A stretch of 64,000 nucleotides of DNA from Bremerella volcania. GTDB taxonomy: Bacteria > Planctomycetota > Planctomycetia > Pirellulales > Pirellulaceae. The notes beneath the pieces were generated by a model, which ran no database searches, had not been told where the DNA came from, and saw only the letters and a program-made list of their open reading frames with translations. This document shows, piece after piece, positions 1 through 64,000 of this stretch (its first letter is position 1; every line of letters begins with the position of its first letter). The stretch is taken from contig NZ_CP036289.1 in the NCBI RefSeq assembly GCF_007748115.1, forward strand, positions 3,162,001-3,226,000, written 5' to 3'. The translations under genes and the position numbers were made by a program.

Positions 1-1
1 C

Positions 2-1279
2 GCAATCTATGCCGTAAGCTCTTGCGCTGCCGTGTTGCTGGCCTCGTTTGGTGGTCTGGCCCTACTACAGTGGGAAGCTTGGGACCTGGCGGGCCCCTTG
101 TTAATGATGGTCCCTTTGGGCTATTTGCTTATTTCCACTCGATACGCCAATCAAAGCAGGACCCACCTACAGTTAGCAGCTGTATGTGGAACATGTCTTC
201 TAACCGTCGCCGTCTTGGTATTGGCCTATGGCCTGTCGATTCGGAGAATCGAGCCACTCACGGGTCACGCCAGCGAGATGATGCTTGCGGCGTTTCTTTT
301 GGAAGTCAGCCTCTTCTTTGGGATGTATTCGATCTCATCGAAACAGTCAGCTGGAAACTTTCTCGCGTTGTTGGCCGGAAGTGCGGCGGTCGTGCAGTTC
401 GAGCACTACTTAGGTACGTCGTACGAATTCGGACTGTTCACTTTTGGCTTGATTGGTCTGGTCGTGTTGTTCGTCGATCGTCTTTTCGAGTTGGAGAATT
501 CGGAATCATCGAATGGGAATCGTTCATTCGGTCTCAGTGGACAGTTGCTTTTGAGCATTGCTGGGATGGGCAGTGTGTTGCTGGCTCTCAACCGTCTCAT
601 GATGGTCGGCTTTCATGATGGGACGCTGGTACTCTTGCTGGGAATGATTGTCTCGTCACTATTGGCAGCATTGATTGTCGTTCCCCGAATGGTAAGCCGT
701 TGGTACGTGGCCCTGGCCATCTTGCAGGGGGGCGCTGCTTTGTTACTGGTCGCGTTTGGATTGAAGCTCGAGCCGTGGCAGAAACTGGAGATCCTATTGG
801 CGGTCCTGGGAGTGGTTATCCTTATTGCTTCCCATATAGGGTGGGTACAGGAAGGGGAACGCCAGGATGATTGGGTCACCCTGGGGCTTGTTGTCGGGAG
901 CCTGCTCTTTGCCGTCCCCATGTTGACCGGTCTTCTCGGCCAACGGCTAGACTTTTACAGCGAAACAACCCGCTGGGGGCTTGTGCACGAGATTGGAGCG
1001 ATCGTCGTTGGCCTGAGCCTGTTAGGGACGGGCATTCTGTTCCGAATACGCTCGACAACCATCGTCGGGGCGATTGCGATGCTGTTATACCTTGGCACAC
1101 TCGTGGTCTATGTTCACCTGCCTGAACGCTTACAAAGCGTGGCAGTCTACATGATGATTGGCGGCGGGATATTCTTTATCGTCTCGATGCTACTCAGCAT
1201 ATTTCGTGACTATCTTTTGGCCATGCCAGAAAGGTTTCGCAATCGAAGAGGCCTGTTCCGTGTCCTGACTTGGCGATAA
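2..1279 (+). CDS. Multi-pass membrane protein, 5'-truncated by window edge
   Basis: The reading frame is open from base 2 to the TAA at 1277-1279, so the true start probably lies left of the window. The visible 425 residues are mostly hydrophobic, with about a dozen likely membrane-spanning stretches separated by very short loops. A short Arg-rich tail (RFRNRRGLFRVLTWR) ends the protein. I do not recognise a family and see no catalytic motif, zinc site or transport signature. It could be a membrane-bound DUF protein or part of a larger polytopic protein. A GTG at 32 is in frame, but nothing marks it as the start. It converges with the DUF5690 transporter gene, 72 bases away. Confidence 0.6.
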   Translation, partial: AIYAVSSCAAVLLASFGGLALLQWEAWDLAGPLLMMVPLGYLLISTRYANQSRTHLQLAAVCGTCLLTVAVLVLAYGLSIRRIEPLTGHASEMMLAAFLLEVSLFFGMYSISSKQSAGNFLALLAGSAAVVQFEHYLGTSYEFGLFTFGLIGLVVLFVDRLFELENSESSNGNRSFGLSGQLLLSIAGMGSVLLALNRLMMVGFHDGTLVLLLGMIVSSLLAALIVVPRMVSRWYVALAILQGGAALLLVAFGLKLEPWQKLEILLAVLGVVILIASHIGWVQEGERQDDWVTLGLVVGSLLFAVPMLTGLLGQRLDFYSETTRWGLVHEIGAIVVGLSLLGTGILFRIRSTTIVGAIAMLLYLGTLVVYVHLPERLQSVAVYMMIGGGIFFIVSMLLSIFRDYLLAMPERFRNRRGLFRVLTWR

Positions 1280-1351
1280 AAAGCCTGACATGGCGTGTGC
1301 TAGAAATACTCCCGGTTTGGTTGATAACGAAATAGGGAGCAACGTGGCGAA

Positions 1352-2653
1352 CTAAACTCGCTCGGCGACGGCAGAGGCCGTTGCCGGCTGCCGGCCATGG
1401 TTGGCGAAGTAGAGTGAAGCAATAAAAAGTGCCAGAAGAGATGCCGCCAGGGCGATCCAGCAGACCGTTGTGAAAAAGTCGAGGAAGTTCTCACGACCGG
1501 CAAATAAATTGCGTGAGAACATGATCACGACATATCCTAAATAGCCGAATGCGTCTGCAAGATACATCAGAAAACCAAGGTTTCCCCGCTCACGAGTCAT
1601 CGCCAACAGACGTTCGAAGACCGTCGTGTGAATCGCGACGTACGGTAAATAAAGGCCAAAGCCGATCAGCACCATGAATTGGAACGCACCCATCGATTGG
1701 GTTTGTTGCCCGATCAATGCGACGGCCACGATGACAAATCCAAGGGCACAAATTCCCAGGGAAAGGAAGAAGGCCAGCCGGTTATTGCGAACGTAAATCG
1801 AAAGACCGTTTACGAACATCACACCCATGGCAACCCACATTTCCGAGCGTGTGAAAATCGATGGCGCCGCTTGTTGTCCCAGATCGCCCCAAAGCTCAGC
1901 AGCGAAATCCGCCCGGATGCTACGGATGATCGTGATTAGAAGATAGATGCCTACCAAAACCGATAGCCCTAACGCATAACGGCTAAACAATGACCAGCGA
2001 TCATGCGGCGTCATCGTTTCGCGGGCCGATCTGGCAGCAATATCTTGTTCGCTGGGGGCTGGAATCCTGGTAAGCATTCCGACGCATACGCAAAGCGGGA
2101 GTAGAAAAATCAGCCCTGCGGTAAACGGCATCCAGTCTTCCCGTACGCCGTTGGCTAGTAACCATGCTCCGACCGACTTGGTGACGCCGTCAGCGAGGAT
2201 GAAACTAGTACAAAGTCCAGCTACCAAGGCTTCCGTGAGTCGGCGTCCTTCCAGAAAACCAAGTACCAAACCAAACACCATGCCCAGGCACAGTCCGTTA
2301 AAGAACAGCCCAATGGCATTCCAAGGACGGGGCAGGATGCCGAACAATGCGAGCGCGGCTTCGGCAAAAAGAATGAGCCCAAGCAGAGCGATGGCGCGAC
2401 GCTTCGGAGGCATTTCGGAAATGATCTTGATACCAATGAACTTCGACAGCATGTAGCCCAGGACTTGGATCGAAACGACGATCGTCTTAAAGTCGATACT
2501 GCCGACCATCGTTCCGTCATACTCAGCGACCGTAAAGGGCTTGCGAAAGCCATACATGCAAAAGTACGTTCCGAATGCTGCGAAGACGGCCCAAAATGCC
2601 CAGAAAGACTCTGATCTCTTCGAGCGTTGATCCGGTAGACTTGCGGGACTCAT
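1352..2653 (-). CDS. DUF5690 family MFS-like transporter
   Basis: This 433-residue protein has about 12 predicted membrane helices and resembles the major facilitator superfamily. Its N-terminus (FGTYFCMYGFRKPF, near residues 26-39) is the hallmark I associate with DUF5690 proteins. It is the last gene of a minus-strand run: PhoD-like phosphatase, Fe-dependent alcohol dehydrogenase, phnX, then this gene 54 bases downstream of phnX. The context suggests uptake of an organophosphonate or of a product of its breakdown, but the substrate cannot be read from the sequence. Export is also possible. The family call is fairly secure; the substrate is inference. Confidence 0.8.
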   Translation of the reverse strand: MSPASLPDQRSKRSESFWAFWAVFAAFGTYFCMYGFRKPFTVAEYDGTMVGSIDFKTIVVSIQVLGYMLSKFIGIKIISEMPPKRRAIALLGLILFAEAALALFGILPRPWNAIGLFFNGLCLGMVFGLVLGFLEGRRLTEALVAGLCTSFILADGVTKSVGAWLLANGVREDWMPFTAGLIFLLPLCVCVGMLTRIPAPSEQDIAARSARETMTPHDRWSLFSRYALGLSVLVGIYLLITIIRSIRADFAAELWGDLGQQAAPSIFTRSEMWVAMGVMFVNGLSIYVRNNRLAFFLSLGICALGFVIVAVALIGQQTQSMGAFQFMVLIGFGLYLPYVAIHTTVFERLLAMTRERGNLGFLMYLADAFGYLGYVVIMFSRNLFAGRENFLDFFTTVCWIALAASLLALFIASLYFANHGRQPATASAVAERV

Positions 2654-2707
2654 GGGCTAGGAGTGTCGGGGTAAAAGGAATTGGATTAGCAAGTTGAATT
2701 GGAGATT

Positions 2708-3523
2708 TTACGGACACTCGCCGCTGGCGAGCCGTTGATTGATCTGGCGTACGACACGCGGGAGATCTTCGATCGAAGCAATCGTGAAATGGCTACCGGC
2801 GTTTTGGAACATCGAAGCGGTCGCATCAAGTCGTTTAGACTTTGAATCGGTATCTAGTTGGCAGTAGCTGTCAAAGCTCAGGCCTGTGATGCTGCTACTG
2901 TCGCAGATACCGACCGTCCAGCATCCGGCATTTCGGCCTGCTTCAATATCCGCTACGGTATCACCGACTTTGACGACCGACTGCGGAGGGAAAACATTCA
3001 GCTTCTGCATAATGTGGTAAATCATCCAGGGAGCCGGTCGGCCGTTGGGTACATCGTCGGCACAGACGTTGGCGTCGGGGACAAAGCCCTGCTCGTTCGC
3101 TGCCAGAGAAACTAAATCAGCGGCTGCTCGGAAGTAACCCGTAGTGCTGCCGATTTTGATATCTTCCGCACGTAAGTTGCGGATGACTTCAAGCAGCTGC
3201 GGTACCAATTGGCTGTTTTGCTTGATCGCTTCTAATTGATAGGGAACAAATTGATCGTACATCTGCGAGACATCGGCATCGGTCCAGGAGGTCCCTTTGC
3301 CGTCGTGCCAGCGCTTTGAGATTCCATCGGTACTGAGCATCGCCATGAGATGCTCTCGCTTGTTAAGCCCCATCGGCCGACGAGCCTCTTCATCCGAAAC
3401 GTGAACGCCATGAGCCGCGAACACCTTGGCAAAGGCAGTCGCCGGAGCACACGAACCGAAGTCGATCGTCGTGCCTGCCCAATCGAAAACGACAAGTTGA
3501 ATCTTGCTGAGTGGTAGAGTCAT
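2708..3523 (-). CDS. phnX: Phosphonoacetaldehyde hydrolase (phosphonatase)
   Basis: A HAD-superfamily enzyme of 271 residues that splits the C-P bond of phosphonoacetaldehyde, giving acetaldehyde and phosphate. The HAD motif [11 protein letters not shown] places the nucleophile at Asp14. The cap-domain Schiff-base lysine sits in MGLNKREHL (Lys55), as in characterised phosphonatases. The later HAD motifs are [12 protein letters not shown] and the preceding GSTTGY. Length is normal for the family. It lies between a phosphonoacetaldehyde reductase-like gene (36 bases upstream) and a DUF5690 transporter (54 bases downstream). No 2-aminoethylphosphonate transaminase (phnW), the usual partner, is present in the window, so phosphonoacetaldehyde may come from another donor. 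Confidence 0.95.
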
Positions 3524-3559
3524 GGGAGCTTAAGTGTATAGTTCGCGATGAATATCGTG

Positions 3560-4765
3560 TTAGCCGGCCGTGGCTTTGGGCGGTATGGTTGGACGGCGGC
3601 TTCCAGCGCCAATCGTGGATCTACCCTGAAGGAGTGAGAACAACTCTTCCTGACTGGCCATTCGAGGATTGTTAGAAAGTCGCGCGGCGTTGACGCGGCT
3701 AGCCAGTACACGCAGGCTTTCCTCGGTACGGATTCCGGCCGAGGCGAGCGTTGGGTTGCAGCCGAGCGAGCTAACGAATGCTTCGATCTGTTGGCATGCT
3801 TGTTCTACCGAAGCGGCTCTCAAGATGTCGAGAATGAGCGATAGCCGCTGCCGAACATGAGCGGTCCCTCGCCGATCCGCGCAATCGGAGGTCGATATTC
3901 CGAAGTTGTAAGCGAGGACACTGCTTAAAGTCGTGGCGACGGCTGCCCCATGGGGAATGCCATAGTCCGCCGTTAACGCGTAGGAAATAGCATGAGGAAG
4001 CGTCGTCTTGCTGATGTTGATCGCCTTTCCCGCGAGATGCGAAGCGAGGCTCATTGCATGTCGAGCTTCCGGGGTCGGGGCATTCGTTGCCGTGGGTAAA
4101 TGCTCGAATGCGAGGGTCGCGGCCGATGTGGCATAAGCGACCGATTCGTCGGTCGCACCCACTGCCCAGATCGATTCGATTGCCTGACAAAACGCGTCCA
4201 GGCCTGTCGCTGCGGTCATTCGCGGAGGAACGCTATAGGTCAATTCCGGATCGACCACGGCGACGCAGGGGAGCAGACATGGATCGGCAACTGAGTATTT
4301 TTGACCATCAACGTAAACGACGGCGAAATGAGTTGATTCGCTTCCCGTACCGGCTGTCGTTGGGACCGCGACCAATGGCAACGTACCCTGTGAGAGTGCC
4401 AGGCCGTTTACAGCAATATTACGGGGGCTCTCGGCATGCCGTGCCATCGATGCAATCATCTTCGCAAGGTCGATCGCGGTACCCCCTCCCAACGCGATCA
4501 CCAGGTCCGGATCGGCATCGCGACACCTGGCAACACCGAGCTCGACGTCTTCAATCTTGGGATTAGGTTCGAAACCACTAAACAGCGTTATGGCATCGGG
4601 CGGAAGAAACTGCCGCAATTGAGTGGCAGCACCCGAAAGGTTGTAAGCAACTTCGTCGACAACCAGAAACGTACGAATTGCACGAAACTGCTCAAAGATC
4701 CGGGGAATCTCTGCGAGAGAACCTTCGGATAGATACACAGTCTGTTTTTTTCCAAAGTGCGGCAA
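3560..4765 (-). CDS. Iron-containing alcohol dehydrogenase, phosphonoacetaldehyde reductase-like
   Basis: A group III (Fe-ADH) dehydrogenase of 401 residues. It has the NAD-binding ALGGGTAIDLAK motif, the PTTAGTGSE motif and the metal-site region LPHAISYALT...GIPHG. In the helix that normally gives the first metal His, this protein reads GLDAFCQAIESIW: the usual His is Gln, a feature I associate with the phosphonoacetaldehyde reductase (PhpC) subgroup. That subgroup interconverts phosphonoacetaldehyde and 2-hydroxyethylphosphonate. Placed directly upstream of phnX, the enzyme could oxidise 2-hydroxyethylphosphonate to feed PhnX. Family is secure; direction and exact substrate are inferred from context. 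Confidence 0.85.
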   Translation of the reverse strand: MPHFGKKQTVYLSEGSLAEIPRIFEQFRAIRTFLVVDEVAYNLSGAATQLRQFLPPDAITLFSGFEPNPKIEDVELGVARCRDADPDLVIALGGGTAIDLAKMIASMARHAESPRNIAVNGLALSQGTLPLVAVPTTAGTGSESTHFAVVYVDGQKYSVADPCLLPCVAVVDPELTYSVPPRMTAATGLDAFCQAIESIWAVGATDESVAYATSAATLAFEHLPTATNAPTPEARHAMSLASHLAGKAINISKTTLPHAISYALTADYGIPHGAAVATTLSSVLAYNFGISTSDCADRRGTAHVRQRLSLILDILRAASVEQACQQIEAFVSSLGCNPTLASAGIRTEESLRVLASRVNAARLSNNPRMASQEELFSLLQGRSTIGAGSRRPTIPPKATAG

Positions 4766-4823
4766 AACTCTAGGCCTTTAGTGTTCGAAGTCCGTTTCGT
4801 ATCTCTGAGTGTTCTAAATCGAC

Positions 4824-6140
4824 TTAACTGGTTGACAATTCATCAGCCGTGAGAGAAACATCCCACATGGGACGTCCTTTCATTTGCACCCATTCCGCAT
4901 GAAGTCGGGGAGGCGATTGGGTACCGTCGGCTTCCAGTCGAAGCCAGACGTGGGGAACGGCTTCACCGCGAATCAGATTTGGATGAGGCACATTGAGCTT
5001 GGGAATGGTGCTATCGTGAATGGGCGACACGATAAACTGATGAATCGCATAACCGACCGTCTTCTCTGTGTCGTACTTCAAGTGCCGCGAGCAGTGGATA
5101 TCGCCCCCGATTAACACGACCCCCGATATTTTATTGTCACCAATGAACTCAAATAAGCCATCTCGCTCGTGGGTGTAGGAACCCCAGTCATCCGATTCGG
5201 TGTTCTCTTTGTCATCCCAGATCATGCCGCATGCAATCAGCTTGAAAGGTGCACTGGAAGCCAACAATGCCTCCTTGAGCCACTCCCACTGCTGTTTGCC
5301 CAATAGTGTTGGCTGACTCGGATCGACAGGCGATTTTTCGGTTCTGGCAAACCACCGTGTATCCAGCAGGAAGACTTCGATGGGGCCATAACGGAACTTC
5401 GTATAAATTCCGGATTGGTCATGACCGAAGTCTTGGTTTGCTCGATACTCTACGAACGCTCGACGTGTATTCTCTTTCCCTTTCAGACGTCCATCGGAAT
5501 CATTGCGTCCGAAATCGTGGTCGTCCCAAGTTCCCCAGGTTGGCGTATGGCTAATCAAGGATGCCAATTGAGGGACCTGAAGAAATTCGCGATGCCGCTC
5601 TCGAGCGACCCTTAATTGGGTGGAGTCGATATAGGGAGTGTCACCCAAGAGCACTAAGCCCTGGGCACCACGCTGCTCCATCTGGGTCCATAGTTCCAGA
5701 GGTTTGTTCGGTGCACATGATCCGAATGCCAAGCAAACGCTGCTGTCTTGCGAGGGCTCAGGGGCTGTTTCAAAGTAGTATTCTTCCCCTGAAATGAGCT
5801 GCCCGTTTGGGCCCGAAATCTTATATTGGTATCTGTTACCAGGCTGCATTCCAGCGGCATACCACACTAGGCAATGGTCGTTCTCGGGCTTGGCTTCGGC
5901 GTGAATGACACGTTCTTCGGTTCCGTCATCTTTCAAGACGTGTAACGCGTAATTGCCCGGCACACCGGGAAGAAACCAAATGTTGGCATCAACATGGGAA
6001 ACGTGACCTACCATCGGTCCGGTAAACTTAGCAGGAACTTGGTCACTGCCTTCCGCGGAACTGGCTAGGAGGGACGCGGCCGATATGGCAATCATCGAGC
6101 GCCGGTCCAGATTGTGAGCCATGTTTCGCTTCGCTCCCAT
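4824..6140 (-). CDS. PhoD-like alkaline phosphatase/phosphodiesterase, Tat-exported
   Basis: A secreted metallophosphatase of the PhoD family. An N-terminal Fn3-like domain (around residues 40-120) precedes the catalytic domain. Metal-ligand motifs seen are [34 protein letters not shown] and [11 protein letters not shown]. The N-terminus carries a twin-arginine motif ([10 protein letters not shown]) followed by a hydrophobic alanine-rich stretch, so export through Tat is expected. The frame opens further upstream with a GTG at 6185, but that has no ribosome site and lengthens the signal; ATG at 6140 (with GAGG upstream) or ATG at 6122 is more likely. It begins the minus-strand phosphonate run. 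It may release phosphate or a phosphonate head group from an ester outside the cytoplasm; this is inference. Confidence 0.85.
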
Positions 6141-6381
6141 CGGTAAGCGTTTCCTCAACGTTAGTTTTTCGAGAAATGTGACCACGAGTCAATATTCGTG
6201 CTGTGCAAAATCATTCTGCCGGAAAGTTGCCTGGTAGTCAACAAATGTGTTGTGAATTCGCTGTTAAGATTAACGTTCTGGAAGTCGCTGTGTAGAGTTA
6301 GCGAGCGTATCAAAACAGGAGCGCAGCGACATAAGTGGCAAAGCAGTCGCGAATTCGGAAAGACAACGCCGCGGGAAAGAT
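6141..6381. other. Intergenic spacer before the PhoD-phn run
   Basis: About 240 bases between the XRE-cupin gene and the PhoD-like gene, both on the minus strand. I see no credible gene, RNA or strong hairpin here. It probably holds the promoter of the phosphatase-phosphonate run and, if the upstream regulator acts locally, its operator. No convincing -35/-10 pair was found by eye. Confidence 0.4.
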
Positions 6382-6945
6382 TTAGGTTTGCGGCGATTGG
6401 AAAACGCAGAGCACAACGGCTTGTTTCTTGTAAGAGTTCACAAGCCGATGCGGCACACTGGCATCGAAATAAAGGCTATCGCCCGACTGAAGTTTGAAGA
6501 CATCGCCGTCGTACTCGAAGTCGACATTGCCTGCCTGGACTAATAGAAACTCCTCACCCAGGTGGGGCAAAGCCTCTTCACGGGCAACTCCCGGAGGGAT
6601 TGTGATCATGAATGGGTCCATCGATCGCGATTTGCGGCGGTGGGCCAGTGACTCATAGACCGAGGTGTTCGCTTCCGACTGGTCCCGTTCAACGACTTTT
6701 CGCTCGTTTTTCCGTACCATCGTGAGCGAGGGCTTCTCATCGAGCCCTTCTACCAGTTTGGACGTTGGAACCCCCAATGCCTTGGCAATTTCGGCCAAAG
6801 CTGGCAGCGACGGCGTGACGCGAAAGTTTTCGACCTTCGATAGCCAACTGCGCGTAAGCCCAGTGCGCGATGCTACTTCCTCCAACGTTAACCGTTGGTC
6901 GATGCGGAGAGATCGGATTCGTTCGGCAAGTTCAACGAGGTTCAT
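6382..6945 (-). CDS. XRE-family regulator with C-terminal cupin domain
   Basis: A 187-residue transcription factor. Residues 5-60 form a helix-turn-helix of the Cro/C1 type ([21 protein letters not shown]). Residues 110-185 form a single cupin barrel ([22 protein letters not shown] and later [15 protein letters not shown]) that would bind a small effector. The architecture is that of PuuR/SutR-like regulators. It lies 82 bases after the sulfatase stop and about 240 bases before the PhoD-like gene, all on the minus strand, so it is a candidate controller of the phosphonate/phosphate cluster, the sulfatase, or both. The effector cannot be told from sequence. Confidence 0.9.
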
Positions 6946-7027
6946 CGCGGTATTATATTCGACCTTTAGATCGACACAACATGTCTAGTGGCTTGACTTT
7001 CCAGCTGTGTGAAGTCTTTGTTTGTAC

Positions 7028-8485
7028 TCAAAAGAGGGGCTCGGCCATCTCCTGATTTAGCTCGTGCCATTTCCTTAATAGGTCCTCCATCCGCTGCCGC
7101 TGATCCTGGCTATTCGAGAGATCAATTGTCTCTGAGGGATCGTCCTCGAGGTCGAACAATTGCCACTTACTGGTGGTATCGTGTCCATTCGGGGCAACAA
7201 TTTTCCAGCGGCCTTCCCGTAGAGCCGCCCTTTTGCCTTGTCGCCAGTAAAGAGTTCGTTTGCTACCTAATTCTGGGTTGCCGATAACCTTCGCAATATC
7301 AATGCCGTCTAACTCATATGGTGACTTGGTGCCGATCAAACCCGTCAGCGCGGGAAAAAGATCGAGTGAACTGACAACAGCGTCCGATACCGATCCACCC
7401 TGGAGTTGTCCTGGCCAACGAATCAAGAAAGGAACACGAATACCACCTTCGTACATGCTTCCTTTGCCGTCTCGCAGTGGAACATTGCTGGCGGTCGTTT
7501 CTTTGGTTGGTCCGCCGTTATCACTGAAGAATACGACCAATGTGCTGTCGCTTTGCCCTGTTTCTTCAAGGGATTGCAGGATTTGTCCGACACTGCGGTC
7601 TAAATCATAAAGCATCGCAAGGAAGATGCGGCGGTGAATGTCGTTTTCCTCCTTAAAAAGTGTTAGCGTCTCGTTCTTGGCTTGGAGCGGACTGTGCACC
7701 GCGTTGTAGGCGACATACAGAAACCAGGGGCTTGAGCGGTAACGCTCGATAAACGAGGTCGCCTCGCGGGTGATCGCATCGGTGAAGTAAGCGTTTTCGA
7801 CAACCGGCTGTCCTTCGCGAAGTATCGGGTTGTTCGCATCGTAATCGGGTTCGTCATGCCCCATATGAGATGAGTAGATCAGATTCTTCGAGACCTGGTA
7901 GCGATCAATGTGACCAAGCGGAAGCCCTTTTCGGCGGATCCAAGTAGTCGTCTCGTTCCACGGGCTGGGCACGAAATAATGGCCCTCATGAAGAAAGCCG
8001 AAGAATTCGTCGAAACCATGACGCTGCGGATGATAGTCCGCGGCACCGCCGAGATGCCACTTGCCTACCAGACCGTTTGTATAGCCAGCATCGTGCAGGT
8101 ACTCCGCCATGGTTTGTTGTTTGCTTGGTAAACCTGTCTGCGAGTCTTCATTGCGGGCACCAATTGGGTTGAATTCGTAGCCAAATCGCAGTGGAATTCT
8201 TCCAGTGAGAAACCCGGCCCGCGAAGGGCTGCAATTTGGCGCAGTCACATAAGCCTGGGTGCAGCGTACTGCCGTCTGACTGAAAGCATCAATTCTTGGC
8301 GTTTTGACGGACGCATTTCCTTGACAGCCTAACTCGGCATAGCCTAGGTCATCGGCTACCAGAAGCAATACATTGGGCGGCTTTGGCGAATCTGGTGATA
8401 GCGCGGACGCTGGTGAGCTAATAGTACTGAATAGGAGGCAGCCAAGGCCGATCACAGCATATTTGCAATTGGGGGAAGTTCTCAT
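7028..8485 (-). CDS. Secreted type I sulfatase (arylsulfatase family)
   Basis: A formylglycine-dependent sulfatase. The signature NCSPSRAGFLTGR carries the cysteine that is converted to formylglycine. The metal-binding LLVADDLGYAELG motif lies near the N-terminus, and VFFSDNGGP supplies the later Asp/Asn ligands. An ATG at 8485 gives a clean signal peptide (MRTSPNCKYAVIGLGCLLFS followed by SSPASA); the longer frame from 8542 puts 19 charged residues before it and is less likely. Expected location is periplasmic or extracellular, acting on sulfated polysaccharide as is typical for planctomycetes; substrate not determinable. It is divergent from the LamG-cytochrome gene and precedes the XRE-cupin gene by 82 bases. 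Confidence 0.93.
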   Translation of the reverse strand: MRTSPNCKYAVIGLGCLLFSTISSPASALSPDSPKPPNVLLLVADDLGYAELGCQGNASVKTPRIDAFSQTAVRCTQAYVTAPNCSPSRAGFLTGRIPLRFGYEFNPIGARNEDSQTGLPSKQQTMAEYLHDAGYTNGLVGKWHLGGAADYHPQRHGFDEFFGFLHEGHYFVPSPWNETTTWIRRKGLPLGHIDRYQVSKNLIYSSHMGHDEPDYDANNPILREGQPVVENAYFTDAITREATSFIERYRSSPWFLYVAYNAVHSPLQAKNETLTLFKEENDIHRRIFLAMLYDLDRSVGQILQSLEETGQSDSTLVVFFSDNGGPTKETTASNVPLRDGKGSMYEGGIRVPFLIRWPGQLQGGSVSDAVVSSLDLFPALTGLIGTKSPYELDGIDIAKVIGNPELGSKRTLYWRQGKRAALREGRWKIVAPNGHDTTSKWQLFDLEDDPSETIDLSNSQDQRQRMEDLLRKWHELNQEMAEPLF

Positions 8486-8724
8486 GATTTGGTCAGGAAA
8501 TCGGGAATCAATGAAGGGAGTTGGGAGGCCAATCTTTGGCAATTTTCGATGAGGGGAGTCGATCTAGCTTAGCCAAGAAACCTTGACGAAAGCAAAAAAT
8601 CTATGGATATTTAAGGTTCCTTCCTTTCGCTTCCATTGGAAGTCTTTTTCCCTCCTTGTAGTTTGGTGATTCGCCAAACGCCTTCCCTTGATCGCGTTTT
8701 GGCTCTTCTCGATAGGTATTGCTG

Positions 8725-11700
8725 ATGAGATCGCTTCGCTGCCATCTACTCATCCTAGCTTTTGGGTTCGTTGGCATTTACGCAACGGCGCACGCATCTG
8801 AGCCCGTCGTTTTATGGGACTTTGGCGCGGAAGAGGAAACACCGCTCATCGCGCACGGGGGCGTCCATCGTGATGTTCCAGGCCCCCGTCCTCCTTCGTA
8901 TCCCGATTTTGAAGATACCAATACGGCGGTCAAGTTTGATGGTCGAGGAGCCTACTTTTCCTACGACGACCCTGGACATCTCAGTCCGTTCGATTTCACT
9001 AACGGCGACTCAATCACCATCGAAGCTTGGGTGAATGCTCGAGATCTGAAAGATAATGAGAACCTGTACATCATGGGGAAAGGTCGTACCGGTAACCCCG
9101 AGTTCGCTCCGGACAATCAGAATTGGGCCCTGCGGCTGAGAGGAGTCAAAGGGACGGCACGCGTCAGCTTTTTGTTCGCGACCCCGGGCAACGGCTCGGG
9201 GTCACACTGGCATCGATGGACCACAAGCGATGGCTTCATCGCGCGCACAGGCTGGCATCACGTGGCCGTCACATACGAGTTTGGTAAGCCTGAGAGTGTC
9301 CAAGGGTGGGTTGACGGCAAACAGTTGCCAGGTGCGTGGGATATGGGGGGGCCGACCACAGTGGCTCCTGTCGTGGATGATGATAGCGTCTGGATAGGGT
9401 CGGCGCTAAAAGGAAGTGCTTCGAATTCGTTTCGCGGATATCTCGATGCAGTCGCACTTCATCGCGTGGCCCTTGATGCGGATACGCTGAAGAAGCGATT
9501 TCACCGAGTAGGCGAAGCGCCAAAGCCAGAACCTGCGCCAGAATCAATGCCGAAACTGGGCGATCTTCCTGCCGATCGTGTGACGGTCACTTTCCACGAA
9601 GGCATGCCGTCTCACACGCGATGGCTCGATTTCGATGAGGATTATCCCGTAGAAGTCACCCGTTGGGAAACATCCGAGTTCCTTACACCACGACTTCCGC
9701 TGCGGTATGACAGCTGGGGAATTCGAGATAGCTGGAATGCCCCAGTGCTGGTGAGAATGGCGGCGGATGTAAACTTGCCTGAAGGGGAACAGACTTTCCT
9801 GCTGCGTGCACGAGGTCTAAGCCGGTTGTGGGTCGATGGGAAGCTTGTCGCCAAGAAGGGGGCTCTTCAAGGATCGCCTAGTGGCGAGGAACCCATCACC
9901 CCGGTTGCCGATCCACCTCTTCCAGGTCATCGGATCAAGCAGCACCGCCTTCACGAAGAGACAGGCATTTTTAGAACAACTAAACAAGGAACGCATCGCG
10001 TCGTCGCCGAGACGATGGCCGGTGGTAAGAAGTTCCGTGCCGAGCCAGGCGAATTCACGGTCGCGCTGCTTACGCCCGACGGAAAGCAGTATCAAGTACT
10101 CGGTCCTGCCGAAAGTCCGGACGCTCCACTCCCTTTGACGGACGAAGCGTTCGAGGGGGCACTTCAGCGCATCGAAAGCTCGTTAGCTTCGCACGACGAC
10201 CGTAACCGACGCGCGGCAGCCAAGTCACGCAATTCCTTTTGGGAAAACCGTCATCGATTGGCCAGGCAGTGGGTCGAAGCTAATCCAGGCCCTGCCATTC
10301 CTCGGCAATCGGCCACGACCAATCCGATCGACACATTCCTTGCCAGTCGAATTGAACAAGCCAAAGCGGCCACCCAAGGAACTTCACCCGAAGAAGCTAA
10401 GCAATTCCATTCGGAAGTTCTTCCCATCTTGCGAAGTGAGTGCTTTCGTTGTCACAGCGAGAAGGACTCAGGCGGTCTCCAGTTAAACTCGCGGGAAATG
10501 GCGGTTGGTGGAGGCTACTCCGGACCGGCAATTGTGCCTGGAGATGCCACGGCCAGCGAAATGATGACGCGTATTCGGCACGAGGATGCCGACATGCGGA
10601 TGCCGCCCACGGGCAAATCGCTTTCTGCGCAGCAAATCAAGACCTTGGAAACTTGGATCAATGACGGCGCGAAATGGCCTGAGTTGCCGCTATCGGCAGA
10701 AGAAACGGAGCTCGCGCCGATTGTGGGCGATGCCAAGTTTATTCGCCGAGCCTATCTCGATACGGTTGGCATTATTCCCACCGAGGATGAGGTACGTGCC
10801 TTCCTGCAAGACAATTCGCCGGACAAAAGAGCCAAGTTGGTCGATCGTCTTCTCGATGATCCGCGCTGGGCAGATCACTGGGTGAGCTACTGGCAAGATG
10901 TCCTGGCCGAGAACCCCACCCTGATCAATGCGACGCTCAACGCCAGTGGCCCATTTCGCTGGTTCCTGCATGATGCACTGCGAGATGATAAATCGCTCGA
11001 CCGAATGGTTACTGAATTGATGATGATGCGAGGTAGCCCCGAAGATGGCGGTAGCGCTGGTTTCGCGAAAGCCGCCCAGAATGATTCTCCGTTTGCCGCA
11101 AAGGGGCACATCGTGGCCAATGCGTTCCTGGGAATTGAACTTCAGTGTGCGCGTTGTCATGACTCCCCTTATCACAGCACGACGCAAGAGGACCTCTACT
11201 CAATTGCGGCCATGTTCGCTAGGAAATCTCTTTCGGTTCCCAAATCAAGTTCGGTCCCAGTCGCGTTCTTCGACAGTCAGGATCGCGAACCACTGATTGA
11301 AGTCACACTCAAACCGGGTCAGGCAGTTCAACCGCAGTGGCCGTTTTCGGACGAAACAGGCATTGAAGATAGCGATGCTCTCGCCGCTTATCTCGAGAAC
11401 GAAAAAGATAGCCGCGAGCGATTAACGGCGCTGGTCACAGCCCCTGAAAACGAACGTTTTGCCGAGGTCTCGGTCAATCGAATTTGGCGAAGACTCGTCG
11501 GCGCGGGGATCGTGGAGCCACCACATGACTGGGAAGGGACGAAGCCGAGTCATCCCGAACTTCTGAAGTGGTTGGCCCGTGACTTTGTCGCCAATGGGTA
11601 CAGCGTCAAGCACACCACGCGACTGATCATGAATTCGGATCTCTACCAGCGCGAAGCGGCTGGAAATCAACAGGATGCCGATTCGACTCGACGACTATTC

Positions 11701-12438
11701 AATGCTCCGCAGCGTCGCCGGATGACGGCCGAGCAGATTGTCGACTCGTTTTATGGTGCGGCTGGAAAGGAAATCGATGTCGAGATGCTGACGCTTGACC
11801 CTGACGGACGTCGACCTGCCAGCAATCGAAACAATTTAGGGTGCGTCGAACGTGCCTGGATGCTGGCGAGTATTTCCAACGAACGTGACCGACCAAGTTT
11901 GACCCTTCCTCGTGTTTCGGTCATCGATGACGTGATGGTCGCTTTCGGTTGGTCCGCCGAGCGTCAGATTCCACGTACCGATCGCGAAACCGAACCGAAT
12001 GTGCTTCAGCCTGCCGTCATCGCCAATGGAACCATGACGGTATGGCTTACCAGGGCATCTCACGAGAGCCCCCTGGCCGACTTGGCCGTTGAAGCAAAGT
12101 CTCCGGAACGACTGGTCGATTCGGTGTTCTTGCGGTTTCTTAGTCGAATGCCAAGTGAACAGGAACGTGCGTTGTTCGCCGATGTCCTTCGTGATGGCTT
12201 TGAAGAACGGCTTGTTCCGAAAGATCAGGTCAAAGAACCGGAACCACTTGAACGACTTCCCCAAGTAACTTGGTCAAATCATTTACGTTCCGACGCAAAT
12301 ACCATTCAGCAAGAGCATGCACGCCGAGCGCGAGTTGGGCCACCTGCTGATCCACGACTTCAGCCCAAATGGCGCGAGGTGTATGAAGACATGGTGTGGA
12401 GCGTCGTGAATTTGCGAGAATTCGTCTGGATACCCTAG
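8725..12438 (+). CDS. LamG + PSCyt1 + DUF1549/DUF1553 planctomycete cytochrome protein
   Basis: A 1237-residue secreted protein typical of planctomycetes. A signal peptide ([20 protein letters not shown]) is followed by a LamG/concanavalin-like domain (about 40-260), a linker, a PSCyt1 domain with a c-type haem motif CFRCH (near 575), then DUF1549 ([13 protein letters not shown], a second haem-like CARCH) and DUF1553 (about 900-1230). A TTG two codons upstream of 8725 is also open, but the ATG is the better start. Such proteins are nearly always paired with a DUF1501 protein, which follows here after 53 bases. A role in extracellular polysaccharide or redox metabolism has been proposed for the family; the reaction is unknown. 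Confidence 0.92.
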
Positions 12439-12491
12439 CAGTTGGCGATATCCCCGAACCCATTAAAACCACCGGCAACAAGCGGATTACG

Positions 12492-13787
12492 ATGAGTAAC
12501 TTCAACTCAAATTCTGGCGTTAATCGGCGACAATTTCTTGCTGCTTCCGCGGCAACAGCAATGGCGAGCTCAGTTGCTGGCGCCATGCCCATGGGTAGCC
12601 GGATCAGCGGTCAGGCCGAGCATGTCATCTCCATTTGGCTGGGGGGTGGCATGGGGCAGATCGATACGTTTGACCCAAAGGCCAAGGGGGACCCGAAGGC
12701 CCGGAAACCAGGCGCATATTACGATGCTATTCCAACCTGCGTTAACGACGTTCAGGTCTGCGAGCATCTCTCGAAGCTGGCACCAATCATGGATCGTGTT
12801 ACCGCGGTTCGTACGGTCAACCACGCCGTAATCGACGAACACGCCGCAGCGACGAACTGGATGCATGTGGGAAGACCTGTCAGTGGAACGGTGGTTTATC
12901 CATCGCTTGGGTCAATCGTCGCGCATGAACGCGGAGCGGCATCCGACGACGTGCCAGCCTACGTTCTCATTGGTTACCCCAACGCGACCCGTGGGCCAGG
13001 TTTTCTGGGAGCACAGCATAGTTACCTTTATTTGACGGAAACCGGCCGCGGACCGGCAGGTTTGTCACCACCGTTGGGGGTCGACCGCGCGCGTCAGAAG
13101 CGGCGGGAAAGCTTTCTGACAAAACTTCGCAGCTTGCAGCCGGAAACGCGAGAGGCTGTCTTGAAGGATTACGAGGCGACCATCGACCTCAGTCTAAAAC
13201 TAAGTGGTCCTGAGTTCATGAGCAGCTTCGACCTTGAGCAAGAAGCGGCCGACTTACGCGAGGGATACGGTGGCGAGTTCGGACAGCGATGTCTATTGGC
13301 CCGGCGTCTGGTCGAACGGGGCGTTCGTTTCATCGAAGTCTCGCACAACCTCAACTTTTTGAATGGTGCTGGTTGGGACGTTCACAATGGCGGCATTCTT
13401 GAACAGCATAGGCTGATTCAGGAACTCGACACGGCGATGGCGGCGCTGATCCTCGACCTTGAACAGCGTAAGATGCTCGACAAGACGCTCATCGTCGTCA
13501 CTACCGAGTTTGGCCGTCCGCCGGAATTCGATAGTGGTGGTGGCCGCGGTCACCAAGGTTCGGCGTTCACGTGTGTGCTGGCTGGTGGAGGGCTGAAGCA
13601 TTCCGGGGCCTATGGTCAGACGGACGAACTCGCGAAGAAGATCGTCAGCGACCCAGTCTCGGTTCCTGACTTTTTCGCGACAATTCACGCCGCGATGGGC
13701 ATTGACTACGCCAAGTCGCTTTACGATGGCGACCGACCTGTGCCGATCACCGATGGCGGCCAGCCGATCAAGGCCTTGTTCGCTTAA
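12492..13787 (+). CDS. DUF1501 family protein, Tat-exported
   Basis: A 431-residue protein of the DUF1501 family, distantly related to the alkaline phosphatase/sulfatase fold. ATG at 12492 gives a twin-arginine signal ([17 protein letters not shown]), whereas the frame continuing up to 12396 runs inside the preceding gene. Motifs typical of the family are [16 protein letters not shown] near the start, [14 protein letters not shown] in the middle and [10 protein letters not shown] with GRGHQG toward the end. It is the standard partner of DUF1549/1553 proteins and forms a two-gene operon with the upstream gene. Its stop lies 10 bases from the convergent dprA stop. Molecular function is unknown. 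Confidence 0.92.
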
Positions 13788-13797
13788 CATGATGGGC

Positions 13798-14928
13798 TCA
13801 GGCGATACGCTGCACGGTCGTACCGTTGGTTCGCACGATGAGTCGTTTCATTTCTAAGATGCTGAGCGTCGACAGCACGCGGTGTACCGGTAACTTCGAC
13901 CGTGCGACGAGTGCGTCCAGCGACATCGGAGTCAGATCGATATGCTGAAGGACTAGTTGTTCCTGATCGTTCAACTGGAGTTCTGCTGGCTGGAGAACCG
14001 TCTTCTGCTCAGAGACTTGCAGCGGCTTACGTAGCGGACCAAGTTGCTCGATAACATCGTCGACCGACTGTACCAGCGTGGCTCCATCCCGGATCAGGTT
14101 ATTCACGCCCCGGGCCACCGGGTTGTCGATTTGGCCTGGTACGGCGAAGACTTCCCGGTTTTGCTCCATCGCCATGCGGGCTGAAATTAAGGCGCCACTT
14201 CGCGCTGCAGCTTCAATAATCACTACCCCCAGGCTCATCCCTGTGATCAACCGGTTTCGCTGTGGGAACGCTCCTGCGATGGGGCTCACTAAGGGCGCTG
14301 ACTCACTGACGAGCGCCCCGCTTTCGGCGACCTCCTTGGCTAGGTCTTCGTGTTCCGGTGGATAGATCTTCGAGACACCTCCGCCCAGAAATGCAATCGT
14401 TCGGCCACCGGCCTTGATCGCCCCGCGATGAGCGGCCCCATCGATGCCGCGGGCCAGTCCACTAACGATGGTAAAGCCTGCTTTGGCCAATTCATAGCCG
14501 AAACGCTCGGCCTGTTTCTTGCCATAGTGCGTCGCATGCCGTGTTCCCACAATCGCCACCGCCAACTCGTCGCAGGGGAGGATCTCTCCCTTGACAAACA
14601 ACAAGGTGGGCGGATCAGCGATCTCGCGCAGCAGTTCTGGGAAGCCCTCACAGGAACGCGTCAGAATTTGGATGTCGAAATCATGACAATGATCAAGCTC
14701 ACGTTGTACGTCCAGATTGCTGGCGGAGACGATCGTTTTGGCAACTTTGGGCCCAATGCCCTGCACTGCTTGAAGTTGGCTTGACGTTGCCGAGAGCGCA
14801 GCGGATAGCGACCCAAAATAGGTCTGAAGTGCCTGAACTTTCGCCGGGCCAATTCCCGAACTCAGTGCCAGGCGTAATGCGGCGATAAACTCGGGGTCTT
14901 TTAGCGTATTGTCGTCGACGGAACTCAT
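13798..14928 (-). CDS. dprA: DNA-processing protein DprA
   Basis: A 376-residue DprA/Smf protein that loads RecA on incoming single-stranded DNA during natural transformation. Order of parts: an N-terminal helix-hairpin-helix/SAM-like region (SGIGPAKVQ and VQGIGPKVAK, residues 20-70), the Rossmann-like core (IVGTRHATHYGKKQAE, IVSGLARGIDGAAH, FLGGGVSKIYPPEH), and a C-terminal winged-helix domain (about 310-375). The length is typical of three-domain DprA. It follows aroB on the same strand with an 80-base gap. No other competence gene is in the window. Confidence 0.96.
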   Translation of the reverse strand: MSSVDDNTLKDPEFIAALRLALSSGIGPAKVQALQTYFGSLSAALSATSSQLQAVQGIGPKVAKTIVSASNLDVQRELDHCHDFDIQILTRSCEGFPELLREIADPPTLLFVKGEILPCDELAVAIVGTRHATHYGKKQAERFGYELAKAGFTIVSGLARGIDGAAHRGAIKAGGRTIAFLGGGVSKIYPPEHEDLAKEVAESGALVSESAPLVSPIAGAFPQRNRLITGMSLGVVIIEAAARSGALISARMAMEQNREVFAVPGQIDNPVARGVNNLIRDGATLVQSVDDVIEQLGPLRKPLQVSEQKTVLQPAELQLNDQEQLVLQHIDLTPMSLDALVARSKLPVHRVLSTLSILEMKRLIVRTNGTTVQRIA

Positions 14929-15008
14929 TCGAGCAGCACCTTGAGGATGGCATTCAAGTCCGCCATTATAGGGGGTGCTGCTTGGGTGTCGAGGATATAT
15001 TCGACCAA

Positions 15009-16130
15009 CTAACTCGCGTATCCGTCGGTCCAGGCCTGCATGGCGACATCTTGCGGAACATCAGGCGTGAGCACGACTTTGCCAATGCAATGCGGGACGA
15101 TGAATCGCAGCTTGCCGTGTTCTACCTTTTTGTCGCGTTGCATTGCAGAAAGGATGGCTGCTTCGTCCAGCTTGGGAACGTCTACAGGTAGTCCTAAGGC
15201 AGTCAGAAGCTTGTGTTGACGCTCCGTTGCCTCGGGAGCGAACACACCAAGTTTTTCCCCTAGCCGAGACGCACATAACATCCCGACTGCGACGGCTTCG
15301 CCGTGGAGGTACTCGCCGTAGCCGGATACGGTTTCCAAGGCATGACAGTAAGTGTGTCCGTAGTTGAGGATCGCACGCAGGCCCGTGGTCTCGCGCTCGT
15401 CTTCAGCGACAACTTGAGCTTTCAGTTCACAGCTTCGCGCGACGATCTTCTGCAGTACGGTCGCATCTCGATCAAGGATCGGCTGAACATTGGCTTCGAG
15501 ATACTCGAAAAACTCTGGATCGAGTATCACACCGTACTTTACGACTTCGGCTAGGCCAGATAAATATTCGCGTTTCGGAAGCGTTTCTAACACCGCAGTA
15601 TCGATCAGAACGCCTCGGGGCTGCCAGAAACATCCCACGATATTCTTCGCTGCTGGCAAGTTGATGCCGACTTTACCGCCAACGCTGCTGTCAACCTGAG
15701 CGAGTAGCGTGGTTGGAATCTGAAAGAAGTCGAGGCCCCGCGTCATCGTGGCCGCAATGAAGCCTGCCAGGTCACCGATCACACCGCCTCCCAGGGCCAC
15801 CACACTGGACTTTCTATCAACGCGATCTGCCAGCGCCTTTTCCCACAACTCTTGGGAAGTTGCCACTGACTTGCTGGGCTCGCCAGCGGGGACAACTAGC
15901 TTGGTGACACGGATACCTTCCGATTTCAGGCTCTCGCTCACCGGTTCGAGATAGTGCCTGGCAACATGGTCGTCACTGATCAGAACCGCATGAGTTACGC
16001 TCCGCAATGAAGTAATCCAGCGACCCACCTCTGCCAAGTTGCCTGTTCCGATGGAGATGTCGTAAGAACGCTCGGACAGAGGAACATGAACGGTCTGCGA
16101 CGCGAAGCGGGTAGAATCTGTGGGGGTCAT
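15009..16130 (-). CDS. aroB: 3-dehydroquinate synthase
   Basis: AroB converts 3-deoxy-D-arabino-heptulosonate 7-phosphate to 3-dehydroquinate, second step of the shikimate route. NAD- and zinc-binding signatures are present: ALGGGVIGDLAGFIAAT, FFQIPTTLLAQVDSSVGGKVG and the metal His in NYGHTYCHALE. ATG at 16130 gives a 373-residue protein of normal size; the frame runs up to 16256 but those extra residues overlap the upstream small gene and look unlike AroB. A small conserved-looking gene lies 29 bases upstream and dprA 80 bases downstream, all on the minus strand. Confidence 0.96.
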   Translation of the reverse strand: MTPTDSTRFASQTVHVPLSERSYDISIGTGNLAEVGRWITSLRSVTHAVLISDDHVARHYLEPVSESLKSEGIRVTKLVVPAGEPSKSVATSQELWEKALADRVDRKSSVVALGGGVIGDLAGFIAATMTRGLDFFQIPTTLLAQVDSSVGGKVGINLPAAKNIVGCFWQPRGVLIDTAVLETLPKREYLSGLAEVVKYGVILDPEFFEYLEANVQPILDRDATVLQKIVARSCELKAQVVAEDERETTGLRAILNYGHTYCHALETVSGYGEYLHGEAVAVGMLCASRLGEKLGVFAPEATERQHKLLTALGLPVDVPKLDEAAILSAMQRDKKVEHGKLRFIVPHCIGKVVLTPDVPQDVAMQAWTDGYAS

Positions 16131-16159
16131 TGGAATCTTAGGGATTATCGTGGACTTGA

Positions 16160-16435
16160 TTAGGTGTTCGCTTCCAGCCGAGACACGTCTTGTTGCGTAA
16201 CGGTAATCTGGCGGCAGAAGCCTGTGTGCAGGCGAACGTACTCCAGATGACCGCAAGCCGCGGCATTGGCATGAAGCTGCCGAGCGATCATCCCCCGCTT
16301 TTCCACGGGAACATCGGCTAACTCTTCCGGCCAGATCGTCTTTTCCTCGACAATCAACGATTCGCGGTAGGGGTCGAATTTGTCCGGCAACAGACTATCC
16401 TTTGAGAGTCTCGGCAGGCTACTAGGGTTCGCCAT
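16160..16435 (-). CDS. Small hypothetical protein upstream of aroB
   Basis: A 91-residue soluble protein that I do not recognise. It is rich in charged residues, has no membrane segment or signal peptide, and contains two cysteines (one in AACGHLEY, one in GFCRQIT) with nearby histidines. An in-frame GTG precedes the ATG by one codon. It sits 29 bases upstream of aroB in the same direction, and no better reading frame covers this interval, so it is probably a real co-transcribed gene. Function unknown. Confidence 0.65.
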   Translation of the reverse strand: MANPSSLPRLSKDSLLPDKFDPYRESLIVEEKTIWPEELADVPVEKRGMIARQLHANAAACGHLEYVRLHTGFCRQITVTQQDVSRLEANT

Positions 16436-16505
16436 CACGACGATCCAATCCCTTTCGAGTATAAATCAGCTGAGCTTGGCCGAACATTCCCGATAGGAGA
16501 TCTCG

Positions 16506-17006
16506 TTGTCATCTTCCCTTAAGATTAGGTTTTATCGGCCCGGCTTCAGTTCGGGTAAGCTGGTCGTCGCTGCCATGATATTGATCGCGGCAATCTTGGC
16601 CGGGATTACGGTTTGGCATCATTGGTCGAAGGGATATGCCTCGATTGCCTACTGGGGAGCAACCAATGGCGAAAACATACGCTATGCCCCGGTCGTCCAT
16701 CTGAAGACTAGTGGTAAGACGTTCGATATCTCCCAGGCTCGCGGCTTGGTTCATTTTCGCCAGGCATTGATTGAAGATGCCAGTTTTATAGGAACCACTT
16801 CCCAGGAAGCTACACAGCCTGAGTGGACGCACGAAGTGGTCTTTTCGTGGCCGGAAAAGAGTGAGTCGACCATCGTCCAGTTCGACCTTGCGAAAGGATT
16901 GCTGTCTCTGCCAGATCAACCCAGTATTTTAGTCGCTAAGCCAGAGCCAACACTCAGTGGACTCAATACATTCTTCGCCGATGTGACCTCGGCGTTAGAT
17001 CAGTAG
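16506..17006 (+). CDS. Single-pass membrane-anchored hypothetical protein
   Basis: A 166-residue protein with one N-terminal membrane anchor (residues 19-38, LVVAAMILIAAILAGITVW) and a soluble, mostly beta-rich remainder. No known motif. The start is a TTG at 16506, supported by a strong ribosome site (AGGAG, about 7 bases upstream) and the absence of any nearby ATG that would keep the anchor. It is divergent from the aroB group and its stop lies 13 bases from the convergent rhomboid stop. Function unknown. Confidence 0.7.
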   Translation: MSSSLKIRFYRPGFSSGKLVVAAMILIAAILAGITVWHHWSKGYASIAYWGATNGENIRYAPVVHLKTSGKTFDISQARGLVHFRQALIEDASFIGTTSQEATQPEWTHEVVFSWPEKSESTIVQFDLAKGLLSLPDQPSILVAKPEPTLSGLNTFFADVTSALDQ

Positions 17007-17019
17007 CAATATTAATATT

Positions 17020-18024
17020 CTACCGGCGAGTCATTGCTTGGACGTAACCCACCAACATGCCGGCAACCAAGCCGCCTGTGTGGGCCAGGTTAGCGACACC
17101 GCCCATCAGGCCAAACCAGCAGAGGAAGAACCAGATCATTAACATAATGATCGACGACTGGTTGATCATGATGCCGAAGGTCGGGTCGTGATTGGAACGC
17201 ATCCAGAGATAGCCGAACAACCCGTAAACGACGCCGGAGTAGCCCAGGAAGTTAACACCACCGTAGAAACGCTCGAATTGAACCAAGTCGCCGCCATACA
17301 ACTGGATGTACATCGGGATCAACCCTTGGGCCAGATTCCCAGCGAGTGCTAATCCGAGGTTCAACAGCAGGAACTGAAAACTCCCCATCCTACGTTCCAG
17401 AATTGGTCCCAGCATGAAAAGCATGTACATGTTGAAACCAACATGCAAAATGGCCATGCTTCCAGTGCGGGCGTGAAGAAATGCCGGGGTAATTAGTCGC
17501 CATACTTGTCCTCGTTCGATCGTGCGAAGCGAGTTGGGTTCCGGCGAAATCCCGTAGGCTTGCAAGTCTTGTGGGGAAAGAAAGCTGAGCGCTCCGTAGA
17601 TCTGATCACCCAAACCAGGGTCTTTCAGTGAAAAGTTGGATGCGAACATTCCAGCAAGTGCGATCACGATGCAAATGATCATGATGCCCTTGGTGACTGG
17701 TGCTCCGGAAAGTCCTCCACCCAAGGCGACCGAACGGTGCTTCACTTCATGGACGTTTCTGCGACGCTCCCTTTCGCGAAGCTGCTCCATCTTGCGGATG
17801 CCAGCGGCTTCTTCGCCGGCGGAACGATAGCGACTATCGTCCGGATTCGAGCGAAACGCTTCTAGTTCGGTACGTGCCTGGTCGACCTGGTTTTCTTCGT
17901 GAATCCAGATCATCCAGTCTCCCTGCGAGTTCGCATCGGCTTTGGAATGGATGCCTTGCGTCAACAAATAGTCGACGAAGCGAGCAGCATGGGTTTCGGA
18001 AGAGAGCTTACCGATTTGGCGCAT
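17020..18024 (-). CDS. Rhomboid family intramembrane serine protease (GlpG-like)
   Basis: A 334-residue membrane protease. The N-terminal 70 residues resemble the cytoplasmic domain of GlpG (ETHAARFVDYLLTQGI). A charged linker and a six-helix rhomboid core follow. The catalytic serine is in LGYSGVVYGLFGY and the partner histidine in NLAHTGGLVAGM, so the catalytic dyad is intact. The HxxxN-type loop is HVGFNMYMLFMLG. It cleaves membrane proteins within or near the bilayer; substrates are unknown. It follows nagB by 12 bases on the minus strand. Confidence 0.93.
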   Translation of the reverse strand: MRQIGKLSSETHAARFVDYLLTQGIHSKADANSQGDWMIWIHEENQVDQARTELEAFRSNPDDSRYRSAGEEAAGIRKMEQLRERERRRNVHEVKHRSVALGGGLSGAPVTKGIMIICIVIALAGMFASNFSLKDPGLGDQIYGALSFLSPQDLQAYGISPEPNSLRTIERGQVWRLITPAFLHARTGSMAILHVGFNMYMLFMLGPILERRMGSFQFLLLNLGLALAGNLAQGLIPMYIQLYGGDLVQFERFYGGVNFLGYSGVVYGLFGYLWMRSNHDPTFGIMINQSSIIMLMIWFFLCWFGLMGGVANLAHTGGLVAGMLVGYVQAMTRR

Positions 18025-18036
18025 GACATTCTGTGG

Positions 18037-18828
18037 TTATTTGACTTCTCCGGATTGAAGCCGCCGATGCGCCTCCTCTACCTCATCGTAGTAGGAACGC
18101 CGCTGCAATTGCGAGGCCGATTCTTCGTCGAGAATCACAACCACGTCCCGATGGAACTGCAATGCACTGCCGGTGACTTGTGCCGTAACCGGTCCTTCGA
18201 CCGTCGCGGCGATTGCTTCGGCTTTTTCCTTGCCGAAAGCGAGAAGAATACACTTCTTCGATTCCAGGATGGTACCTACTCCCATCGTGATGGCCAAGCG
18301 AGGTACGTCTTCTTCGGTTCCGAAAAACCGGGCATTGTCCCGAATGGTTTCCGGCGCCAACGTCTTCAAACGTGTACGACTCCCCAGCGAGGAACCAGGC
18401 TCATTGAACGCGATATGGCCGTCGCGGCCAATCCCCAAGATCTGCAAGTCGATGCCGCCCGCCTCGTCGATCATAGCTTCGTATTGAGATCCGTAAGTCT
18501 CGTAGTCGAGTGCCCGGCCGTCAGGCACGTGCGTATTTCGAATGTCGATATTGATGTGACGGAATAGGTTTTCCGTCATGAAGTGACGGTAGCTTTGCGG
18601 GTGAGTTGGGGGCAGGCCAACGTATTCATCCAAGTTAAAAGAGGTAACTCGCGAAAAATCGAGTCCTTCTCCCTGGTGCATGCGGATCAGCTCCTGGTAG
18701 AGCTTCAGCGGGGTCCCGCCGGTCGCTAAACCCAGGATAGCACGGGGTTTCTTGCGAACGAGTTGGGCAACAATCGCGGCGGCACGTTGACTTCCATGTT
18801 CGGCCGAAGATTCGATGATGACACGCAC
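18037..18828 (-). CDS. nagB: Glucosamine-6-phosphate deaminase
   Basis: A 263-residue cytoplasmic enzyme converting glucosamine 6-phosphate to fructose 6-phosphate and ammonia. Typical motifs are LATGGTPLKLYQEL, TSFNLDEYVGL, QSYRHFM, LGIGRDGHIAFNEPGSSL and the LTMGVGTI-type segment LAITMGVGTILES. Size matches the family. It is first of a two-gene run with the rhomboid protease; no nagA is seen nearby. It probably serves amino-sugar catabolism. Confidence 0.95.
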   Translation of the reverse strand: MRVIIESSAEHGSQRAAAIVAQLVRKKPRAILGLATGGTPLKLYQELIRMHQGEGLDFSRVTSFNLDEYVGLPPTHPQSYRHFMTENLFRHINIDIRNTHVPDGRALDYETYGSQYEAMIDEAGGIDLQILGIGRDGHIAFNEPGSSLGSRTRLKTLAPETIRDNARFFGTEEDVPRLAITMGVGTILESKKCILLAFGKEKAEAIAATVEGPVTAQVTGSALQFHRDVVVILDEESASQLQRRSYYDEVEEAHRRLQSGEVK

Positions 18829-19063
18829 AGGGCGTTTCCTCTAACTTCTTAAAGGGGCTTAGCAGTAGGATGCTATCAAGATCTCGATCATAGACCACCA
18901 GCACCGGGCCGAAAAGGCAACGATCATATAAAGTTGCGCGGGAATTCAGGGAAAACCGGTCTGGAATTCAAATGGCGGTCCTGATTACAATCCCTCGCGA
19001 TGCTGGCACCGCTGCACGCGCCAGAATTGCCGGAAAGTTTCGCTTTACAACAAGGAGGTTGTC

Positions 19064-19900
19064 ATGCGGTCGATTGCTATCTTGAATCAAAAAGGGGGCG
19101 TTGGAAAAACGACCACCGCCGTCAACCTCGCTTCCGCCATCGCTCGTATGGGGCACAAAGTGTGTGTCCTGGACCTTGATCCTCAGGCCCATGCCTCGCT
19201 GCATCTCGGGATTGGCGTCGCCTCTGGGGCGGAATCCGTTTACCAGGTGCTCATGGGCGAAGCGTCACTGGAAGACGTTCGTCACCAAGCTGGCGAAAAC
19301 CTGTGGTGTATTCCGGCTCACCTCGATTTGGCAGCAGCTGAAATGGAACTTGCCGGCGAAGTAGGTCGCGAGATGATTCTCCGTGACGCGATGGAGGTCC
19401 ATGGTCAACAGTATGATTACCTAATCATCGACTGCCCGCCGAGTCTGGGCGTGCTGACTCTCAATGCATTGGCTTGCGTGGACGAAGTTTTTTTGCCGCT
19501 GCAGCCCCACTTCCTGGCGTTGCATGGCTTGAGCAAACTGCTTCGGACGGTGGACATCGTTTCCAAACGAATCAATCCGTGCTTGAAGTTGACCGGCGTC
19601 GTGCTGTGCCTGTTTGAATCGGGTACGCGACTGGCTGGCGAAGTAGCCGGCGACGTACACGAGTTCTTCAATCGGGGAACCGCCGAAGGTAGAACGTGGG
19701 CGAGTGCGGAAGTTTTTCAAACGCGTATCCGCCGCAATATCCGCCTGGCCGAAGCACCGAGTTTCGGGCAGTCGATTTTCGATTATGACCCCAGTTCCAA
19801 CGGTGCTGAAGACTACACCAACCTGGCTCGCGAAGTCTTGGGCCTAGGTGTGGCCAGCAAATCCACCGAAGACTCGCTGGCTGAATCGGCCGCGGCTTAG
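19064..19900 (+). CDS. ParA-family (MinD/Soj-type) ATPase
   Basis: A 278-residue deviant-Walker ATPase. Walker A is KGGVGKTTTAVNLA (residues 9-22), Walker A' is VLDLDPQAHAS, and Walker B is YLIIDCPPSLGVLT. The C-terminal half is like chromosomal ParA/Soj (RNIRLAEAPSFGQSI). Start at 19064 is supported by a near-perfect ribosome site (AAGGAGG, 7 bases upstream). No ParB gene or evident parS site is in the window, so it may be an orphan ParA that positions another cargo. It is probably monocistronic, divergent from nagB. Confidence 0.9.
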   Translation: MRSIAILNQKGGVGKTTTAVNLASAIARMGHKVCVLDLDPQAHASLHLGIGVASGAESVYQVLMGEASLEDVRHQAGENLWCIPAHLDLAAAEMELAGEVGREMILRDAMEVHGQQYDYLIIDCPPSLGVLTLNALACVDEVFLPLQPHFLALHGLSKLLRTVDIVSKRINPCLKLTGVVLCLFESGTRLAGEVAGDVHEFFNRGTAEGRTWASAEVFQTRIRRNIRLAEAPSFGQSIFDYDPSSNGAEDYTNLAREVLGLGVASKSTEDSLAESAAA

Positions 19901-20006
19901 TTGCGCGATCAGCCCTTAGACGTTGATTCTTTTCCCCCGCGACGGTATTGATTGAATGGACGGCATTTGCCGCCCATTTTTGCGATCCAGGGGGGATATT
20001 GAGCGA

Positions 20007-20651
20007 ATGCTTGCGTTTCGCTTTAGTCTGAAAGGCCTTCTAGGGCTGTTTGTCGTGGTTTCGATGGCAATCGTGATTACCACGCAGTGGCGCTACCGGG
20101 GCCGACTAACTACCTATTTTCTTGATCCGACTTCCGCCGAGGCCAAGGCCCTTCTGGCGTCTCCTGTCCTCGCTGCCGACGAGCTACTGCCTACGGCTGA
20201 ATATCGGGCCAATTATCGCGATGTCCGCTGGCTATTCTCTAAAGCGGAGGACGCGGTCGCGATTTCTGGGGGATTACAGGCCGATTTCGACAACGATCGG
20301 GTTGTGATTCGCACTTCGGAACCAGACGATCTGAAGCTTTTGATCGCGAAGATGTCCGAGGCAGATCATCTAGAAGAGGATCATGGCGTGATTCGTGGCA
20401 TCGCAGTGGACGAAAATGATCGTCCAGTGGCAAACTTACCCGTCGATCTTCTGGGGCCCACACAGCTCGTGAACGCCTATCTGACGCGTCCGGACGGGAG
20501 TTTTAGTGTTCCGGTCGAGTTCACCCCCAGCGACGACTACACGCTTCGTTTTCGGCGATCTTACGCCGAGACCTACCAGACGATGCCCTTTTCACTGGGA
20601 AAATCGAAACGTGAAGTGGTTGTTCGGGTTGTGATTCCACAAAAAGGTTGA
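20007..20651 (+). CDS. Membrane-anchored protein with carboxypeptidase-regulatory-like domain
   Basis: A 214-residue protein. Its N-terminus (MLAFRFSLKGLLGLFVVVSM) is a type of membrane anchor common in planctomycete proteins. The C-terminal part from about residue 135 (VIRGIAVDENDRPVANLPV then RPDGSFSVPV) looks like a CarboxypepD-regulatory beta-sandwich domain. ATG at 20007 with a GGGGG-rich stretch upstream is preferred over the start at 19956. Function unknown; possibly a cell-envelope structural protein. Confidence 0.7.
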   Translation: MLAFRFSLKGLLGLFVVVSMAIVITTQWRYRGRLTTYFLDPTSAEAKALLASPVLAADELLPTAEYRANYRDVRWLFSKAEDAVAISGGLQADFDNDRVVIRTSEPDDLKLLIAKMSEADHLEEDHGVIRGIAVDENDRPVANLPVDLLGPTQLVNAYLTRPDGSFSVPVEFTPSDDYTLRFRRSYAETYQTMPFSLGKSKREVVVRVVIPQKG

Positions 20652-20776
20652 TTGACCGGAACAGAACGCCAGTTGCGAGGTTGAATTTCACGGCCCCCCC
20701 AGTGAGAATGAGGGGGTATCAAGCTACGTGATTGACCACCGACTCGACCACCAATTGTTGCAATTCTGGGCTCAGG

Positions 20777-22501
20777 ATGACCTCATACGCACAGTGCTCC
20801 CACTGCCAAACCAAGTTTAAAGCCAAAGCCGAGCTTGATGGCAAATCAGTGCGTTGTCCAAAGTGCAAGAAAGTTTTCGATGTCAAGCTGACCGACACGG
20901 CCCCCTCGAGCGAAGAAAAAGCCAAGCATGGCTCTGCGGCAAATCTATCGAAGTCCAAGGTGATTCCTAAGAGCCAGTCGGGGTCGAAGGTTCTCGGCGA
21001 GATGACGGCCGGCGGAAAGAAGGCCCCCAAGCCCAAATCCGCGAACCGGCCCAAGTGGGCTGGAGAACCAGAACCGGAAAACGCTTCAGCCACTGAATCC
21101 GCCGCCAAGAAGCAACTTCACCAAATCCCGGCTGGCAAAGAGAGCCCCATCCTACGTAGCCGCCGAACGCTCTCAGCGGTCATCCTGCCTACCGATCGGC
21201 ATATTCCTGCTCTTGAAGTTCCATGGGGAGCACCATGTAATCCGCCTAAGGACTTCTTAAAGGAACAAGCCGGCGGAAGTGTGCAAATGCAGGCGCCGTC
21301 TCCTGCAACCTCGGAATTCACTCCGCTGATTTCTCCTGACGAGAAGGAGATCCGTATCGAAGCGGGCAAGCCGGGCGAGAGCGCTCCGATTGTCGATTCG
21401 GAAGAACCTGAATTAGGGCTTCAAGAGGATGCACCGGTAAAACCGAAAACGCCTGCCTCGTCGTCTTCCAGCAGTATGGATATTAATGAAGATGAACTGA
21501 TCGCCGGCGTTACGGAAGAGACCTCCAAGCCTGCCAAGAGCCGGCAAAGTGAAGCTGGCTTTCACCGCTCTGCAAAAGAAAAGGTCATAGAAGGAACTTT
21601 CACGGATGACGTGGTGACCTCCGACAACGAAGGCGGTTTCTATCGACCTGCTCTGCCTGGTCAGCATGATGATATTTACACCCAAGATCCAGCAATACTT
21701 GAAAGAGTCATGACGGCTGCCAAGCAGCTTCTGGGACGCGGTGCGTCGATCGACGACCTGGAGGCGGTGGAAGGCTCAAAATATGTTGAGCAGGTCGCTC
21801 AGGTCCTGGCCGGTCAGGAGGGTTTCGGCCAGACCAAAGAGTCAGGCGGATTCGCACTGCCAGTCAATTCCACGCTCGTAATGAGCGCCGTCGGAATTAT
21901 CTTTGGCGTGGGCCTGCTGGTCATGTTGATCTTCGCCATCAGTACGATCAGCAGTACCCTCGGCTCTGGTGCTGGTGGTGGGACCAACAAGTTTGACTAC
22001 GTGACCCTACAAACAAGTCAATTTCCCGTCGAGGCCCGCGGGCCGGCAGGGCTGGTGACTGTTAAGTTTCCATCAAACTTTGATCCGATTCCTAGTATCG
22101 AAAGGCCCTGGCTTGATACGAAAGTCGAGGGGTATCGCATCATTCGCGACGACGAATCGTTCGTCATGATGTACAGCGCTTCGATCCCGGGAAATCCGCC
22201 TAAATCGAATCAAATGCCATCGAAAGAGCAGCTCGAAGTCTTCGGCATGCAGAACCTCATGGGAGCGAGCAAGTACCTCACCAAGACCGAGCAAATGACG
22301 CTCGACAATTATCCGTTGATTGAGTATCACTTTTCAGCGGATATCCTGCGGAGCCGGCCAGGGAAGAGCCGGGTAGTACTCCTCTTTACGCAACAACGCA
22401 TGTTCATGTTCCTCTGGTCGGGTAACAGCGTCTCTTCGGAAGTGAACAAGTTCTTTAAATCGATCAGCGTAAAAGGCAACCCCTACCCTGGTTCGGGTTA
22501 G
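20777..22501 (+). CDS. MJ0042-type zinc-ribbon membrane protein
   Basis: A 574-residue protein. The N-terminal zinc ribbon has Cys7, Cys10, Cys27 and Cys30 when read from ATG 20777. That spacing from the start is identical in the next gene, which supports this start over the TTG at 20732. A long low-complexity, charged, Pro/Ser-rich region follows (about 60-330), then one membrane helix (about 367-391, GIIFGVGLLVMLIFAI) and a C-terminal domain of about 165 residues that I do not recognise. The layout predicts a cytoplasmic zinc ribbon and an external C-terminal domain. It may be a planctomycete-specific envelope sensor or assembly factor; function unknown. Confidence 0.75.
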   Translation: MTSYAQCSHCQTKFKAKAELDGKSVRCPKCKKVFDVKLTDTAPSSEEKAKHGSAANLSKSKVIPKSQSGSKVLGEMTAGGKKAPKPKSANRPKWAGEPEPENASATESAAKKQLHQIPAGKESPILRSRRTLSAVILPTDRHIPALEVPWGAPCNPPKDFLKEQAGGSVQMQAPSPATSEFTPLISPDEKEIRIEAGKPGESAPIVDSEEPELGLQEDAPVKPKTPASSSSSSMDINEDELIAGVTEETSKPAKSRQSEAGFHRSAKEKVIEGTFTDDVVTSDNEGGFYRPALPGQHDDIYTQDPAILERVMTAAKQLLGRGASIDDLEAVEGSKYVEQVAQVLAGQEGFGQTKESGGFALPVNSTLVMSAVGIIFGVGLLVMLIFAISTISSTLGSGAGGGTNKFDYVTLQTSQFPVEARGPAGLVTVKFPSNFDPIPSIERPWLDTKVEGYRIIRDDESFVMMYSASIPGNPPKSNQMPSKEQLEVFGMQNLMGASKYLTKTEQMTLDNYPLIEYHFSADILRSRPGKSRVVLLFTQQRMFMFLWSGNSVSSEVNKFFKSISVKGNPYPGSG

Positions 22502-22572
22502 TCCGCACGAGTCCACCTAAGGAGTCTGTCTCCCTTTTTACAACAGCCATACCGAAGATCGGCAGGTTTGGT

Positions 22573-23514
22573 GTGACGACGATTGCTAAGTGCACGAACT
22601 GCGATTCGGCCTTTAAAGTGAAAGACCATTTGGTCGGCAAAGCGGTGCGCTGTCCTCGCTGCGGAGAAGCGTTTCGCGTCGAATCTAATGGCAGTAGTTC
22701 TAAGAAAGCTTCCAAGTCTCGTCCCACCGCGGGTAGTAAGACAGTCCAAGCTGAGACCAAAGATAACAGCGTCGATCCGGTTTCATCGGAAGCTTCTCCC
22801 GCTCCGTCTTCATCGGAAGGGTTCTTTGACACTCATGAAGACGTCGACGCGATTTACGCCGCCAATGTCGTATCGGCTAAACACCGAAAGCGGCGACGAC
22901 AATTGACCCTTCTCATCGCCAGCGGAAGTTTGGCAGCAATTTTGATAATTGTGGGTACAGTCGTCGCTTTTCAGTATGTATACGATAACGCGGATATCCC
23001 GCTGGAGTTAGCCGATCCCCAGAGCGTCGATATTGCGGAACTGGATGGAAGTTGGAGACCCTACAGTGATACCCACTGGGGCTATTCCGCTCGCATGCCT
23101 GGCGAGCCGCAAGTTACAACGGAAGATGGAGACCAGGTAAGATCACTCACGCTTCGCGACCCGCAGTTTGGCACGATGAAAGTCGAGCTCCGTAAAGAGT
23201 CGCACCCAGAATGGAACGAGTTCTTTGCCAAAGTGGACCGCGACGAGATCTTCCGAAGTGTTCCCGCCGGAAACGTCATGAAAATCAGTTCGGAGATTAC
23301 TTACCGAACCGATTCGACGGCCGTGCATCGATATATCCTCGTCAGCAAGGAAAGTCGCCTTACCAAGAATGTCGTGGTTGTGCATAAATTCTCGGTAGGA
23401 GGCAAGACAATTACCGTTATGTGGGCGGGCAAACGAGAGATGCTGCGTTCGCCCGAAGTTCTCTACTTTTTTTCCTCGGTCGAAATATCTGGTGATCGAT
23501 ACATAACGCACTAA
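22573..23514 (+). CDS. MJ0042-type zinc-ribbon membrane protein (paralogue of preceding gene)
   Basis: A 313-residue protein built on the same plan as its upstream neighbour: zinc ribbon with Cys7, Cys10, Cys27 and Cys30 (CTNCDSAF...VRCPRCGEAF), Ser/Lys-rich linker, one membrane helix (about 110-137), and a C-terminal domain of roughly 165 residues. Start is the GTG at 22573. The pair most likely arose by tandem duplication, although the linkers and C-terminal domains have diverged. Function unknown. Confidence 0.75.
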   Translation: MTTIAKCTNCDSAFKVKDHLVGKAVRCPRCGEAFRVESNGSSSKKASKSRPTAGSKTVQAETKDNSVDPVSSEASPAPSSSEGFFDTHEDVDAIYAANVVSAKHRKRRRQLTLLIASGSLAAILIIVGTVVAFQYVYDNADIPLELADPQSVDIAELDGSWRPYSDTHWGYSARMPGEPQVTTEDGDQVRSLTLRDPQFGTMKVELRKESHPEWNEFFAKVDRDEIFRSVPAGNVMKISSEITYRTDSTAVHRYILVSKESRLTKNVVVVHKFSVGGKTITVMWAGKREMLRSPEVLYFFSSVEISGDRYITH

Positions 23515-23561
23515 AACGCTTGGGGCAGACCTTCCCTAACCGGTCGACGTGTTACAATTGG

Positions 23562-23590
23562 ACAATGGTTTTCTAAGAGTTGCCCATTGT
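23562..23590 (+). other. Hairpin before the metallophosphoesterase gene
   Basis: A 7-bp perfect stem (ACAATGG with CCATTGT) around a 15-base loop, just downstream of the zinc-ribbon gene and about 20 bases before the start of the next gene. It is followed by GCTTTTGAGG, so it could end the upstream transcript or be a leader hairpin. Strength is modest. Confidence 0.35.
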
Positions 23591-23609
23591 GCTTTTGAGG
23601 ATGGAAAGT

Positions 23610-24341
23610 ATGGATTGGTTTCTTTCCGATCTTCACATGTTTTCTCGCCGTTCGATCTACCACGAACATGAGGAGGAGATTCTGTCACGTGCCGCCGAGG
23701 CGCGCGTGTTCGTGCTTGGTGGGGATATCGTCGACTTTTCCTGGACGACGTTACCCTCGGTCGAGGCGACGATCGACGCCTCGATGCAGTGGCTGACGGA
23801 CCTGGTCGAGTCTAATCGGAATTGTCAGTTTCACTACTTGCTGGGGAATCACGACTGTCACGCGGATTTCGTGAAGCGACTTGGTGACGTAGCTGAAGCG
23901 AACGAAAACTTTCATTGGGAACCTTACTTTCTTCGCATCGGTTCGGCTGTGATGTTGCATGGTGATGCAGTTCACTTGAAGCAGCGTACCAATTTGGCGT
24001 TGGCCACGCAGCGAAATCGAAAGCACCAATTTAAGCAGCCTGAGTATCGCCACCAGATTTATGAGGTGGCCATTCGCTCTCGGTTGCATGCCGTTGTCGG
24101 CAAGTTGGCCAATCCTCGTCGTGTCGTCGCTGGTAGGATTTGGGACTACCTGACCAACGAGAAAGTGGATATGGAGAGGTCCGTGCGGAACGTCTATTTC
24201 GGGCATACTCACGTCCCGATGAGCGATTATGCGTATCGTGGTATTCACTTCCACAACGGTGGAGCGTCGATTTCGGGCCTGAAGTTCAACATGCTTCCGA
24301 TGAAACTCGACGGCCAATGTCATCCAGTAGCCGATAACTGA
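23610..24341 (+). CDS. Calcineurin-like metallophosphoesterase, LpxH-like
   Basis: A 243-residue phosphoesterase with a full set of dimetal motifs: FLSDLHMF, VLGGDIVDF, LLGNHDCH, VMLHGDAVH and YFGHTHVP. The arrangement resembles UDP-2,3-diacylglucosamine pyrophosphohydrolase (LpxH) and related phosphatases. ATG at 23610 is preferred because GAGG lies 9 bases upstream; the ATG at 23601 touches that site and the TTG at 23580 has none. Substrate unknown: lipid A assembly is possible, but the middle region is unlike classical LpxH as far as I can judge. Confidence 0.85.
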   Translation: MDWFLSDLHMFSRRSIYHEHEEEILSRAAEARVFVLGGDIVDFSWTTLPSVEATIDASMQWLTDLVESNRNCQFHYLLGNHDCHADFVKRLGDVAEANENFHWEPYFLRIGSAVMLHGDAVHLKQRTNLALATQRNRKHQFKQPEYRHQIYEVAIRSRLHAVVGKLANPRRVVAGRIWDYLTNEKVDMERSVRNVYFGHTHVPMSDYAYRGIHFHNGGASISGLKFNMLPMKLDGQCHPVADN

Positions 24342-24360
24342 CGTCTTGCGTGAACGCAGA

Positions 24361-24687
24361 ATGCCGAAAGAACCTGACCCAGTAGAGATTGTTGAATTTC
24401 TGAAATCGCAGGGCGTTCATATTCGGATGCGCAAGAGTGGTCAGGTGCATACCCTGGACTTCTCCGACTGCGACTGGAAACCCGATGACCACTCGATCCA
24501 CCAATTGGAGGTCCTGCAAAACCTGGAAGTCTTAAACTGCGAGCAGGCACCGCTCACGGACGCGGCCGTCGAGTCGATTCTACGGCACTCTGGGGTGAAG
24601 CTTTTGACCCTGTCAGGTACCGGGCTATCGACCGAGGCCATCAAGCGGCTTCGTCAGAATCTGATCGGATGTCGTATCATCGCATAA
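24361..24687 (+). CDS. Small leucine-rich-repeat-like protein
   Basis: A 108-residue cytoplasmic protein. Two or three leucine-rich-repeat-like units can be seen (LEVLQNLEVLNCEQAPLTDAA and VKLLTLSGTGLSTEAIKRL). An in-frame TTG at 24346 is possible; ATG at 24361 is preferred. It follows the metallophosphoesterase by about 20 bases and is probably co-transcribed. Function unknown; the LRR units suggest protein binding. Confidence 0.65.
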   Translation: MPKEPDPVEIVEFLKSQGVHIRMRKSGQVHTLDFSDCDWKPDDHSIHQLEVLQNLEVLNCEQAPLTDAAVESILRHSGVKLLTLSGTGLSTEAIKRLRQNLIGCRIIA

Positions 24688-24724
24688 AAAAGGCCCTTCG
24701 TGGACGGTACACAAAGGGCCTTTT
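24688..24724. terminator. Bidirectional intrinsic terminator
   Basis: An 11-bp perfect stem (AAAAGGCCCTT paired with AAGGGCCTTTT) with a 15-base loop. A-run on the left and T-run on the right make it able to end transcripts from both sides. It begins right at the stop codon of the LRR-like gene and lies 27 bases from the convergent TonB receptor stop. Confidence 0.85.
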
Positions 24725-24750
24725 CGCGTTGGGAATTGGCGGACGTTCGA

Positions 24751-26805
24751 TTAAAACGTCCACTCAACACCACTGTAGATAGCGGCATCTGAGGTCGCGT
24801 AGCCGGTGACTTCCTCGTATTGCTCGTTGAATAGGTTGTCGATCTTGTAGAACCATCTCATATTGGGACGAATCCAATAGTCGCCGTACACGTCGATGAC
24901 GTTGTAGTTTGCCAAGACGACAGAACCATTTCGAGCATCCAGTCTGCGGCCCACCATTCGAGCAGCCAGCGTTATTGACCCGCAACCACAGCCAAAGTAA
25001 CGCGTGATGCCAAACGTCCCTTTGTCCTTGGGGCGGCGTACCAAAGGAAGTCCCGTATCGGCATCCCAGGTATCGGTGTGCGTATACGATCCCCAGACGG
25101 CCCATGTTGGATTGATGTACCAATCCGCGGTCAATTCGACGCCGTGAGAGCGGGCCTGACCAATGTTCAGCAAAGTAAACGTCATCGGATCGAAGAGGAT
25201 CAAGTCGCGATAGTCGTTGCGGAAGTAGGTTGCTCCTAAAACGACGTCGTCATTCCACAGCGATTGATCGATTCCATATTCCCAACCCCGACTGCGCTCA
25301 GGCCGCAAATCGGGAGTACCAAATGGAAACAGGTTTTCCGACAACGCAGGTGCACGGTAACCGGTGCCCAGACTTGCCCGAAGTCGAGTACTGGTTTCAT
25401 GGATTTCGTAGGCCGCGGTCGTTCGGTATGTTTGATGAGCGCCTGCCGCGCTGTGGTCGTCCCAGCGTACGCCAGCGGTCAAATGCAAGCGATCCCAAAA
25501 CGAGATCTGATCCTGAAAGAAGATCCCCGATTGGTATTGGCTGGCCGACGAAGGCGCCGAAGGCAGGAACTCCGTCGTCGCTGATTCGTCCCAGTGTTGC
25601 ACCCCGATCGAGAACTCATGATCGGGCCACAATAGCGCCGTTCCCAGGTAGGTAAACTGTCGAGTTGCCCCTTCCGCATTCGCGGGAAAGACATCATCTC
25701 GGTCGTTTCGCTGGTACTCGACGTAGTCGTAGGCAAATTGCTGTTGGATGTTGCCATCCAGCAAAGTGTTGTTGATCTCAAATCGTTGAACAAAGTTCTT
25801 CGTAAGATTGAGACGCAGAGGATCATCCGTAGGGGGAATCCCAATGGAGAACGAGGCATCGTCGATCCGTGCACGAGCATCCGTGTAACGCAGGCGGTAA
25901 ACAAACTCTGTATTCTCGGTTAATTGAACGCCAAAAGCACCGGAGAGTGCACCGACCTCGAATGGATCGTTTTCGACTCCGCCTGCGGCTGCCGAAAATG
26001 ATTGGGTGTCCAGCCACGACCCAGAGAAGGAGTAGTCAATCGCACCCTGGCTACCTTGCACGTAGCCCCCTTCGCGATGCGTTCCGTAGGCACCGCCCTG
26101 GGCCGATATCGCCCCCGACAATGGACCTTGCCCGCGACGCGTGATGATATTCACAACACCACCAATCGCTTCCGATCCATAAAGTAAACTTTGGGGGCCC
26201 TGCAGAATCTCAATGCGTTCGACATTATCGAGCGTCAAGTTCGCGGCATCGAAGCCACGACTGGGGCTACTTGGGTCATTCACTGGCGATCCGTCGATCA
26301 ATACTTTCGTGTGCTGGGAGTTAGCCCCCCGCAAGAAGATCGATCGAACGCCGCCTGGCCCACCGGAGTTCACGACGTCGACACCCGGTTGTCGCGCCAG
26401 AATCTCTCCCACGGTAAACGCATCGGACTTTTCAATCTGGTCGCGAGCGATCACCTGAACGGTTCCACCAAACTTTCTCTCTTCGGTACCGGTTGCCGTC
26501 GGCGTAACGACAGTTGCATTGGAAAACGTTGCGTCGTAGTCACGTTGAGATTCGCCGCTGTTCGGTTCGCTCTGGACGACGACCGGAGGTAATAGAGGTA
26601 CCTCGGAATCGGGAAGCGAAGGAGTGTCAGACACTTCGTCTGCAGCGTCTGTATTGTTGACCTCTTCTTGAAGTGAAGCCTGCTCGACCGACGTCGCTTG
26701 TATCGGTACCAGGTTTTGAGCGCTCGCCGATGTTCCCCAGCAAACCACTCCCAGTAAACAAACGGAGCCCAAAATTGGCGGGCCCCAGCCATTCATCCAT
26801 CTCAC
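24751..26805 (-). CDS. btuB: TonB-dependent outer-membrane receptor, BtuB-like (vitamin B12)
   Basis: A 684-residue outer-membrane receptor. After a signal peptide (LGSVCLLGVVCWGTSASA) and a Glu/Ser/Pro-rich stretch comes the plug domain (about 100-220: IEKSDAFTVGEILARQPGVDV, FLRGANSQHTKVLIDG, ERIEILQGPQSLLYGSEAIGG), then the 22-strand barrel ending in an aromatic residue (SGVEWTF). It is BtuB-like, and the cobalamin riboswitch directly upstream strongly supports corrinoid uptake. GTG at 26805 has AAAGG at 7 bases; ATG at 26796 is a possible alternative. No B12-specific ABC transporter is in the window. Confidence 0.9.
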   Translation of the reverse strand: MRWMNGWGPPILGSVCLLGVVCWGTSASAQNLVPIQATSVEQASLQEEVNNTDAADEVSDTPSLPDSEVPLLPPVVVQSEPNSGESQRDYDATFSNATVVTPTATGTEERKFGGTVQVIARDQIEKSDAFTVGEILARQPGVDVVNSGGPGGVRSIFLRGANSQHTKVLIDGSPVNDPSSPSRGFDAANLTLDNVERIEILQGPQSLLYGSEAIGGVVNIITRRGQGPLSGAISAQGGAYGTHREGGYVQGSQGAIDYSFSGSWLDTQSFSAAAGGVENDPFEVGALSGAFGVQLTENTEFVYRLRYTDARARIDDASFSIGIPPTDDPLRLNLTKNFVQRFEINNTLLDGNIQQQFAYDYVEYQRNDRDDVFPANAEGATRQFTYLGTALLWPDHEFSIGVQHWDESATTEFLPSAPSSASQYQSGIFFQDQISFWDRLHLTAGVRWDDHSAAGAHQTYRTTAAYEIHETSTRLRASLGTGYRAPALSENLFPFGTPDLRPERSRGWEYGIDQSLWNDDVVLGATYFRNDYRDLILFDPMTFTLLNIGQARSHGVELTADWYINPTWAVWGSYTHTDTWDADTGLPLVRRPKDKGTFGITRYFGCGCGSITLAARMVGRRLDARNGSVVLANYNVIDVYGDYWIRPNMRWFYKIDNLFNEQYEEVTGYATSDAAIYSGVEWTF

Positions 26806-26814
26806 GCGTTGACC

Positions 26815-26833
26815 TTTCCATCCCTCGTGGAAA
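26815..26833 (-). promoter_or_regulatory. Shine-Dalgarno-masking hairpin of the btuB leader
   Basis: A 6-bp stem (TTTCCA with TGGAAA, loop of 7) on the minus strand. Its 3' arm overlaps the AAAGG ribosome site of the receptor gene. Sitting just after the riboswitch aptamer, it is a natural expression platform for translational control by cobalamin. Folding is inferred by eye. Confidence 0.5.
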
Positions 26834-26859
26834 TGCTTGTAGTCGAAAACGTCTGGAGG

Positions 26860-27030
26860 GGCGAATATCCTGACTTCGATTCATCCTCACGCCACCCTTC
26901 CCAAAGCAGCCTGGCGGTCGCTTCAGTGGTTTGTGACGCTCGTCCTCGTTACAGTCGCGGGGCGGTGGGAGACTTACACTCCACTTCCTCGTTCCCATAG
27001 ACACAGTGGCAACGCACGCATCGCTAGCGG
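26860..27030 (-). promoter_or_regulatory. Cobalamin riboswitch
   Basis: On the minus strand the leader of the TonB receptor contains the conserved core of the cobalamin aptamer in order: TGTAAGTCTCCCACCGCCCC, then GCGACTGTAACGAGG, then AAACCACTG, then TTTGGGAAGG, then AGTCAGGATA (the B12 box). Exact ends are approximate. The distance of about 55 bases to the start codon fits a translational switch. It should repress receptor synthesis when adenosylcobalamin or another corrinoid is plentiful. Confidence 0.92.
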
Positions 27031-27233
27031 GTGCAAGGTGCGTACGTCGTATTGATTGGATCGACCTTGCGGGGGTAAATGCTCCTTCAAATCCGAAATG
27101 ACTGCGCCTGCTTGCCGAGCCGGAAAAGTCGCCAGGACCACGGTTTACCTGCATGGTTGGAATAGTCTCAGTGGCGGAGATATACTCAGGGTACAGCTCA
27201 TTTTTGCTCACCTCATCCTCCCCTGCCCGCCCA

Positions 27234-30200
27234 ATGAAAACCAACTGCTCGCTCTTCCTTACATTGTTCCTTCTTGCTCCTGGCCCTCTTTTGCTAGCTG
27301 CTGAGCCGCCGAAAACGCCTCAGCAACAGCAAAAGCTTTTTCATCTGCCACCAGGTTTCGAGATTCAATTGGTCGTGAGTGAACCTGACATCGGGCAACC
27401 CATGAATTTGAATTTTGACGCTCGCGGGCGGCTATGGATTACCAGCAGCGTCGAATACCCCTATCCGGCAGATTCCCCGGGCGTACAGCCACGGCCGGAT
27501 CGTTTTGCCGGGATCGGGCAGCACGCTCCGCGCGATTGGGTAACCGTGGTTGAAGGGTTTGCGGAAGACGGTCGTGGTAAGACGATCACGACGTTTGCGA
27601 CAGGGCTTAATATCCCTATCGGGCAAACGCCACTAGGCAATGGTGGCGAGGCGATTGTCTACAGCATTCCCAACATCGATAAATTGGAAGATACCAATGG
27701 AGATGGCGTTGCCGACGAACGAACTAAGCTCTATGGATCAGTAGGAAACATCGACACCCATGGCATGGTGAACTCCTTCACGCCTTGGATCGATGGGTGG
27801 ATCTATGGCTGCCACGGATTCTCGAACACCTCTGAAATCACCGACGGTCAAGGCAATGTAACCCGCATGCAGTCAGGCAACACGTACCGTTTTCGGGCCG
27901 ACGGCAGTCGGTTTGAATCATTCAGCTTTGGCCAGGTGAATCCGTTTGGTATGACGTTTGACCCCCTTGGGAATCTTTACGACGCCGATTGTCACTCGAT
28001 GCCCGTGTACCAACTGCTTCGCGGCGCGAAATATCCCCACTTCGGTGCCAAGCCGGATGCCGTTGGGTTTGGTCCCACGATGATCGACCATAATCATGGT
28101 TCAACGGGCATTTGCGGTCCGGCCTATTATTCGGCCGAGCATTTTCCTCAATCGTTCCGCGATAACCTGTTTATCTGCAATCCAGTATCGCAGGTGATCC
28201 ATCGAGACAAGCTGAAGCAGTTTGGATCTACCTACCAGGTCGATTCGCAGCCAGACATGGTTCGATGCGACGATACCTGGTTTCGACCGGTCGACGTCAT
28301 GATGGGGCCAGATGGGGCGCTCTATGTTGCGGATTTTTACAATCCGATCATCGGGCACTACGAGTCTCCGCTTGATCATCCCGATCGGGATCGAACTCAT
28401 GGACGAGTGTGGCGAATCGTCTACACCGGAGAAGATAAATCAGCGAAGCCACTTGTTTCCGCTCCCGACCTAACCAAGTTACCTACGAACGAATTGGTAA
28501 AACAATTAGACAGTGCAAACTTACTTGTCCGCACCATGGCGACAAACCTGCTGGTAGAGGGCCATGCCCAGGTTGCCCCTGAAGCGATGGATTCGATCCG
28601 AGATCAGGCGAGCCCACGGCAATTGGCCCACGCACTCTGGGTGTTAGAGCGAATCAAGGGGCTCAGCAATGACGATCTTCAGCGGTTAGCTGGGCATCCC
28701 GACCGGCTGGTCCGCGTTCACTTGATCAAGGCTCTTGCCGAACGTGAAGTTTGGTCGGCGGTTGAGTTCGATCTCGTCCGGCAATCACTGCAAGATCAAG
28801 ATCCGTTCGTTGTAAGGGCGGCGGCAGATGCTTTGGGGCTTCACCCCGCTGCCGCCAATGTACAACCGATGCTTCTAGCCTGGAAACAGGCTCTTCCCGA
28901 AGACACGCACCTCGAGCATATGTTTCGATTAGCCCTTCGCGAACATTTTCGTTCGGCCGAAATCGTTGCCAAACTCGACGCCCAGCCGTGGAGCGATGAG
29001 GAATCCAAGCAACTTGCGGCGATCGCGAAGGTTACTGAAAGCGAGCCAGCCGCGCAGTGGCTCATCTTAAGAACCGAAAGCAACTCGATTGATTGGGAAG
29101 TTCTAAGTCGAGTGGCCGGGCAAGCGGCACGTCAAAACGATGCGAAGATGCTCGAGAGAATCGTTGAATTGACCAAATTATCTCCCGCATGGAAACAGCT
29201 TTCTGTTTTGAGTCAATTCAGTCTCGCAGAACAAGAGACTGGTCGGCGTCCCTCCGAGAATTTGCTGGCACGTTCCTGGGCCGAACGTCTGTGGAATGAT
29301 CTCTCAGCGGAGTTGGCCCGGAACGAAGCCTGGACGGCTCATCCACTTGACGGTGAAATCCCTTTGGCAACAAATCCCTGGGGACCGCGTAATCGTACAA
29401 CGTCGGCCGGAGACACACGAACCTTCTTGGATAGCATTGTCCACGGAGAGAAGCAAACTGGCGTTCTTCGAAGCCGCAGCTTTCCCTTGCCCAAAGAGAT
29501 CCGATTCTGGCTATGTGGCCAAGACGGATTGCCTGGCAAGCCTAGTCCCGAATCAAACTTCGTTTGCGTTAGGCTTGCCGATGGGAACAAGGTTATTGCA
29601 AAGCAAAACGTACCTCGAAACGACGTCGCCAGGCAGTACACACTTTCACTCGCCGAGTATGCAGGCAAGACTGGGTATGTGGAGGTGGTTGATGGGAATT
29701 CCGCATCGTCCTATGCATGGATCGCGGCGCGTGAGTTTTCACCTGAGGTGCCAGCACTGCCTTTGCAGGAGGAAGCTGCATCCAAGGCAGATCTCTTGCG
29801 CCTCGTGCAGGACTTTCGTCTGACGTCTTCTGGAGACCAATTGCTTGCCCTCCTCTCCGATCAGAATCTCGATTGGGAGATGCGGGTCTTGGTCGCCGAA
29901 ACGTTGCAACGACTAGGGCTTGGTGACGAGGTTTCTGACAGTCTGATTGTTTGGCTTTCGGAATCAGACCTCTCCCCGGCGCTTTGGCAAAGAGTCGTTC
30001 GGTTACTCGGATTACAGGCAAACAGCAAAGTTCACAATGCCCTGGTTGATCAGTTGAAGAGCACTGCATCCGCGGAGCAAGCAGAGATCGCCCTTGCCCT
30101 CGGAAATAGCAAAGAGGGAATGGTTGCTCTTCTGGCCGCGATCGACCAAGGGAAGGCTTCGCCGTACGTACTGCAGAATCCTAAGTTTCAGCAGCAAACC

Positions 30201-30761
30201 GAAGCCATCGTTCAGTCCGCAGGCTTGCGGGATCGCGTTGCAAAACTGACTTCAGCCCTGCCACCGGTTTCCCTGCAAGAGCAAGCTGGTATTCAAAAAG
30301 TCCTTACGCTTTATTCGTCAAGCCAAGCGTCCCTGGCCGACGGAGCAAAGTCCTTTGAGAAGCATTGTGCTGTGTGTCACAAGATTGGCGATCAAGGTGT
30401 TCTCATCGGCCCGCAGCTTGACGGCATAGGCAATCGACCCCTAGAGCGGATAGTCGAAGATGTCCTGGCACCCAGCCGCAACGTCGATGCGGCTTTCAAG
30501 ACGGTCCTGATTCAAACAGTCGATGGCCAAGTGATCTCTGGACTGCCACGACGGGAGGAAGGAGAGGTTCTCGTGTTGGCAAATGCGGAAGGAAAAGAGG
30601 TGCGGATCACTAAGGACGACATTGAGGTTCGTAAGGACTCGCCACTTTCGCTGATGCCAGGCAATTTCGGTGAACAGATCCCCGAAAGAGAACTGCTTGG
30701 ACTTATCGACTTTTTGCGTCACCAAACAGCCACGCCTTCCGGGCCTAATAACCATCAATAG
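27234..30761 (+). CDS. PVC-type membrane-bound dehydrogenase with HEAT repeats and haem domain
   Basis: An 1175-residue secreted protein. ATG at 27234 gives a signal peptide (MKTNCSLFLTLFLLAPGPLLLAA); the frame continues up to 27153 but lacks a signal there. Residues 30-430 form the beta-propeller 'membrane-bound dehydrogenase' domain of planctomycetes and verrucomicrobia (FEIQLVVSEPDIGQPMNLNFD, TFDPLGNLYDADCHSMP). HEAT-like repeats follow, and near the C-terminus a c-type haem domain with CAVCHKIGDQG and a downstream AFKTVLIQTVDGQVISG segment. Likely a periplasmic dehydrogenase for a sugar or alcohol; substrate unknown. It is divergent from the btuB riboswitch. Confidence 0.9.
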   Translation: MKTNCSLFLTLFLLAPGPLLLAAEPPKTPQQQQKLFHLPPGFEIQLVVSEPDIGQPMNLNFDARGRLWITSSVEYPYPADSPGVQPRPDRFAGIGQHAPRDWVTVVEGFAEDGRGKTITTFATGLNIPIGQTPLGNGGEAIVYSIPNIDKLEDTNGDGVADERTKLYGSVGNIDTHGMVNSFTPWIDGWIYGCHGFSNTSEITDGQGNVTRMQSGNTYRFRADGSRFESFSFGQVNPFGMTFDPLGNLYDADCHSMPVYQLLRGAKYPHFGAKPDAVGFGPTMIDHNHGSTGICGPAYYSAEHFPQSFRDNLFICNPVSQVIHRDKLKQFGSTYQVDSQPDMVRCDDTWFRPVDVMMGPDGALYVADFYNPIIGHYESPLDHPDRDRTHGRVWRIVYTGEDKSAKPLVSAPDLTKLPTNELVKQLDSANLLVRTMATNLLVEGHAQVAPEAMDSIRDQASPRQLAHALWVLERIKGLSNDDLQRLAGHPDRLVRVHLIKALAEREVWSAVEFDLVRQSLQDQDPFVVRAAADALGLHPAAANVQPMLLAWKQALPEDTHLEHMFRLALREHFRSAEIVAKLDAQPWSDEESKQLAAIAKVTESEPAAQWLILRTESNSIDWEVLSRVAGQAARQNDAKMLERIVELTKLSPAWKQLSVLSQFSLAEQETGRRPSENLLARSWAERLWNDLSAELARNEAWTAHPLDGEIPLATNPWGPRNRTTSAGDTRTFLDSIVHGEKQTGVLRSRSFPLPKEIRFWLCGQDGLPGKPSPESNFVCVRLADGNKVIAKQNVPRNDVARQYTLSLAEYAGKTGYVEVVDGNSASSYAWIAAREFSPEVPALPLQEEAASKADLLRLVQDFRLTSSGDQLLALLSDQNLDWEMRVLVAETLQRLGLGDEVSDSLIVWLSESDLSPALWQRVVRLLGLQANSKVHNALVDQLKSTASAEQAEIALALGNSKEGMVALLAAIDQGKASPYVLQNPKFQQQTEAIVQSAGLRDRVAKLTSALPPVSLQEQAGIQKVLTLYSSSQASLADGAKSFEKHCAVCHKIGDQGVLIGPQLDGIGNRPLERIVEDVLAPSRNVDAAFKTVLIQTVDGQVISGLPRREEGEVLVLANAEGKEVRITKDDIEVRKDSPLSLMPGNFGEQIPERELLGLIDFLRHQTATPSGPNNHQ

Positions 30762-30837
30762 AAAGGCCACTCCCATTCGATGTACAGGCGATATCTTTGT
30801 TGGTCGTAGTGAGGTGAACCATTGGCGCATAAGAAAA

Positions 30838-30863
30838 GCGTTCCAATCATTAGATCGGAACGC
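30838..30863. terminator. Likely intrinsic terminator (both directions)
   Basis: Stem GCGTTCC/GGAACGC, extended inside by ATC/GAT around an ATTA loop after one mismatch, with flanking A-rich and CTTT sequence. It lies between the convergent PVC dehydrogenase and Gfo/Idh oxidoreductase genes, exactly where a shared terminator is expected. Confidence 0.7.
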
Positions 30864-30891
30864 CTTTGCGTTTCGTATATCAACTAAATAA

Positions 30892-32274
30892 TTACACCAC
30901 GTATTCCATGTCGCGGATCTGGCCAGGCATCGGAACCGGGTATTTGCCTTCCTCGTTGGGCATCACTGGGGCTGGTCCATCTGCGGTCAGCTTGTCGACG
31001 TTCGGAGCGAACTCTTGCTCGCAATGGAGCATTTGTTCGTAGGTGACCTCTTGACCCGTATGAGCTGCCATGCGGCCCATGCTGGTTACCAGGCTTGCCT
31101 GAACGCCGCGGTGAACTTCGTTGTAAGGTTGATCGTTGATGATCGCGTCAACTAAGTCGTTCCATTCCAGTTGGTATGGGTTTTGTTCCGGCTGGGGGTA
31201 GGCCCAAACCACTTCGCGGCGGTTTTGATTCTGTCCGCTGAAGGTGCGAACCTTACCCGGCGTGTGCCCTGAGGTACTGACGATCGCCGAACCCTTGCTG
31301 CCGTGGACGACGCTTGACATGTCGTTGCGGCAACCAAGCATCGTGCGGCCATTGAAGAACAGCTTCGAGCCATCTGGGTAGGTGTATTCGACGGCGTACG
31401 TATCGAAGTTCTGGTCGATGAAGTCGCCTCGGTAGTGACGTCCGCCCAGGGCCTGAGCCTTGACAGGCCAAGCATTCTTCATCCAAGAAGTTTCGTCGAT
31501 CTGATGGATGTAGAAGTCGCTGAAGCAACCACCGCTAGCCCACAGGAAGCTGTGGAAGCGTTCGATCTGATACATCACTTCCGGCTTGTCTTCTGGTTTC
31601 CGAGTGCTGAACGCCGAAGCGACCGGGCCGTGCATGCGGTAAGCACGCATGCAGACGATATCGCCAATCTCGCCGTTTTGAATTCGTTCGTGCAGTTCCT
31701 GACGACCACGGCAGTGACGCACCATTAAGCCCACAGCCGACTTGATATTCTTCTTATCTGCCAGTTCTGCCAAAGCGATCATCTTCTTGGCACTTGGGCC
31801 ATCCGCGATGACAGGCTTCTCCATGAAGACGTTCAGGCCCTTGTCGATCGCGTATTGGTAGTGAACCCAGCGGAAGGCAAGCGGCGTGGCGAGAATTACA
31901 ATGTCGCCAGGATTCAACGCGTCCATGGCTTGCTTGTAAGCTTCAAAGCCAACGAATTGGCGTTCCTTGGGAACGTCGACTTTTTCCTTGTTCTCTTGGA
32001 ACGTACGGTTCAGCGCGTTGTAGCTGCCATCCAGGCGATGCTGAAACACATCGGCCATTGCCACCAGCTTCGTGACCCCGGCCGGGACGTTTAATGAGTC
32101 GGCCGCGGCACCCGTTCCACGACCACCACAGCCGACCAATGCGACCTGGATCTTGCCAATCTCTTTCTCTTCCGCGTGAACGTGCGGCACGGCGAAAGCG
32201 CTCAGGGCGGAAGCGGCGCCGGCCATCTTGATAAAGTCACGGCGATTGTTCTTCGTTTGCAGTCGTTCGCTCAT
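30892..32274 (-). CDS. Gfo/Idh/MocA family oxidoreductase, Tat-exported
   Basis: A 460-residue NAD(P)-dependent oxidoreductase. ATG at 32274 gives a Tat signal (KNNRRDFIKMAGAASALSAFAV). The Rossmann motif is VALVGCGGRGTGAA, and the family motif EKPVIADG follows. Such secreted Gfo/Idh proteins are very common in planctomycetes, with the cofactor presumably acquired before export. It lies 51 bases downstream of the cytochrome-SUMF fusion gene on the same strand. Substrate unknown, probably a sugar or inositol. Confidence 0.92.
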   Translation of the reverse strand: MSERLQTKNNRRDFIKMAGAASALSAFAVPHVHAEEKEIGKIQVALVGCGGRGTGAAADSLNVPAGVTKLVAMADVFQHRLDGSYNALNRTFQENKEKVDVPKERQFVGFEAYKQAMDALNPGDIVILATPLAFRWVHYQYAIDKGLNVFMEKPVIADGPSAKKMIALAELADKKNIKSAVGLMVRHCRGRQELHERIQNGEIGDIVCMRAYRMHGPVASAFSTRKPEDKPEVMYQIERFHSFLWASGGCFSDFYIHQIDETSWMKNAWPVKAQALGGRHYRGDFIDQNFDTYAVEYTYPDGSKLFFNGRTMLGCRNDMSSVVHGSKGSAIVSTSGHTPGKVRTFSGQNQNRREVVWAYPQPEQNPYQLEWNDLVDAIINDQPYNEVHRGVQASLVTSMGRMAAHTGQEVTYEQMLHCEQEFAPNVDKLTADGPAPVMPNEEGKYPVPMPGQIRDMEYVV

Positions 32275-32325
32275 AATAAGTCCTGTGACCAATGGAATAG
32301 GGGTTGGGGATGAATAGGAGTGGGG

Positions 32326-33729
32326 TTAGTAGACGTCTTTCGCACTGTTCCAGTAGAAATACATTTCCTCTGGCGAAGGGATCTTCACGGGGCGAACAAT
32401 GCGAAAGCCTAGTTGTTGAGCATTGGTGTGGTACCAGATGCTCTTGGGAAGCTGAGGGTCTTGCTGTTTCCAGACCGCTTCACTGCCGCGCCGCGCAGCG
32501 CTGCGAAGTCGATCCGGATCATCGTCCCAGCCGCCACCGCGAACACTTCGCGGATAGAGACTTACAGGCTTGATGTATGGGTTCTTGGTCGAGTTTTGAA
32601 TCTTTTCGAAGTAGTCAGGTATGTACTGATCGGCACACCATTCCATGACATTCCCATGCATGTCATGTAGTCCCCAGGGATTGGGCTTCTTTAGGCCAAC
32701 CTTTTGGTATTTTTCGTTCGCATTGTCATAGAACCATGCGTAGTCGAAGAGATTTTCCGGATCATCTCCGAAGGAATAGGCCGTGGTTGTGCCTGCACGA
32801 CAGGCGTGCTCCCATTCCGCCTCGGTGGGAAGTCGGTAGAAATGACCCGTCTGGGCACTAAGCCACTGGCAATACTTATTGGCCGCATGCTGCGTCATGC
32901 TGATCGCGGGATAACCATGCTGACCCATACCGAAACTCATTTCGGTATAAGGAGGCGTCGGTTGGCTGACGGCATCGACGATGGTGTGGGATTTCGTGTC
33001 GAAGTCGATTCGCGAGCCGTCCTTGCGTCGGTCAACCTGCGTGATCATGAAGGGTTCGTATTCATCCCAGGTCACCTCGCACTTGCCCATCCAGAAAGGA
33101 TCGACCGAGACCTTGGTTTGCGGTCCTTCCTCAAGCCGGCGCAACTCTTCGGTCGCTGGGCTTCCCATGACGAACTCGCCACCAGGGATGGCGATCATTT
33201 CATATTCCACTTCGGTAACAGGGATTGTGTTCTTGTAGTTGGCTGGGTCTCCCTGCTCTTTCTTGGCTTGGGCGATGATCTTGGCGTGAATCTTCTTCAC
33301 CAATTCGAAGTCATCCGGTGAGGCGAACTTGGGGCCTTCCTTCGCACGAGCCTTGAGGGTCATGTCTTCCGGCCACTTGGCGCCTTGGGCGATCCAAGTT
33401 TTCAGGATTTCGGTTTCGTTCTTGGAGAGCGGTCCGCCGGAACGAAGTGGCGGCATCAACTGCTCGTCGGTACGAGGCAGCACCGTCATCGTGTAGAACA
33501 TGCTGTCTTCAGGGGACTCGGGAAGGATCGCTCCACCACTGCCGGACTCAAACGCGTCTTCCTTCGTTGTAAGCAGGTAATCCCCCGCAGGTTCGTCCCC
33601 TGAATGACAAGAAACGCAATTCGTTTCCAGGATAGGAGCCACGTCTTTCGAAAAGTCAATTTCGGCGGAAGACAGAAAGCCAGGTGCAAGACCGAGAAGA
33701 CATACCGTTAGAGAAAACGCCAGTTTCAT
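32326..33729 (-). CDS. Planctomycete cytochrome c (PSCyt1-like) + SUMF1/FGE-fold fusion
   Basis: A 467-residue secreted protein. Signal peptide (MKLAFSLTVCLLGLAPGFLS), then a PSCyt1-like domain with CVSCHSGDEPAGDYLL (haem motif CVSCH) ending at KTWIAQGAKWPE, then a formylglycine-generating-enzyme-fold domain (about 190-455; MIAIPGGEFVMGS, RLPTEAEWEHACRAG, HGNVMEWCADQY, SVRGGGWDDD). The C-terminal segment where true aerobic FGEs carry the catalytic cysteine pair has no cysteine, so it is probably not a sulfatase-maturing enzyme. ATG at 33729 is preferred over the longer frame from 33822. It heads a two-gene operon with the Gfo/Idh oxidoreductase. Confidence 0.88.
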   Translation of the reverse strand: MKLAFSLTVCLLGLAPGFLSSAEIDFSKDVAPILETNCVSCHSGDEPAGDYLLTTKEDAFESGSGGAILPESPEDSMFYTMTVLPRTDEQLMPPLRSGGPLSKNETEILKTWIAQGAKWPEDMTLKARAKEGPKFASPDDFELVKKIHAKIIAQAKKEQGDPANYKNTIPVTEVEYEMIAIPGGEFVMGSPATEELRRLEEGPQTKVSVDPFWMGKCEVTWDEYEPFMITQVDRRKDGSRIDFDTKSHTIVDAVSQPTPPYTEMSFGMGQHGYPAISMTQHAANKYCQWLSAQTGHFYRLPTEAEWEHACRAGTTTAYSFGDDPENLFDYAWFYDNANEKYQKVGLKKPNPWGLHDMHGNVMEWCADQYIPDYFEKIQNSTKNPYIKPVSLYPRSVRGGGWDDDPDRLRSAARRGSEAVWKQQDPQLPKSIWYHTNAQQLGFRIVRPVKIPSPEEMYFYWNSAKDVY

Positions 33730-34022
33730 TCGTTGTGCTTTGAGACCCCTTACGGAAACGGGGGTTGCTAAAGGAAATTTGGGGGAGGGAGAAACATGAG
33801 AGGTGGTGACTGGGATAGTCACGAGGTGTGCGCTAATTCTAGGCGAACGTCATTTCGTTGCAAGACTTTGCGATTTCATACAATCTGGTTGCCTATTTAA
33901 ATAACCGCCGCAGATAACGCGAGATATTTGTCGCTCACGGGTGTCGATTGCTACAAAATGGCAAGAGACTGATTACAAAAATCGAATAGAAACTTTTTGA
34001 ATTGAGTCTGGTTACGGTTAAA

Positions 34023-37001
34023 TCAGGGCGATTTTCGCAAAGATTTCCATAATATTTCGGCCGGGTGCATCGCCGTGCGTTGAGTTCCGTCATGAATTTG
34101 ATGACGGCAGGAGGTGCCTGGTGCCGCTATTAGGGCGTCGGTTGGTAGTCCTCGCACGCGAGGGAACAGAACCAATTCGCCAATCTTCATCGACACCGCG
34201 TAATGTTCCGCTTCGTAACCGAAGGAACCGGCCATGCCGCAGCAACCACTGGGGATTGTCTTCACAGTGTAGTTCTTCGGAAGACTGAGGGCGGCAATCG
34301 TTGCCGACTGTCCAACAAGTGCCTTTTGAAAGCAGTGTCCGTGAAGGTGGATCGATTTTGCCTCGTCAGTAAATGAATCGGCAGAAATGTTTCCGGTTTG
34401 CATCTCTTGTTGAAGGAACTCCTCGAACATCAAGCATCGATTGGAAATATCATGAGCGATCGGACGTAATCTAGGTTCGGCTAACTCCATGGTTTCATCA
34501 CGAAAGGTGAGGATCGCGGAAGGCTCAACTCCGATCATACGAATTCGATCACCCATTACTTCTTTCAGCACAGCTAGGTTTTGGTCGATGCGCTGTTTGG
34601 CTTCACGAAGCAATCCTTTCGACAACCACGTTCGCCCGCTTTCAGTGATTGGTGCGAAAGTGACGCCGTACCCGAGGTGTTCTAGTAGCTCGATCGCCGC
34701 GATACCAACATGCGGATCATGAAAGTTTGTGAATTCATCATTGAAGAAGAGGACCTTTCCCGCTTTTCCGGCATTGGCGTGAGGCCGATGTTTATCGTAC
34801 CACTTAGCCAGCGTTTGCTTGGGCAAGAGTGGAATCGTGCGCTCGGGATGAAACCCAGTCAGGCGATTAAGTACCTTCCGAAGTAACGGTGTTCCAAACA
34901 TAAGATTCCAAAGCCAAGGCACCTGAGCCGCGAGTTTCTGTTTATTGACAAAATCCGCGATCAACTTTGAACGGCGCGGGACTCCGTGCGCATCGTGGTA
35001 GTGCTGTTGAAATTCGGCTTTTAGCTTGGCCATGTCGACCGTCGAAGGACACTCCTTCTTGCATCCTTTACACGAAAGACAAAGGTCCATCACCTCTTTG
35101 AGTTCTTCACTGTCCAGCGGATTGGCGGCATTCGATTCAGTAATGATCTGACGAAGCGTGTTGGCCCGTGCTCGCGTTGTATGCATTTCGTCACGTGTGG
35201 CCATGTAGCTCGGGCACATTGTCCCACCAGATAACTCCGTTTTGCGACAGTCGCCAGAACCATTGCACATTTCGGCTGCACCCAGGATGCCGAAATTTGA
35301 AGAAAAATCGAACAACGTCTTTGGCTGCCGGGGCTGCTGCCCCGGGGCATAACGCAGGGAAGAATTCATCGGAGGCGTATTGACGATCTTGTTCGGATTG
35401 AAGATACCCTTGGGGTCCCACGCGTGTTTTACTTGCTTGACCAACTCGTAATTGCGCTCGCCGATCATTTGTCGCAGAAACTCACCTCGTAAGCGTCCGT
35501 CACCATGTTCGCCGCTAAGTGAGCCCCGGTAGTGTTTCACGAGTTCGGCGATCGTCTGTGCCACTTCGCGAAATTGCTGATTCCCTTCCGGCGTCTTGAG
35601 GTTGATCACAGGGCGAAGATGGATCTCACCGCTGCCAGCATGTGCATAATGAACACACTCAAGGCCGAATCGGTCTTTCAGACGCCGGTTGAACTCGGCG
35701 ATATACTCCGGCAAGTCATCGACATCCACACACGTATCTTCCACCACCGGAGCAGGCTTCGCGTCGCCTGGCATGTTGCCTAGTAGCCCCAGCCCTGCTT
35801 TACGCAAGTCCCAAATCCGCTCGGTATCATCTCCGAAGAGCACTGGGTAGGCTAAGCCGAGACCGGCGTCTTGCATCTCGCTGATGATGTGATCGCAAAC
35901 GGACTGGACTTCCTCCTGGGTTTGCCCACGGATGTCAACCACGATGATTGCTCCCGGCTTACCTTGCACGAAGAACCGGTTCGCACGATGTTCGATGCTT
36001 CTTTCGGTGCACTCCAGGATAAAATGATCGATTAATTCACAGGCATAACAGTCGTGCCGCACGGCGATCTGCGTTGCACGAAGCGATTGATCGACGGTCT
36101 CGAAGTGGGCGCATAGTAGGCCACTAACCGGTGGAGGCAGCGGTAAACAGTTCAGCTTGATTTTGGTCGCGAAAAAGAGGGTCCCTTCACTTCCGGCGAT
36201 TAACTTGCAGAAGTTAAATCGCTTGGAACTCGACGGATCGAAGACCTCGGCATCCATCAACAGGTCGATGGCGTAGCCGGTGTTTCGTCTCGGGATCGAG
36301 GGCTTAGGAAACTCCCGTTCGATTTCCTCACGGTTTACGTTGTTGGACAGCATCTCGCGGATTCGCTGGTAAATCGACGTCTCCAAAGATGCGGGGCCGT
36401 TGCATTTGGCTTCGAACTCTTCCACCGTCAGTTGCCCGAACTTGACGTAAGATCCATCAGCTAGAAATCCTTCGATTTCCAGTAGGTGGTCGCGCGTGCT
36501 GCCGTATTTGATCGAGTTGGAACCGCAAGAATTGTTTCCTACCATCCCGCCGATCATGGCCCGGTTTTGCGTCGATGTTTCTGGACCAAACAACATGCCA
36601 TGTGGTTTGAGTGCGAGATTCAGCTCGTTGCGAATCACCCCAGGTTCCACCCAAACGGTTTTTTCTTGCGGGTCGATTTCAAGAATCTGCGTGAACCAGC
36701 GCGATACATCGACGACAATGCCGCCACCAACGACTTGCCCGGCCAAGGAAGTTCCGGCAGTACGAGGAATCAGGCCGACTTCATGGCGATTGGCAAAAAG
36801 GATGAGTTGTCGAATATCCTTTTGGGTTTCAGGGATCGCAACGGCAACCGGCATTTGCTGGTAGGCGGAAGCATCGGTCGCGTAAAGACGCCGCATCAGC
36901 GATCCGGTGTGCAGTTGTCCCTGCAATTGGGATCGCAATTGATTCAATGCCGCGCCCAGATCGGGCGTGGTCGGTTGTTTCGCAGGAGGAGCAGATTCCA
37001 T
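34023..37001 (-). CDS. FAD-binding and Fe-S oxidoreductase, YdiJ-like (D-2-hydroxyglutarate dehydrogenase type)
   Basis: A 992-residue two-part flavoprotein. The N-terminal half is an FAD-linked oxidase of the vanillyl-alcohol-oxidase fold (VGLIPRTAGTSLAGQVVGGG, QNRAMIGGMVGNNSCGSNS, LSGEHGDGRLRGEFL). The C-terminal half has iron-sulfur binding cysteines (CNGSGDCRK...MCPSYMAT; CLSCKGCKKECPSTVDMAKLK) and CCG-type cysteines (HGHCFQKALVG, SGCCGMAGSFGYEAEH). Size and layout match the E. coli YdiJ type, which oxidises D-2-hydroxyglutarate. Substrate is inferred by similarity. It is divergent from the pncB operon. Confidence 0.85.
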   Translation of the reverse strand: MESAPPAKQPTTPDLGAALNQLRSQLQGQLHTGSLMRRLYATDASAYQQMPVAVAIPETQKDIRQLILFANRHEVGLIPRTAGTSLAGQVVGGGIVVDVSRWFTQILEIDPQEKTVWVEPGVIRNELNLALKPHGMLFGPETSTQNRAMIGGMVGNNSCGSNSIKYGSTRDHLLEIEGFLADGSYVKFGQLTVEEFEAKCNGPASLETSIYQRIREMLSNNVNREEIEREFPKPSIPRRNTGYAIDLLMDAEVFDPSSSKRFNFCKLIAGSEGTLFFATKIKLNCLPLPPPVSGLLCAHFETVDQSLRATQIAVRHDCYACELIDHFILECTERSIEHRANRFFVQGKPGAIIVVDIRGQTQEEVQSVCDHIISEMQDAGLGLAYPVLFGDDTERIWDLRKAGLGLLGNMPGDAKPAPVVEDTCVDVDDLPEYIAEFNRRLKDRFGLECVHYAHAGSGEIHLRPVINLKTPEGNQQFREVAQTIAELVKHYRGSLSGEHGDGRLRGEFLRQMIGERNYELVKQVKHAWDPKGIFNPNKIVNTPPMNSSLRYAPGQQPRQPKTLFDFSSNFGILGAAEMCNGSGDCRKTELSGGTMCPSYMATRDEMHTTRARANTLRQIITESNAANPLDSEELKEVMDLCLSCKGCKKECPSTVDMAKLKAEFQQHYHDAHGVPRRSKLIADFVNKQKLAAQVPWLWNLMFGTPLLRKVLNRLTGFHPERTIPLLPKQTLAKWYDKHRPHANAGKAGKVLFFNDEFTNFHDPHVGIAAIELLEHLGYGVTFAPITESGRTWLSKGLLREAKQRIDQNLAVLKEVMGDRIRMIGVEPSAILTFRDETMELAEPRLRPIAHDISNRCLMFEEFLQQEMQTGNISADSFTDEAKSIHLHGHCFQKALVGQSATIAALSLPKNYTVKTIPSGCCGMAGSFGYEAEHYAVSMKIGELVLFPRVRGLPTDALIAAPGTSCRHQIHDGTQRTAMHPAEILWKSLRKSP

Positions 37002-37171
37002 AGGGGTGTCAATTCATGGATGGGAGGTGGGACCAGCAAGCGTTGACCCCCTATCTTAAGGTACCCGCGACAAATTCCCATCCTGGGTCTTTTCCATGAC
37101 TGATTTTGTCGGTTACCAAGTGTTTCCGGTTGAAGGTTGGCGAGAAAGCTACAAACCAAAACAAATCATTA

Positions 37172-37199
37172 TTGACAAATGATGCATAGTGTCGATAAT
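37172..37199 (+). promoter_or_regulatory. Sigma-70-type promoter of the pncB operon
   Basis: A perfect -35 box TTGACA (37172-37177), a 16-base spacer and a near-consensus -10 box GATAAT (37194-37199), followed by pncB at 37222. This is the clearest vegetative-type promoter seen in the window. Confidence 0.75.
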
Positions 37200-37204
37200 A
37201 CACT
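37188..37204 (+). promoter_or_regulatory. Candidate NrtR operator over the -10 box
   Basis: A palindrome AGTGT-N7-ACACT whose 7-base centre contains the -10 box GATAAT. A repressor bound here would block RNA polymerase. The second gene of this operon encodes an NrtR-type Nudix regulator, which controls NAD salvage genes in other bacteria, so it is the obvious candidate ligand. Binding is inference. Confidence 0.6.
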
Positions 37205-37221
37205 TAGAAAGTGAGAAGACG

Positions 37222-38694
37222 ATGCTCAAGCGACTTTATCAGCCCCCATTAGCGCTGTTGACCGATCTTTACCAGCTGACGATGGCCTACGGCTATTGGA
37301 AGTTAGGGCGTGCCAATCAACAGGCAGTGTTTCACCTCTTCTTTCGCAAACCACCCTTCAAAGGTGGTTATGCCGTCACAGCGGGGCTGCAACAAGCGAT
37401 CGATTACTTAGAGGCTTACCGCTTTGATGACTCGGACGTCACCTATCTCGCCGAGTTGACGGGAAATGACGGCCAGCCGCTATTCGAGAAGGCATTTCTC
37501 GACGAATTGCGTGACTTGAAACTTACTGTCGACGTTGATGCGATGCCGGAAGGGACCGTAAGTTTTGGCCAAGAGCCGATGCTCCGCGTCAAAGGGCCAA
37601 TTCTGCAGTGCCAACTGCTGGAAACGCCTCTGTTGAACATGATTAATTTTCAGACTCTGATCGCCACGAAAGCCTCACGAATTCGGGCAGCCGCGGGAGA
37701 CGAGCCTGTATTGGAATTCGGTCTGCGAAGGGCGCAAGGGATCGACGGTGCCATTTCGGCGAGCCGGGCCGCGTACATCGGCGGGTGTGCTGCCACCTCG
37801 AATGTCCTGGCAGGCAAGCTGTTTGGCATACCCGTCAAAGGAACGCATGCTCATAGCTGGGTCATGTCATTTGATAGCGAACTCGAGTCGTTCGAGAAAT
37901 ACGCCGAGGTGATGCCCAACAACTGTGTGTTTCTGGTTGATACGTATGACACCCTGGATGGAGTGCGGCAAGCGTGCCAGGTAGGAAAGCAGCTTCGCCG
38001 GCGGGGGCAGGAAATGGTTGGTATCCGGCTCGACTCGGGTGACTTGGCGTACCTAAGCATCGAAGCTCGCAAGATTCTCGATGAAGAAGGTTTTCCGAAT
38101 GCCACCATCGTGGCGTCGAATGACCTCGATGAACACATCATGGAAAGTTTGAAAAACCAGGGTGCAAAAATTGCCGTGTGGGGTGTAGGAACCAAGCTCG
38201 CGACGGCATTCGATCAACCGGCACTGGGTGGCGTCTACAAACTGGCTGCCATGCAGCGTGAAGATGGAAGCTGGCAACCGAAAGTGAAACTTTCGGAGCA
38301 GGCCATCAAAACGTCGATTCCTGGGATGTTACAGGTCCGCCGCTATCAAACAGGGCAAGGTCTGATCGGCGACATGATCTACGACGAAACGCGCGGCATC
38401 GACCCGAGAGAGATCATCGTTGATTCGAAAGACACTACTAGAAGGAAGCGTCTTGCTGAGCACACCGAGTCGTTTGACTTGCTTACTCCAACGATGCGAG
38501 ATGGAGTGCGTGTCAGCGAAATCGAGCCGCTCGAAGCCATTCGTGCCCGAGCACTCGAACAGTTGCAATTGGTTCATCCCACGATCCGTCGATTCATGAA
38601 TCCGCACGAGTATCCTGTGGGGCTCGATATTGGACTTCATGAAGTTCGGAATCGCATGATCCACGATATTCGCGGATCGCAATTGGATGATTAG
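37222..38694 (+). CDS. pncB: Nicotinate phosphoribosyltransferase
   Basis: A 490-residue enzyme making nicotinate mononucleotide from nicotinate and PRPP, the entry step of the Preiss-Handler salvage route. Seen are the N-terminal [16 protein letters not shown] segment, [15 protein letters not shown], the catalytic His region [11 protein letters not shown] and the phosphate-binding [17 protein letters not shown] at 37222 is preferred; the frame from 37189 starts within the promoter. First gene of the operon, 11 bases before nrtR. Confidence 0.95.
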
Positions 38695-38705
38695 AGAGGA
38701 CAGCC

Positions 38706-39413
38706 ATGCGAAACAAGCTATCCAAGAGATTTCAATACGAATACCCGCGAGCCGCACTGACGGTCGACATCGTCGTATTTGCCCTCGATGAAGAAGACTT
38801 AAAAGTGATGCTCATTCAGCGCGACCTCAAGCCATTTCAAGGACAATGGGCCTTGCCTGGCGGATTCGTACACGTGGATGAAACCCTGGACGCCGCCGCA
38901 CGGCGTGAGCTTCAGGAAGAGACGGGGCTTAAGGAGATCTTTTTGGAGCAGTTGTTCACTTTTGGCGACTTAGATCGAGATCCTCGTGAGCGAGTCGTGA
39001 CCGTCGCCTACTACGCGCTGGTCAATTTAGAGGGACACAACGTCCAGGCCAGCACGGACGCACGAAACGCTGCCTGGTTCTCACTTAATGAGCTTCCGGA
39101 ACTCGCGTTTGATCACGCGACGATACTGAAAGCCGCTCACGAACGTTTACGAGGCAAAGTGCGTTATCAACCGATCGGATTTGAACTGCTCCCTGAAAAA
39201 TTTACACTCCGTCAGCTTCAGCATCTCTACGAGGTCATCCTTGATCGAGAACTGGACAAGCGCAATTTTCGCAAGAAGGTGCTGGGGATGGAGATCGTCC
39301 AAGAGACGGACGAGATCGAAAAAGATGTCGCCCACCGTGCCGCACGACTTTATCGGTTCGATCAGAAGGCGTATGAGCGACTTAGCAAGCAAGGATTTCA
39401 CTTCGAGATTTGA
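38706..39413 (+). CDS. nrtR: NrtR-type Nudix transcriptional regulator of NAD metabolism
   Basis: A 235-residue fusion of an N-terminal Nudix domain and a C-terminal winged-helix domain. The Nudix box (Gly53 to Leu75) matches GX5EX7REUXEEXGU exactly, with the REL-QEETGL core intact, so the domain may still hydrolyse ADP-ribose. The winged helix starts at [14 protein letters not shown] (about residue 164) and includes RNFRKKVLG. NrtR proteins repress NAD genes and are released by ADP-ribose or related ligands. It has an AGAGGA ribosome site 6 bases from the ATG and sits between pncB and pncA. Confidence 0.92.
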
Positions 39414-39422
39414 GAGGTCCTT

Positions 39423-40019
39423 ATGAAAGCCCTACTGCTGATCGACATTCAAAATGACTTTCTGCCCGGCGGTGCTTTGGCGGTTGTCGACGGAGATCAG
39501 GTCGTACCGGTTGCCAATCGATTCATGAGCGAGTTTCCTTTGGTGGTTGCTACGCAGGACTGGCACCCCCGCAATCATCGCTCATTCGCCAGCCAACACC
39601 CTGGACGGCAAGTCGGAGAAGTCATCGATTGGGATGGACTGGAGCAAGTGCTGTGGCCAGATCATTGCGTGCAAGGAAGCAGTGGTGCCAAGTTCGCACC
39701 TGGCCTGAACCTGGACGGGATTGACCACGTCATTCAGAAGGGTACCGATGTTCACATCGATAGTTACAGTGGCTTCTTCGACAACGGTCACCGCAAATCG
39801 ACAGGATTAGAGCAACTGCTTCACGATCACGGCGTCAAGGAAGTTCACCTGGTCGGCCTCGCCACGGACTATTGCATAAAGTTCACGGCACTCGATGCCG
39901 TGTCATTAGGATTCAAGACTTGCGTTGTTCTCGAGGGCATTCGTGGGGTCGAGCTTTCGCCTGGAGATTGTGCCAAGGCAATCGAAGAAATGCTCGCGGC
40001 AGGAATTGAGATCGTTTAA
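39423..40019 (+). CDS. pncA: Nicotinamidase
   Basis: A 198-residue isochorismatase-fold amidohydrolase that deamidates nicotinamide to nicotinate. The catalytic Asp is in LLLIDIQNDFLPGG, metal ligands in TQDWHPRNHRSF, and the nucleophilic cysteine in VGLATDYCIKFTALDA. It has a strong GAGAGG ribosome site and follows nrtR by 9 bases. In this operon it would recycle the nicotinamide released by KptA or by other NAD-cleaving enzymes and pass nicotinate to PncB. Confidence 0.94.
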   Translation: MKALLLIDIQNDFLPGGALAVVDGDQVVPVANRFMSEFPLVVATQDWHPRNHRSFASQHPGRQVGEVIDWDGLEQVLWPDHCVQGSSGAKFAPGLNLDGIDHVIQKGTDVHIDSYSGFFDNGHRKSTGLEQLLHDHGVKEVHLVGLATDYCIKFTALDAVSLGFKTCVVLEGIRGVELSPGDCAKAIEEMLAAGIEIV

Positions 40020-40033
40020 CAGGGAGCGTACGG

Positions 40034-40159
40034 TTGGCGATCGAATTTTTCGGCATCGGTAAAGATGGTTGCGGTCAGAACTGGTTTGGAAAGATTCTCG
40101 TGAAAGTTCGCAGCAAACTGCAGGCAAGAATAAGCATGTTAAGGAGTAAAGCAAGATGA
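40034..40159 (+). CDS. Possible 41-residue peptide, stop coupled to PARG start
   Basis: A short frame begins with TTG at 40034 behind AGGGAG (8 bases) and ends with a TGA that overlaps the ATG of the next gene (ATGA). The peptide is basic (MAIEFFGIGK to RSKAR) with no motif I recognise. It fills the only long gap of an otherwise tight operon. It may be a coupling leader or chance. Confidence 0.3.
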   Translation: MAIEFFGIGKDGCGQNWFGKILVKVRSKLQARISMLRSKAR

Positions 40160-40989
40160 GCCGGACAAAACGCGCCAGCGTGGCTCAGGAAACGGTCAGG
40201 ATCGTCGAGAACGGCTGCTACGAATTAGCCGATGGTCAGCAGGTTGATCTGAGGAAAGAGATTGACGATTCACTAGCTGCTACGCAATTGATTCGACCGG
40301 GTGACTTCGGCTCACTGATGATTCCCAGGTCAAATCATCGTGGTACCGATTTCGAGGTACACAACGAGACGACATTGACCGCCGCACGGCGGCTGGTTGT
40401 TGAGAGACAACTCGACAACGTACTGTGCTTAAACTTTGCTTCTGCCAAGAACCCTGGCGGTGGTTATCTAGGTGGCAGCCAGGCGCAGGAAGAAAGCTTG
40501 GCGCGAAGCTCCGCTCTCGTCAAGACGCTCGAATCGCAATGGGAATACTACGACTTCCACCGATCGTGCGGTATATCGGTTTATAGCGATCACATGATCC
40601 TTAGTCCGGACGTGCCCGTGTTCCGTGCCGATGATGGCGCACTTTTAGATCGCCCATACCTGCTTAGTATCTTGACCTCACCTGCCGTGAACGCAGGTGC
40701 CGTCATCAAGAACGAACCACAGCGGGCCGCGGAAATTGAACCCAAAATGGCCGCGCGTATCGGCAAGCTATTGAAGTTAGCGGCCGCAAAGAACTACCAG
40801 CACCTGATATTAGGTGCATGGGGATGTGGCGTTTTTCGCAATGAGCCTGAGATGATTGCACGTCTGTTTGCGGAAACGCTCAAGATTGGTGGAGCGTTTG
40901 AAAATCAATTTACGTCCATCACTTTTGCCGTGCTCGATGGCACAGAGCACGAAAATATTATCGGGCCATTTCGAGCCCTATTTCAGTAA
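40156..40989 (+). CDS. Microbial-type poly(ADP-ribose) glycohydrolase (TIGR02452 / PARG-macrodomain)
   Basis: A 277-residue macrodomain protein of the bacterial PARG family. The signature is intact: GGGYLGGSQAQEES with Gly101-103 and the catalytic Gln-Glu-Glu at 111-113. NFASAKNPGGG and LGAWGCGVFRNEP are the other ligand-binding loops. Such enzymes remove ADP-ribose from proteins (exo-type cleavage of poly-ADP-ribose), and some act on related nucleic-acid adducts. It is fourth in the NAD operon, 12 bases before kptA, and has an AGGAG ribosome site. Confidence 0.9.
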   Translation: MSRTKRASVAQETVRIVENGCYELADGQQVDLRKEIDDSLAATQLIRPGDFGSLMIPRSNHRGTDFEVHNETTLTAARRLVVERQLDNVLCLNFASAKNPGGGYLGGSQAQEESLARSSALVKTLESQWEYYDFHRSCGISVYSDHMILSPDVPVFRADDGALLDRPYLLSILTSPAVNAGAVIKNEPQRAAEIEPKMAARIGKLLKLAAAKNYQHLILGAWGCGVFRNEPEMIARLFAETLKIGGAFENQFTSITFAVLDGTEHENIIGPFRALFQ

Positions 40990-41001
40990 GGAAACCAATC
41001 C

Positions 41002-41535
41002 GTGAATGCGGAAAAACTTAAGAAGATAAGTAAACGAATGAGTTATATCCTGCGGCATCAGCCTGACTCCGTAGGGCTTACGCTCTCGCCGGGCGGCTGG
41101 GTTGCCGTCGAAGACCTGTTAGCAGCATTAAAGATTTCACGAGAACAGCTTAACGAAGTTGTCGTTACCAATGACAAACAGCGGTTCGAATATTCGGAAG
41201 ATGCGTCGCAGATCCGAGCACGACAGGGTCACTCGACGCTGGTCGACCTGCAATACGAAGCCGCCACACCCCCAAATCTGTTGTTTCGTGGGACGGCCAC
41301 GCGGTTTCTCCATTCGATCTTTGAAAAGGGATTGATCAAAGGGAATCGGCATCACGTCCACCTTTCGATCGATCGCGAAACGATGATCGCGGTGGGGAGT
41401 CGTCATGGAAAGCCCGTCGTACTGGAAGTCAACGCGAAGCAGATGGTTAACGACGGCAGTCAGTTCTACGTTACGGGCAATCACGTCTGGTTGACCGATC
41501 ACGTTCCGCCACAATACCTGCGAGAGTTTCCCTAG
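41002..41535 (+). CDS. kptA: RNA 2'-phosphotransferase (Tpt1/KptA)
   Basis: A 177-residue enzyme that removes an internal 2'-phosphate from RNA with NAD, giving nicotinamide and ADP-ribose 1'',2''-cyclic phosphate. The N-terminal winged-helix part (MSYILRHQPDSVGLTL, GGWVAVEDLL) is followed by the ADP-ribosyltransferase fold (LFRGTATRF, HHVHLSIDRETM, HVWLTDHVPPQYL). Size is standard. Start is GTG with a TAAGGA ribosome site. Its stop is one base from the convergent aminotransferase stop. The natural substrate in bacteria is unclear; ADP-ribosylation reversal has been suggested for the family. Confidence 0.93.
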   Translation: MNAEKLKKISKRMSYILRHQPDSVGLTLSPGGWVAVEDLLAALKISREQLNEVVVTNDKQRFEYSEDASQIRARQGHSTLVDLQYEAATPPNLLFRGTATRFLHSIFEKGLIKGNRHHVHLSIDRETMIAVGSRHGKPVVLEVNAKQMVNDGSQFYVTGNHVWLTDHVPPQYLREFP

Positions 41536-41536
41536 G

Positions 41537-42757
41537 CTACAAGTCTTGCTTGGCGAGCCATGGAATCATGCGGCTAAACGCCTCTTCGATCTTCTCGATC
41601 GACGTCGAGTAGCTAATTCTCAGTGAATTGGTGCAACTCTCACCGAACGCTTCGCCCGGCACGACGCACACGCCGATCTCTTCAAGCATTCGTAACGCCA
41701 CGTGACTGGCATTCGTATGCAGCGGCAGTGACGGGAATATGAAGAAACTACCCTGCGGCCAATAGCCAGTCAGGTGAGGCGATTCGCTGACGAGCTGGAC
41801 GATGCGGTCTCGTCGATGTCGGTATTCTTTCACCATCTCGTCGATGCACTGGCTGCCACCGCGCAGCGCCGCGACGCCAGCCCACTGAGAAGGCGTATTG
41901 GCAACGGTCGTCGTGAACATGTGGTACCGCCGTAGCATCTTGATTGTCCCTTGGCTGGAAATCACCCACCCGATCCGCAGGCCGGCCATTGAAAAAGTTT
42001 TGGAGAAGCTGCTGGCAATCATCACGTGGTCAAGATCGGATGTGTGGCCAAGCACACTGGCATAGTCGAGATCGTCCAGCAATAGGTGATCATACACCTC
42101 GTCGCTGATGACTTTCACCCCCTGGTAGGCCGCCTCTTGAACAATCGCTTCGATCGTTTCCTGGGGATAGACAGTGCCGGTAGGGTTGCTCGGCGAATTT
42201 AAGATAATTGCGAAAGTACGGGGACCAATCGCATCGATTACCTCTTGAGGATCGAGCTGATGACCACTTTCAGCTCGGGTCGGAATCGCTTTCACTTCCC
42301 CGCCATGCATACGAACCAAGGGCGCATACAACGGAAAACACGGATCAGGAATCAAGAACTGTCGACTAGGTGCCGCCGTCACGCTGATCGATAAGTACAT
42401 CGCTTCGGTTGCGCCAGTCGTTACCAGGATATTGTCTTCGGTAATCTCGCGGCCCGTCCTTTTGCTATAATAGCTGGCCAACTCTTTCAGAAGTTCTGGC
42501 AAACCGGCATCCATGGTGTACCCGGTTTCTCCTTTCTGAAGAGCGTGGATATAGGCATCGACGATATGTTTGGGGCAGGGAAAGTCAGGCTGACCAATCG
42601 AGAGATGGATGACGTTTTCCATCGTTGCGGCAAGATTCACCATGCGGCGAATGCCAGGTACCGGTAACGCGCGAAGTGGAGGACTCCACTCGAATGCATC
42701 ATCCGCGGTTGGAATCTTAAGTCCTGAAATCAATTTCTCGGACATTTCGCTCGACAT
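41537..42757 (-). CDS. Class I/II PLP-dependent aminotransferase
   Basis: A 406-residue fold-type I aminotransferase of the aspartate/aromatic branch. The PLP lysine lies in SSFSKTFSMAGLRIGW, and NSPSNPTGTVY and SDEVYDHLLLDD are present. ATG at 42757 is preferred to the ORF start at 42823. It is alone on the minus strand between kptA and a divergent TIM-barrel gene. Substrate unknown; aspartate, an aromatic amino acid, or 2-aminoadipate are possible. Confidence 0.88.
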   Translation of the reverse strand: MSSEMSEKLISGLKIPTADDAFEWSPPLRALPVPGIRRMVNLAATMENVIHLSIGQPDFPCPKHIVDAYIHALQKGETGYTMDAGLPELLKELASYYSKRTGREITEDNILVTTGATEAMYLSISVTAAPSRQFLIPDPCFPLYAPLVRMHGGEVKAIPTRAESGHQLDPQEVIDAIGPRTFAIILNSPSNPTGTVYPQETIEAIVQEAAYQGVKVISDEVYDHLLLDDLDYASVLGHTSDLDHVMIASSFSKTFSMAGLRIGWVISSQGTIKMLRRYHMFTTTVANTPSQWAGVAALRGGSQCIDEMVKEYRHRRDRIVQLVSESPHLTGYWPQGSFFIFPSLPLHTNASHVALRMLEEIGVCVVPGEAFGESCTNSLRISYSTSIEKIEEAFSRMIPWLAKQDL

Positions 42758-43027
42758 AGCTCCAAATCCTCTTCGCTGGTTTGAACGACTGACTTCGCAG
42801 GGAATGGTTTGGGGTGTGACCAACGCATCTTGATCGATTTACTCTTATCATTTCAAGATTAATCGAGAACTCACAAAGAAAAAGTTGTTCGCGGTTGGAC
42901 TATAACGTGAGAACCGATAGGATGCGTGCAAGCATTTTGCCATAACTTCACTTGATCGTAGCGAGAAGGCCAGCGGCACGATTACTGTGCAGGCCACTAC
43001 GTTTTCTTATGCCACAGGAGCACACAA

Positions 43028-43972
43028 TTGACGGTAATCGACAACGCGAAACTGGAAGCGGCTCTTGAGGAACAGGGAATAACGGCGCGGGATAACTACT
43101 CTTTACCCACATCCGCACTTTCCTTTCCAGATGGCGGACACTTTCGCATTGAAATCGCAGGTGTCGAGCGCCTCTCGGCTTTGGAAACGATGCTTGCCGA
43201 AGCGGAAAAGCTGAACGTTCCCGTACATCGCATCATAGCCACCGTAGGCGGGGCAACTTATCTCACCCAGAGTGAGTTGAATGAATTTGCAGCGCTGGCC
43301 AAGTACAAGAAAATCGAAGTCATCATGACGCTAGGCCCTCGGCGGGGTTGGGATACCGGCCGACAGATTACGACCAGCGAAGGAATTGTCTCCGGCATGC
43401 GGCTGCGGGGCGTCGATAGCATCCGGCATTGGCTCAAGGATTGCGATCGCTGCCTGGAAGCGGGTTTTCGAGGTTTTTTGGTACCGGACGAAGGTTTGTT
43501 GTCGCTTGTCGGCGGCCTCCGAGAAAAGGGTGTGATACCTGCCGAAACGATCTTCAAATTGTCGGTCTTTGCCGGGCATGCCAATCCCGCCGGTGCCAAG
43601 CTGGCCGAACAACTGGGAGCGAACAGCTTCAATCCCCTGGCCGATCTGACCTTGCCGATGCTCTCCAGCATTCGTAGCTCGATCAGTATTCCGATGGATA
43701 TTTACTTGTGCCTGGTCAATGCGATGGGGGGATTCAATCGGTTCTACGAAGCCGCGGAGATCGCTCGCCTGTGTTCGCCGTGTTACTTCAAGATAGAACC
43801 AGGTCCTTCAGAGGAAGAAATCTACGCACCATGGAATTCGCCTGAGTACCACGATACGCAAATTCGGGAACGTGTACGAAACGCGGCAGTGGTCATGGAA
43901 CTTATCGAACGCGAGGGTGCTCCGGTGTCAGCTTCACCTGCAGGCGGAGAAGATCTTGTAATTCCTCGCTAG
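43028..43972 (+). CDS. Peptidase U32-like TIM-barrel protein
   Basis: A 314-residue soluble protein with the repeating beta-alpha pattern of a TIM barrel (RIEIAGVERLSALETML, RIIATVGG, KKIEVIMTLGPRRGWDTGR, RGFLVPDEG, LGANSFNPLADLTLPML). It loosely resembles the U32 peptidase group but I see no definite catalytic motif. Start is TTG with GGAG 9 bases upstream. It forms a two-gene unit with the amidase (53 bases). Function unknown. Confidence 0.6.
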   Translation: MTVIDNAKLEAALEEQGITARDNYSLPTSALSFPDGGHFRIEIAGVERLSALETMLAEAEKLNVPVHRIIATVGGATYLTQSELNEFAALAKYKKIEVIMTLGPRRGWDTGRQITTSEGIVSGMRLRGVDSIRHWLKDCDRCLEAGFRGFLVPDEGLLSLVGGLREKGVIPAETIFKLSVFAGHANPAGAKLAEQLGANSFNPLADLTLPMLSSIRSSISIPMDIYLCLVNAMGGFNRFYEAAEIARLCSPCYFKIEPGPSEEEIYAPWNSPEYHDTQIRERVRNAAVVMELIEREGAPVSASPAGGEDLVIPR

Positions 43973-44025
43973 TGCGCTGCACGCCGTTTACGTCAAAACA
44001 ACGATTGAAGCTGAAGGAACGGATC

Positions 44026-45438
44026 ATGTCTCAGCAAGCGACCCAAATCGCCGATATGACTGCTGGAGAAATGTCAGAGTGCTTTGCCACTGGCGAGTTC
44101 ACACCGAAGGAAGCCGCTCAAGCATGTCTCGATCGGATCCACAAATACAACGACAAGGTCAACGCTTACAACATTCTCAACGAAGAGATCACCCTGGAAG
44201 CTGCCGAGCGTTCCACGGAACGCTGGCGATTGGGTACGCCGCTCAGTCCCATCGATGGTGTGCCAGTCGCGGTCAAGGATATCTTCATGACGAAAGGCTG
44301 GCCGAACCGAAAAGGGTCGACGCTGACATCAAAGGAGCCATTAACGGTCGACGCTCCAGCGATTGCGGCCCTACGCCGAAATGGTTTCGTGCCGCTTGGT
44401 CGAACAACCACTCCAGAATTCGGTTGGAAAGGGGTTACGGACAATCCACTTGATGGTGTAACGTCGAATCCGTGGGACCCAAGCAAGGTCTCGGGGGGAT
44501 CGAGCGGTGGAAGCGGGGCCGCGGTGCCATTGGGTATGGGACCACTTGCCCTGGGAACCGACGCCGGCGGATCCATACGCATTCCCGCTGGCTTCTGCGG
44601 CGTCGTTGGACATAAGCCCACTCATGGACTCTGCCCGATGTGGCCGCCAAGTGCCTTCTATCCGCTCGCGCATGTTGGGCCAATGACATGGACGGTTGCC
44701 GATACGGCGCTCTTGTTGGATGTGTTGGCCGAGCCGGACCCAAGAGACATGACGTTGCCTAACTGTCCGGTTTCCTTTCGTGACGTTTTGGAACACGTCG
44801 ACCTGAGTGGGGTCCGTATCGCATTGAGTCCTACTTTGGGATATGTGGATGTCGATCCTGAGATTCATGCGGCCGTCGTAGCGACCGCATCGGCGTTCGA
44901 AGAAGCTGGTGCCGTGTTTGAATCATGCGACCCAGGCTTCTCCGATCCGCTTGAGTCGTTTAATCGACTCTTCTACGGAGGAGCTGCGAATGCCTTACGT
45001 GATATTGGGCCCGACGATCGGGCGAAGATGGATCCGAATCTGATCCAAGTCGCCGAGTGGGCCAGCAATTTATCTCTACTGGAATTCATGGAAGCCTCCA
45101 ACGAGCGGGCGGCCATCACTGAGACGATGAGTCTCTTCCATCAGAAGTACGACCTGCTGCTCACGCCGACTTTACCGATTCCTGCATTCGACGCCGGGCT
45201 AGAGGTTCCCAAAGATTGGCCTCACGATCGCTGGCCAACGTGGACTCCATTCACCTATCCCTTCAATATGACAGGCCAACCAGCCATCTCGGTTCCTTGC
45301 GGTTTCACCTCGACTGGATTGCCAATAGGCCTACAGATTATCGGCCCCAGACACGCTGATGCGCTCGTGCTTCAGGCAGCCCACTACTACCAGCAGTCTC
45401 GGCCGCTCACGTCGATACGGCCGGACATGTTAGATTAG
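44026..45438 (+). CDS. Amidase-signature family amidase
   Basis: A 470-residue amidase. The catalytic triad is visible: Lys in PVAVKDIFMTKG, then GGSSGGSGAAVPLG (cis-Ser) and GTDAGGSIRIPAG with the nucleophilic serine. ATG at 44026 follows AAGGA at 7 bases; the longer frame runs into the upstream stop. It follows the U32-like gene and its stop overlaps the stop of the convergent astB by 4 bases. Substrate unknown, possibly a short-chain amide or amino-acid amide. Confidence 0.92.
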   Translation: MSQQATQIADMTAGEMSECFATGEFTPKEAAQACLDRIHKYNDKVNAYNILNEEITLEAAERSTERWRLGTPLSPIDGVPVAVKDIFMTKGWPNRKGSTLTSKEPLTVDAPAIAALRRNGFVPLGRTTTPEFGWKGVTDNPLDGVTSNPWDPSKVSGGSSGGSGAAVPLGMGPLALGTDAGGSIRIPAGFCGVVGHKPTHGLCPMWPPSAFYPLAHVGPMTWTVADTALLLDVLAEPDPRDMTLPNCPVSFRDVLEHVDLSGVRIALSPTLGYVDVDPEIHAAVVATASAFEEAGAVFESCDPGFSDPLESFNRLFYGGAANALRDIGPDDRAKMDPNLIQVAEWASNLSLLEFMEASNERAAITETMSLFHQKYDLLLTPTLPIPAFDAGLEVPKDWPHDRWPTWTPFTYPFNMTGQPAISVPCGFTSTGLPIGLQIIGPRHADALVLQAAHYYQQSRPLTSIRPDMLD

Positions 45439-46739
45439 AAGCCAAGCATCTCGTTAAGTTCGTGCATGGCGATGGCGACTTCGTCGTGCAGGCGTATCTC
45501 TGCCAAATCATCAATCGTAAGCCGCTCACGGTAGTGACGGCTCACCCAATCGTATAATTCGTGGTAGCGCTGCTGCGTTAGGAATACCGAAGATGGCATA
45601 GCCGCGCATTCCTCTTCGGTAAGAACCACCCGCAACCGCAAGCAGGCAGGACCTCCTCCGTTCTGCATGCTCTCGCGAAGGTCGACGAATTGGCAATCGT
45701 AAATGGGATTGTCTGCTCGCAGCAGGCTGGCAACCAGCTGACTCGCGGCTGCGCTTTCGGAACATTCGATCGGACACAACAGCAGCATCTGGTTGGGGCC
45801 AGTGGAGATTAGCTGACTGTTGAAGAAATAGCTTTGAACGGCATCGGAAAGATTCAATTCCTGATTGCTGATGACCACTTGCTGTAGATCCGGGCCAAAG
45901 CTATCGGCAAGCTCTGCCAGAACGCGATCTTGCTCGGCGAATGCGTACTGATGCACAAGATGCAGCGATTGATTACCAACTGAGATTACGTCGTTGTGAA
46001 ACACGCCTGCATCAATCGCCTTGGGATGTTGCCGGGCAAAAACACAGCGCTTGGAACATAGCCCATGCGAGGTAGCGATTTCTTCACAAGCCACTCGTGT
46101 TTGACGGGCGGGAAATCGCTGAGCGGATTGTTCATCGCTGTGATCACGACCGTAGACAAAAAGCTCGACTCCTGGGAGGCCATAATCACGACAGAACCTG
46201 GTGTGATTAGCTGCTCCTTCATCACTCGAATCCGGTAATGCGGGCAGCGGGTCATGAACGACAAAGTGGCTGGCGTCATGAAAGATCGCTCGAAGGGTTC
46301 TCGTTGTCGGTTGCGTTTCCAATGCACGATGTGGCATCGTCTGTAAGTTGGCTGGCGTGAAGTGTACTCGGCCATCGGCACAATCGCTGCTGGGGGAAAC
46401 AGTCGCGGCGTTGGCTGTCCACATCGCTGAGGCACTGTAGGCGATACTAAGCAGATCGGGTCGACTCTTGTATGCCGTCGAGATGATCTCGTATGTAGAG
46501 CCTGTGAACCCTTGGGATTGCAGAAATGCCAAATCAGGGCGTGGTTGCGGCGGAAAGAATGCCTGAGGAATGCCCAAGTCAGCCACACGTTTCATCTTGG
46601 CGAGACCCTGCAGTGCCGCCCTGCGTGGCGAGGAAGCTGCATGGCGATGCTCTACAGAGGCCAGGTTACCCAAGGAAAGTCCTCCGTAGTGATGCGTCGG
46701 TCCAATCAGCCCATCGAAGTTCACTTCATAGGTCGTCAC
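45435..46739 (-). CDS. astB: N-succinylarginine dihydrolase
   Basis: A 434-residue enzyme that converts N2-succinylarginine to N2-succinylornithine, CO2 and two ammonia. The start YEVNFDGLIGPTHHYGGLSLGN is typical of AstB, as are DASHFVVHDPLPAL, HNDVISVGN and MQNGGGPACLRLRV near the C-terminus. GTG at 46739 overlaps the TGA of astD (GTGA), so translation is coupled. The longer frame from 46793 lies inside astD. Second step of arginine breakdown by the AST route. Confidence 0.95.
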   Translation of the reverse strand: MTTYEVNFDGLIGPTHHYGGLSLGNLASVEHRHAASSPRRAALQGLAKMKRVADLGIPQAFFPPQPRPDLAFLQSQGFTGSTYEIISTAYKSRPDLLSIAYSASAMWTANAATVSPSSDCADGRVHFTPANLQTMPHRALETQPTTRTLRAIFHDASHFVVHDPLPALPDSSDEGAANHTRFCRDYGLPGVELFVYGRDHSDEQSAQRFPARQTRVACEEIATSHGLCSKRCVFARQHPKAIDAGVFHNDVISVGNQSLHLVHQYAFAEQDRVLAELADSFGPDLQQVVISNQELNLSDAVQSYFFNSQLISTGPNQMLLLCPIECSESAAASQLVASLLRADNPIYDCQFVDLRESMQNGGGPACLRLRVVLTEEECAAMPSSVFLTQQRYHELYDWVSRHYRERLTIDDLAEIRLHDEVAIAMHELNEMLGF

Positions 46740-48166
46740 TTGGCATCGGTTCCTTCCGGCAAGGCCTCGACTTCGGCGATCGGAACATGGCAAAAGTTGA
46801 TGGCATGATAACCGGCCGGACGATAGTTGCCGCTTTGACCGATTCCACCAAACGGCAATCGACCGCTGGCGCCGGTTGTGGGAAGATTCCAGTTAATGAG
46901 ACCAGATTGGATGTGTTCTCGGAATCGGTCGAAGTGGGCTCGGTCAGCGCACAAGATTCCGGCGGCAAGTCCGTACTGGGTGTCATTCGCTTCCCGAATC
47001 GCGGCATCCAGATCAGGGACGCGTATTACTTGCAGAAGCGGGCCAAAAACTTCTTCGTCCGTTCGCGACGTACAATTTGTGACGTCGATGATTCCAGGAC
47101 TTACAAACGCTGCGCCGAGGGACAACTGCTTGGACTCAATGAGCGGAATCGCACCATGGGCGAGTAGATCGGATTGAAACCGAAGCACATTTTGGACGGC
47201 ATTGGCGTGGATTAATGATCCCATAAAAGGTTCTGGCTGATCACTTGGTCTGCCAACTGTAATATCTCGAGTCTTCTCAACGAGCCGTCGGAGTATTGGC
47301 TCGGCGTCGCCTGTTACGATGAGCCTTCTTGCACAAGTGCAGCGCTGCCCGGAAGTAAGATATGCGGACTTAATCACCCTATCGACCGTCTCATCAATGC
47401 TTGCCGGTCGGTGAACGATCAAAGGATTGTTGCCACCCAGTTCCAAAGCCAACAAAACTTCGAGACGATGCGTCAAAGCCTCTCGCAACTTAACACCGGT
47501 TGCGCGACTTCCGGTGAAAAAGAGTCCGCGAAGCTTGGGTTCGGCCAAGATGGCTTGGCTCGTAGAAACGCCTCCCTGGACGAGATTCAAGACTCCTGGT
47601 GGTAAACCAGCTTTTTCCCATAACTCGACCATTACTTGGGCAGCGTACGGTGTTAGCTCACTCGGTTTGAATACGACGCAGTTGCCAGCCAACAGAGCAG
47701 GTACGATCTGACCGTTAGCAATATGGGCTGGGAAGTTAAATGGCCCGATCACCGCTACGACGCCCAGCGGCCGGTAGACGACACGCCCGTTGAGGGTGTT
47801 GGTACTTACTTGTGTTTCATCACAAAGTTGTTGATAAGCATCAATCGTGATCTCGCATTTGGCCGCGACCGCTTTCGCCTCGGTCGCTGCATCCCATAGT
47901 GGTTTGCCAACTTCGTCAGAGATTGCCTTGGTGAGGATGTCGACATGTTGATTCACTACCGTTGCAAAGCGACGGATTGCCTTAGCACGTTCTTCCCAGC
48001 CGAGGGCTGACCAGGCAGCTTGTGCCTCGTCAGCCGCGGCAAAGGCTTGATGGACCTCTTCAGTCGTGGCGGCTTGTCCCTGCCAGAGCATCTCTTCTGT
48101 GACGGGGTTATTGCTGACAAACGGCTCGCCGTAGCCTTGTTGCCATTTACCATTGACGTAATGCAT
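46736..48166 (-). CDS. astD: N-succinylglutamate 5-semialdehyde dehydrogenase
   Basis: A 476-residue aldehyde dehydrogenase of the AstD type. Motifs: VIGPFNFPAHIANGQIVPALL, FKPSELTPYAA, LELGGNNPLIV, the catalytic cysteine in TSGQRCTCARR, and LPFGGIGQSGNYRPAGYHAI. It oxidises N-succinylglutamate semialdehyde to N-succinylglutamate. It lies between astA (27 bases upstream) and astB (overlapping). Confidence 0.95.
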   Translation of the reverse strand: MHYVNGKWQQGYGEPFVSNNPVTEEMLWQGQAATTEEVHQAFAAADEAQAAWSALGWEERAKAIRRFATVVNQHVDILTKAISDEVGKPLWDAATEAKAVAAKCEITIDAYQQLCDETQVSTNTLNGRVVYRPLGVVAVIGPFNFPAHIANGQIVPALLAGNCVVFKPSELTPYAAQVMVELWEKAGLPPGVLNLVQGGVSTSQAILAEPKLRGLFFTGSRATGVKLREALTHRLEVLLALELGGNNPLIVHRPASIDETVDRVIKSAYLTSGQRCTCARRLIVTGDAEPILRRLVEKTRDITVGRPSDQPEPFMGSLIHANAVQNVLRFQSDLLAHGAIPLIESKQLSLGAAFVSPGIIDVTNCTSRTDEEVFGPLLQVIRVPDLDAAIREANDTQYGLAAGILCADRAHFDRFREHIQSGLINWNLPTTGASGRLPFGGIGQSGNYRPAGYHAINFCHVPIAEVEALPEGTDAK

Positions 48167-48193
48167 GATGAGAGTCCTCCTCGCTTTAAGCCG

Positions 48194-49219
48194 TTAATGC
48201 GCCGCTTTAAGGGGGGCAAACCGAACCGATTGACCAACGCTTACTTTCAGATCTTCCGCAAGTTGGGACTCTAACACGAGGCCATCGCGTGTTTCGGAAA
48301 TCTTTCCACCACTGGTACGGAAATAGCCGTCCTTTGCCGAAACAACGGCCATGAGTGCGTCTTTTTCCAACGACGATACGATGGACACCACCGTTAGAAC
48401 ACGACTCTGCTTGACGGTACGAATCTCGTCTTGCGGGCAATGGAGTACGGGGCCAGCCTCGAAGATGTCGACCATGTCGTGGTACGCGAAACCTTCGCTT
48501 TCCAGTAAGCGGCGAGCAGGAACCGTATTGGGATGTACCTCGGCCACCGAAGCTTGAGCTTCCGGCGAGAGGAGATCGAGGTAAACGGGATGCCGGGGAA
48601 TCAGTTCTTCGATGAAGTCCTTATTGATGAGACTCAGCATATCCGCATTGGGAAAGTCAATGCCGAAGAAGTGGACCCCAAGCGCCTCCCAAAAAGGGCT
48701 GTGGCCAGCTTCGTCGACAACGCCGCGCATCTCGGCAATCACCTCCTGCTCAAAAAGCTTGGGATACTCAGCAATAAAGAGAAAGCGAGAGAGCGACAGC
48801 ACTCGTCCGTTGCCTCCACCCCGAAAATCTGGATGCAGAAAGAGACTCCCAATCTCCGTCGGGCCATCATGATTCTTGAACAAGTGCAAAACGCGATGTT
48901 GATGTTTACTACCCAGTGTCTTCGACTCTTGAATTTCCGTTTCCAGACGAAAAGCGTAGAAAGGCTTGAAGCCGCCGACCTTTGATACGATTCCACACGT
49001 ACCCACCACTTTGTGTAGAGAAGTGTCTTCCATCACAAACAAATAGAGCTGGCCTTGGGGATCTGCATCGTTCAGGTCTTCAAAGGCACGAAGACTTTGC
49101 CGTACCCGCTTTTCAAAGACCGCTCGGTCTTTGGGGAGCGTCGTGAGCCCGTACTTCGTCAACTGCGCCAGTTCGTGCAGTTGATCGAGGTCGCGTTCTT
49201 CCACAGGCCGAATGAGCAT
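48194..49219 (-). CDS. astA: Arginine N-succinyltransferase
   Basis: A 341-residue GNAT-fold acyltransferase that commits arginine to the AST route using succinyl-CoA. Seen are the N-terminus MLIRPVEERDLDQLHELA, IGSLFLHPDFRGGGNGRVLSLSR-type acetyl-CoA-like region, and FFGIDFPNADMLSL. A strong AAGGAG ribosome site precedes the ATG at 49219. A single-subunit enzyme is indicated, as only one copy is present. Confidence 0.95.
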   Translation of the reverse strand: MLIRPVEERDLDQLHELAQLTKYGLTTLPKDRAVFEKRVRQSLRAFEDLNDADPQGQLYLFVMEDTSLHKVVGTCGIVSKVGGFKPFYAFRLETEIQESKTLGSKHQHRVLHLFKNHDGPTEIGSLFLHPDFRGGGNGRVLSLSRFLFIAEYPKLFEQEVIAEMRGVVDEAGHSPFWEALGVHFFGIDFPNADMLSLINKDFIEELIPRHPVYLDLLSPEAQASVAEVHPNTVPARRLLESEGFAYHDMVDIFEAGPVLHCPQDEIRTVKQSRVLTVVSIVSSLEKDALMAVVSAKDGYFRTSGGKISETRDGLVLESQLAEDLKVSVGQSVRFAPLKAAH

Positions 49220-49248
49220 ATAGACTCCTTCGCGGGCATGGGTTATTG

Positions 49249-50646
49249 CTATTGATCGAATACGTCAGACAGGAGGACACTTTCCACTAGGTCGCAGACT
49301 TTGGTGATTTCTTCATCAGACAATGAAATAAACGGCGGTAGGAATCGTACGCGTGCCGGGTCAACACCTGCCACAAAGGCGATGACGCCTGCTTCGTACA
49401 ACGCGTGCAACACCTTCTTCGCGGCTTCCGGTGACCCATCCAAGGGTGTGAAGGCAATCATGCCCCCAATTCCCCAAGGGCCACGAATGCGATCAGGGGC
49501 CTTTGCATGAATCGCCTCAAAGCGGGCTACGAACCGATCGTAAATCTCCGCGATGCGCCCCCGCGGACCGTAGAAGCTTCCTTCGACCAGTTTCCGCAAT
49601 ATCCAGCGCGCGGCAACAATAGCGGTTGTCGAGGAAGTAAACGTCTGACTCAACAGCCCAGGCTTCGGATTGAGTTCTTTTCTAAAGAGGGTCGCACAAA
49701 CCTGTGACATCTTTCCCACAGTAACCACATCGGCAAACTCATCCAGCTCAAGCATTTGAAAGGCAAACGGAGCGTACGTCCGACCGAACGTCTGGATTTC
49801 GTCGAAGAAGACTGGAATCTGAAGCTCGCGAAGCAGATGGCAAAGGGCAACGAAGTAGTCTCGCGGAGCACTGTAGTACCCTCCTTCCCCTTGAACCAGT
49901 TCCATGATGAAACCGCAGTGTGCGTTGGGGTGGCGTTTCAGGTATCGCTCCACCGTCTGCAATGTTTCGTGGGTGCTTTCTTGCGGCCGATTGGCATCAA
50001 AAAAAGGAACGTAATCCACCGGGACGGTTAGAGGCTGCCCAACGCGATTCTTCGGTCGATCGGTGACCTGTCCGGTTAGGTGTGTCCGCCCCGCAAACGC
50101 GTTCTCGAATGCCAATACGCGGCTTGATCCTGTTCGATGTTGGAACATGATCTTGAATGCGTTCTCGTTGGCCATTGCGCCGCTGCTTGAAAGGAAACAG
50201 TGGTCAAGCGAAGCACCGTGTTGATTGGCGAGCGTTACCAGCTGCATCGACAGCAGCAGCGATTCCGTGTTCTGCTGCAGGTTTCCCTGCATGACGGTAT
50301 CGGACAATATGGCCGGGATAAGTTCCTGCAAAAGCTCCGGATTCGCGTGCCCCATGGCGTGGACGCCAATCCCAGTGATCATGTCGTACTTGACACTTCC
50401 ATCGGCGAGTTCCACCAGCGCGCCCTGCCCTGCTCCACTACCAAGATAGGGAAAGAACAGCGAGTTTCCGCGCAACTCGGCAAACGAATCGAGCCACTTC
50501 TGATACGGTTCGGACAGTTCAACATTGGGGCCGCGGGCACTTAGCTTGGCAGAGTGTTCCGCCAATGCTGCCGTTAGAAGTTCGGTTGCCTGAGTAACAC
50601 GGGGATCGGACAAAAGCTGTTGGGCAGTCAGGGATTTGGAATCCAT
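49249..50646 (-). CDS. Class III aminotransferase (AstC role, or lysine 6-aminotransferase type)
   Basis: A 465-residue class III (omega) aminotransferase. Typical elements are GIGVHAMGHANPELL, FLSSSGAMANENAFKIM, FFDEIQTFGRTYA and the PLP lysine in VTVGKMSQVCATLF. The 'GK-x-(S/T)-QVC' segment and the C-terminal VRFLPPFISLSDEEI recall lysine 6-aminotransferase rather than classic AstC/ArgD. In the AST operon it would convert succinylornithine to succinylglutamate semialdehyde. A strong AGGAGG site precedes ATG 50646. Family certain, specificity open. Confidence 0.88.
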   Translation of the reverse strand: MDSKSLTAQQLLSDPRVTQATELLTAALAEHSAKLSARGPNVELSEPYQKWLDSFAELRGNSLFFPYLGSGAGQGALVELADGSVKYDMITGIGVHAMGHANPELLQELIPAILSDTVMQGNLQQNTESLLLSMQLVTLANQHGASLDHCFLSSSGAMANENAFKIMFQHRTGSSRVLAFENAFAGRTHLTGQVTDRPKNRVGQPLTVPVDYVPFFDANRPQESTHETLQTVERYLKRHPNAHCGFIMELVQGEGGYYSAPRDYFVALCHLLRELQIPVFFDEIQTFGRTYAPFAFQMLELDEFADVVTVGKMSQVCATLFRKELNPKPGLLSQTFTSSTTAIVAARWILRKLVEGSFYGPRGRIAEIYDRFVARFEAIHAKAPDRIRGPWGIGGMIAFTPLDGSPEAAKKVLHALYEAGVIAFVAGVDPARVRFLPPFISLSDEEITKVCDLVESVLLSDVFDQ

Positions 50647-50714
50647 CGAGCCTCCTTCGCAGGTAAGTTCTGTACTTCATTTTACTCCCTCGCGGCTGCA
50701 TCGGCCTGTCGAAA

Positions 50715-51920
50715 TCATTCTGCGAGGGTGATCAGTGTGAGAAATGTGAGTTGCGTTCGCTGAATCAAACTGTCGCAGTGCATGTATTCCTGCGGAGAAT
50801 GTATGTTGCCGCCACGGACCCCCATCGTATCGATATTCGGCACGCCGAGAGCTGCCAAACGATTGCCGTCGCAAACGCCGCCGGTCGACTCCCACGAGAG
50901 ATCCAGCCCAAGTGTCTTACCATTGGCTTGAACTATCTTAAGTAGCGATTCATACTCTTTCGTCATCGGCTTGGGGGGCGCGAAGAATCCGCCATGCCGG
51001 ATCAAGGTGATGCCTTCTTCCGTTTCTTCGACGATGTGATCTAGCGCGGCATTCAAAGCGTCCTCGATATCCACGGCCGGGTAGCGCACATTAAACCGGA
51101 CCACGGCTGTGTCAGGTACGACATTCGTAGGCCCGCCTCCGTCAATCTTGGCGACATTGATCGTCGTCTCTTTCCAACGTCCATTCAGGGCATGTAGCTT
51201 CTGGGCAACCCGTGCCGCAGCAACAATCGCGTTGCGCCCCTTGTGAAACTCACGGCCGGCATGGGCGGCTTGCCCGCGGACAACAATTTCAAAGTTGCCT
51301 GAGCCCTTCCGCTGCCCGACAAGACTACCGTTGGGCAGACAAGGTTCGAACAAGAGTCCAAAATCAGCCCCTTGGCAGTGATCGCTGAAGACTTCACGCG
51401 ATGCCGGGGACCCGATTTCTTCGTCGCTATTGAGAATGACTTTCCATCCGAGATTTACATTGCCAGTCGATTCGACGTATTCCTCATACGCTTTTAGCGC
51501 CCACAAAAGGACAACCAACCCACCTTTGGCATCGGCCACGCCTGGGCCGTGCAGAAGATCACCATCTTGCTTGACCTTTTGAAATGGTGACTCTGCCGGA
51601 TAGACGGTATCCAGATGAATCGACAATACAGCTTGCCGAGGGGCACCGGCTCGGCGAACCCCCAGAAGGACATCTCCGATGACGCGTTCCTTGAGATCGC
51701 CATGCTGGTCAACAACCAGTTGCGGGGGGACAGAAATTGCCTGGGCGTCATCGGAAATGGTACGAAGTTCGTCGAGAACCAGACCGCCCAATTGGTGGAG
51801 ACCAGTCAGATTGCTAGTGCCAGAGTTGATAGCAGCCCATAGCACCAGCTGACGTAGCATTTCATCCCGCTGGGATTGGATGCGGGTTAAGATGGTTTGA
51901 ACTTCCGATTCCAGTGCCAT
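50715..51920 (-). CDS. M20 family metallo-hydrolase (carboxypeptidase G2-like)
   Basis: A 401-residue dizinc hydrolase. Metal motifs are LSIHLDTVYP, GPGVADAKGG and NSDEEIGSPAS, and the dimerisation domain holds GQAAHAGREFHKGRNA. It resembles glutamate carboxypeptidase/ArgE/DapE enzymes. It is first gene of the AST operon, 68 bases upstream of the aminotransferase. The normal last enzyme AstE is missing here, so it may remove the succinyl group from succinylglutamate. ATG at 51920 has AGG at 7 bases; the frame from 51980 is longer but lacks a ribosome site. Confidence 0.88.
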   Translation of the reverse strand: MALESEVQTILTRIQSQRDEMLRQLVLWAAINSGTSNLTGLHQLGGLVLDELRTISDDAQAISVPPQLVVDQHGDLKERVIGDVLLGVRRAGAPRQAVLSIHLDTVYPAESPFQKVKQDGDLLHGPGVADAKGGLVVLLWALKAYEEYVESTGNVNLGWKVILNSDEEIGSPASREVFSDHCQGADFGLLFEPCLPNGSLVGQRKGSGNFEIVVRGQAAHAGREFHKGRNAIVAAARVAQKLHALNGRWKETTINVAKIDGGGPTNVVPDTAVVRFNVRYPAVDIEDALNAALDHIVEETEEGITLIRHGGFFAPPKPMTKEYESLLKIVQANGKTLGLDLSWESTGGVCDGNRLAALGVPNIDTMGVRGGNIHSPQEYMHCDSLIQRTQLTFLTLITLAE

Positions 51921-52049
51921 GGCCATCCTGCCGAAAAGAGTTACTAGAGATTTTACGCGCCACAGAGTATCCTTCGCCATAGAATGTTAGCGGAAGCGCG
52001 TCGATTTTTAACCTGTCGACACTCCAGCCGACTTTGACAGGAGCCAGCG

Positions 52050-53693
52050 ATGTCGGAAATTCTTGTTCTTGTCGTTGAAGATAATCCACTCCAGGCTAAG
52101 CTGATCGAGGAGCTTCTCTCTGAAACGGGTGATACGAAGTTCACCATCTACGGCGTCGATCGTCTCGAAGCAGGCTTGAATTACCTGGCGCAGAATCGCC
52201 CTCACGCAATTCTGCTCGATCTTACGCTTCCCGACAGCGAAGGACTTCAGACCTTCCTGCGGATGCACCACGCTGCCGAGAACATCCCAGTGGTCGTCCT
52301 GACGGGCAACGACGACCTATCCTTGGCTGCCAAGGCCGTTGAAGCGGGTGCCCAGGATTACCTGGTGAAGGGAAAGATCGATGGACATCGCTTGGCCCGT
52401 TCTTTGAAGCTGGCCGTAAAGCGCACCCATGCCGAGCAGCAGGAGTGGAACTCCCCCATGCTGCACCTGGCACAGCAACAATTCTTGAAAGCGGCTCAGA
52501 TCATGAGCCTCGATGAGAATTTGCGAGAGCGGCTTCTGTTTCCACAGCGGACACTCGTGGTTACGTTGCCTTTTCGCAAAGATCGTTATACCCATGTCGA
52601 GACCGTATTTGGCTATCGAGTGCAGCACCTCTTGACGATGGGACCAACGAAGGGTGGTATTCGCTATCACGAAGACGTCGGCCTCGGCGAAGTGTCTGCC
52701 TTAGCGATGTGGATGACCTGGAAATGTGCGCTGATGCGTCTTCCTTTTGGTGGAGCCAAGGGGGGTGTCCGCATAGATCCAACCGACCTTACTGGGCACG
52801 AATTGCAACGATTGACGCGACGATACACAATGGAAATCATCGAAATGATTGGCCCTGAGAAGGACATTCCAGCCCCTGATATGGGCACGAACGAGCAGGT
52901 CATGGCCTGGCTAATGGACACTTACAGCCAGCAACTGGGGTACTCAGTTCCGACCATCGTGACCGGAAAGCCAGTGGCACTGGGAGGCTCGCTGGGGAGA
53001 CGTGAAGCTACCGGTCGCGGACTCGTGTACGTCATTGAGGAGGCCGCCAAGGTTATGGGAATGCCGATGCAAGGAGCCACGGCAGTGGTTCAAGGTTTCG
53101 GCAACGTCGGTAGTAACACGGCTCGGCTGTTGGAAGAACTGGGGACGAAGGTGATCGGTGTGAGCGACGTCTCGACGGGGCTTTACAATCCCAAAGGACT
53201 CTCTGTTGCCGATTTGCTTCAATACGTTGAGGACAATCGAGTCCTTAAAGGATATCCGCACGCTGAAGAAGTAACCAATCACGAGTTACTGGAGCTGAAG
53301 TGCGATATCCTGGCACCATGTGCGCTGCAGAATCAGATCACAGCCAGCAACGTCGAGAAGCTGCAGTGCAGGATGGTTGCTGAAGGTGCCAACGGTCCCA
53401 CCACGCTTGAGGCGGACGAAATTCTCAAGGACCGAGGGATTTTCGTCGTTCCGGACGTGCTCGGTAATGCGGGCGGGGTGACCGTTTCGTACTTCGAATG
53501 GGTTCAGGGAACGCAGAATTACATGTGGACCCTGGACGAAATCAACTCTCGGCTCAAGAAGATCTTGGTCGATGCGTTTCAGCGGACCCTTGGACGTAGC
53601 GAGAAGCAGAACCTTGATTTCCGCACGGCTGCGCTCATCGAGGGAATCGAAAGAGTTGCCGAAGCAAAGCTGCGTCGAGGCCTCTTCCCGTAA
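52050..53693 (+). CDS. Response-regulator receiver domain fused to glutamate dehydrogenase
   Basis: A 547-residue two-domain protein. Residues 1-125 are a CheY-like receiver domain with acidic pair Glu10-Asp11, phospho-acceptor Asp57 (AILLDLTLPD), Thr85 (VVVLTGNDD) and Lys107 (DYLVKGK): all required residues are present. Residues from about 135 form a full Glu/Leu/Phe/Val dehydrogenase with PTKGGIRYH (Lys201), MWMTWKCAL (Lys225), PFGGAKGGVRI (Lys237), PAPDMGTNE and the NAD site QGFGNVGSNTARL. GDH length is normal. GGAG lies 6 bases before the ATG. It is divergent from the arginine AST operon, whose end product is glutamate. Phosphorylation may control its activity. Confidence 0.95.
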   Translation: MSEILVLVVEDNPLQAKLIEELLSETGDTKFTIYGVDRLEAGLNYLAQNRPHAILLDLTLPDSEGLQTFLRMHHAAENIPVVVLTGNDDLSLAAKAVEAGAQDYLVKGKIDGHRLARSLKLAVKRTHAEQQEWNSPMLHLAQQQFLKAAQIMSLDENLRERLLFPQRTLVVTLPFRKDRYTHVETVFGYRVQHLLTMGPTKGGIRYHEDVGLGEVSALAMWMTWKCALMRLPFGGAKGGVRIDPTDLTGHELQRLTRRYTMEIIEMIGPEKDIPAPDMGTNEQVMAWLMDTYSQQLGYSVPTIVTGKPVALGGSLGRREATGRGLVYVIEEAAKVMGMPMQGATAVVQGFGNVGSNTARLLEELGTKVIGVSDVSTGLYNPKGLSVADLLQYVEDNRVLKGYPHAEEVTNHELLELKCDILAPCALQNQITASNVEKLQCRMVAEGANGPTTLEADEILKDRGIFVVPDVLGNAGGVTVSYFEWVQGTQNYMWTLDEINSRLKKILVDAFQRTLGRSEKQNLDFRTAALIEGIERVAEAKLRRGLFP

Positions 53694-53702
53694 TGGCGGC
53701 TG

Positions 53703-54512
53703 CTAGTTTTGCAGCTTTTTATCGGTACTTTCGAAGATTTTATCGGCACTTTTGGCAACGAATCCTTCAAAGAGGGAACCGTTTGGAAGAGGGTAACGTC
53801 GGGCAAATTCGTAGTAGCAGCCCGGCACGGCGTGGACTCCGTCTGCGAAGCGAACATCCACGACCGAGGCAATCGTCGACGATTGTTCCAGGTAGACCTC
53901 TGGCGATCCCTTGATGGCTCCACCTTCTTGATTCAACGCAAACCCTTCTTGCACGAGCAGCGAGTTCAGATCTTGCAGGGAGTCGATGGTCTTCAGGGCG
54001 TTGACGAAGATAGTGAAATGATTCGCACAGAATCCATGGGCAGCCATCCAAGCTGCATACTCGCTTTGCTCGCTTAACGTTTCGTAGTGGGCGAAGGGTA
54101 CCTCCCAAAGTCGACCGGCGGTGCACAGTGGCTCTGAGAGCGATTCCATTTCCGGTAGCTGTTCAAGCATGCGCTGAATAATGTCCCCAAGCTCGCCAGA
54201 GAACTCATTGAGCAATAGCTCGCTGATGAAGACTTTGGGAAGTGCCGGGTCGCTGTGCTGAAAATGTCTGGCGAAAAGCTTCTTTGTCTCGAAGTGGTAC
54301 TCGTCCGCTGGCTGGTAGCCAGCTTCGAGAAAGGGAATCGCAAGTTGATCGATACCTATTCGCGGATCCTGAAATGTCCGGAACGCAATATGGTCGTTCA
54401 CGATGGTTTCGCCACGATCCGAAAGCAGCTTATGAATTTGATCGGCCTGGGGATTAATCTTCTGATAGGAATCCCAGAGTTGGTCAATTAGCTTTTCAAT
54501 ACTGCGACCCAT
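53703..54512 (-). CDS. DUF1338 family protein, 2-oxoadipate dioxygenase/decarboxylase-like (HglS type)
   Basis: A 269-residue member of the DUF1338 (VOC-fold) family. Candidate iron ligands are His in NDHIAFRTF, His in CANHFTIFVNAL and Glu in YYEFARRYPL, matching a two-His-one-Glu site. The characterised member HglS turns 2-oxoadipate into D-2-hydroxyglutarate in lysine breakdown; this is the shorter form of the family. ATG at 54512 has AAGGAG at 7 bases; the frame from 54539 does not. It is convergent with the receiver-GDH gene (9 bases apart). Substrate by analogy only. Confidence 0.8.
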   Translation of the reverse strand: MGRSIEKLIDQLWDSYQKINPQADQIHKLLSDRGETIVNDHIAFRTFQDPRIGIDQLAIPFLEAGYQPADEYHFETKKLFARHFQHSDPALPKVFISELLLNEFSGELGDIIQRMLEQLPEMESLSEPLCTAGRLWEVPFAHYETLSEQSEYAAWMAAHGFCANHFTIFVNALKTIDSLQDLNSLLVQEGFALNQEGGAIKGSPEVYLEQSSTIASVVDVRFADGVHAVPGCYYEFARRYPLPNGSLFEGFVAKSADKIFESTDKKLQN

Positions 54513-54631
54513 AATGATCTCCTTGGCGTGATGTACCAATCTGTAGAATTCTAGCTTGATCGCGGATCAGAGCAACTTGCCGACTTAACGCCTGAAGGGG
54601 GAAACCTCATAGAATTAGCCGAACAGTGGCA

Positions 54632-57600
54632 TTACCAATCGAAGTAACGCCCCACTTCTCCGTCAGCCAGTTCCGCTTCATCGTCGGTCAATCTCGTCAA
54701 GCAAAACCGGTCCCCGTCCGCTGTCAGCATCTCCAATATCAGCGGATCAATGTTTTTCGACGAATTCGTAAACCCCAGATCCTGGAATAGATCATCAACT
54801 ACTTTGGTGTCCACAAGTTCGACGGGCGCTGCCGGGATGTCTTCATTGCGACTGGCAATAAAAGTGCTCAAGCCGAGCAAATAGTCGCTCGCTTGGTTCC
54901 CGCCGTTAGTTGGCTCACTTTCAGGGATCACGTCCGACTGGATGACCGCAGCTGAAGAATTCGGTTGGGGAACGACTGTCAAGGCAAGCACGTTTTCCTG
55001 GATCTGGGCTGAGCTCAACGACGATGTTCCCTTGAACGCGATCAAATTAGTTTCGGGCAGCCCAAATAGAACGCTGATAATCGAGTTTCCATCGGTCGCG
55101 GCATCGACGATTCCATCCTCATTGACGTCCAGCAGAAGTCCTACCTGTTCGACGTTCTGAAAGACCTCAGGAGCCATCAAAATCGTCGACCCCAGATACG
55201 GAGATAGCGAAGATTCGGGCAATCCAGAGAGCACGGCCAGAATGAGATTACCATCGGTCGAAGCATCGACCGTTCCATTCTGATTGATATCGAGAGGCGC
55301 GAATTGCTTGCCGATCTGGTCATCATTCAAGATGGTACCGGACGCTGTCGCACCGCTGATTTGAGCATCCCCACTGGTAGAGCTGAGTGTGACGACAAAT
55401 TGCTCATCAGGCTCCGCAATGGAATCGATGCTGGAACTAAAAGAAATCAGTTTCGACATTTGACCAGGATTGAAGCTTACCGAGCCACTCGGGAAAATAC
55501 CAGCAAAGTCTGATGCGTTGGCGGGATTGCTATTTCCTTCCGAGACTCCCCAGGTGACAGTTTGTACGGTGTCCAGGTAGCCAGATCGTCGAATCGAAAA
55601 GGCATGAAGATTCCCCTCGGCGGCATTGGCGATCGTAGCGACTATTTCGAGAGCCGCATCATCATCCAGGATTGAACCGATCGCGGTGCCGGAGAGCAGA
55701 CCAAGGCCTGAGGTTAAATTCGAGAGAGTAATGGAAAACTCTTCGTCAGGTTCAATCACCACGTCGGGAAAGATCGAAACGCTAATCAGTTTGCTGGCTT
55801 CACCGACGGCGAATGTGACGGTACCTGCAGGAAATTCAGTGCCAGGTTGCGAATCACCAAAGTCGTCGGCCGTGACCGGATTGCTGCCGCTCCCGGCAAT
55901 GGTGTAGTCCGCCGTGACGATTTGGTCGAGGTTTCCACTTCGCAGCAACTCAAAGGTGAGTAGAGTAGGACCTGTGCTACCCTCGAATTGAGACAGTGAT
56001 GAAGCTGCCCAGGACAGAGATGCATCGTCGTTCAAGATGGTTCCGGTAGCCGAATCGGTGGCGATGCTGAACCCTGCGGTCGCTGCTGTAAGATGTACTT
56101 CGAATTGCTCGTCTGGTTCTAAGATGGGATCCCCGGAAACGAAGATCGTAATCGTCTTGGTAACTTCCCCGGCGAGAAACGTTACCGTCCCCGAGGGCAT
56201 CGCGCCGCCAAAATCCGCGCCATCGGCCGGATGTTCGCTTACGCCAACGACGACATAGTTGACTTGAAACTCGGTTGCCGTTGAACCGTCTCGTGTCACG
56301 GTGAACGTGAGTTCCTGAGTCCCCGAGTCCCCTTCGTTTGCGGCGGCATGGTCGGGAGCAATGCTCACTCGACCATCGTCGTTGAAAATGGTACCGGTTG
56401 CTGCGGCAATCCCCTGCTGAGTTGCCCCAGTTGGAGTGCCAAGAGTCACGATAAATTGTTCGTCGTCTTCCAACGTCAGGTCAGCAACAACCGGAATCAC
56501 AAGTGTTACGGATGTGCTTCCCGCTGGGATCTCAACCGTGCCCGAGGGGAATACGGTTCCAAAATCGCTTGCATCCGCCGGGAAGGTCCCTGTTCCCGCT
56601 ACGGAATAGTCAACCGACAAGGCCTGCGAGGTATCTCCGGTGCGCGACACGGTGAACTGGAATTCAGTGCTTCCTCCAGTTCCCTCGGGCTTTTCGGCAT
56701 CAAGGGGAACGATATCCACAATAGAATCATCGGCAAGAATGGTTCCACTTGCAGTCTCCTCGGCGATGAGAGTACCGGAAGTGGCATTGGACAGCATAAT
56801 CTGGAATTGTTCGTCCTGCTCGACTTCTGTGTCACCTGTTACTTGAATCGTCAGGACATAGGTCGCCTCTGCTGGGGCGAATGTCAGTGTACCGGAAGGA
56901 AATTCGCCGCCGAAGTCATCCGCATTGGCCGGTGCCGCCCCACTTCCCGCAACGGCGAAATCGACCGTTGATTCAGCGGTTAGGTCGCCTGTGCGCTGCA
57001 CGGTGAATGTGAAGTTGGTGAGGTCTCCGTCATCTCCCTCGCTCAATATGGCATCGGTGGCGGTAATGGTGAGGGTCGGCGAGGAGGGTCCACCCAGATC
57101 GAGAATTGCCTCGGCTAATGCCAGAGCATCCACAAGGGGAAACGTCAGGCCTGTGTTGGTGACGTTGTCGTCTTCGTCATCACCGTCCATCACTTGCGAT
57201 GCCGTAGAGCGGAGCAGGTCCACGAATTCGCTCACGGTCAGCCTGCGACCGAGGACGTCATACGCCAGATCCTGAGCGAGCACCGCAATTCCCGAGATCT
57301 GCGGTGACGCCTGACTTGTGCCGTGTTGCGTCAGCAGGTTGCCATTAGCTCCCGCTCCTGTAATCGGCGCCCCTGGGGCCATGATCGTGGTTAGCTGCGA
57401 ATCGCGCTGGCTGAACGGAGTGATCCGCCCGCTGCCGGTGCTATTGGCAACGGCGCCGCTGGAATAGCTGAAACTACCAACGTCGCCGTCATAAACCGCA
57501 CCGACCGACAACGAGTTCGCATCCGCTGCCGGGTACCCCACACCTTGAACGCTGTCGAAGGTATAGAAACTGTTTCCCGAGGACGAGACTACGATGACGT

Positions 57601-58444
57601 CCAGTGCGGCCAGAGCCGCAAGTTCGTCACTTATTCCATAGAGTTGCTGGTTGGAGGCGTGATTCTGGGAATCTCCCAGCGACATATTAACGCTCGCGAT
57701 ATTATATGTCGCAGCATTGGCGACGACCCACTGCAGGGCCGATTCGACCATCCCGAAACTTCCACTTCCGCTGTCAGGGAACACCTTTAAATGGATGATG
57801 TCAGCGCCGGGCGCTGCCCCTGTATACGTAGCGTCTGAAGAGGCCACGATACTGGAAACGTTTGATCCGTGCCCATTAACGTCGCTCGCATCGGAATCAT
57901 TATCGGCAAAATCGTAGCTGTAAACGATTCGATCGGCTACGCCGTCGCCGTTGGAGTCTGGGCCAAAGAATGGATGGTCCAGGTCGATGCCTGTATCCAG
58001 AATAACGGTTGCGAACCCTGACCCATCGACGGAACTAAAACGTGGGTCTGTCCGATAGTCGTCGAGATGAATCAACGACGCTGACTGTTCCAGGGATGGA
58101 AAGATCCCCACCTCTTCGGTGGACCAAAGCTTACTGTCCGAGTAGATCGCCGCGGTCGACTTGGTCGTCGTCAGGGATCCAATTGCTTCGACGACACGTT
58201 GTTCGTAACGACTACTTGAAGACTCCAAAAGTGCCGCTTTTGCTGCGGCTGAGCTGATCGGTACGCAAACCGATTCGGACGTAGCTTCAAAGACGACAAA
58301 GTTGGGTTCTTGGGGAGCAACCGACAAGAGGTCTCGAGACTCAAGAACTTCGAAGCGAACACTCTGATGCAGAATGCGCCGTCGGTTACGCAATCCAGAT
58401 GTACGCAACGCACATCCGGATTGGCTCGAAGAACACAGGATCAT
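54632..58444 (-). CDS. Giant secreted subtilisin-type (S8) protease with Calx-beta and EF-hand modules
   Basis: A 1270-residue surface protein. The N-terminal tag RFEVLESRDLLS (about 30-41) is of the planctomycete LEPR-XLL type. The S8 peptidase domain (about 130-440) has an intact triad: Asp150 (VILDTGIDLDH), His192 (VNGHGSNVSS) and Ser377 (GTSQAS). Five Calx-beta domains follow (about 450-1030; each ends in GTI-x-x-DD), then two EF-hand/dockerin-like repeats (DINQNGTVDASTDGNLI and DVNEDGIVDAATDGNSI). It ends in GRYFDW. Calcium binding is expected. Divergent from the next giant gene. Confidence 0.92.
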   Translation of the reverse strand: MILCSSSQSGCALRTSGLRNRRRILHQSVRFEVLESRDLLSVAPQEPNFVVFEATSESVCVPISSAAAKAALLESSSSRYEQRVVEAIGSLTTTKSTAAIYSDSKLWSTEEVGIFPSLEQSASLIHLDDYRTDPRFSSVDGSGFATVILDTGIDLDHPFFGPDSNGDGVADRIVYSYDFADNDSDASDVNGHGSNVSSIVASSDATYTGAAPGADIIHLKVFPDSGSGSFGMVESALQWVVANAATYNIASVNMSLGDSQNHASNQQLYGISDELAALAALDVIVVSSSGNSFYTFDSVQGVGYPAADANSLSVGAVYDGDVGSFSYSSGAVANSTGSGRITPFSQRDSQLTTIMAPGAPITGAGANGNLLTQHGTSQASPQISGIAVLAQDLAYDVLGRRLTVSEFVDLLRSTASQVMDGDDEDDNVTNTGLTFPLVDALALAEAILDLGGPSSPTLTITATDAILSEGDDGDLTNFTFTVQRTGDLTAESTVDFAVAGSGAAPANADDFGGEFPSGTLTFAPAEATYVLTIQVTGDTEVEQDEQFQIMLSNATSGTLIAEETASGTILADDSIVDIVPLDAEKPEGTGGSTEFQFTVSRTGDTSQALSVDYSVAGTGTFPADASDFGTVFPSGTVEIPAGSTSVTLVIPVVADLTLEDDEQFIVTLGTPTGATQQGIAAATGTIFNDDGRVSIAPDHAAANEGDSGTQELTFTVTRDGSTATEFQVNYVVVGVSEHPADGADFGGAMPSGTVTFLAGEVTKTITIFVSGDPILEPDEQFEVHLTAATAGFSIATDSATGTILNDDASLSWAASSLSQFEGSTGPTLLTFELLRSGNLDQIVTADYTIAGSGSNPVTADDFGDSQPGTEFPAGTVTFAVGEASKLISVSIFPDVVIEPDEEFSITLSNLTSGLGLLSGTAIGSILDDDAALEIVATIANAAEGNLHAFSIRRSGYLDTVQTVTWGVSEGNSNPANASDFAGIFPSGSVSFNPGQMSKLISFSSSIDSIAEPDEQFVVTLSSTSGDAQISGATASGTILNDDQIGKQFAPLDINQNGTVDASTDGNLILAVLSGLPESSLSPYLGSTILMAPEVFQNVEQVGLLLDVNEDGIVDAATDGNSIISVLFGLPETNLIAFKGTSSLSSAQIQENVLALTVVPQPNSSAAVIQSDVIPESEPTNGGNQASDYLLGLSTFIASRNEDIPAAPVELVDTKVVDDLFQDLGFTNSSKNIDPLILEMLTADGDRFCLTRLTDDEAELADGEVGRYFDW

Positions 58445-58856
58445 GAATCACCAAGACAAGGAATCGTTATCAGGCTTCGCTCAGCAGAAGGGGCTAACCC
58501 GAGAGATTATCAACACCTTTGGTGCTTGACGCAACGTCCTTTCGGTAACGCAAATCTGTCGACTCCGCATTTCCCCGCGATCGGAATTCCCATGAGGGCA
58601 CCAGGAGGAGTACATCACATACCGCTTCGGTACTGCAGATGCGTGTGCAATCTGATTTCAGGCCACGCTTCGACTTGATGTGTTTTCCTTGCCTCCTTGA
58701 TCTATGTATCAGGAGTCGAAGCTCCATAACGCAGTGAGATGCGCCATTGGCAGTGGATAGTCAGGTGGAAAACTTCCTTGGAAAGTGCTCGGCAAGTCGC
58801 AACCAATCAGATAAATTAACGCACTTGAGCTTGGACGTATTAGCGGGAGATGCGCA
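58445..58856. other. Divergent intergenic region between giant surface-protein genes
   Basis: 412 bases without a credible gene. Both flanking genes read away from it, so it should hold two promoters. I see no strong -35/-10 pair, repeat or structured RNA by eye. Confidence 0.4.
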
Positions 58857-61800
58857 TTGATCAAGCGAGTTAAGTCTTCAGGTCGCAGCAACAAGCGGAC
58901 GGATCGTAAGCGTTGGCGAGGCCTTCGCCTTGAACTCTGCGAATTGCGGTTGCTGCTGACAGGAGAGATGCAGTTCGTATGGGCCGACGATGCCATTGCG
59001 GCACCATCGACGGCACTCGATATTCCAGTTCAGTATCAGACGCTCGACGTTGACGGCGACCCATTGAATGCGTTGGCTTCGGGGCTTGGTCTCCGGATGC
59101 ATTTCGATTCCACCAAGCTGACGTTCGACGGTCTTGGCGGAACGTTTACGGAAGATATCTTCTTCAACCCCGACACGGTAACACTGCAGGATGACGTTTC
59201 CGATTTAGACAACGACCCGACTACCGACAAGTATCTGACGGCCGTTTGGAACGATTTAATCCAGGTCGATGGGGGATGGCCGTCGTCCGGAAGTCAACCG
59301 CTGACGCTTTATACAGCCAATTTCACGACGGCCTTGGGCTTTTCAGGGCAGACTTCCGTCAACTTTACAAGCAGCAGTCCCGGCACCAATCCCTCGTCGG
59401 GTTTGCCATATGAGTTTAAAGCTCAATCGTCTTTGGTCTCAGTCCCTCCCATGCTGAGTGTCGTTGCAACCGATGCCAACAAAAATGAAGGCGATAGTGG
59501 AACAACCGACTTCACGTTCAATGTTATCCGGTCGGGAGTCACCAGCGAAAGCTCAACGGTCGACTATACCATTACAGGAAGTGGCACAAACGCTGCCGAC
59601 GCTTCTGACTTCGGCGGGAGCTTGCCAAACGGCCAGATCACATTCGCGGCAGGAGAGACCTCGAAGACGATCACAGTTCCTGTTAGCGGTGATACGCAGT
59701 TCGAATTGGATGAAGAGTTTACCGTCACGCTCGAGAATCCCGCCAGGGCAACGATTCAAACCGAAACGGTAACGGGAACCATCCTCAACGACGACACCGC
59801 AATTCCTACGATAACGGCTATTGATGATCAGGTGATTGATGAGGATGGAACTACCGGTGCCCTTGCCTTTACGCTCGGAGACCTCGACACGGACCTTGAT
59901 TCCCTCGTCATTACGGCATCCTCCGATAACCTGTCCCTGGTGCCTGATGAAAACATCGTCTTCGGAGGATCTGGGGCCAATCGTACGGTTGAAGTCAGCC
60001 CGGCCGCCGATGCCTCGGGATCGGCGGAGATTACCGTATCGGTCTTCGATGGCACGAATACGACGACCGAGAACTTAACGGTCATGGTCAATCCAATCAA
60101 TGACAAGCCCACCATCACCGCGATTGGCGACGTAACGATCCGCCTTGACGGTGCTACTCCACAGTTGCCATTCGCGGTCGGAGATATCGACGACGACGTA
60201 AACACGCTGGTCGTCTCGGCTGTATCGGACAATCAAGCACTGCTGCCTGATTCGCAGATTGTCGTCTCAGATACCGGGGCCAATCGGACTATCCAGGCAA
60301 CTCCAGTTTCTGGCCAAGAAGGAGTCGCGAATATCACGGTGACCGTGGCAGATAGTTCGTCAAATACAACGGAGCAGTTTGCGATAACGGTCTCGTCCGA
60401 TGGAGTTGAGTTATTCTTCGAATTTGATGTGCCTGGCATGGGCAAGTTTTCGCAGCTGGATGAAGTCGTTCTGGCTGCTGATCGTGAGTACTTTGTCACA
60501 GTCTATGCCGACAAGCTGCCTGCTATCGACCTGATCAGCTACCAACTCAATTTCGCCCAATCGGACTTGGGAGCTGGCCTGTTAGCGCTGAGTGATTGGT
60601 CAACAGCGTTTTCACTTCCTGTTGATAGTAGTCTATCCACGCCGTCTGATACCCTGGTTGCCGCAGCGAACTTGCAGTCGAAGATCACACCGGTCGCTTT
60701 GGGTACCTTTAAACTTTCAACACCTTCGGCCGCAGGCATCGGGCCCGAGGGGATTTTGCTATCGCTTGACAAACTTACAGGACAAGAAACGTCCGACACG
60801 ACAATTGGTAACCTCAATGGTCAGTCGCTACTAATTGTCGACTATGGAGATGTTGTCATTCACCTGGACGGCACCGCGCCGACTGTTACCAACATCGAGG
60901 CAAATGTTGATTTGGTCGATCCGGTGGACCTCCCGACGGGCGCACAACCCGCGGGGTGGACAGCGCAGCGAAGCGACGTGCGAAATATCGTGGTTACTTT
61001 CGATGAACCCATTGCGGAAGTGGTTGCGGCGGATCTGGTACTGACGAATTTGGGCATTGATGCCGATGTCTATGCCGATCAGGTGATCACGTTGACCGAT
61101 GGTCAGCTTTCGGTAGATGGCAACACCCTGACGATCATCTTTGCTCCCTACGAGCTTTCTGATGGGATCTATCAACTCGACGTGTTGCCTACCGTGACCG
61201 ACGTGCTGGGCAACAGCCTCGATGGTGACAAGGACACCCATGGGGGAGACGCGTTTGTCGAAGTGGGAAGTGTGGTGAACAAGTTGTTCAAACTTACCGG
61301 CGACTACAACGGCAGCGGGGGCGTTAATATTCTCGATTCAGCTACCCCGATCTATTGGTTTGGTTCCGATCAGGCCCCGCAGTACGTCGACCTGAATCAG
61401 TCGGGGGCAATCAACATTCTTGACTTCTCAGGCTACGTGGCCAACTTCGGTGTCGAGTTGACTTTCCCGCCCGAAGTACTCGCTGCACAGTCCGGTCGAA
61501 CTCTTGCCCTCAGCAGTGAACCATTCGAAACGGTTGAGAGTTCTACTGAGTTAGAGGTAGCAACTGCGTCAACTACGGCTGACCAAACGACGCAATACGC
61601 TGCGTCTTCGACAGGAAGGCTGTTGGACGGGGAACCCGTTTCGGGTCCAATCATGCAGCCTCCCATCGCACTTGTCGTCCTGTCGAACAATCGCAAAAGG
61701 GTAAGTGTCGGCGCGGAAATTGAAGAAGATTCGGAATTAGACCTGGCTAGCTCGAGCGATGAAGAATTGCCCCCACCACTTCCGGACCAACAAGTCATTG

Positions 61801-61910
61801 ATGCGGTGATGAGCCAGGTTTGTGAACCAGAGTTTGACGTTCTTGTTGAGCAGGAAGAATTGGAATCTTTTCTTGAAGTAGTTGATGCCGACGGCTATTT
61901 CGCGTGGTAG
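58857..61910 (+). CDS. Giant secreted protein with cohesin-like, Calx-beta and dockerin-like domains
   Basis: A 1017-residue protein. The N-terminal tag is RLELCELRLLLTGE. A cohesin-like beta-sandwich (about 40-195) comes first, then one Calx-beta domain (about 200-315, ends GTILNDD), two cadherin/Ig-like repeats (PTITAIDDQVID, PTITAIGDVTI), a second cohesin-like region (about 515-660), a Big-like domain, and a dockerin-like pair (GDYNGSGGVNILD, VDLNQSGAINILD). It ends in DGYFAW. Start is TTG with GGGAG at 7 bases. Probably a calcium-dependent surface or matrix protein; function unknown. Confidence 0.88.
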   Translation: MIKRVKSSGRSNKRTDRKRWRGLRLELCELRLLLTGEMQFVWADDAIAAPSTALDIPVQYQTLDVDGDPLNALASGLGLRMHFDSTKLTFDGLGGTFTEDIFFNPDTVTLQDDVSDLDNDPTTDKYLTAVWNDLIQVDGGWPSSGSQPLTLYTANFTTALGFSGQTSVNFTSSSPGTNPSSGLPYEFKAQSSLVSVPPMLSVVATDANKNEGDSGTTDFTFNVIRSGVTSESSTVDYTITGSGTNAADASDFGGSLPNGQITFAAGETSKTITVPVSGDTQFELDEEFTVTLENPARATIQTETVTGTILNDDTAIPTITAIDDQVIDEDGTTGALAFTLGDLDTDLDSLVITASSDNLSLVPDENIVFGGSGANRTVEVSPAADASGSAEITVSVFDGTNTTTENLTVMVNPINDKPTITAIGDVTIRLDGATPQLPFAVGDIDDDVNTLVVSAVSDNQALLPDSQIVVSDTGANRTIQATPVSGQEGVANITVTVADSSSNTTEQFAITVSSDGVELFFEFDVPGMGKFSQLDEVVLAADREYFVTVYADKLPAIDLISYQLNFAQSDLGAGLLALSDWSTAFSLPVDSSLSTPSDTLVAAANLQSKITPVALGTFKLSTPSAAGIGPEGILLSLDKLTGQETSDTTIGNLNGQSLLIVDYGDVVIHLDGTAPTVTNIEANVDLVDPVDLPTGAQPAGWTAQRSDVRNIVVTFDEPIAEVVAADLVLTNLGIDADVYADQVITLTDGQLSVDGNTLTIIFAPYELSDGIYQLDVLPTVTDVLGNSLDGDKDTHGGDAFVEVGSVVNKLFKLTGDYNGSGGVNILDSATPIYWFGSDQAPQYVDLNQSGAINILDFSGYVANFGVELTFPPEVLAAQSGRTLALSSEPFETVESSTELEVATASTTADQTTQYAASSTGRLLDGEPVSGPIMQPPIALVVLSNNRKRVSVGAEIEEDSELDLASSSDEELPPPLPDQQVIDAVMSQVCEPEFDVLVEQEELESFLEVVDADGYFAW

Positions 61911-62031
61911 AAGGCCCACTTTCGTGAAGTTGATCATGTAGCAGGAAGCGCGATCCGACTTGATCTTGTGTCGAGTTAGTCGCAAGGAAACACGAACGAC
62001 CGTCTCAAACACCCCTCATCGGAAACGTCGC

Positions 62032-64000
62032 ATGTCAGTCACACGTCGTCGAAACAGGCCAGCGGCACGGTGGAGTCATTCCACCCTTGGTCGGCTTGGT
62101 ACTTTCGAGGCGTTAGAAGAACGCCGCCTGCTGGCGGTCGACTTGAGCTTTGTACCATCGGCAGGTACCGTTTCGGAGGAAAATGGTCTCCAGATTCTGA
62201 CCACAAGCCCTGGGAGTGTGCTTCAGTTCTCCGTTCGATTGCAGGGTTTGGTAGATGAACTGACCAGTTTCCAACTCAACTTGCTTAACAGCTCCATCGA
62301 TTCCGGCCAACTCCAGCTCCGCGACTGGACAGCGGATCCTGCCTGGCAAGTGCCGCTGGACAACAATCTTGACTCTTCGGCGGCAGATTTATTTGTGGCT
62401 GCCGGAGCCGACTTGGTCGGTACGTCTTTCGCACTTCCGGTAAAGCTGGGTACTTTCGAGGTAGAGGTACCGGCAACACCCGGTGTCTATCTCTTGTCGG
62501 CAGACTCAAGCGGCAGTGGCATATTCCAAACGATGTTCCTGGGAAAGGACAGCCCAGATCCCATTGCCGTCAATAGTTTTGGTGACCTCTACATCCGAGG
62601 CGAAGACGCGCTCCCAATTCTTAAGATCGAGCCAACGGTTGCGGACCAGCTTGAAGGGGATTCGGGAAGCAAGATCTATCAATTCACGGTGCACCGCTCA
62701 GGTGACGTGAGTGGAACTTCATCGGTTGATTTTGCCGTTATTGGAAGTGGCGCAAATCCTGCCAGCGCATCAGATTTCGCGAATGGCATTCTTCCTACAG
62801 GGACGATTGCATTTCTCGCTGGCGAAACCGAACAGACGATTTCGATCGAGGTTGTAGGGGACCTCTTGGTGGAATCGGATGAAGAATTTGTCATTACGCT
62901 CTCAAACCCTGCCAATGCAACGCTCGACGCAGACCTCACTGCTCAGGCAATCATCCGAAACGATGACTCTGAACTTTCGATTGCCGCGACCGATGCCGTT
63001 CTCACAGAAGGTGATAGCGGAACTAAATCTTTTTTATTCACGGTGACGCGTACAGGCGATTTATCCGGAGCGGCATCCGTGGACTACGAAGTCGCCGGGT
63101 TGGGCACCAATCCGGCTGATTCCGCGGACTTCGGTGGTAGCTTCCCTGCGGGCAGTGTGCCCTTCTCTGCGGGAGAGACATCGAAGACGATCTCGATCGA
63201 AGTGTCAGGGGATACCGAAATCGAACCGGATGAATCGTTCGTCGTTACTCTCACCAATCCCATTGGTGCTCAATTGGACGCGGCAACGGCCAACGGAGAG
63301 ATCGTAACGGACGACTTCGCGCCGACATATGCGCCGCTCGATGTCAATCAAGATGGTACGGTAGACGCTTCGACCGATGGGAATCTGATCCTGGCGACCT
63401 TGTTTGACTTGCCACCCAGTAATTTAAGTAGCTTCAAAGGATCGTCGACGTTGACGGTGGAACAGATTCATCAAAACGTGATCGATTTGCGCTCCGCAGG
63501 CACTCTCGATGTGAATGAGAGCGGTACCGTGGATGCTTCGACGGATGGGAATCTGATCCTGGCAGTTTTGTTTGATCTACCCGATTTGTCGCCATTTATG
63601 GGAAGCACGCTCCTGACCGACGTGCAGATCAAAAACAATGTCTTAGCGCTCACGAAGAACTCGCCTGTGGTTCCCGCGGGACTTTTCAACGATCGCCTGG
63701 CACGCGAGATCCCCGCAATCGACGAGTCATCGCCAGTCGTTGAGCTTGATTCCGAACGCTGCATCATCGTTACGGGAGACGTGATGACCGTCGGCAATCA
63801 AAGCAATAGGTCGGTCATCCCCGACGGAGAATTGACCATCAATGCGGATCCAGGCGCGATATCGGGAAAGGTATGGGACGACGCGAATGGCAACGGAGTT
63901 CAAGATGTTGGCGAAACCGGGCTAAGTGGATGGAAGGTCTATGTCGACGAGAACGACAACGGGCAGTTTGATGAAGCGAACTATGCCCCCATTTCCTCGA
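62032..64000 (+). CDS. Giant secreted protein with Calx-beta, EF-hand and SdrD-B-like domains, 3'-truncated
   Basis: The frame opens with ATG at 62032 and stays open to the window end (656 residues), so the C-terminus is missing. The N-terminal tag is FEALEERRLLAVD. A cohesin-like region (about 45-195) precedes two Calx-beta domains (about 200-430), two EF-hand repeats (DVNQDGTVDASTDGNLI and DVNESGTVDASTDGNLI) that closely match those of the S8 protease gene, and then the start of an SdrD-B-like domain (GKVWDDANGNGVQDVGETGL). It lies 121 bases after the preceding gene on the same strand. Surface adhesion or matrix function is likely. Confidence 0.9.
   Translation, partial: MSVTRRRNRPAARWSHSTLGRLGTFEALEERRLLAVDLSFVPSAGTVSEENGLQILTTSPGSVLQFSVRLQGLVDELTSFQLNLLNSSIDSGQLQLRDWTADPAWQVPLDNNLDSSAADLFVAAGADLVGTSFALPVKLGTFEVEVPATPGVYLLSADSSGSGIFQTMFLGKDSPDPIAVNSFGDLYIRGEDALPILKIEPTVADQLEGDSGSKIYQFTVHRSGDVSGTSSVDFAVIGSGANPASASDFANGILPTGTIAFLAGETEQTISIEVVGDLLVESDEEFVITLSNPANATLDADLTAQAIIRNDDSELSIAATDAVLTEGDSGTKSFLFTVTRTGDLSGAASVDYEVAGLGTNPADSADFGGSFPAGSVPFSAGETSKTISIEVSGDTEIEPDESFVVTLTNPIGAQLDAATANGEIVTDDFAPTYAPLDVNQDGTVDASTDGNLILATLFDLPPSNLSSFKGSSTLTVEQIHQNVIDLRSAGTLDVNESGTVDASTDGNLILAVLFDLPDLSPFMGSTLLTDVQIKNNVLALTKNSPVVPAGLFNDRLAREIPAIDESSPVVELDSERCIIVTGDVMTVGNQSNRSVIPDGELTINADPGAISGKVWDDANGNGVQDVGETGLSGWKVYVDENDNGQFDEANYAPISS

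Follow-up and report, generated by a model that had tools for sequence, protein, structure and literature searches.

A short C-terminal motif, rather than a YFxW ending, recurs in LEPR-XLL proteins of one planctomycete family, with some of their genes around a candidate export module

Introduction

In a 64,000-nucleotide stretch of a planctomycete genome (G000:C1:3162001-3226000, hereafter the window; the genome is a single contig of 6.50 Mb), two divergent genes for large surface proteins end in the same pattern, YFxW, directly at the stop codon. Is this ending a sorting or secretion signal that acts together with an N-terminal tag, and if it is not, what do the tails of such proteins have in common? 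The tag, reportedly defined by Studholme in 2004, is represented by the models Planc_extracel (PF07595) and LEPR-XLL (NF012209, LEPR-8K), and the window proteins appear to have a tag of this kind. In excerpts of one article, the R. baltica form RRLxxExLExRxLLA is presumed to be a novel N-terminal export signal, and a related motif is given for 52 genes of Tuwongella immobilis, with 20 of the encoded proteins detected (PMC8567305).

Results

Two window proteins and their class

The S8 protease and the 1017-aa protein are presumed members of the LEPR-XLL (Planc_extracel) class of large, presumably exported proteins that lack a hydrophobic Sec signal peptide, the tag of the former scoring below the PF07595 cut-off and that of the latter having been read by eye (Table 1). 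Scanned against NCBIfam, the window proteins gave no tag model at E<=10; the PF07595 and NF012209 models hit one identical stretch of a planctomycete protein, each below its own cut-off. Together with the following two genes, the pair makes four LEPR-XLL genes within 17 kb. Calx-beta domains above the Pfam cut-off are found genome-wide only in the S8 protein, the 1017-aa protein and the product of the next gene, while the dockerin-like stretch of the 1017-aa protein falls below the Pfam cut-off. A related-locus search with the 1017-aa protein as query returned no relative. A neighboring dehydrogenase gene, compared with plasmids, matched other groups only, at 60-90% on the DNA level.

Table 1. 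Features of the two proteins and the adjoining gene (positions within the window)
Feature	Position	Strand	Basis
LEPR-XLL-type S8 protease gene, 1270 aa: subtilase domain, five Calx-beta domains, acidic tail	54632..58444	-	ORF and domain scan
N-terminal tag of S8 protein, FEVLESRDLLS region	58316..58357	-	PF07595 14.6 bits, E 0.36, below family cut-off 25.5
C-terminal motif of S8 protein, VVDDLFQDL, 47 residues from stop	54776..54802	-	own-trained matrix score 18.1
Terminal YFDW of S8 protein; judged not the common signal	54635..54646	-	
1017-aa surface-protein gene: Calx-beta, Big_9, dockerin-like stretch, acidic tail	58857..61910	+	ORF and domain scan
Divergent N-terminal tag of 1017-aa protein, LRLELCELRLLLT	58923..58961	+	read by eye; no PF07595 match at E<=10
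C-terminal motif of 1017-aa protein, VIDAVMSQV, 29 residues from stop	61794..61820	+	own-trained matrix score 15.2
Terminal YFAW of 1017-aa protein; judged not the common signal	61896..61907	+	
Third LEPR-XLL Calx-beta gene, 1891 aa, extends beyond window end	61960..64000	+	ORF and PF07595

For comparison, we assembled three sets of C-termini. The host genome has 24 PF07595 matches, two of which were excluded (one without an open frame and one in a 203-aa frame), and adding three proteins identified by eye to the remaining 22 gave 25 own LEPR-XLL proteins. Relatives were picked down an E-value-ranked list with several entries skipped; 60 loci, three without a complete ORF, yielded 57 proteins. 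Their 22 source genomes all belong to different genera, none of them the host's, and one protein (L079) contains a masked run close to its end. The background comes from 20 stretches of 20 kb along the host genome, which contain 280 ORFs, or 279 after removal of one with a tag-like N-terminus. As a crude measure, we took the highest hydropathy of any 12 residues leading up to the tag. For 24 of the 25 own and 55 of the 57 related proteins this peak does not reach that of any of six signal peptides used for comparison, the lowest of which is 1.74.

YFxW is confined to the adjacent pair

Both endings are as originally described: the S8 frame closes with ADGEVGRYFDW and the 1017-aa frame with EVVDADGYFAW, each followed by the stop. 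The domains ahead of the tails had been called unrelated, a description that is not borne out; both proteins have Calx-beta domains. A genome-wide search for TAYTTYNNNTGGTRR gave six matches, of which three continue with a TGG codon and one lies in a 25-aa frame, and the S8 and 1017-aa proteins are the only long frames in the 6.5-Mb genome that end in YFxW. Of the genome's LEPR-XLL proteins 2/25 have it, the lack of enrichment that had been named beforehand as refuting a role as a signal. YFxW is found in none of the 57 proteins from 22 other genera, in 2/107 LEPR-XLL tails overall and in none of the 279 background C-termini. It is also absent from the orthologue of the 1017-aa protein in a species of the same genus (G044), whose locus has the same genes on its flanks; this orthologue is 58% identical and ends in KKKSY, and the 2301-aa homologue of the S8 protein ends in AEYSGS. 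We rejected YFxW as a signal of the class.

Two such ends among 25 proteins are unusual, since tail composition leads one to expect 0.0013, a figure that applies to a pattern already seen because YFxW was picked post hoc. Could the pair be a genuine recent gain, through local gene conversion or selection for one common partner? The low expectation and the fact that the only two such frames are neighbors are in keeping with this, as is the over-representation of F, W or Y as the last residue in the host's LEPR-XLL proteins (7/25 vs 11/279 other C-termini, Fisher 1.9e-4). The surrounding residues, however, differ between the two proteins (EVGRYFDW vs DADGYFAW), and the absence from all relatives and both same-genus counterparts, along with the post hoc choice of the pattern, makes a gain of this kind very improbable. 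The acidic stretch said to precede the terminal aromatic residue is borne out as a tendency in the host genome, with D and E making up 31% of the last 20 residues of own LEPR-XLL proteins vs 13.5% of other C-termini; the aromatic end itself is weak in relatives (4/57).

A different motif recurs in the tails

Reading the tails revealed a recurrent [VI]D-x-[VLA]-[FM] core, as in VDAVFAEWE, VDDLFAEWD, VDAVLADL, IDAVFQSE and others. The resulting C-motif is approximately [VI]D-x-[VLA]-[FML]-[AS]-[DE]-[LFW], in most cases no more than 50 residues from the stop, and starts 55 residues before the end of the S8 protein and 37 before that of the 1017-aa protein. The idea of a C-terminal signal paired with the LEx-R-xLL tag, which failed for YFxW, is supported in altered form by this different motif, which is enriched in LEPR-XLL tails and would act in sorting or secretion.

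We trained a nine-column matrix on own-genome tails only (16 sites from 25 proteins) and applied it to the last 80 residues of the relatives. A score of at least 8 was reached by 14/57 relatives' LEPR-XLL tails vs 3/279 ordinary C-termini (Fisher 1.7e-9) and by 1.6% of windows taken from inside the relatives' proteins. In a second test set, composed of 19 ORFs from nine exporter loci (see below) and six from the same-genus locus, two of these six having been entered by length with tags read by eye, 12/25 LEPR-XLL ORFs reached this score vs 4/184 of the remaining ORFs at these loci (7e-10). Among the host's own proteins 16/25 reach it, including the S8 and 1017-aa proteins; the other two genes of the window's four-gene cluster stay below 8, and the best tail site of the third LEPR-XLL gene, LLDEIMELK, scores 2.2 with a refined matrix, which is no strong motif. 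In its strict DNA form, the C-motif has 10 matches in the genome vs two for the reversed pattern; two of the 10 fall in the last 30 residues of a long frame, in each case that of a LEPR-XLL protein, and the others are internal or in short frames.

Refinement over 107 distinct tails gave the consensus A-[VI]-D-[AEDQ]-[VLA]-[FML]-[AS]-[DE]-[LFW]. At a lax cut-off the refined matrix passes 72/107 tails, the very tails on which it was fitted; the rate is 36/463 for background C-termini and 6.3% for internal windows. Of the 72 sites, 26 end within 5 residues of the stop and 68 within 50. This degeneracy, along with the acidity of LEPR-XLL tails, is what one would expect if the C-motif were a functionless product of chance in acidic, hydrophobic tails or of common descent of the last stretch. 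Shuffled tails, however, contain the regular expression of the core in about 2% of cases vs 13/25 own and 14/57 related proteins when the last 60 residues are searched, and the own-trained matrix gave P values of about 1e-9 on two sets outside its training. With these results we regard a functionless origin as improbable. Many LEPR-XLL C-termini of the host family have one short degenerate motif at a variable distance from the stop.

In the same-genus locus, the orthologue of the 1017-aa protein, which has a clearly scoring N-terminal tag (RTRLACEKCEPRLMLVG), retains AIDESFREL 30 residues from the stop, the same distance as in the window protein. The tail of the 2301-aa S8 homologue has no strong C-motif, and a 1551-aa S8-related neighbor has VIQLLFGDW. 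This species also has a LEPR-XLL protein of 12,308 aa.

The C-motif has a limited reach. Of the relatives, 43/57 score under 8, some showing variants by eye, and one own LEPR-XLL protein of 5803 aa, whose end resembles a nuclease toxin domain by eye, has none. No site of at least 8 was found in 20/20 LEPR-XLL proteins from four other families of the same class (best 7.0) or in 12/12 proteobacterial giants (best 5.7), and the motif is therefore not required for export in general. The published Planc_extracel tag is N-terminal, whereas the C-motif is a separate element, restricted to one family in the samples examined.

LEPR-XLL genes near a SecA-like, HlyD and M50 module

Genes for a SecA-like ATPase, a GAF-HlyD protein, a HlyD protein and an M50-HlyD protein lie together at G000:C1:2395742-2403471, and the 57-kb stretch around these four genes contains seven of the 25 own LEPR-XLL genes (binomial 1.7e-9). 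A second own M50-HlyD gene ends 1.4 kb ahead of a 3532-aa LEPR-XLL gene. The same gene set is the SecA_DEAD / HlyD / M50 module treated by Kamneva, Poudel and Ward in 2015, which is located here among LEPR-XLL genes; the excerpted text of that article calls the module's broader biological role 'completely unknown' and names no substrate (PMC4452313). Relatives of the M50-HlyD protein are present in 30/31 host-family genomes, and the SecA-like query matches 31/31, a count that includes ordinary SecA. Among genome contigs, the closest named relative of the M50-HlyD exporter is from Blastopirellula marina (68% identity), and the host family is on this ground probably Pirellulaceae or one close to it. 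The own M50-HlyD protein has a PqqD match below the Pfam cut-off, and PqqD matches 10 of 20 M50-HlyD proteins, with a best value of 1.6e-6.

We also examined twelve module loci of relatives, 11 of which have SecA near M50-HlyD on the same contig. Nine of the 12 contain one to five LEPR-XLL ORFs, for a total of 19 vs about 1 to 4 expected from genome densities (P <= 4e-8), where the expected range depends on an assumed scaling, a factor of 3-4 between PF07595 counts and the tag matrix. A wider sample took in the 80 top-ranking M50-HlyD loci out of 572 in genome contigs, with flanks of up to 10 kb; five of these 80 overlap loci used earlier. A complete LEPR-XLL ORF is present in 7/80, and giant genes are often cut in this sample because the flanks are short. 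When cut ORFs are included, LEPR-XLL occurs in 5/13 loci with SecA and 5/67 without it, the latter showing no sign of linkage to LEPR-XLL genes. As these further loci failed to back a general linkage of module and LEPR-XLL genes in Planctomycetes, we dropped that claim and limit the planctomycete link to loci with SecA. A genome can have as many as 57 tag matches (E <= 0.05), and at such numbers a general exporter need not adjoin its substrates. In the same 80 loci, the C-motif is found in 3/7 LEPR-XLL ORFs vs 8/731 others.

Gene neighborhood leads us to infer that LEPR-XLL proteins are candidate substrates of the SecA_DEAD / HlyD / M50 module, and the position of the tagged giants near it would thereby suggest what the module exports. 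No account of the C-motif or of a link between tag and module was found in the literature on LEPR-XLL, PF07595 and planctomycete SecA/HlyD.

The tag accompanies M50-HlyD on proteobacterial plasmids

The M50-HlyD protein matched 76 plasmid records, 40 of them listed, and we examined 12 loci, hand-picked across genera, 11 of them alphaproteobacterial and one on an E. coli plasmid. In 12/12, a giant ORF with an [LMIY]E[PS]R-type tag adjoins the M50-HlyD exporter. The planctomycete tag matrix scores at least 8 for 7/12 of these tags, and the other five were accepted by eye, three with lower scores (6.9, 2.1 and -4.3) and two, unscored, that sit just upstream of the annotated start. Three of the giants are named 'LEPR-XLL domain-containing protein' by NCBI. 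SecA is present at two loci by sequence match and at a third by name; at three loci none is annotated, leaving M50-HlyD as the constant partner there. With the SecA-like protein as query, the plasmid matches listed (40 of 129) are mostly ordinary SecA. On the proteobacterial plasmids examined, the N-terminal tag accompanies the M50-HlyD exporter without the C-motif.

Discussion

Because the tag goes with the exporter across phyla, we infer that it is an export leader. The tag would be read by the M50-HlyD module, perhaps through the PqqD-like domain of the M50-HlyD protein, and the tagged proteins would be moved with the SecA-like ATPase and the HlyD adaptors. The PqqD fold binds leader peptides in RiPP systems. 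The C-motif may fold into a short amphipathic helix to which a partner particular to the family binds; this partner could serve export, release or surface docking. The hydrophobic moment of the consensus is 1.33 at 100 degrees vs 0.78 at 170. In an AlphaFold model of the last 219 residues of the 1017-aa protein, a helix at residues 180-188 covers most of VIDAVMSQV; with a mean pLDDT of 32, we did not count it as evidence.

We consider the case evenly balanced that the tag directs export by the module and the C-motif adds a second signal, for sorting or docking, that is restricted to one family, a proposal built from sequence and gene order. The C-motif would in that event offer a defined second signal that is open to test. 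A broader hypothesis is possible and more tentative: LEPR-XLL proteins could be the missing substrates of a dedicated giant-protein secretion pathway (SecA_DEAD / HlyD / M50) in Planctomycetes and Proteobacteria, in which a PqqD-like domain would read the tag in a RiPP-like manner, M50 would cleave it, and a VDxVFAxL helix would provide a second address in Pirellulaceae-like planctomycetes.

The C-motif might also be a docking peptide between surface proteins, for example in the assembly of large proteins with one another, and be unrelated to either sorting or export. Its confinement to one family, while tag and exporter range more widely, would be natural for such a peptide, as would its varying distance from the stop and the dockerin-like or adhesive repeat domains of several LEPR-XLL proteins. 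It occurs, however, across an S8 protease, a cyclophilin with a matrixin-like end and proteins with cadherin-like repeats, and these very different domain make-ups fit a general address as well as they fit a dock. We regard docking unrelated to export as rather unlikely.

Other C-terminal signal systems resemble the C-motif in part. PEP-CTERM and LPXTG are likewise short C-terminal elements on surface proteins of many architectures, and both were rejected here: a 19-residue hydropathy of at least 1.6 is found within the last 60 residues of 0/25 own proteins and a membrane-like stretch in 0/57 related ones, and LPxTG occurs in the last 60 residues of 0/25 and 0/57, respectively. Signals of RTX type I secretion have an acidic residue and then hydrophobic ones near the end of the protein, in a system with HlyD adaptors. 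The C-motif is similar in being acidic and then hydrophobic near the end, and HlyD adaptors are common to both. LEPR-XLL proteins differ from RTX proteins in that at least three GGxGxD repeats are present in just 1/25 own and 5/57 related proteins. No ABC transporter was found among the module-cluster proteins scanned; unlike in type I secretion, the ATPase beside the adaptors of the host module is SecA-like.

Giant surface-protein genes at proteobacterial and planctomycetal loci

In two proteobacterial giant genes (loci L162 and L237), an in-frame LEPR tag sits upstream of the annotated start, and these starts are therefore probably wrong. Giant surface-protein genes adjoin TolC, HlyD and M50-HlyD genes on E. 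coli plasmid NZ_CP081687.1 (L167, L233) and on an Azospirillum lipoferum plasmid (L166, L232), with the encoded N-termini ALESRQLFDG and ALEPRFMFDA. No SecA is annotated within these plasmid stretches.

At the G044 (same-genus species) locus corresponding to the window gene pair, the 12,308-aa LEPR-XLL ORF is flanked by the S8 protease homologue on one side and the 1017-aa protein's orthologue on the other. The B. volcania cluster of seven LEPR-XLL genes also contains BBP7/BBP2 porins. Elsewhere in this genome, the end of the 5803-aa ORF lacks the degenerate VDxVFAxL-like C-motif and, by eye, resembles an HNH/AHH nuclease toxin domain.

Coordinates of LEPR-XLL loci and of one further window ORF
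Feature	Position	Stretch
Seven LEPR-XLL genes clustered with SecA-like, GAF-HlyD, HlyD and M50-HlyD genes	G000 (B. volcania):C1:2364501-2421500	L033-L036
LEPR-XLL ORF, 12,308 aa	G044:C73:242170-279096	L228-L230
LEPR-XLL ORF, 5803 aa	G000:C1:3257191-3274602	L043
ORF, putative response-regulator receiver domain fused to glutamate dehydrogenase (by eye)	window 52050-53693
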